DNA of 24,688 bases from Candidatus Latescibacterota bacterium (GTDB lineage: Bacteria; JAAXHH01; JACQVL01): the NCBI GenBank assembly GCA_016209865.1, contig JACQVL010000174.1:1-24688 (forward strand), read 5' to 3'. Positions 1-24,688 of this stretch are shown in pieces. Made by a program: the position numbers and the translations under genes. The notes under the pieces are model-generated. The model was not told where the DNA came from. It made no database searches and was given only the letters and a program-made list of their open reading frames with translations. Within the stretch, counting starts at the first letter, position 1. Every line of letters starts with the position of its first letter.

Positions 1-1944
1 CTCGGGCGAGAGCCGGTCCTCTCCTTCCTCGGCGAGCGTCAGCGTGATGACCGCCTGATGCTCGCCGGCCGTTCCCTCCTCCTGTAACAACGCCTGCGTC
101 GCGGTCACGTTCGCCGTCGAGAACTGCTGCCGTACTCCGGTTCCCAGGACCTGCGCGATGCGCGTTTCCACGCCGCCGATGACCGCCTCGGTGCGTTCCA
201 ACGGGGTTCCCGGCGCGAGGTCGAGGTCGATCTGCAACTGGTTTTCCGTGCTGCGGGGGATGAACTCCGCGCCGATCGTCGGCACCAGCGCAGCGGCCGC
301 GATCAACAAGAGCGACGACGCACCGATGACCAGCCACCGATGGTTCATCGCCTGGGTCAGCAGTCGTTCGTACCAGCCGACCCGCAGCCGCCCTCGCCGG
401 AAGGCGTCCGATTCGTGCGCAAACAACCGGGCGGCCGCAGCCGGGATGAACAGAAACGCCACCAGCAGCGACGACAACAGGGCGTAGGCGACGACCCACG
501 CCTGTTCCTTGAACAATTCCGCGGCAACCCCCCGGACATAGACGATCGGCAAGAAGACGACGATGGTGGTGAGCGTCGCCGCCACGATGGCAACCCCCAC
601 TTCCGCCGTCCCCTGTACGGAGGCCTGTTCTGCATCCGCGCCGAGCTGCCGGCGCCGGAAGATGTTTTCGATCACGACGATGGCATTGTCGACGAGCATG
701 CCCGCACCCAGGGCCAGGCCGCCGAGCGTCATGATGTTCAACGTCATGCCCTGAAAATACATGAGCGTAAAGGCGGCCATGATCGACAGCGGGATGGCCA
801 GGCTGACGACGAGCGTGGCGCCGATGTTTCGCAGGAACGCAAACAGCACCAACACCGCTAAAAGGCTGCCGAGCAGCGCGGTGAATTCCACTTCGCCGAC
901 CGCGTTGCTGATGAACGCGCCCTGATTGTAGATCAGCGTGAACGAAAGCATCGGCAGGTCGTTCTGCATCCGGGTGAGCGTCTCGCGTACCTGATCGGCG
1001 ACACGGACGGTGTTGTCCTCCGCCTCTTTGTACACGTAGATGCCGATGCACTCCCGGCCGTTGAGCCGCACTAAGTTCGAGCGCTCCTCGGGCGCATAGA
1101 ACACCCGGCTGACCTCCGTCAGGTAGATGGGCGCTTTCTCCGGCTCGAACACGCGGCCTTCCTCCCGCGCTCCCGCGCTCAGGCTGTCGCTTCTCCCGCC
1201 GGCCGACCGGTATCCGACGATCGTCGCGCCGATATCCGGGAGGCTGGTATACCGGCCGATGCCTTTAATCGTATACGCCGTATTCTTATGTTCGAGCGTG
1301 CCGCCCGAGGCGTTGGCGTTGGATTGCCGGAGCGCGTTCGTCACGTCGGCGGGGTTCAGGCTGTAGGCCGCCAGCCGATACTCGTCCAGTTCGACCCGCA
1401 CCTCGCGCGTGAGGCCGCCGTAGACCTGAACCCGCGCGACGCCGTCGAGCCGTTCCAGGTTGAGCTTAACCACGTTTTCCGCCACGCGCCGGAGTTCGTC
1501 GAGATCCTGGCTGTCCCGGCTGGACAACGCGTAGATCATGATGGCCTCCGCCTGCGGATCATACCGCGCGATCGTGACCTGGTCGACATCCTGGCGGGAT
1601 TCGTAGCGCGCGACTTTCTTCTGCACGTCCAGCAGCGCGAAGTCCATGTCCGCTCCCCATGCGAAGGCGACCGTGAGTTGAACGCGGCCAAGCGTGCAGA
1701 CCGTCCGGACATCCACCACCCGGCTGACGGAGCGCAACTCCCCTTCCAGTTGCCGGGCGAATCGTTCTTCCATCTCCTGAGGAGAACGCTCTCCGGCCCG
1801 GAGATCGACCACGATGCGGGGATTGTAGATGGACGGCAGCAGGTCCGTGCCCAGACGGTTCAGGGAGATCGCGCCGAGGATACTGATCCCCAGCATGATC
1901 ATGACGACCGTGACCGGATGCCGGACGGAAAAGTGCGGAAGCAT
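1..1944 (-). CDS. RND-family efflux pump, inner-membrane subunit (3' end cut by window edge)
   Basis: This is the N-terminal 648 codons of a resistance-nodulation-division transporter; the C-terminal part lies beyond position 1. It should be the proton-driven pump of a tripartite efflux complex with the adaptor and TolC genes just upstream. The protein starts MLPHFSVRHPVTVVMIMLG, the usual first membrane helix, followed by a large periplasmic porter region. A membrane-helix motif GAGMLVDNAIVVIENI lies around residues 413-428, with D419-N420 in the place of the paired proton-relay acids. This pattern fits HAE1-type (hydrophobe/amphiphile) pumps better than CzcA-type metal pumps. The ATG at 1944 has a close ribosome site (AGGTGAGG). 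A 36-nt hairpin separates it from the adaptor gene. Substrate cannot be read from the sequence. Confidence 0.95.
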   Translation of the reverse strand, partial: MLPHFSVRHPVTVVMIMLGISILGAISLNRLGTDLLPSIYNPRIVVDLRAGERSPQEMEERFARQLEGELRSVSRVVDVRTVCTLGRVQLTVAFAWGADMDFALLDVQKKVARYESRQDVDQVTIARYDPQAEAIMIYALSSRDSQDLDELRRVAENVVKLNLERLDGVARVQVYGGLTREVRVELDEYRLAAYSLNPADVTNALRQSNANASGGTLEHKNTAYTIKGIGRYTSLPDIGATIVGYRSAGGRSDSLSAGAREEGRVFEPEKAPIYLTEVSRVFYAPEERSNLVRLNGRECIGIYVYKEAEDNTVRVADQVRETLTRMQNDLPMLSFTLIYNQGAFISNAVGEVEFTALLGSLLAVLVLFAFLRNIGATLVVSLAIPLSIMAAFTLMYFQGMTLNIMTLGGLALGAGMLVDNAIVVIENIFRRRQLGADAEQASVQGTAEVGVAIVAATLTTIVVFLPIVYVRGVAAELFKEQAWVVAYALLSSLLVAFLFIPAAAARLFAHESDAFRRGRLRVGWYERLLTQAMNHRWLVIGASSLLLIAAAALVPTIGAEFIPRSTENQLQIDLDLAPGTPLERTEAVIGGVETRIAQVLGTGVRQQFSTANVTATQALLQEEGTAGEHQAVITLTLAEEGEDRLSPE

Positions 1945-1965
1945 AACCTCACCTCTACCCCCCGG

Positions 1966-2001
1966 CCCCTTCCCTTCTCCGCTTGCGGAGAGGAGAAGGG
2001 G
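1966..2001. repeat. Long imperfect hairpin between adaptor and RND genes
   Basis: The arms 1966-1982 and 1985-2001 pair over 17 positions with one mismatch and one G-T pair around the core CTCCGC-TT-GCGGAG. No T-run follows on the minus strand, so it is not a classical terminator. It resembles REP-like intergenic palindromes. It lies between the adaptor stop and the RND ribosome site, so it could affect message stability or the adaptor-to-pump ratio. Confidence 0.7.
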
Positions 2002-2008
2002 TGAGGTG

Positions 2009-3046
2009 CTACTGCAAAATCCTGACTTTCGCCTTGTCCCGGAGTGTCTCCTGGCCTTTCACCACTAAGCGTTCGCTCTCGTTCAGCCCCGACACGATCT
2101 CGACGGTGTCCCCGGTCTCGATCCCCGTCGTCACCTCTCGCATCTCCGCGCTTGCCCCCTCGACGACGAAGACCACCGGGGTATTGTTGCGCACCTGCAA
2201 CCCGGTTTTTGGGATGACGATCGCCTGTGTATGGTACTCCTGGACGATATCCGTCTTGACGAACATGCCGGGACGCAGAAGGCGGTTCGGGTTGGGCGCT
2301 TCGACCGTGACGGTAAAGGTGCGCGTCTGCGGGTCGATCGTCGGGTCGATCGTCTTGATACGCCCCTTGAAGACTTCGTCCGGAAGCGCATAATTGCGGA
2401 TCAGCACCTCTTGACCGGGACGTACCCGTCCTGCATCCGTGTTCGGCAATTTCACCGGAATCAGCACGGACGAATAATCCTTGACTGAGCAGACCTGAAA
2501 ACGGGCGGGCACGCGCGTGCCGTCGACGACCGTCTGAAGACTGGCCACGGTCCCGGAGATGGGCGCGACGATCCGGACCTTCCGGGTCTTCAGCATGGCC
2601 GTCTCGTAGTTGAGCCGCGCATCCAGCGCGGTTCGCCGCGCGATTTCCAGTTCCTTCTCCGTCACCCCCCCTTCCTTGAACAGCGCCTCCTGCTTCGTCA
2701 GCTCCCGCTGCGCATTCTCCATCGCCATCTTCTGCGACTCCACCCGGACATCCAGCAGGTATTCCGGGTTGTCGATCTCGGCCAGCAACTGCCCGGCGCG
2801 TACCGTCTGTCCCGCCGCCAGCGAGCGGACGAGGTGGAGAACCCCCTCCACTTCCGTCGTCACGTTCTCTTCCTGTTGTGCCTGGACGGTGCCGGTCGCG
2901 GCGATGTACGCGGCGATGTCCCCTCGTTGCACCGCCTCCACGTTGACCGGGATGGTCAATTCGGCGACCTGGTCGTCGTCGCGCCCCCCGCAGGCGGCGG
3001 TGAGGAGCAGCAACAACAACATCAGTGACAGGTTTCGGTCTGTCAT
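2009..3046 (-). CDS. RND efflux periplasmic adaptor lipoprotein (membrane fusion protein)
   Basis: This 345-residue protein is the adaptor that should join the RND pump to the TolC channel. A lipoprotein signal peptide is visible: a hydrophobic run at residues 8-15, then the lipobox LTAAC with C19 as the lipidation site. The order after that is typical of HlyD/AcrA-family adaptors: a half-lipoyl segment near residues 55-95, a short alpha-hairpin near 95-145, the second half-lipoyl segment with RIVAPISGTV near 155-165, then the beta-barrel and membrane-proximal domains. The ATG at 3046 lies 3 nt after the TolC stop, and an AAGGAG ribosome site lies inside the end of the TolC gene, so the two are translationally linked. 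Length is usual for the family. Confidence 0.95.
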   Translation of the reverse strand: MTDRNLSLMLLLLLLTAACGGRDDDQVAELTIPVNVEAVQRGDIAAYIAATGTVQAQQEENVTTEVEGVLHLVRSLAAGQTVRAGQLLAEIDNPEYLLDVRVESQKMAMENAQRELTKQEALFKEGGVTEKELEIARRTALDARLNYETAMLKTRKVRIVAPISGTVASLQTVVDGTRVPARFQVCSVKDYSSVLIPVKLPNTDAGRVRPGQEVLIRNYALPDEVFKGRIKTIDPTIDPQTRTFTVTVEAPNPNRLLRPGMFVKTDIVQEYHTQAIVIPKTGLQVRNNTPVVFVVEGASAEMREVTTGIETGDTVEIVSGLNESERLVVKGQETLRDKAKVRILQ

Positions 3047-3049
3047 GCG

Positions 3050-4609
3050 TTATCCGGTCTCCTTCACCTCAAGCCGTACCGGCTGATTGCGTTCAAAATC
3101 CCACAACGTCTTCCGACGAAGGTCGGCGAGGGCCTGCTGATAGTCGATGATGGCGTCGAGCGAATTTCTCCGCGCCTGCGCCAGGCGGTTCTGTTCCAGG
3201 GTCAGGTCCTGGGTATTCAGTTCGCCGTTCTGGAATTTCAAGAAACTGATGCGATAACTCTTCTCCGCCAGTTCCTGACTGCGGCGCGTGATTTCAACCC
3301 GTTGCTGCGCGGAAGAGAAATTCCGGACCGCCGCGCGAATCTCCTGCTTGATGGTATTGACGCGGTGTTGACGCGTCAGACGATCGTTCTCTAAGTTCGC
3401 GCGGGCGGCCTGGACCGAATAGGTGTTCTGCGACCAGTCCCAGAGCGGGACGCTCACCGAGAGCTGCACGCGACGGTCGTTGTTGAAATCGCTGACGATA
3501 TCCTGAAACCGGTCGCGCCGGTTGAAGAGACCATAGCTCAGAAAGAGTTCTCCGGTGATCTCCCGCTGCGCGTCGATCTCGGTGACGTTGATTTCGCCGA
3601 GTTGGATGGTGATGTCGTCGGTGCGAAGCTCGGTGCGGCGTTGCAGGGCATGACCGATCGCGGCTTCCACGGAAACCGTCACCGGGCGGTACGTCAGGCC
3701 GGTCGTGACTTCAACGGACGTTTCAAGCGGAACGCCGATGAGCACCTTGAACGCGTCTTCATTCTGCCGGAGCGAGGCTTCGCTGTTGGCGGCAGTATTC
3801 CGCGCATTGGCCAGATCCACCTCCAGACGAAGGACATCCACCTCCGCCAGCAGGCCCGCTTCTTGCTTCAGCCGGGCGACGCGATACGACTCTTCCGCCC
3901 GTGCCACTTCCTGCTGATCGAGCAGGAGCTGCTGCTGTGCCCGGTAGAAATCGTAAAAACGGGAGGTGACGTTGAACACCAGGTCAAGTTGATTGCGGGT
4001 GTAGGTTTGCAACGTGCTCTCCAGGTTCAGTTCCGCCTTGCGAAGGCCGGTCTTGAGGCGGTTGTACGTAAACAATGGCTGTCGGAACTGAAGCCGCACC
4101 TGCGTCCCGTATTGCGACGGGTTGGAAGACCCGCCGGGACCGGTCCGCACGTCGAACTGCTGAAATCGCTGAAGCGAGCCGATGAGCGAGAACAGACCGT
4201 TGGTCGCGCCGATCGGTTGATTGGCGAAGACGTCCGTCTGCACATCCATGAATTGCTGGCGATCAAACGCGAACGTGCCGCCGGGCAGCGGCGTACGCCG
4301 TTCGTTCTGCTCGAAGTTGGGCAGACTGGTGAGCTGCAATTCGCCGTTGCTCTTGAACCCGGCTTCCGCGGCCTTCAGGTTCATGCGCGAACCCATCAGC
4401 GACTGTTCGAGCCGTTTCACGTCGAAGCTCTGCGTCAGGGCGATGTCGAGGCTCTGCTCCAGCGTCAACTTCACGATTGCCTGGGCGTAGGCCGGCCCGG
4501 AGAGCAGCAACATGACGACGACCATCGCTAAAACGCGTATGACGGTGAGATACAATCGACAATCGGCAATCGACAATCGGCAATTGGCCTTACGTTTCCA
4601 TCTACGCAT
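3050..4609 (-). CDS. TolC-family outer membrane efflux protein
   Basis: This 519-residue protein is the outer-membrane channel of the tripartite efflux set. It has a hydrophobic signal core and an AYA-QA cleavage site after about residue 42, then two similar halves rich in long amphipathic helices, as in the outer membrane efflux protein family. From the ATG at 4609 the signal peptide has an unusually long basic N-region, and residues 9-18 are encoded by a CAATCGACAATCGG tandem repeat. The start at 4609 is supported by AAGGGG about 12 nt upstream, inside the end of the permease gene. A later start (TTG encoding residue 19, or M29 at 4525) would remove the repeat-encoded part. The stop is 3 nt before the adaptor start. 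The family call is firm; the start is less so. Confidence 0.93.
   Translation of the reverse strand: MRRWKRKANCRLSIADCRLYLTVIRVLAMVVVMLLLSGPAYAQAIVKLTLEQSLDIALTQSFDVKRLEQSLMGSRMNLKAAEAGFKSNGELQLTSLPNFEQNERRTPLPGGTFAFDRQQFMDVQTDVFANQPIGATNGLFSLIGSLQRFQQFDVRTGPGGSSNPSQYGTQVRLQFRQPLFTYNRLKTGLRKAELNLESTLQTYTRNQLDLVFNVTSRFYDFYRAQQQLLLDQQEVARAEESYRVARLKQEAGLLAEVDVLRLEVDLANARNTAANSEASLRQNEDAFKVLIGVPLETSVEVTTGLTYRPVTVSVEAAIGHALQRRTELRTDDITIQLGEINVTEIDAQREITGELFLSYGLFNRRDRFQDIVSDFNNDRRVQLSVSVPLWDWSQNTYSVQAARANLENDRLTRQHRVNTIKQEIRAAVRNFSSAQQRVEITRRSQELAEKSYRISFLKFQNGELNTQDLTLEQNRLAQARRNSLDAIIDYQQALADLRRKTLWDFERNQPVRLEVKETG
4553..4588. repeat. Tandem 14-bp repeat inside the TolC signal-peptide region
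   Basis: Two perfect copies of CAATCGACAATCGG (4553-4566 and 4567-4580) are followed by a partial third copy (CAATTGGC). It looks like an intergenic-type phrase repeat that is now read through as the N-terminal region of the TolC-family protein. Confidence 0.85.
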
Positions 4610-4615
4610 AGGCTT

Positions 4616-7600
4616 TTATTCCCCTTTCACGTACGTCCATCTCAACGCATCTGCCAGAATATAGCCCTTGCCTTTATCCGACAGTTCGACGACGGCAGGC
4701 CGGTCACGGTCGAACGCGTAGCGTCCTATCGGCCACCATTCGCTCTTGGTGCCCTGTGGATGAATCGTGGCTTCATGCACGCCGTCCGCCGCTTCAATCA
4801 TCAGATGATACCGGCGTTGCATGGGTTGTCTGGACGGCATGTGCAGGCTGATTTCGTAGAGTCCCGTGCGCGGAACCCGTGTTTCCCACCGGGCCGGGTA
4901 TTCCCCGTCGCTTGCCCATCGGTACCTGAACCCGAAGATATACCGGCCGTACGCCTCCGGCGCGGTCACCTGACGCCAGCTCATGATGTGCGCAGGGGGA
5001 CGGAGGTATCTGGTCTCCGCAGTCTGAGGAAAGAAAAAACCGGCGTCCTGATCATCCACGACGAAGTCGAGCGAATCCCGGATCGAGGCCACCGTGAAGA
5101 CCGTGTCGACCGGAACTCCTCTGTGAAGCCGCTGTCCTACGGTGACAGGCTTCATGATCAGCCCGCGGTTGCGCGCGAAAAAGGGGATGACCTGCACGTG
5201 TTCGGGCAGGTCGGTCGTGATGACATGCAGTTCTTTTTCCTGAAAGCTGCTCAACGCCAGAGACCGGCTGATGCGGTCCCGGCGGGTTTTGAACACCACC
5301 CGTACGAACCCGTCCCCCTCCTCGCCGTTCTGCACACGTACCTTGACCTGATAGGCGATCTGCATCCGCCCCGTGTCCCATTTCTCCGCCTCCGCGCGGA
5401 CGATGCGGTACCCCGGGAACGCGGTGCCGTGCAACCAACGCGCCGCGAACGATGCGACATCGACGGTGTTGTAGGTTTGCAGGGTATGCAAAAAATCGTC
5501 CAGACCGATGCGTTGATACGGACGTTCCGTGATGAGAGAGGCCAGGCCGGTGTGATACGCCCGCTCGCCGACCCGGTCCTGAAGCATGTCGAACACCGGG
5601 GAGGCTTTCACATCCACCATCGCCCGGTATTGCGTGCCGTCGCCGTGCGGCCGCACATCGGCGAGCGGGATGCGCTGGAGGACGGTCAACACCGAGTCGA
5701 GCTTCGTGTTGTACCGGCGGTCGAATGCCCATTCGGCATCTCCGTCGTTGCGCCGCAGCCGGTCGTAGGTGCTGAGCGCGACGTCTCGTCGGTCCGGGAA
5801 GAATGTATCCTGTATCCGTCTCTCCACCGCCTCCTGGAACTGGAGCTCCAGTCCACGGCTCAGGACCGGATGCGCCAGATCGACGCGAAAATGGTAATAA
5901 TTCCGCACGGGAGAATACAGGCTGCTGTCGCGCTGGAGCCGGTCCGGCATGAAGACGCCGAGGACGGTACGGACGAACACCTCGCGCTTGATCCGCCACG
6001 GTGTGTCGTCCCGGCCGTTTCTCCGGGCGTTTTCGGTAAACCGTTCGACGGTTTTTTTGAACCGTTTTTCCGCGAAACGCAGCTCATCGATCATGATGAC
6101 GCCCGGCTGGAGTAGGACGTTGTCCACCCCGTGACGCGTGGTATAGACCTGCATCTGAAGCGGCACTTCGACCAGCGAGAGGCGAGGATACGGATACCGC
6201 GTGCCGGTCGCGGTTTCATACAGCTCGAACAGCCGCTCCACCGTCTGAAAGCAGGTATCCGCGACGTCCGAGAACACTTCGTGGTTCAGCAGATGCCCTT
6301 TGTAGAAGAAAACCTCCACCTCAGTCTGCGGAAACCGTCTGGCAAGCCTGATATACGGGCCGGCGTTGAGCGAGAACGCCGGGGTCGGCGTGTCCACATC
6401 GAACACGGCATGGCGTTGTCCGTCTGCGATCCATTCTGTGCGTCGCATCCCCTGGGTGACGACCTGGACATCGTCGGGCGCATGGATGCGGAACGTCGCC
6501 GTGGCGAAGTTGGCTGGTCTCGGCGCCTCGTAGGGATGGCCCGCCGCCGCGCCGGGCGTCGGATACCAGCCGCTCTGCGCCGGCAGGACGACGACGCGAC
6601 CGTCGATCCAGGCAGCAATATTCCCCTTGATCCAGGGACCGTTGCCGGATTTCGGGATCACCCCCTTGTCATCCGGCAGCCGTTCCATCATGAACGCGTC
6701 GGCATCAACACGTCCCGCATAGGAGAGTGTCAGGGTATCGACCGCGCCCGGCGCCATCGGTCGATCCGCCAGGATGACGGCGACCAGATGATGCGCCTGG
6801 TGGACGGTGACGCGTCCGGCGCCGCTCCATCGGCATTCCCGGACCGCCAGCGCGCCGTTCAGCGCGAACAGTAAGGTGTCCACGGGCTGCGGATGGGGAT
6901 TGTACACCGCCAGGCGAACGGTCACTCGCAACGGTTCGGCGCTCTTCTGCATCGTGATGTCGAAATCGTAGTGCTTGATCTGAACACGCGGGGTATCGCG
7001 CCATTGCGATTGGTAGGTGAGATCGGCCTCATGAACGGCGGTCCGGGCCGTATGACGCGACCAGACGGACGCGGCGATGATGATCGCCGCCGCCAGGCTG
7101 ATCACCCCCGTCGCCTGGGTCATGCGCTGCGACCCTGTCGATTGACGAAGCCGGGGATACAGAAGAATCGTCCCGCAGACCAGAGCGCACGCCAGCAGGA
7201 CGAAGAAGGCGCGCTGCCAGAGCAGGGTGTTGATCTCTCCGAACCCGATCAGATCGCTGTAAAACAGCGGCGCCATGAAGCATCCGTAATCCAGAAACCC
7301 CTTGTACTGATGACGAACGGAGAAGAGAATGACGCCCACGTAGCCCACCGGCAGCAGAATAGCGAGCGCCTGCAGACGCAACAGGCTGATCAGAAAAAAT
7401 ACGAGCGCGGCCATGAACAGGATGGAAGGCACCGTGACCATGCCGAAATACTGGATGGCCGGCAGCAGGTTGAAATTGGCGCCGAGGAAGATGACTTTGA
7501 ATACGCGTCCTATCGCGGAGATGCCAATAAACGCCAGGTTCAGCACCACCAGCGCGCCGACGATGCCAAGGTATTTGCCGGTGACCCAGTTGGCGGTCGT

Positions 7601-7912
7601 CATCGGACGCGACAGCATGACCTGATCAAGACGCGCCTGCTGCTCCGCTTTCCTGAAATCCCCCGCTACGAAGATGATGATGATCGTCTGCACGTAGCTG
7701 AAGAAGTAGAGCGCAATCCAGGCGTCGGTTCCCTCGAGCAAGAATTCTCCATCCGGGTTGCCATCCACGATCGACGCGATGGTGGTGCCCAGCACAGCGA
7801 CGAAAGTAAAAAAGCCGCCTATGGCGGCCAGGACCCAGAACTTCGGCGTCCGGTACAGCATCATGCGCTCAGAGGCGGCGATGGTCAGGATGTATCGAAG
7901 AGATCTCAGCAT
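4616..7912 (-). CDS. ABC-2 permease fused to a degenerate M1 aminopeptidase domain and a golvesin-like C-terminal domain
   Basis: The protein is about 1098 residues from the ATG at 7912. The N-terminal part has seven predicted membrane helices (about 26-49, 65-83, 114-135, 155-178, 182-198, 233-253 and 268-285), an ABC-2 permease layout. A large domain then resembles the M1 aminopeptidase part of known permease/M1 fusions (WYPTPG, FSLNAGPYIRLARRFP, RYPYPRLSLVEVP). The HExxH zinc motif is absent: the matching place, near residue 643, reads REVFVRTVLGVF. The last ~100 residues, with WWPIGRYAFD and YILADALRW, resemble golvesin C-terminal domains, which are sugar- or wall-binding-like. The ATPase gene lies just upstream. 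An alternative ATG at 7960 would add 16 residues encoded by a palindrome. Substrate is unknown. A sensor or export role for the exterior domain is inference. Confidence 0.85.
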   Translation of the reverse strand: MLRSLRYILTIAASERMMLYRTPKFWVLAAIGGFFTFVAVLGTTIASIVDGNPDGEFLLEGTDAWIALYFFSYVQTIIIIFVAGDFRKAEQQARLDQVMLSRPMTTANWVTGKYLGIVGALVVLNLAFIGISAIGRVFKVIFLGANFNLLPAIQYFGMVTVPSILFMAALVFFLISLLRLQALAILLPVGYVGVILFSVRHQYKGFLDYGCFMAPLFYSDLIGFGEINTLLWQRAFFVLLACALVCGTILLYPRLRQSTGSQRMTQATGVISLAAAIIIAASVWSRHTARTAVHEADLTYQSQWRDTPRVQIKHYDFDITMQKSAEPLRVTVRLAVYNPHPQPVDTLLFALNGALAVRECRWSGAGRVTVHQAHHLVAVILADRPMAPGAVDTLTLSYAGRVDADAFMMERLPDDKGVIPKSGNGPWIKGNIAAWIDGRVVVLPAQSGWYPTPGAAAGHPYEAPRPANFATATFRIHAPDDVQVVTQGMRRTEWIADGQRHAVFDVDTPTPAFSLNAGPYIRLARRFPQTEVEVFFYKGHLLNHEVFSDVADTCFQTVERLFELYETATGTRYPYPRLSLVEVPLQMQVYTTRHGVDNVLLQPGVIMIDELRFAEKRFKKTVERFTENARRNGRDDTPWRIKREVFVRTVLGVFMPDRLQRDSSLYSPVRNYYHFRVDLAHPVLSRGLELQFQEAVERRIQDTFFPDRRDVALSTYDRLRRNDGDAEWAFDRRYNTKLDSVLTVLQRIPLADVRPHGDGTQYRAMVDVKASPVFDMLQDRVGERAYHTGLASLITERPYQRIGLDDFLHTLQTYNTVDVASFAARWLHGTAFPGYRIVRAEAEKWDTGRMQIAYQVKVRVQNGEEGDGFVRVVFKTRRDRISRSLALSSFQEKELHVITTDLPEHVQVIPFFARNRGLIMKPVTVGQRLHRGVPVDTVFTVASIRDSLDFVVDDQDAGFFFPQTAETRYLRPPAHIMSWRQVTAPEAYGRYIFGFRYRWASDGEYPARWETRVPRTGLYEISLHMPSRQPMQRRYHLMIEAADGVHEATIHPQGTKSEWWPIGRYAFDRDRPAVVELSDKGKGYILADALRWTYVKGE

Positions 7913-7945
7913 GCTATAAGGTTGAGGTTGATGAATGGCACGGCT

Positions 7946-7973
7946 GTAGGGGCGCAGCATTCTGCGCCCCTAC
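7946..7973. repeat. Perfect 12-bp palindrome with ATG in its loop, between ABC ATPase and permease
   Basis: The arms GTAGGGGCGCAG (7946-7957) and CTGCGCCCCTAC (7962-7973) are perfect inverted copies with a 4-nt loop. On the minus strand the loop reads AATG, which is the ATG at 7960 in frame with the permease, and the arm before it contains AGGGG at ribosome-site distance. It could be a REP-type element or a translational control hairpin. Confidence 0.8.
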
Positions 7974-7987
7974 TTTCCGTCTACGCG

Positions 7988-8857
7988 CTACAGTGCTTCC
8001 TGGGTCATATACATGTAGGCATCCTCCAGGTTCGGCGTTTCCGGCCACATGGCGAGACCGGGAACCGGGTCCCCCACCGCCCGTACGATGCGTCGCCTCT
8101 CCTGCACGATGCACGAGATGATCTGCATCCGTGCGGCCACCGCCGAGAATTCATCCTCCGTACAGGCGGTCGACCAGACATGACCGCGTGTCTGATCGAG
8201 CAGGCGCGCCGGATCGCCATGGAACACCACCTGACCGTGCGACAGCAGCGCCAGGTCTTCACAGGTGCTCGAGATGTCTCCCACGATATGCGTGCTCAGG
8301 ATGATCGCCTTGTTCCGACTGATGTTCGCTAACAGATTTCGAAACCGGATACGTTCTTCCGGGTCGAGTCCGACCGTGGGCTCGTCGACGATCAACAGCT
8401 TCGGGTCGCCGATCACCGCCTGGGCGATGCCGAGACGTCGCACCATCCCCCCCGAATACGTCCTCACTTTTCGATCCCCCACTTCGGCAAGACCGACCCG
8501 TTCCAGCGCCTCCTGCACCGCCGCCCGCCGCCGCTTTCGGGGGATGTCGTTCAGGGCGGCTATATACGCGAGGAATTCCGTCCCGGACAGTTGCGGGTAC
8601 ACCCCGAAAAACTGCGGCAGATACCCTAACGTCTGCCGGACGGCGGCACGCTGCGTGTTGATGTCCGTTCCGTTCACCAGCACCTGTCCGGCCGATGGCG
8701 TCTCCAGCGTCGCCAGAATCTTCATCAACGTGGTCTTGCCCGCGCCGTTCGGACCCAGCAGACCGAACATCCCGGTTCCGATATCGAGACTGACGTCACG
8801 CAGCGCGTGCAGAGTCTTCCCGTAGGTCTTCCAGAGATGCCGGACGGTGATCCGCAT
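7988..8857 (-). CDS. ABC transporter ATP-binding protein
   Basis: This 289-residue protein is the nucleotide-binding subunit, almost certainly partnering the fusion permease downstream. All ABC motifs are present: Walker A GPNGAGKT (35-42), Q-loop Q82, signature SGGM (135-138), Walker B LLIVDEP (154-160) and H-loop H190. The C-terminal ~70 residues form the usual extension of drug- and gliding-type exporters (CcmA/DrrA-like). The reading frame stays open upstream to 9016, but that part overlaps the neighbouring gene and has no family character. The ATG at 8857 (MRITVRHLWKTYG) is the natural start, although its ribosome site is weak. The gap to the permease start is 75 nt and holds the palindrome. 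Confidence 0.95.
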   Translation of the reverse strand: MRITVRHLWKTYGKTLHALRDVSLDIGTGMFGLLGPNGAGKTTLMKILATLETPSAGQVLVNGTDINTQRAAVRQTLGYLPQFFGVYPQLSGTEFLAYIAALNDIPRKRRRAAVQEALERVGLAEVGDRKVRTYSGGMVRRLGIAQAVIGDPKLLIVDEPTVGLDPEERIRFRNLLANISRNKAIILSTHIVGDISSTCEDLALLSHGQVVFHGDPARLLDQTRGHVWSTACTEDEFSAVAARMQIISCIVQERRRIVRAVGDPVPGLAMWPETPNLEDAYMYMTQEAL

Positions 8858-8931
8858 ACCGGTTAGACTGAACTGCGGGGGAAATGGTTTCAACGCCTGG
8901 CGTGCAATCGTTTCAGTTTGAAGGCGCTCTG

Positions 8932-11007
8932 CTATGCCTGTCGGATCGTGACGAGAAGCGGGCTCATCGGCGGAATGGTCAGATGAAGCTGGAGCTGTGA
9001 CCCAGCCTGCCGCCATTCTGCCCCATCGATGAGGAGTGTCCTTCGGGGATCGATGCCAATCTGTCGCAGGTCGAGGGTCACCGCCTTCTCAAGGGGGTCG
9101 TGATCAAGGTTAAACGCGTTCAAGACGGCCCGTCCCGTCCCCGGCAGATAGTGGAGGTGGGTGAGCTCATCCACGCCCTCGAATGTTCCCCGTGTGTACA
9201 AGTCTTTCAACGTCAGGTAGACGGCCATCGCCTGCTTGTACGCCTGGTATCGTGTCTCGTTCTCCTGTGGTGAGTTGAGCCCCTTCTTCCCGCCGAGGCC
9301 GAGATGACGCACGGTCGAGGCATACCACCAGAACGAGAGGCAATGATCGTTATCGCCTTCCATCGTGAGATGGTCGTAGAGCGGGATATCATAGGCTAAG
9401 TTGTAGTAATACAGGCATCGGGCTTTGCCTGAGGTGAGGTCTTCGATCGGGTTCCACATGAACTCGAAGCCCCAGTTTTCATCGTAGGCGTGGGGGAGGC
9501 CATGCTGGTAGTACGTGGGAACATAGCGGATATACCAGGCCCAGATGGGGTCGTGCGCTTCGATGAGGACGTCGGGATGGCGTTTGTGGATCTCTTCGAT
9601 CAACCAGTAGACGGATCGTGCATGCTCATCGGGCGTCGACGGGACGGCATGGCCGTGCGCCTCGTTGTAGCAGGGCCCCCGCCATTCAAACTCGTCGAAC
9701 AGGATGAATTTGATCCCGCCCTCGACGATTGCGAGGAGTCTCTTGAGCTTCTCCTGTTTCCACGGCTCATACTCGGTGCAGACTTCCCAGATCACTCTCG
9801 TGCGCCCGGCGTAGACCTCGGAGTAGGGCACATACTCTTCTTGCTGCTCCGTTTTCTGGATGTACCATGCCGGCGGGAATTCGTTCCGGTACACCCGTCC
9901 GATCGTCCTGAAGGCGACCGTGAGACCAAACTTCTCTTTCACGTCCTCCACAAAATCGCTCACCCGGCCCAGCCGTTCCTCGTCCCAGAGGGTCGTCCCT
10001 TCACACACCTCCCACCCCGGGTCGAGGTACAACTGCTCACACCCTAATTCCGCCGCTTTCTGACACTCGTAGAACAACACGTCCCTGGTATAGTGTGTGA
10101 ACAGTTGTTCCCGGTCGGAGTGATACCATCCCACGTCGAAGAGCTCATTCCAGTGTACGGGAGGGTTGTAGTTCGGGGGAAGGCCGTGTCCGTGTTCGTT
10201 CATGAATGCTTTAAACACCCGGTAGCCTTCCCGCCATCCCCCTGTCAGGAGGATGTATCGCGTCGTGCCGAACTGGATCGTACAGCCGGGTTCCAGCGTC
10301 CGGGCCGCAGTGGGTTCTCCGTACAGGCAGAGGCCGACGCCACCGAAGGTGAGACACTCCTCTTCGTCCACATCCACCATAGAATACTCGATCATTTCCT
10401 GATTGTATTTGATGACTAACAGTCCTTCCGATTCATCCGTCCAGACCCACCCCTCGGATCGCCCCTTATCGGCTCCCCATCGTTTCAGAGAGGCAATCCA
10501 GGGAGGAATCCAGTCGGAGTCCTGAATCTGTCGCTTCAGCAGGTCATCCACGTCGTAATCGTGCACTTTCCCGTCAACCTGGATGCGGTACGGGACGGCC
10601 ACGAGATGGAATCCCGCTGAGAGGTCCGTCAGGCGCTTCCTGAAGGCACAGACGATGTCGTCGATCTGGATCGTCCGCTCCGTCGCGTTGGTGAGGGTGA
10701 TCGTCTCCTCCAGGTAGGGCTGATGGGGAGGCGCCGAGAACACGTGCTCGACCCGTATGCCGCCGGGCGTGACGCCGTGTAGGACGAGCCGTTCTGTGCC
10801 GTCTGCCCCTCGTGCTCGATGGTGGGCGGTATAGGTGAGGCCGGATGTGTCCCCGGCCCCGTTCACCGCGATCCGGTACTGATACTCCATGTCGGCATAG
10901 CGACGGCCTGACCGTGTATTGATCAGGCTGTGGGGCACGATCCGGTCATCGAGACGGACGTGTACCTCAAGACTGGCATTGCCTAATCTTTCCTCTGTCT
11001 CGACCAT
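8932..11007 (-). CDS. GH36/GH27-like (clan GH-D type) glycoside hydrolase candidate, cytoplasmic
   Basis: This 691-residue protein has the layout of GH36 enzymes: an N-terminal beta-sandwich (about 1-270), a TIM-barrel (about 285-590) and a small C-terminal beta domain. In the barrel, YLDPGWEV around D329 resembles the DDGW strand of alpha-galactosidases. FILFDEFEWRGPC offers D438 as candidate nucleophile, and IEAHDPIWAW offers D486 as candidate acid. The 48-residue spacing is somewhat shorter than the roughly 60 of known GH27/GH36 enzymes. No signal peptide is visible, so a cytoplasmic role is likely. The ATG at 11007 has a GAGGGAAG ribosome site and follows the upstream stop by 30 nt. The substrate cannot be assigned and the family call rests on motif resemblance. 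It may be an unclassified relative. Confidence 0.7.
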   Translation of the reverse strand: MVETEERLGNASLEVHVRLDDRIVPHSLINTRSGRRYADMEYQYRIAVNGAGDTSGLTYTAHHRARGADGTERLVLHGVTPGGIRVEHVFSAPPHQPYLEETITLTNATERTIQIDDIVCAFRKRLTDLSAGFHLVAVPYRIQVDGKVHDYDVDDLLKRQIQDSDWIPPWIASLKRWGADKGRSEGWVWTDESEGLLVIKYNQEMIEYSMVDVDEEECLTFGGVGLCLYGEPTAARTLEPGCTIQFGTTRYILLTGGWREGYRVFKAFMNEHGHGLPPNYNPPVHWNELFDVGWYHSDREQLFTHYTRDVLFYECQKAAELGCEQLYLDPGWEVCEGTTLWDEERLGRVSDFVEDVKEKFGLTVAFRTIGRVYRNEFPPAWYIQKTEQQEEYVPYSEVYAGRTRVIWEVCTEYEPWKQEKLKRLLAIVEGGIKFILFDEFEWRGPCYNEAHGHAVPSTPDEHARSVYWLIEEIHKRHPDVLIEAHDPIWAWYIRYVPTYYQHGLPHAYDENWGFEFMWNPIEDLTSGKARCLYYYNLAYDIPLYDHLTMEGDNDHCLSFWWYASTVRHLGLGGKKGLNSPQENETRYQAYKQAMAVYLTLKDLYTRGTFEGVDELTHLHYLPGTGRAVLNAFNLDHDPLEKAVTLDLRQIGIDPRRTLLIDGAEWRQAGSQLQLHLTIPPMSPLLVTIRQA

Positions 11008-11037
11008 AGACTTCCCTCGAGGTTTTCATTCCGCAAT

Positions 11038-12945
11038 CTATCGTCCCGCCAGCCATCCGATCAGCCCACCGAAACACGCCCGGTGGTACTGGCCCCAGCC
11101 GTCCCACACCGCGTTGCGATACCCCAGTCCCCACGCCGGACGGCTCGCCATCGCGGCGACTCGACCGTCGCCCGCGTGTGCGACCGCCACGGCAGGATGA
11201 CGGTCGGGAGAGGTGAACCGGAGGGTCACGATCGCGCCCGGCCGGGCTGCCGACGGGACCCACCAGCCGATCCTGACGTTGGTATCGGGATGCAGCATCA
11301 GCCGGTCGGCGGTCACATGGGGCTGTCCGGCATGGAGGCTCAGGACAGGCTCTACCCGTTGGAGGGTGCCGTCCTGGATGGGTTGCAACGGAACCAGATC
11401 GCCCAATGCCTGTGCCAGCGTCCCGAACGGGGCGCAGAGCAACAGCCCGCCGCCCGCTTCGACCCAGCACCGGAGGTCGTCACTGCGGTCGTGCGGCCAG
11501 GCGTTCCCGACAACACAGATGACCCGATAGTCCGAGAGGATGGGGGGCGCCTGAACCCCAGGACCTGACCATGTGACGGTGAACCCGCACTGGACGCCGT
11601 GATCGGACAGATAGCGCCCGTCCGCTTCCGCATGATCGAGCGCCGGATCGACGGCGACGTAGACCGTGATGCCCGTCCCGTCAAACGGCAAGTCGGCGGT
11701 CGGTCGCCGGGACGCGACCGGCACGGTCTCCGTGGTATGGAGGATGACTCGCCCCTGTTCCTCGTACACCGCGTCTAAGGCGACATAGTCCCCGGTCGCC
11801 GGGAGCGTCAGCGTGACCAACAACGGTTCACCGGGCCGTAAGACACCTCTGTTCTCCGCAGCCTGGTGCGCCTGTCCTCCCTGATCGAAGAGATGGACAC
11901 GCACCCGTCCCCGTCGCCGGCTTGCCGCATGAACGCCGACGAGAACCTCATGGCCGTCCTCCGGGCGATGAACCGTCAGACCGCAGTCTTCCCCTGCCGT
12001 GACGAAATGTTTCCCCCCGACGCCTAACGTCACATCGAACCCCCAGACGGCGGTCTCGCCAGGCGGCACCTCCACGTGATTGATCGCTTGCGGGGTAAAC
12101 GCTCTCCATCCGTGCCAGAACAGACCGCGATACGGGTCGAACCGGCCGCGCAGAAGATAGAACTCGTCCCCATCGCCAGGGCCGAGGGCATACCACCAGC
12201 CGGGGCCGTCCAGGTCCCAGACGATCCGGTCGACCACCATCTCTGTCGAGTCAGCGGTGGCACAGATCGGACTCGGTTCTTTCAGGATCGACCGAAGGCG
12301 AGTCGTCCCGTAGCTGATCCATGCGCGTTTGGGCGCGACCAGCCAGGACGAGTGGGGGGGCGTCCCGCTGACATGGAACGAATGGATATCCCAGTCTGAG
12401 GCGATCGTCTGGTTCCCGGTATTCTGCCAGACGACGTCCATCGCAAACCAGGCCGCATCCGGTCTGAACCGGTAGCGTTTGTCGTACACGAAGCTGTAGC
12501 CGCCTAAATCATTGGCCTCTTGACGAAAGACGACGACCGTTTCCGCGGCCTGTTGTTCGGTAAACCATCGCCACGGCAACGGGTCGAGCCGGGTCTGATC
12601 CCCCTGCTTCGTGAACACACCGACCCCCATCTTGAGCCAGCGTGTTGTTCCGTCGTGCGAGTCGATCGGAAACGCGGCGAACAACTCATCGGGGAGACCG
12701 AACGGACGATTGTCTTCCGGGTCGATCATCGTGATCATGAAATACTCGCGACCGGTTGGTTGATAGATCAGTGACTGCAGCCGGCCGCCCCATGACCACC
12801 GCCGTCCGTACGTGACTTCGCCTAAGTGTTCCGGGATGCGGATAACAGCCCGCACCCAGGGGTTGGTGACGATCACCTCACGGTCGCCGTCCTGATCGAT
12901 GTCGATGAAGTCGACCTGTACGCGTGCTCTGTTACGGGGTGACAC
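11038..12945 (-). CDS. Mutarotase-like beta-sandwich protein with C-terminal glutamine-amidotransferase-like domain (function unknown)
   Basis: This 635-residue protein is not one I can name. The first ~310 residues, with WGGRLQSLIYQPTGREY near 51-67, look like the galactose-mutarotase or beta-supersandwich fold common in carbohydrate enzymes. A middle beta-rich segment follows. The last ~220 residues contain DYRVICVVGNAW and WVEAGGGLLLCAPFGTLA, typical of the class-I amidotransferase-like domain that also occurs in GH42 beta-galactosidases. No amidotransferase Cys-His-Glu triad was recognised, so a structural role is more likely. The start is GTG at 12945 with GGGAGG 7 nt upstream. It overlaps the upstream glycosidase by 14 nt, implying coupled translation. 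No signal peptide is seen. A role on the same carbohydrate as its neighbours is inferred. Confidence 0.65.
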   Translation of the reverse strand: MSPRNRARVQVDFIDIDQDGDREVIVTNPWVRAVIRIPEHLGEVTYGRRWSWGGRLQSLIYQPTGREYFMITMIDPEDNRPFGLPDELFAAFPIDSHDGTTRWLKMGVGVFTKQGDQTRLDPLPWRWFTEQQAAETVVVFRQEANDLGGYSFVYDKRYRFRPDAAWFAMDVVWQNTGNQTIASDWDIHSFHVSGTPPHSSWLVAPKRAWISYGTTRLRSILKEPSPICATADSTEMVVDRIVWDLDGPGWWYALGPGDGDEFYLLRGRFDPYRGLFWHGWRAFTPQAINHVEVPPGETAVWGFDVTLGVGGKHFVTAGEDCGLTVHRPEDGHEVLVGVHAASRRRGRVRVHLFDQGGQAHQAAENRGVLRPGEPLLVTLTLPATGDYVALDAVYEEQGRVILHTTETVPVASRRPTADLPFDGTGITVYVAVDPALDHAEADGRYLSDHGVQCGFTVTWSGPGVQAPPILSDYRVICVVGNAWPHDRSDDLRCWVEAGGGLLLCAPFGTLAQALGDLVPLQPIQDGTLQRVEPVLSLHAGQPHVTADRLMLHPDTNVRIGWWVPSAARPGAIVTLRFTSPDRHPAVAVAHAGDGRVAAMASRPAWGLGYRNAVWDGWGQYHRACFGGLIGWLAGR

Positions 12946-14947
12946 CGCTTCGCCTCCCGTTGTCCAGCCTCAGCACCACCGGATAGTCTTTGATGAGCAT
13001 GCCCGTCAGCGTCGTGTCCGCGCCTTGGATCGAGACCTCCAGCTCCTGCTCAACGCCGTTCAGCGTATCGATCCCGGCGGCGCGTTCGCACTGGAGACCG
13101 GGAAGCACGACATCCGCGCGAATGTCGGGGAACTGGTCACCGCCCGTCCCCGCCGCCCACAGCGCCACGAGCAGCGTCCCGTCGGGCAGAGTAAAGGAGA
13201 ACACGTCGACCTCTTTCTCGGTGTGACGCACCTCGACGGCCAGGTCGGTCGGGGCTGCCTCTTCAAACACCGTGGAGAGGGTGCGCAGCACGTAATACGC
13301 CGGTTGGGGTTGCATCGGGTTGAGCGGATCGGCGGAGAACGTGTTGCGGAACAGACCCACATCCCAGTCGATAAGCTGATCCTGCCACGTCTCATTCCAG
13401 AACGCGGGCATGTCGAGCCAGGCATGGGTGATCATCAATCGAGCGAGATACTTGGCTTTCAGGAGTTCAGAGACGACCAGCGGGCGCCGCTCCTCGGGAA
13501 TCGCCTGGGGATACGGGGCGGACCAGGTCAGTTCGGTCCCCATGCAGGTTCCCTGGAATCCGTGGGCGCGGGCCCGCTGTTTCAGGGCCTGGACATCGGC
13601 GACATACCGGCGATACGCCGGCGTTTCTGGATCGGCCTGGTAGAACGGGTGCCAGGCCAGGACATCGACCAGCGGCCCTATGCCTTCCTCCAGGCAGGTG
13701 TCGAAAAACACCTGGGCGAGCTGGCCGGGCGACCCCAACACGATCTTCGCCGTCGGGTGCTCCGACCGGATGATCGGGACGACTTCCCGGACCAACTGGC
13801 AGTACTCCCGGTACCCATCGGCCAGCGGTCGGTCGGGCCGATAGGCGTACGAATCGGTCTCGTTGTAGAGTTCATAATACGTGATGCGATCCCGGAAGTG
13901 CCGCACCATGAAGCGGACGTAATTCTTGTACCCCTCCAGCAGCTCCGGACTCTCGGTCGGTGCGTGCGGGAGCGAATCATGAAATTCCCACATCGTCTTC
14001 GGCCTCTTTCGCGGAAAGTCGGGCGCGTACAGCCGGTTCGTGTACGCCAGGCACAGCACAATCTCGACGCCGTTCGAGATCGTCTCAGTGACACACTCAT
14101 CCGCACGGGGATCGATCACATACTTCCCCTTTTCCCGTTCCACATGATGCCAGTTGAGGACATCATCCCAGTAGCCAATCCTCACCCACTTCAGACCCAG
14201 ATCGTAATGCACCGCCCACAGATTTTCGTGGAGGAGCCGCTCGTCCCCGTAGCCATAATTCGTCGAGGAGACGGTGACCCCAGCGCCTCGTGACGCGAGC
14301 GCGACGTTCTCCCCCTGGTCATCGATGACCTGAACCTCGGCTAAGGAAAAGCACCGGTTAAAATGATCCACGCGCTGGGGAAAGCGCTTGCCGATGATCC
14401 ACACCTGCTTGACCGGCCGTGGGGTGAAGGCAAACGCCTGCGGCGTGGGCGTGGCGGGCGGGACCGCGTGGAGGTTCTCGTAGACGGTCTCCCAGTGCCA
14501 GGCATCCTGGCTCACGTTGATGGTCAACTCTTCTGGCCAGCCTACGTTGTCGTTGCGCGGCACGAGGACAACCGCGTTGGCCCTGGTTTCGCAGGCCAGG
14601 TCGATTCTGATCCACACCGGTTCCACATCCGGTTGAATCTGCCCCCGACTGCACCAGTAGGTCTCCGGGTCGCCATCGATGAGATGGATGCTCAAAAAGG
14701 GCTGCTCATCCATCAGAGGGCTCCGGGGCATCCGGGGCGGCGTGGCGCCCATCTTGTTTTCTCGAATCTCCCACGATTTTTTGGGATGGATCTTTGTCTT
14801 CGGCCTGGTATTGCCGTCCTGAAACTGCACGCCCGGCTGGAAATCCGGGCTGACGCCGTAGATGAAGGTGTCCCCAAACCCATAGACGGGCGCCCCGTGG
14901 CACTCCGCTCTGACCGGCTGTGATCGTGAAAAGACTGTGGGATCCAT
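12932..14947 (-). CDS. GH39-like (clan GH-A) glycoside hydrolase with N-terminal F5/8C-like domain
   Basis: This 671-residue protein has an F5/8-type C (discoidin, CBM32-like) domain at about residues 85-215, with DGDPETYWCSRG near its start. A TIM-barrel typical of clan GH-A follows. The acid/base candidate is E363 in YYELYNETD after strand 4, and the nucleophile candidate is E472 in GTELTWS. The 109-residue gap between them and the local context look most like GH39. A C-terminal beta domain follows from about residue 560. No signal peptide is visible. The ATG at 14947 has a clear AAGGAGAG ribosome site. It follows the methyltransferase by 21 nt and overlaps the next gene by 14 nt. GH39 (beta-xylosidase or iduronidase type) is the best guess, but the exact family and substrate are open. 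Confidence 0.75.
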   Translation of the reverse strand: MDPTVFSRSQPVRAECHGAPVYGFGDTFIYGVSPDFQPGVQFQDGNTRPKTKIHPKKSWEIRENKMGATPPRMPRSPLMDEQPFLSIHLIDGDPETYWCSRGQIQPDVEPVWIRIDLACETRANAVVLVPRNDNVGWPEELTINVSQDAWHWETVYENLHAVPPATPTPQAFAFTPRPVKQVWIIGKRFPQRVDHFNRCFSLAEVQVIDDQGENVALASRGAGVTVSSTNYGYGDERLLHENLWAVHYDLGLKWVRIGYWDDVLNWHHVEREKGKYVIDPRADECVTETISNGVEIVLCLAYTNRLYAPDFPRKRPKTMWEFHDSLPHAPTESPELLEGYKNYVRFMVRHFRDRITYYELYNETDSYAYRPDRPLADGYREYCQLVREVVPIIRSEHPTAKIVLGSPGQLAQVFFDTCLEEGIGPLVDVLAWHPFYQADPETPAYRRYVADVQALKQRARAHGFQGTCMGTELTWSAPYPQAIPEERRPLVVSELLKAKYLARLMITHAWLDMPAFWNETWQDQLIDWDVGLFRNTFSADPLNPMQPQPAYYVLRTLSTVFEEAAPTDLAVEVRHTEKEVDVFSFTLPDGTLLVALWAAGTGGDQFPDIRADVVLPGLQCERAAGIDTLNGVEQELEVSIQGADTTLTGMLIKDYPVVLRLDNGRRSGVTP

Positions 14948-14968
14948 CGTGCTCTCCTTGCGCGGGCG

Positions 14969-15757
14969 TTAGGCCCCGCCCCCTATGCCATACCGGCTCG
15001 CCAGCACCACTTTGCGACCGACCAGCAGCAGGGACATCGGGAGCGTCGCCGGCACCGATGCCGCGTAGTCTTCCTCTTCTTTCCCTTCGCCGTACTCGTC
15101 CACCTTGATCAAGGCGCAGCCCGCATCCAGAACCGCTTGAATGTGATCGGCGACCGTCCAGTGGAACTCGATCTGAGGCCACCCTTCGTCCGTCCGGTAC
15201 TCGTACGGTCCGCGGTCGAAGTACCGGTGGCGTGGGGTCGGGCCGTCGCTCTCATGCCACATCCGACGGATCGGATGGTACTCGTTGACGATGAACAGTC
15301 CTCGCGGTCTCAACACGCGCACCGCCTCGCCGTAGTACTTCCGGAGGTCGGCGATCCAGACCGACACGTGGCCGCCCGTGTAGACCACCTCGAAGCGGAC
15401 CGCCGGCACGCTCGCTAAGTCGGTCACATCGGCTCTCAGGAACGAGATGTCCAACCCAAGGATACCGGCGCGTTCCCGTGCGACCTCCAACTGCCGCTCC
15501 GAGATGTCCACCGAGGTGACCTTCGCTCCCATTCCGGCCAGCGCGAACACGACCTCATTGTCGCCGCTGCCCAGGACACAGACCTCCTGGCCCCGGACCT
15601 CACTCAGGAAGCTCAGTTCCCCGGGAGACAGCACGAGCGTGGGGTCGCGGTGGCACTTCCGCCACGTACCCCGCTGGTCGGCCTTCCGGCGCCACCAGTC
15701 CGCCCATTCATTCCAGCAGGCTCGGTTCGATTCGTGCAGCTCGTTCATGGCTGGCAT
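14969..15757 (-). CDS. Class I SAM-dependent methyltransferase
   Basis: This 262-residue protein has the Rossmann SAM-binding core: motif I VCVLGSGDNEV (59-69), the acidic end of strand 2 at D84 (VTSVDIS), and D110 in LRADVTDL. The N-terminal WNEWADWWRRK segment is common in UbiE/Methyltransf_11-type small-molecule enzymes. It is the first gene of the leftward array and directly precedes the GH39-like gene, so it may act on the same sugar or aglycone. That is inference from position only. The ATG at 15757 has AGGAG 5 nt upstream; an ATG three codons later (15748) is also possible. I saw no strong sigma70 promoter in front of it. Confidence 0.88.
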   Translation of the reverse strand: MPAMNELHESNRACWNEWADWWRRKADQRGTWRKCHRDPTLVLSPGELSFLSEVRGQEVCVLGSGDNEVVFALAGMGAKVTSVDISERQLEVARERAGILGLDISFLRADVTDLASVPAVRFEVVYTGGHVSVWIADLRKYYGEAVRVLRPRGLFIVNEYHPIRRMWHESDGPTPRHRYFDRGPYEYRTDEGWPQIEFHWTVADHIQAVLDAGCALIKVDEYGEGKEEEDYAASVPATLPMSLLLVGRKVVLASRYGIGGGA

Positions 15758-15815
15758 CCAACTCCTGGCTGAGTGTCCCAGCGCCGCAGTTCCCAGGCCC
15801 GCTGGAAGCGATGCG

Positions 15816-16128
15816 ATGTTCCCGCCGTTGCCCTTCTTTCAACAGCAACATACAACGGAGGAGCAGGATCGGGTGATCGTGGGTGTGGTGGAAGCGGCGT
15901 ATGGCCGTATTCCGGTCTGCGTGGGGACCAGCCATGCGGGTACGGACGGCTGCGTGGTCTACAGCCGACGGGCCGCAGAGCTTGGCGCTTCCGCCCTGAT
16001 GGTGGCGCCGCCTAAGCTGGCGAGAGGCACGGATGAGGCTCTTCGCGCCCACTACCTGAAAGTGACGGAAGCCGTGGATCTACCGATTGTCGTGCAGGAT
16101 CATCCGGCCAGTTCAGGGGTCTTCATGA
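15816..16128 (+). pseudogene. Remnant of a dihydrodipicolinate synthase (DapA)-family gene
   Basis: About 100 codons on the + strand match the middle of DapA/N-acetylneuraminate-lyase-family enzymes, including TTEEQDRVI, GRIPVCVGTSHAGTDG, AAELGASALMVAPP and VVQDHPASSGVFM. The family is normally near 300 residues. There is no recognisable N-terminal part with the phosphate-binding GTTGE-type loop, and the catalytic lysine strand and everything after it is missing. The similarity stops at about 16128, about 30 nt before the G-rich repeat that ends larE. The piece lies between the divergent ends of the methyltransferase and larE and has no ribosome site. It is best read as a decayed fragment, perhaps of a former sugar-acid aldolase gene linked to the glycosidase cassette. 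Confidence 0.75.
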
Positions 16129-16156
16129 ATGGCTGTGTTCTTGTCTGTATTGTCTT

Positions 16157-16190
16157 TCCCGAACCCCGTACCCCTAACCCCGAATCCCGA
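16157..16190 (-). repeat. G-rich phrase repeat at the larE stop codon (C-rich on + strand)
   Basis: On the minus strand the repeat has five G-runs (GGG, GGGG, GGGG, GGGG, GGG) with three-base spacers of the ATTC/TTA/TAC/TTC kind. It continues into GGAAAGACAATACAGACAAG. The larE stop TAG (16176-16174) lies inside GGGGTTAGGGG, so the last residues GIRG are repeat-encoded. The copies at 20998 and 24348 share the same order, and the 20998 copy keeps the AAGACAATA tail. Confidence 0.85.
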
Positions 16191-17049
16191 TACTCTTCTC
16201 GACCGCCAGCAGAGGCGAGGCGGCATCACGATGGCGGAGCGCCTCGTTCATGCTGCCCGTCCGGTACCCCTGCAAATCCAGTGTCACGTACGTGTAGCCG
16301 AGTTGTTTCAGGTGGGCGACGATCTCGTCGTGATGGTCGAGAATCGTCGAAAAACTCTCCCGATCCACCTCGATGCGGGCTAAATCCTTATGGTGCCGGA
16401 CCCGGAACTGTTTCGGCCCGAATTGCCGGATGAACGCCTCCGCCAGGCCGACTTGATGTAACCCGTCGATCGTAACCTGATCCCCATACGGGAACCGGGA
16501 CGAGAGACAGGCAAACGACGGCTTCTCGGCGGTCGGGAGGCCAAGCCGCCTGGAGAGCTCCCGGATGTCCGCTTTCGTCAGGCCGGCGTCTTTCAGCGGG
16601 CTGCGAATCTGATGCTCGCGGACCGCCTGCATGCCCGGACGGTAATCCTGGGTATCGTCCAGGTTGCTCCCCTCACAGATGGACGCGATCCCTTCCTCCG
16701 CCGCCACCTGCTCCAGTTTGGTGTACAGTTCGCTCTTGCAATAGTAGCACCGGCGCGGGTTATTCTCTAAGTACTGCGCGTTGTGAACCTCTTCGGTCTG
16801 GATCAACCGGTGGCGGACGCCGATCCACTGCGCTAACGTCCGCGCTTCGTCCCGCTGGTCTTCCGGGAGGGATTCCGACACGCCCGTGACGCCGAGCGCC
16901 CGGTCACCCAAGACGTCCGCGCACACCTTCAGCAACAGGGTGCTGTCCACCCCGGCGGAAAAGGCCACCAGCACACTCCCCATCGCGCGAATGTCGTCCT
17001 GGAGCCGCTGGTATTTGACGTCCAGGTCGGTCGTAGTCACGTCGGCCAT
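16174..17049 (-). CDS. larE: ATP-dependent sacrificial/Fe-S sulfur transferase LarE
   Basis: This 291-residue protein belongs to the LarE family, PP-loop enzymes that AMP-activate the pyridinium dicarboxylate mononucleotide and insert sulfur during nickel-pincer-nucleotide synthesis. The PP-loop FSAGVDST is at 30-37. Three cysteines are placed as in [4Fe-4S]-type LarE: C101 and C104 in RRCYYCKSELY, and C181 in SFACLSSRFPYG. The C181 position is the sacrificial cysteine of the single-cysteine type. The ATG at 17049 has AAGGAGAG 8 nt upstream and a good promoter at 17100-17129, so the extra 30 codons open upstream are not used. No larB, larC or larA lies nearby. The stop codon lies in a G-rich repeat. 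Confidence 0.92.
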   Translation of the reverse strand: MADVTTTDLDVKYQRLQDDIRAMGSVLVAFSAGVDSTLLLKVCADVLGDRALGVTGVSESLPEDQRDEARTLAQWIGVRHRLIQTEEVHNAQYLENNPRRCYYCKSELYTKLEQVAAEEGIASICEGSNLDDTQDYRPGMQAVREHQIRSPLKDAGLTKADIRELSRRLGLPTAEKPSFACLSSRFPYGDQVTIDGLHQVGLAEAFIRQFGPKQFRVRHHKDLARIEVDRESFSTILDHHDEIVAHLKQLGYTYVTLDLQGYRTGSMNEALRHRDAASPLLAVEKSIGIRG

Positions 17050-17099
17050 CGCTGTCTCTCCTTCCGTTGGTCGGTCACACCGTCGTTCACTGTCTTTTA

Positions 17100-17129
17100 A
17101 ATATAGACAGATCGACCCGCCCATGTCAA
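17100..17129 (-). promoter_or_regulatory. Sigma70-like promoter of larE
   Basis: On the minus strand a consensus -35 TTGACA (17129-17124) and a -10 TATATT (17105-17100, 5 of 6 matches) are separated by 18 nt. Transcription would start near 17093, leaving a leader of about 45 nt before the larE ATG. This separates larE from the CoA-binding gene upstream. Confidence 0.7.
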
Positions 17130-17147
17130 CCGGATTCAATCAGTCAC

Positions 17148-17528
17148 TCAGGACTGAAACTCCTCCGGCGAGCGACCGACTTCCAGGATGCTGCACGCGA
17201 GGATAGGTTGAAGACCCAGCGCCTCCGCCCGGGCGATCAACGCCTCGCTCTCGGCGCCCGGGTTCAAGAAGAGTTCCCTCGTCCCCTTGCGAGCGATCTC
17301 GTCGATCACCGCCAGGCCCTTGTCCGGTGGCAGGTACACGCTGACCCGGTCGAGCGCCTCGGGCACGTCCAGGACGGAACGGGAGACGCCCAGTCCCTCG
17401 ATGACCGATTCGTGCAGGTTGATCGGGTAGACGGTATACCCTTCGGCCAGATAGGCGCGGACCGCCTTGTTCCCGTATTTCCGGCGGTCATTCGACGCGC
17501 CGAGGATGGCCACGGTCTTGCGTGCCAC
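17148..17528 (-). CDS. CoA-binding Rossmann-fold protein (YccU-like)
   Basis: This 126-residue protein is a stand-alone CoA_binding domain of the YccU type. Its N-terminus, VAILGASNDRRKYGNKAVR, is the usual nucleotide-binding loop of this family. It is followed by GYTVYPINL, VSVYLPPDKGLAVIDEIARK and LFLNPGAESEAL, which match the family strand by strand. The start is GTG at 17528, supported by AAGGAAG about 7 nt upstream; no ATG fits. These proteins bind CoA in vitro, but their cellular role is poorly known. It lies between the phosphatase and larE genes on the same strand. A repeat-rich spacer of 132 nt separates it from the phosphatase. Confidence 0.93.
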   Translation of the reverse strand: MARKTVAILGASNDRRKYGNKAVRAYLAEGYTVYPINLHESVIEGLGVSRSVLDVPEALDRVSVYLPPDKGLAVIDEIARKGTRELFLNPGAESEALIARAEALGLQPILACSILEVGRSPEEFQS

Positions 17529-17555
17529 ACCTGTTCTTCCTTGAAGAGCCTGCTC

Positions 17556-17652
17556 TCACCACAAAGGCACAAAGGACACAAAGCAAAATGATGGTTCTGT
17601 CAAAGTGTTCGAAGAACCGATTTTCTTTGTGTCCTTCGTGTCTTTGTGGTGA
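17556..17652. repeat. Inverted pair of ACAAAGGACACAAAG-type phrase repeats
   Basis: The left arm 17556-17583 and the right arm 17625-17652 are inverted copies over 28 nt with two mismatches. A smaller inner pair, GGTTCT (17593-17598) and AGAACC (17613-17618), nests between them. Together they fill the spacer between the phosphatase and the CoA-binding gene. The phrase type (TTTGTGTCCTT...GTCTTTGTGGTGA) looks like a dispersed intergenic repeat. Confidence 0.88.
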
Positions 17653-17660
17653 ACACGATG

Positions 17661-18071
17661 TTACGGCATCCCGTAATACTCCCGGATAGATTCAACCAGC
17701 GCCGGGTGCGGGTTGGCCTGGAGCCGTTTCGACTTAATCAGGTCGTACGCATCCTCGAACGAGAACCCGCACTCGTACAGGTAACACATCGCGATCGAGG
17801 GCGACCGGGAAATGCCCGCCATGCAGTGAACCAGAATCCGGCGTTCTCGGATGGCCTGTCGCAGCCAGTTGATGGACAGCCGGATGTGGTCCGGCTTCAG
17901 CGGCACGCCGTCTTCCATGGGCACTTTGAGCCGGAGAATGCGCGGCGGCAGCGAGTAGGCCGTCTCGATCGTCAAATCGAGGACGCCCGTGATGTCGTGA
18001 GATTCCAGTAACCCCAGGTTGACCGCGTCGTCGTACGTCCCGATCGCCAGCCGGTCGAGGATGAAATTCAT
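17661..18071 (-). CDS. Dual-specificity protein phosphatase
   Basis: This 136-residue protein is a compact dual-specificity phosphatase domain. The phosphate loop HCMAGISRS (82-90) carries the nucleophile C83 and the phosphate-binding R89, in the HCxxGxxR(S/T) form. D54 in PMEDG is a candidate general acid. The preceding ILDRLAIGTYDDAVN and the later SPSIAMCYLYE match the DSP fold. The length is that of the catalytic domain alone, with no membrane part. It is the first gene of a short leftward group and diverges from trpS across a repeat-containing spacer. Targets in bacteria are not known and none is suggested by neighbours. Confidence 0.93.
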   Translation of the reverse strand: MNFILDRLAIGTYDDAVNLGLLESHDITGVLDLTIETAYSLPPRILRLKVPMEDGVPLKPDHIRLSINWLRQAIRERRILVHCMAGISRSPSIAMCYLYECGFSFEDAYDLIKSKRLQANPHPALVESIREYYGMP

Positions 18072-18090
18072 CAGACCCGCCTATCGAAAA

Positions 18091-18156
18091 GCAAGGACGA
18101 AGGACGAAAAACCTCCCTGATTGTTTCGTCCTTTATCCTTCATCCTTCGTCCTTGC
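18091..18156. repeat. Inverted pair of AAGGACGAAGGA-type phrase repeats
   Basis: The left arm GCAAGGACGAAGGACGAAA (18091-18109) pairs with the right arm 18124-18156. The right arm has the same outer 14 bases and the same inner GGACGAAA but two extra 7-nt-like units (GGATGAA, GGATAAA). It lies in the divergent spacer between the phosphatase and trpS. The same phrase family recurs at 23357-23468. Confidence 0.85.
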
Positions 18157-18171
18157 CTGATCTGTTTTCCC

Positions 18172-18199
18172 TTGACAAAGTCCCGCCCGGACGCATTAT
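18172..18199 (+). promoter_or_regulatory. Sigma70-like promoter for the trpS gene group
   Basis: A perfect -35 TTGACA (18172-18177) is followed after 16 nt by CATTAT (18194-18199, 4 of 6 matches to TATAAT). Transcription would begin near 18206, giving an AT-rich leader of about 125 nt before the chosen trpS start. I saw no T-box, trp leader peptide or terminator in that leader. Confidence 0.6.
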
Positions 18200-18329
18200 G
18201 TTGGAGAACGTTTTAAAAACATTACAAAATACATCATCGTACGCTGAAATTCAACGATTTTTTCAACGCGGCATGGATCGACCATTTCAAAGCAGGTGTG
18301 TGACGGCACAGGAAAGGGTACAAGGTCGT

Positions 18330-19379
18330 ATGGAGCGAATGAATCATCAGCAGGCCGGCGTCGAACAGTCCGGGACCGAGACTCAGCAGTCGTCCGTCCC
18401 GCCCCCGACCCGCATCTTCAGCGGGATTCAGCCGACCGGGGAGATCCATATCGGTAATTATCTCGGCGCGATCAGCAACTGGGTGGCGTTGATTCCGCAG
18501 TATGATTCGATCTTTTCGATCGTAGATTATCACGCCATCACGATCGAGTACGACCCCGCGCGGATGCCCCAGGCGATCCTCGACACCGCCACGATCGGGA
18601 TCGCCTGCGGCCTCGACCCCACCCGATGTACCCTGTTCGTCCAGTCGCACGTGCCGGAGACGATAGAGCTGGCCTGGGTCTTCAACACCGTCGCCTCGTT
18701 CGGAGCGCTCGAACGGATGACCCAGTTCAAGGATAAAGCCGCGCAACATCAGCAGAATATCAACGCCGGCCTGTTCACCTACCCGGTGCTTCAGGCGGCG
18801 GACATCCTCGTCTGCAAAGCGGACGGCGTCCCGGTCGGCGAGGATCAGGTCCAGCATCTGGAGCTGACCCGGGAGATCGCCCGCCGGTTCAATTCCCTGT
18901 ACGGCCGGACGTTCCCGGAACCGCAGACGATGCTCAGCCAGACGCCGCGAATCATGGGACTGGACGGCAAGTTCAAGATGAGCAAGAGCCGGGGGAACTA
19001 TATCTCGATGAAAGACGAGCCGCCGGTCATCCGGGAGAAGCTCGCCGTGGCGTTCACCGACCCCGACCGGAAACGGCGCTCCGACCCGGGCAACCCGGAT
19101 ATCTGTAATATCTACACTCTCCACCAGTCGTTCTCGTCCGCCGACGAGGTCGGGATGGTCAACACCGAGTGCCGTCGCGCTGGGATCGGCTGCGTGGACT
19201 GCAAAAAGATCCTGGCGGAGAACATGATCACTCATCTCGACCCGATCCAGGGCCGGTCCCACGACCTCGAACAACGGCCCGACGACGTCCGGGCCGCCCT
19301 TGCCGAAGGGGCGCGGCGAATCAAGCGGCTCGCCGTGGAGACGATGGATGAAGTCAGGCAGAAGCTGGGGCTCCGCTGA
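18330..19379 (+). CDS. trpS: Tryptophanyl-tRNA synthetase
   Basis: This class Ic synthetase charges tRNA-Trp. The signature HIGN is at residues 40-43 (GIQPTGEIHIGNYLGAI), and KMSKS is at 216-220. The insertion region carries four cysteines in the spacing C-x21-C-x6-C-x2-C (C259, C281, C288, C291). This is close to the [4Fe-4S] cluster motif known from Thermotoga maritima TrpRS. The frame is open back to 18153, but the predicted promoter lies inside that stretch. The family normally begins only a few residues before RIFSGIQPTG. The ATG at 18330 has AAGG 4 nt upstream; 18273 and 18339 are alternatives. The resulting 349 residues are normal for TrpRS. Confidence 0.95.
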   Translation: MERMNHQQAGVEQSGTETQQSSVPPPTRIFSGIQPTGEIHIGNYLGAISNWVALIPQYDSIFSIVDYHAITIEYDPARMPQAILDTATIGIACGLDPTRCTLFVQSHVPETIELAWVFNTVASFGALERMTQFKDKAAQHQQNINAGLFTYPVLQAADILVCKADGVPVGEDQVQHLELTREIARRFNSLYGRTFPEPQTMLSQTPRIMGLDGKFKMSKSRGNYISMKDEPPVIREKLAVAFTDPDRKRRSDPGNPDICNIYTLHQSFSSADEVGMVNTECRRAGIGCVDCKKILAENMITHLDPIQGRSHDLEQRPDDVRAALAEGARRIKRLAVETMDEVRQKLGLR

Positions 19380-19451
19380 ACGCCGTCCAGGCCCTCGCCT
19401 CGATGGAACCGGGCAGGCCGTCCGCGCGTTCTTTACACACAGAGCGCTCCT

Positions 19452-19478
19452 CCGGAGGCTCCCCTTCCGAACCTCCGG
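19452..19478. other. Weak hairpin between trpS and the TonB-like gene
   Basis: A 7-bp stem CCGGAGG (19452-19458) and CCTCCGG (19472-19478) closes a 13-nt loop in the 127-nt spacer after trpS. No T-run follows, so termination is unlikely. The rest of the spacer shows nothing else. Confidence 0.3.
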
Positions 19479-19506
19479 GTTCACCGGGTGACCCCAGAGA
19501 CGCTGC

Positions 19507-20586
19507 ATGACTCCTGAACCGTCCCCTGCATCCCGTCCTTTCTCCGGCGCCGCTGAGCTCAAGCGTCTGTCCTCCCGGTCTTTCCGGATCGCGTTCCTGA
19601 TCGCCCTCGCGCTCCATCTCCTGGCCGCCCTGATCGTCCTCCTGACGCATCTCGGCGAGAAACCAGAGCGGACGTACCAGGTTCGCCTCCTCCCGTACGA
19701 GCCCTTCCGGCAGCCGTCCCAGCTCGCGCCCCATCAGTTCGAGATCATCGACGTCCCGGAACGGGCACGCAGCCGCGAACGCCCGAAAGAACCGACGCCG
19801 CTGGTCGCGGATAAGAACGCGATCGCCCGTGATCGCGTGGAACAACGGAATCTGCCCAAAGGGCTTCCGTACTCCGAGGGCGACTCAGAGCTGAAGAACA
19901 CGGGTCCGTCAGGCAGGGATGAAGCCCCTCCGCCGGGGGGCGTGTCCGGCCGACGGGGGGGAGTACCCGATTTCCGTGAGACGGTCAAAGTGCCCCCTTG
20001 GACTCGTGAATTCCTGATTCGACCCGAATACCGGCGTCCCACCGGGGACCTCAGGGTGTCGCAGAACGATGACCAGCCAGCCTCGATCATCCCCATCCCC
20101 CAGGATGACCTGGATGAGCGCCGGAAAACGCGCGATCAGGCTGAAGAGTCCTCCGCCCGTCGCCCGCGTCTCTTCGGCTGGGACCGCAGGACACTCGCCC
20201 AGTCAAAATTCCGCAACAAAGCCTCCGTCGCGCAGGACGTCGGCGACCTCTCGTTCAGCACCCTCGAATGGGAGTACGCGCCATACGCCTACGACCTCCG
20301 CGAACGGATCAGACAGCACTGGTTCCCGCCGCCCGCATTCTATATGGGACTGGTCAGCGGGCGCGTTATCCTCCGGTTCAAGATCATGCGGGACGGCAGT
20401 GTCCGAGACCTCGAAGCGCTCACCCGCCGCGATGACCGGGCCTACCAGTCGCTCGTCGCCTCAAGCCTGAACGCCATCCGCGGAGCCAACCTCTTCCAGC
20501 CCCTTCCGTCGGATTTTCCCGATCCCTTCCTGGAGATCACCGCGACGTTCTTCTACCGGATTTTAGGGGAGAACAACGATGAATAA
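19507..20586 (+). CDS. TonB-like energy-transducer protein
   Basis: This 359-residue protein has a short cytoplasmic N-terminus, one membrane helix (about 27-47) carrying a histidine at H37 (LIALALHLLAAL) like H20 of TonB, a long charged and proline-rich periplasmic linker (about 55-260), and a C-terminal TonB domain (about 262-355). The C-terminal domain contains the family pattern SGRVILRFKIMRDGSV. It should pass proton-motive energy to an outer-membrane protein, or act in a related envelope role. No exbB, exbD or TonB-dependent receptor is seen in the window. The ATG at 19507 has only a weak ribosome site. It ends 18 nt before the thioesterase start, so the two are probably co-transcribed. 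Confidence 0.85.
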   Translation: MTPEPSPASRPFSGAAELKRLSSRSFRIAFLIALALHLLAALIVLLTHLGEKPERTYQVRLLPYEPFRQPSQLAPHQFEIIDVPERARSRERPKEPTPLVADKNAIARDRVEQRNLPKGLPYSEGDSELKNTGPSGRDEAPPPGGVSGRRGGVPDFRETVKVPPWTREFLIRPEYRRPTGDLRVSQNDDQPASIIPIPQDDLDERRKTRDQAEESSARRPRLFGWDRRTLAQSKFRNKASVAQDVGDLSFSTLEWEYAPYAYDLRERIRQHWFPPPAFYMGLVSGRVILRFKIMRDGSVRDLEALTRRDDRAYQSLVASSLNAIRGANLFQPLPSDFPDPFLEITATFFYRILGENNDE

Positions 20587-20604
20587 CCACAACGGAGTCG
20601 CCTC

Positions 20605-21012
20605 ATGAAAGACGGACTGAAGCCAGGTCTGCACTATGAGCTGACCTTGACGGTCACGCACGACCTCACGATCTCCCACTTAGGCGAAGGGGTGACGCCT
20701 GTCTACTCCACTCCCTCTCTGGTCACCGGGATGGAAGAGGCATCCCGGCGCGCCCTCCTCCCGTACCTGGACGCCGGAGAAGAGTCGGTCGGGACGAAGG
20801 TCAACATCCAGCACATCGCTGCAACCCCACTCGGCATGGCCGTCACCATCCGGTCGACCCTCGTCGAGGTGAACGGCCGGCGGTGCACGTTCGACCTGGA
20901 AGCGCACGACGCCAGAGAGAAGATCGGCGACGGGACGCACGAGCGGTTCATCATCGATATCGCCAAATTCGCGGCACGGGTGGAGGCGAAAAAAGACGGG
21001 GTTCGGGGTTAG
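20605..21012 (+). CDS. FlK-like hotdog-fold acyl-CoA thioesterase
   Basis: This 135-residue protein matches the fluoroacetyl-CoA-thioesterase-like family of single hotdog-domain enzymes. Residues that correspond to the FlK catalytic set are visible: T36 in VYSTPSLV, E44 (or E45) in GMEEASRRA, and H70 in NIQHIAATPLG. DLEAHDAREKIGDGTHERF matches the family C-terminal strand. The native substrate need not be fluoroacetyl-CoA, because many relatives have unknown acyl-CoA targets. A GGAG ribosome site lies 7 nt before the ATG. The last residues (DGVRG) and the stop TAG are encoded by a G-rich repeat. It precedes the crotonase and ligase genes, forming an acyl-CoA module. Confidence 0.88.
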   Translation: MKDGLKPGLHYELTLTVTHDLTISHLGEGVTPVYSTPSLVTGMEEASRRALLPYLDAGEESVGTKVNIQHIAATPLGMAVTIRSTLVEVNGRRCTFDLEAHDAREKIGDGTHERFIIDIAKFAARVEAKKDGVRG

Positions 21013-21046
21013 GGGTTCGGGGTTCGCGCAAGACAATAAACAGGAG
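20998..21046 (+). repeat. G-rich phrase repeat (G-quadruplex motif) at the thioesterase stop codon
   Basis: Four perfect GGGG runs at 20998-21001, 21005-21008, 21012-21015 and 21019-21022 are spaced by TTC, TTA and TTC. This is an ideal four-tetrad quadruplex motif on the coding strand. The stop TAG at 21010-21012 is inside it. A tail AAGACAATAAACAGGAGG follows, which also supplies the ribosome site of the crotonase gene. It is the same repeat as at 16157-16190 in sense orientation. Confidence 0.88.
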
Positions 21047-21056
21047 GCCTCACATC

Positions 21057-21821
21057 GTGCTCATCGAACTCGACGTGCGGGATCACATCGGGTATCTGGC
21101 CCTCAACCGGCCGGACGCGCTCAATGCGATCAATCGGGCGCTGATGGATGATTTAGATGCTGCGCTCAACAGGGTCGCATCCGATGCTCGCATCAGAGTC
21201 CTGATCCTCTCCGGCCGCGGCCGGGCGTTCTGCGCCGGGAGCGACATCAAGGACCTGGCCGGGGTCTCGTCTGCGGACGCGGAGCGGATCGTGCGCCGTG
21301 AGGCGGAGCTGTGCCAGCGGTTCGAGACGCTTCCCCAACCGACGATCGCGGCGGTCGAAGGCTACGCGCTCGGCGGCGGAGCCGCCCTGCTGCTCTACCA
21401 GAACATCCGGGTGGCGAGCGAGACGGCGGTGTTCGGACTCCCGGAAGTCACGCTCGGCTGGAACCCCGCCTTCGGGATGGCCCGGCTGACCCGGCTCATC
21501 GGACGCGGCTGGGCGAGTGACCTGCTGCTTACCGGCCGGACGATCGCCGCGCACGAGGCGCTCGCCATCGGCCTGGTCGATCGGGTCGTCCCTGCCGCCT
21601 CGCTGATGGAGACGGCCGAAACCCTCGCCAAACAGATCGCGGAGAACCCCATCGCGGGCGTCCGTGCGATCAAGGCCATCCTCCGTGTGGAGGAGGAGAT
21701 GCCGCTCGCTAAGACGGACGATTACGAGCTGCGGGTGTTCGAACAGTGTGCCGGAACGGACGACGCGCAGGCCCAGATCCGGGCGTTCGTGCGGAGGTCT
21801 CACAGGAGAAAGGCTCCATGA
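21057..21821 (+). CDS. Enoyl-CoA hydratase/isomerase (crotonase) family protein
   Basis: This 254-residue crotonase should act on an acyl-CoA. The oxyanion-hole loops are present: GRAFCAGSDIKDL (55-67) and EGYALGGGAA (101-110). E130 in FGLPEVTLG equals the second catalytic glutamate (Glu164) of rat enoyl-CoA hydratase. The position of the first (Glu144) is alanine, A110, so simple hydration is doubtful. Isomerase, hydrolase or lyase chemistry is more likely. The start is GTG at 21057 with AGGAGG 9 nt upstream; the longer open frame from 20883 overlaps the thioesterase and is not used. Its TGA stop overlaps the ATG of the ligase (ATGA), so the two are translationally coupled. Confidence 0.9.
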   Translation: MLIELDVRDHIGYLALNRPDALNAINRALMDDLDAALNRVASDARIRVLILSGRGRAFCAGSDIKDLAGVSSADAERIVRREAELCQRFETLPQPTIAAVEGYALGGGAALLLYQNIRVASETAVFGLPEVTLGWNPAFGMARLTRLIGRGWASDLLLTGRTIAAHEALAIGLVDRVVPAASLMETAETLAKQIAENPIAGVRAIKAILRVEEEMPLAKTDDYELRVFEQCAGTDDAQAQIRAFVRRSHRRKAP

Positions 21822-23386
21822 ACGTCGTCGGCAGACGGACGCTGAAGATCGAGCTCGAACAGAAGGCGCGGACGGTGCCGGGCAAGACGTTCCTGATGTT
21901 CGAGAGCGTCGCCGGACACGTTCAGTCGTTCACGTACCGGGAGTTCGACGAGCGGGTGAACCGGACGGCCCAGGCACTGCGGGCGCTGGGAGTGGGCAAA
22001 GGGGATAAAGTCAACATCCATCTCGTCAACTGTCCGGAATTCCTCCTCGTCTGGTTCGGGACGGCGAAGCTCGGCGCGGTCATGGTGCCGACGAGCCCGC
22101 AGTCGACGCCAGACGAGATGGCGTACCTCCTGGCCGATTCCGAGAGCCGCGTGGCGGTGACCGAGCCCGGCCTGTTCGACGCGGTTGCGGCGGTGCGTGA
22201 CCGGTGTCCCGGCCTGCAGCATGTCGTACTGGCCAAGACCGTGACCGCAGCGCCGGACACGCTGCTCTTCGACGACCTCCTCAAGGAAGCCCGCGCCGAC
22301 CCGCCCGGCGTCTCGCTCGACCCGACGGACGAAGCCGCGATGCTCTACACGTCGGGTACGACCTCGAAGCCGAAGGGGTGCCTGATCACCCACGTCAACT
22401 ACCTGTACGGCGCGGAGGCGATCTCGAAGGCGACTCGCCTGGGGCCGGACGACCGGCATCTGGTCGTCCTCCCGTTGTTCCATGCTGGCGCACAGATGCA
22501 CCAGACCGTGCCCAGCCTGCTCGTCGGGGGCAGCCTGGCGTTGATGGAGAGGTTCAGCGCCAGCCGGTACCTCGACCAGGCGATCCGGTATGACGCCACC
22601 GCGTCCGCCCTGTTTGCCGCGCCCATCCGGATGATCCTCGCCCAGCCGAGGCGTCCGGAACATCGCCGGAACCGGCTCCGCGTGGTGACGTTCGCGCAGA
22701 ACGTGACGGAAGCCCAGCTCGACGAGTGGGACGAGCGGTTCGGCGCGCCGCTGATGCAGCTCTGGGGGATGACGGAAACGGCCAGCCTCCCGGTGATGAA
22801 CCCGCTCGACGCTCCACGGAAAAACATGACGATCGGCCTTCCGGTGTTAGGCTACGACGTCCGAATCGTGAACGACCGGGGAGAAGATGTCCCGCCCGGC
22901 ACGGTCGGCGAGCTGATCGTGCGAGGAGAGCCAGGCTGGACGCTGATGAAAGGGTACTTCAAGAACCCGGAGGCGACGGCGACGACGATCCGGGACGGCT
23001 GGCTGTACTCCGGGGATCAGGTGCGTCAGGATGAGGAAGGATACATCTCCTTCGTCGACCGGTCGAAGGACCTAATCAAACGAGCCGGGGAGAACATCTC
23101 GACGGGCGAGGTGGAAGCCGTCCTGAAAGCGCATCCGAGGGTGTTCGACGCGGCGGTAATCGGCATCCCCGACCCGGTCTACGACGAGGCGATCAAGGGG
23201 TTCATCGTCGTGCGCGAGGGGGAGTCGGTGAGCGCGGACGAGTTGATCGTCTGGTGCGCGGAGCGGTTGTCCCGACACAAAATCCCCTCCATGATCGAAT
23301 TTCGGGACAGTTTCCCTCGAACCTCGGTCGGCAAGATTCAGAAGCACCTGCTAAGGCAAGGACAAAGGACGAAGGACGAAGGATGA
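21818..23386 (+). CDS. AMP-forming acyl-CoA synthetase/ligase (CaiC-like)
   Basis: This 522-residue ANL-superfamily enzyme activates a carboxylic acid to its CoA thioester through an acyl-adenylate. Key motifs are LYTSGTTSKPKG (176-187), WGMTET (316-321), YSGDQ (397-401), the hinge DRSKD (414-418) and the catalytic lysine K506 in TSVGKIQK. The general pattern resembles crotonobetaine/carnitine-CoA ligases, but the substrate is not certain. The ATG at 21818 overlaps the crotonase stop and has AGGAGAAAGG upstream. The last residues (GQRTKDEG) and the TGA stop are read from an AAGGACGAAGG repeat, so the original C-terminus may have been altered slightly. Confidence 0.93.
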   Translation: MNVVGRRTLKIELEQKARTVPGKTFLMFESVAGHVQSFTYREFDERVNRTAQALRALGVGKGDKVNIHLVNCPEFLLVWFGTAKLGAVMVPTSPQSTPDEMAYLLADSESRVAVTEPGLFDAVAAVRDRCPGLQHVVLAKTVTAAPDTLLFDDLLKEARADPPGVSLDPTDEAAMLYTSGTTSKPKGCLITHVNYLYGAEAISKATRLGPDDRHLVVLPLFHAGAQMHQTVPSLLVGGSLALMERFSASRYLDQAIRYDATASALFAAPIRMILAQPRRPEHRRNRLRVVTFAQNVTEAQLDEWDERFGAPLMQLWGMTETASLPVMNPLDAPRKNMTIGLPVLGYDVRIVNDRGEDVPPGTVGELIVRGEPGWTLMKGYFKNPEATATTIRDGWLYSGDQVRQDEEGYISFVDRSKDLIKRAGENISTGEVEAVLKAHPRVFDAAVIGIPDPVYDEAIKGFIVVREGESVSADELIVWCAERLSRHKIPSMIEFRDSFPRTSVGKIQKHLLRQGQRTKDEG

Positions 23387-23468
23387 AAAGGTTGCTCTCC
23401 TTCTTCATGGTGTCATTCCCCCAAAAGCGGGAATCCATTCGTCCTTTGTCCTTCATCCTTCGTCCTTG
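23357..23468. repeat. Composite inverted repeat between ligase and transporter genes
   Basis: The left part (23357-23387) has AAGGAC(A/G)AAGG units on the + strand. The right part (about 23439-23468) has the same units inverted. Between them is a second repeat type, GTCATTCCCCCAAAAGCGGG at 23412-23431, with a 6-bp ATTCCC/GGGAAT stem (23415-23420 and 23429-23434). The left part contains the ligase stop and the right part contains the probable TTG start of the transporter, so the repeat spans the whole junction. Confidence 0.85.
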
Positions 23469-24341
23469 AGGTTTTCCTTGTCCTTATTCGCCATCGCACT
23501 CCTGTTGTTTTCCGCGTCGCTCCATGCGCTCTGGAACCTGTTGCTCAAACGGAGTCTGAACAAGCAGGCGTTCATCTGGTGGGCGTTGTGGTGTTCATCC
23601 TTGACCGCCTCACCCATCCTGTTCATCAAAGGTTTTGACTTCCCGACGATCGCCTGGCTCTGCGTCGCGGGCAGCATCGTCGCAGAGTTTTTCTATTTCC
23701 TGACGCTCTGCTGGGGGTACGAGATCGGGGACCTGTCGCATGTCTACCCCCTGGCGCGGGGGTCCGGGTCGCTCTTCATCGCGCTCTGGGCGTTCCTGTT
23801 GCTCGGAGAGCGGCCGACCGTGACCGGATGGCTGGGCATCGGCCTGCTCATCGCGGGGGTGTATATCGTCAACATCGCCTCGTTCGACGACCTCACCAGG
23901 CCGTTTCGTGCGTTCAGAGGGCCTGTCATACGATTGGCGCTGTGTACCGGCGTGGCCATCTCGGCCTATTCGCTGATCGACAAAGTGGGGATGCGGTTCG
24001 TCCATCCGCTCGTCTACATCGACCTTCTATTCGGCGGCGTGGCGGTCGTCCTGACCCCGTACATGTTTCGCACGGTCGGCTCAGCTACGCTTCGAGCCGA
24101 GTGGCGGGCGAACTGGCCGACAATCATCGGAGCTGCCCTCTCGTCGATGATTGCCTATGTGCTCATCCTCTACCTGTTGACGTTCACGAAAGTCAGCTAC
24201 GTCGGCGCCGCGCGGTCGGTCAGCGTGATCTTTGGCGTGCTGTTAGGCTGGCTGCACCTGCGCGAAGGGTTCGGACTCGTCCGGACGCTCGCGGCCGTCC
24301 TGATCTTCGGCGGGATTGCGTGCCTGGCGTTAGCGAGGTAA
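23466..24341 (+). CDS. EamA/DMT-family transporter
   Basis: This 291-residue membrane protein has about ten hydrophobic helices arranged as two EamA repeats (about 1-135 and 150-290), typical of drug/metabolite transporters. Recognisable family segments are LHALWNLLLKR near the start, VYPLARGSGSLFIALWAFLLLGE closing repeat one (in shortened form LARGSGSLF), and VSYVGAARSVSVIFG with LHLREGF in repeat two. The start is uncertain. TTG at 23466 lies in the repeat and has no ribosome site, and TTG at 23478 is another choice. The first helix would begin at once from either. The gene closes the rightward group and may export or import a product of the acyl-CoA module. That link is positional only. 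Confidence 0.9.
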   Translation: MRFSLSLFAIALLLFSASLHALWNLLLKRSLNKQAFIWWALWCSSLTASPILFIKGFDFPTIAWLCVAGSIVAEFFYFLTLCWGYEIGDLSHVYPLARGSGSLFIALWAFLLLGERPTVTGWLGIGLLIAGVYIVNIASFDDLTRPFRAFRGPVIRLALCTGVAISAYSLIDKVGMRFVHPLVYIDLLFGGVAVVLTPYMFRTVGSATLRAEWRANWPTIIGAALSSMIAYVLILYLLTFTKVSYVGAARSVSVIFGVLLGWLHLREGFGLVRTLAAVLIFGGIACLALAR

Positions 24342-24347
24342 CAACTC

Positions 24348-24378
24348 GGGATTCGGGGTTAGGGGTTCGGGGTTCGGG
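24348..24378 (+). repeat. G-rich phrase repeat just after the transporter stop
   Basis: Five G-runs (24348-24350, 24355-24358, 24362-24365, 24369-24372, 24376-24378) follow the same TTC/TTA spacer order as the repeats at the larE and thioesterase stops. The repeat is again in sense orientation, starting 7 nt after the stop codon. It runs on into GGAAGGGACAGGAAACAG. Confidence 0.85.
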
Positions 24379-24443
24379 AAGGGACAGGAAACAGAAAGCA
24401 GCGGGCAGCAAAAATTAACGCCTGGCTCTCTGCCTTCTGATTT

Positions 24444-24463
24444 CCCCGAATCCCGAACCCCGG
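24444..24463 (-). repeat. Inverted partial copy of the G-rich repeat
   Basis: The + strand reads CCCCGAATCCCGAACCCCGG, an inverted partial copy of the repeat at 24348-24378. The two flank a stretch (24379-24443) with a different phrase type (AGGAAACAGAAAGCAG, then CTCTCTGCCTTCTG). The remaining 130 nt up to the next gene show no confident feature. Confidence 0.75.
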
Positions 24464-24597
24464 GTGTTAGGTGCCCGCGACGGTCATCGTCCCGCACGGC
24501 ACGCCGGCCGTGAAGGCGGGGGGAACCTGGCGCCGGAGATGCTGAGGGAGATGATGTAGGCGTTTGGGTAGCCCCATGTGAAAAGGATGAGCACCAT

Positions 24598-24688
24598 GAA
24601 CGAGGCGGATACGTGCCGGACGTACGTCCTCCCAAAGCTGATGGCCGCCGGCTGGGACAACGATCCCCATTCCTTCACGGAGCAGAAG
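24598..24688 (+). CDS. hsdR: Type I restriction enzyme HsdR subunit, N-terminal fragment (cut by window edge)
   Basis: Only 30 codons are present. They begin MNEADTCRTYVLPKLMAAGW and continue DNDPHSFTEQK. From memory this is the characteristic opening of EcoEI-type HsdR proteins, where a nuclease domain precedes the DEAD/DEAH translocase. Such subunits cleave unmodified foreign DNA together with HsdM and HsdS. Neither partner is inside the window, so they would be expected to the right. AAGGATG lies about 7 nt before the ATG at 24598. The gene follows a repeat-dense spacer, which fits an insertion boundary. With only the first 30 residues visible, integrity of the gene cannot be judged. Confidence 0.75.

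Follow-up and report, generated by a model that had tools for sequence, protein, structure and literature searches.

What does an ABC transporter do with a peptidase-like domain that lacks its zinc-binding motif, and in whose company does it do so? The question is raised by a contig assigned to Candidatus Latescibacterota (JACQVL010000174.1; 24,688 nucleotides, referred to here as ‘the window’). An earlier note placed at positions 4616-8857 an ABC ATPase and a permease, the latter with seven N-terminal membrane helices, an M1-aminopeptidase-like exterior domain without HExxH and a golvesin-like C-terminal segment, and proposed that the pair may detect or handle peptides or glycans at the cell surface. 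The coordinates were right: the interval holds two adjoining minus-strand genes, the ATPase and then the permease, with 27 bp between them (Table 1). The neighbouring genes, and the distribution of their relatives, lead to a different picture of what the pair belongs to.

Table 1. Positions of the module's genes and protein domains in the window
Feature	Position	Strand	Basis or remark
Stand-alone ABC ATPase (NBD1), DrrA/GldA-like	7988..8857	-	Pfam ABC_tran 1.1e-31
ABC-2 permease A with pseudo-M1 ectodomain and golvesin tail	4616..7960	-	1114 aa
Seven-helix membrane part, permease residues 43-300	7061..7834	-	family-averaged hydropathy; weak ABC2_membrane matches
Pseudo-M1 ectodomain, residues about 325-930, without HExxH	5171..6988	-	hhalign; dN/dS
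Golvesin_C tail, residues 994-1108	4637..4981	-	Pfam E 1.8e-13
TolC-like outer membrane channel	3050..4609	-	Pfam OEP 2.5e-46; 6 bp after permease
RND-type periplasmic adaptor (MFP)	2009..3046	-	TIGR01730 204.9 bits, above cutoff
RND pump A	1..1944	-	cut by contig end, 648 of about 1040 aa

The permease and its peptidase-like ectodomain

The seven N-terminal helices attributed to the permease coincide with seven peaks in the hydropathy averaged over its family (residues 43-61, 82-100, 133-154, 173-191, 198-216, 251-269 and 282-300), and with that number of helices the ectodomain that follows helix 7 is expected to lie in the periplasm. Pfam matches to ABC2_membrane are weak in relatives and below cutoff in the window permease; taken with the helix count and the adjoining ATPase, they identify an ABC-2 type ABC exporter, which is defined by a six-helix ABC-2 permease and its cognate ATPase. 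The ATPase itself displays the full set of motifs (Walker A GPNGAGKTT, signature YSGGM, Walker B LLIVDEPT and H-loop STH), and its best NCBIfam match is DrrA (200 bits, under the DrrA cutoff).

The M1 Pfam model matches the window permease weakly (E 6e-5, 23.1 bits, under the 27.7 cutoff). When 36 family members were compared by hhalign with 11 HExxH-bearing M1 proteins, the two profiles aligned with a probability of 99.95 and an E of 1.5e-38 across profile columns 320-924, and the family also aligned (E 2.7e-28) with five ABC/M1 fusions that carry HExxH; the span of the alignment extends M1 homology across the whole ectodomain, beyond the 65 residues matched by Pfam. Judged from these profiles, the ectodomain is homologous to M1 peptidases over their N-terminal and catalytic domains, and an M1 fold is probable; AlphaFold2 models of the ectodomain and of the full-length protein, built from two sequences only, gave pLDDT values of 34.6 and 34.5. 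An M1-like exterior domain was thus correctly recognized, and so was the missing motif: HExxH is absent anywhere along the 1,114 residues of the window permease. The site from which it was lost differs by aligner, falling at TVLGVFMPDRL with hhalign (close to the REVFVRTVLGVF named in the earlier note) and nearer VRNYYHFRVDL with MAFFT, and no HExxH is found in either register.

The C-terminal segment is, as proposed, golvesin-like: the Golvesin_C model (PF25275) matches it with 51.1 bits against a curated cutoff of 31.6, and does so at E <= 0.01 in all 36 scanned permeases of the same subtype (‘subtype I’, below). The tail also matches, weakly (E 0.003), the C-terminal end of a Paenibacillus xanthan lyase (6f2p). 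Golvesin-type domains are found in proven lectins, Cbeg4 and Cbeg5 (PMC9166713), which agrees with the suggestion that this is a glycan-linked type of domain, and in xanthan lyase (PMC10881899).

The layout as a whole is, by comparison with relatives, not a product of chance. The nearest relative (L002, from a Ca. Latescibacterota MAG) is 59% identical and has the same layout, and whole-genome searches recovered full-length relatives in the window's phylum and in five more, mutually distinct phyla (centred on genomes G205, G070, G159, G158 and G154). Searches of viral contigs found no relative of the permease. About 55 full-length permeases of subtype I all lack HExxH, so that the intact close homologues that would have pointed to a single damaged gene were not encountered, and the M1 Pfam model still matches 27 of the 36 scanned. 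Between close permease pairs, dN/dS is 0.07-0.22 for the pseudo-M1 domain and 0.04-0.23 for the former catalytic core. Purifying selection on the domain is strong, and the family has kept it; with relatives equally devoid of HExxH and dN/dS well below 1, a single damaged gene is ruled out. A peptidase centre that is gone family-wide, in a domain so strongly conserved, argues for a non-catalytic role. To this extent the proposal that the peptidase had become a binding or sensing module stands; its other part, the handling of peptides, received no specific support.

A second subtype (‘subtype II’, in the phylum of G158) separates two features that might have been taken for one event. Its permeases align with those of subtype I over 814 columns (E 2.4e-50), and all nine lack HExxH; a YLHExIW stretch may be a remnant of the motif. 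They end ahead of the position at which the golvesin tail begins, so the tail is dispensable and was unnecessary for the loss of HExxH. Loss of the motif and gain of the tail, which had been expected possibly to go together, are therefore untied, and their origin as a single event is ruled out.

A conserved ABC-RND-TolC module

The supposition of an isolated ATPase/permease pair did not survive inspection of the neighbourhood, in which the two genes are one part of a conserved module. The genes of the window run ATPase, permease, TolC, adaptor and RND, spaced 3 to 64 bp apart, and the contig breaks off inside the RND gene; an RND pump, an RND-type adaptor and TolC in one operon constitute an RND tripartite efflux system. 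Elsewhere in this genome, contig C124 carries at positions 1-2575 part of a fusion between an RND protein and an ABC ATPase, in one open frame of 858 aa that is 56% identical to residues 735-1579 of the fusion in G205 and includes the linker and C-terminus, with a small ABC-2 permease directly behind it (about 2518-3330). We infer that the window contig (C122) adjoins this one; the gap would contain the remainder of RND A and the beginning of the fusion.

Among relatives, the order in subtype I is ABC ATPase, permease with pseudo-M1 and golvesin domains, TolC, adaptor, RND, RND-ATPase fusion and small ABC-2 permease. Around the permease, the ATPase lies upstream in 47 of 49 loci, and TolC (37/45), the adaptor (40/41) and the RND gene (30/32) occupy their conserved positions in most loci; in one lineage no TolC adjoining the module was detected. 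Of 30 fusions, 27 are followed by the small permease, which is about 250 aa long. In the three tested copies from subtype I, Pfam recognizes it weakly or not at all, so that its assignment there depends on an iterated profile search; the match is clear in subtype II. In that subtype the genes run adaptor, ATPase, small ABC-2 permease, RND, permease/pseudo-M1, RND-ATPase fusion and TolC, which places the small permease between the ATPase and RND. Seven parts thus travel together: NBD1, permease A (with pseudo-M1 and with or without golvesin), permease B, RND A, RND B with its fused NBD2, the adaptor and TolC.

The fusion is a second RND protein of approximately 1,580 aa, usually encoded behind the RND gene and present in most loci, whose C-terminus is an ABC ATPase; in four fusions examined with Pfam, a full ACR_tran (approximately residues 1-1015) and a full ABC_tran (approximately 1305-1450) lie in one open frame. 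The ATPase is itself split, such that its first strand (IRIKNLTKIYG) is followed by some 200 residues with membrane helices and only then by the Walker A region. That membrane linker was considered as a substitute for a second ABC permease, an idea dropped once the fusions proved to be followed by a small ABC-2 permease. The fused ATPase domains all group together in one clade (support 0.964), which indicates a single origin of the fusion, before the subtypes split; the stand-alone ATPases of subtype I form another (support 0.937), but for one sequence. On viral contigs, matches to the fusion NBD were confined to the ABC-ATPase part.

Permease and fusion also tend to be found together across genomes. 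In the phylum of G205, where 43 of 82 genomes have a permease match, 39 carry both the permease and the fusion linker, 4 the permease only, 2 the fusion only and 37 neither (Fisher p 4e-16, with shared ancestry ignored), and several families there mix members that carry both with members that carry neither. In a wide sample the linker occurred in 9 of 384 genomes, all within permease-bearing phyla. Two exceptions can be named: a search for the fusion in G001 (a 97%-complete assembly that has the ATPase and, at a contig end, the permease) found none, and the permease was not detected in G213, which has the fusion. Conserved clustering of this kind is functional linkage, as distinct from a physical complex.

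Motif searches and alignment with MdtB indicate that neither RND protein in the sampled loci has the complete AcrB-type proton relay (D407, D408, K940): in both RND A and RND B, TM4 reads D-N (or D-S) where AcrB and MdtB have D-D, and TM10 has N in place of Lys. These changes leave the usual relay incomplete, although the pumps may still use protons.

Possible modes of action

Our best reading, held at about even confidence, is that the module is a heteromeric ABC exporter whose genes are linked to those of an RND tripartite efflux system and one of whose subunits is covalently fused to that system, the whole working much as DrrABC-MmpL7 does. Permeases A and B and the two ATPase domains, NBD1 and NBD2, would form one ABC transporter, which NBD2, as the C-terminus of RND B, would anchor to the RND trimer. 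The ABC part would lift an amphiphilic or glycosylated cargo out of the inner membrane; the pseudo-M1 cleft, formerly a peptide-binding groove, would hold or dock that cargo in the periplasm; the golvesin tail, where present, would bind a glycan carried by the cargo or by the wall; and the RND pumps, adaptor and TolC would take the cargo outward. Both the substrate and the physical coupling of ABC to RND are what we infer from this arrangement. The bolder form of the idea, in which the module represents an undescribed class of envelope-spanning exporter, with ABC and RND parts working as one machine locked together by the RND-ATPase fusion (its NBD interrupted by a membrane insert), the dead M1 domain serving for periplasmic hand-over and ATP hydrolysis driving or gating RND export, is held at a little under even confidence.

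The strongest competitor, although rather unlikely, is an ordinary efflux island, in which the ABC exporter and the RND/TolC pump are each complete, share their regulation and a job in envelope stress or detoxification, and act in parallel, the fused NBD serving the ABC transporter alone with the RND domain as its passenger or anchor. Every part does come from a known transporter family, and clustering alone does not demonstrate contact; against this, the fusion arose once and has been kept in at least six phyla, the genes stay together in two different orders, and genomes tend to have all of the parts or none. The ABC-2 fold is used by floppases and exporters, and that bears on another alternative, which we regard as improbable: a non-transporting ABC system of the mechanotransmission kind (like MacB, FtsEX or LolCDE), in which ATP hydrolysis would move the pseudo-M1/golvesin ectodomain so that a cargo from the periplasm or the membrane is extracted or pushed into the RND/TolC channel, with nothing passing across the inner membrane through the permease. 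The very large periplasmic domain and the presence of tripartite partners would suit such a device, but the transmembrane region belongs to the ABC-2 type and is accompanied by another ABC-2 subunit, which sets it apart from the four-helix type of MacB. The original view, in which the ABC pair stands alone and its pseudo-peptidase serves to sense or bind peptides or glycans at the surface, agrees with the missing zinc motif and the golvesin tail, yet is now very improbable, weakened by neighbourhood data in which the permease is almost never without its adaptor, RND and fusion partners.

Comparison with known systems

The components are known; their combination appears to be new. No paper was found on ABC permease/M1 fusions, on a pseudo-M1 domain with an ABC permease or on RND-ABC ATPase fusions in the literature searched, outside of which lie most subscription journals and preprints, and the portions of a 2021 Chem Rev review of tripartite systems reached by a term search contain no RND-ABC fusion. 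Among tripartite systems, ABC and RND exporters count as distinct classes of energisation. If the reading of one machine is true, a conserved natural ABC-RND fusion in at least six phyla would offer direct access to the ways in which primary energy (ATP) and secondary energy (protons) can be combined, and an odd dead peptidase, mostly in uncultured lineages, would become a candidate periplasmic hand-over domain.

Several familiar systems share some of these parts. The ABC-2 permease/M1 fusions that retain the motif (L108, L109, L110, L113 and L115) likewise join ABC-2 helices to an M1 ectodomain beside an ABC ATPase, but they have 11-14 helices in two sets, an intact HE[VIA]AH and no golvesin domain, and are linked neither to a TolC/RND operon nor to an RND-ATPase fusion. 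MacAB-TolC also combines an ABC transporter with an adaptor and TolC; its transporter has the MacB-type fold rather than the ABC-2 type seen here, and it has neither an RND protein nor an M1 domain. AcrAB-TolC and MdtABC resemble the module in having RND, adaptor and TolC in one operon, with two unlike RND subunits as in MdtBC, and MdtB is the best PDB match for both RND proteins; the present module differs in including an ABC transporter, in the ABC ATPase fused to one RND protein and in its TM4/TM10 relay residues.

The closest functional precedent is DrrABC-MmpL7, a comparison that is one of co-occurrence here and not a claim of membership. In Mycobacterium, MmpL7 takes part in PDIM export together with the ABC transporter DrrABC, is without a canonical proton relay and has been proposed as a scaffold for DrrABC (PMC11539658). 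The likeness has three sides: an ABC-2 transporter with two permeases (DrrB and DrrC) and an RND protein are both required for one export route; in MmpL7 the canonical relay is missing, as it is incomplete in RND A and B of the sampled loci; and DrrA is the family that the window ATPase matches best. There are also differences. The RND protein there is an MmpL without an NBD fusion, whereas here one NBD is fused to RND, and the mycobacterial system has no TolC, no RND-type adaptor, no M1/golvesin ectodomain and no two distinct NBDs. Were the two parts of the present module indeed to work as one, the arrangement would bear on why mycobacteria need both DrrABC and MmpL7 for a single lipid.

RND transporter and ABC ATPase in one frame

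In loci L122, L137 and L126, in further loci and in another contig of the window's own genome (L190), the RND transporter and an ABC ATPase are joined in a single open frame, the ATPase of which carries approximately 200 residues with membrane helices between its first strand and Walker A. Immediately after this fusion, in 27 of 30 loci, lies a small ABC-2 permease of six helices.

Coordinates of the module genes and of the genes upstream of it
Feature	Locus	Position	Strand	Remark
RND-ATPase fusion	L122	942-5711		
RND-ATPase fusion	L137	2087-6850		
RND-ATPase fusion	L126	1917-6644		
RND-ATPase fusion	L190 (G000:C124)	2-2575		window's own genome
Small ABC-2 permease	L190	about 2518-3330		after fusion
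Small ABC-2 permease	L122	5725-6501		after fusion
Upstream gene, 691 aa	window	within 8932-14947	minus	no Pfam match
Upstream gene, 635 aa	window	within 8932-14947	minus	weak DUF4350/FG-GAP
Upstream gene, 671 aa	window	within 8932-14947	minus	F5/8 type C domain

Surroundings of the module

Three large genes lie upstream of the module in the window, the first of them (691 aa) ending 74 bp before the ATPase start; relatives of them were not seen beside the module at other loci. The N-terminus of the window's TolC (about 4609-4540) reads ANCRLSIADCRL, as is typical of small genomic repeats when translated, and its real start may therefore lie downstream of the called one. Separately, genome G444 (phylum of G158) holds an expansion of golvesin domains, with approximately 17 separate matches, many in long proteins.

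Fusions that retain HExxH

The ABC-2/M1 fusions that bear HExxH (L108, L109, L110, L113 and L115) are devoid of golvesin, and a literature search likewise found no paper on this group. An ATPase gene adjoins each, and their predicted helices, 11-14 in number, fall into two sets.
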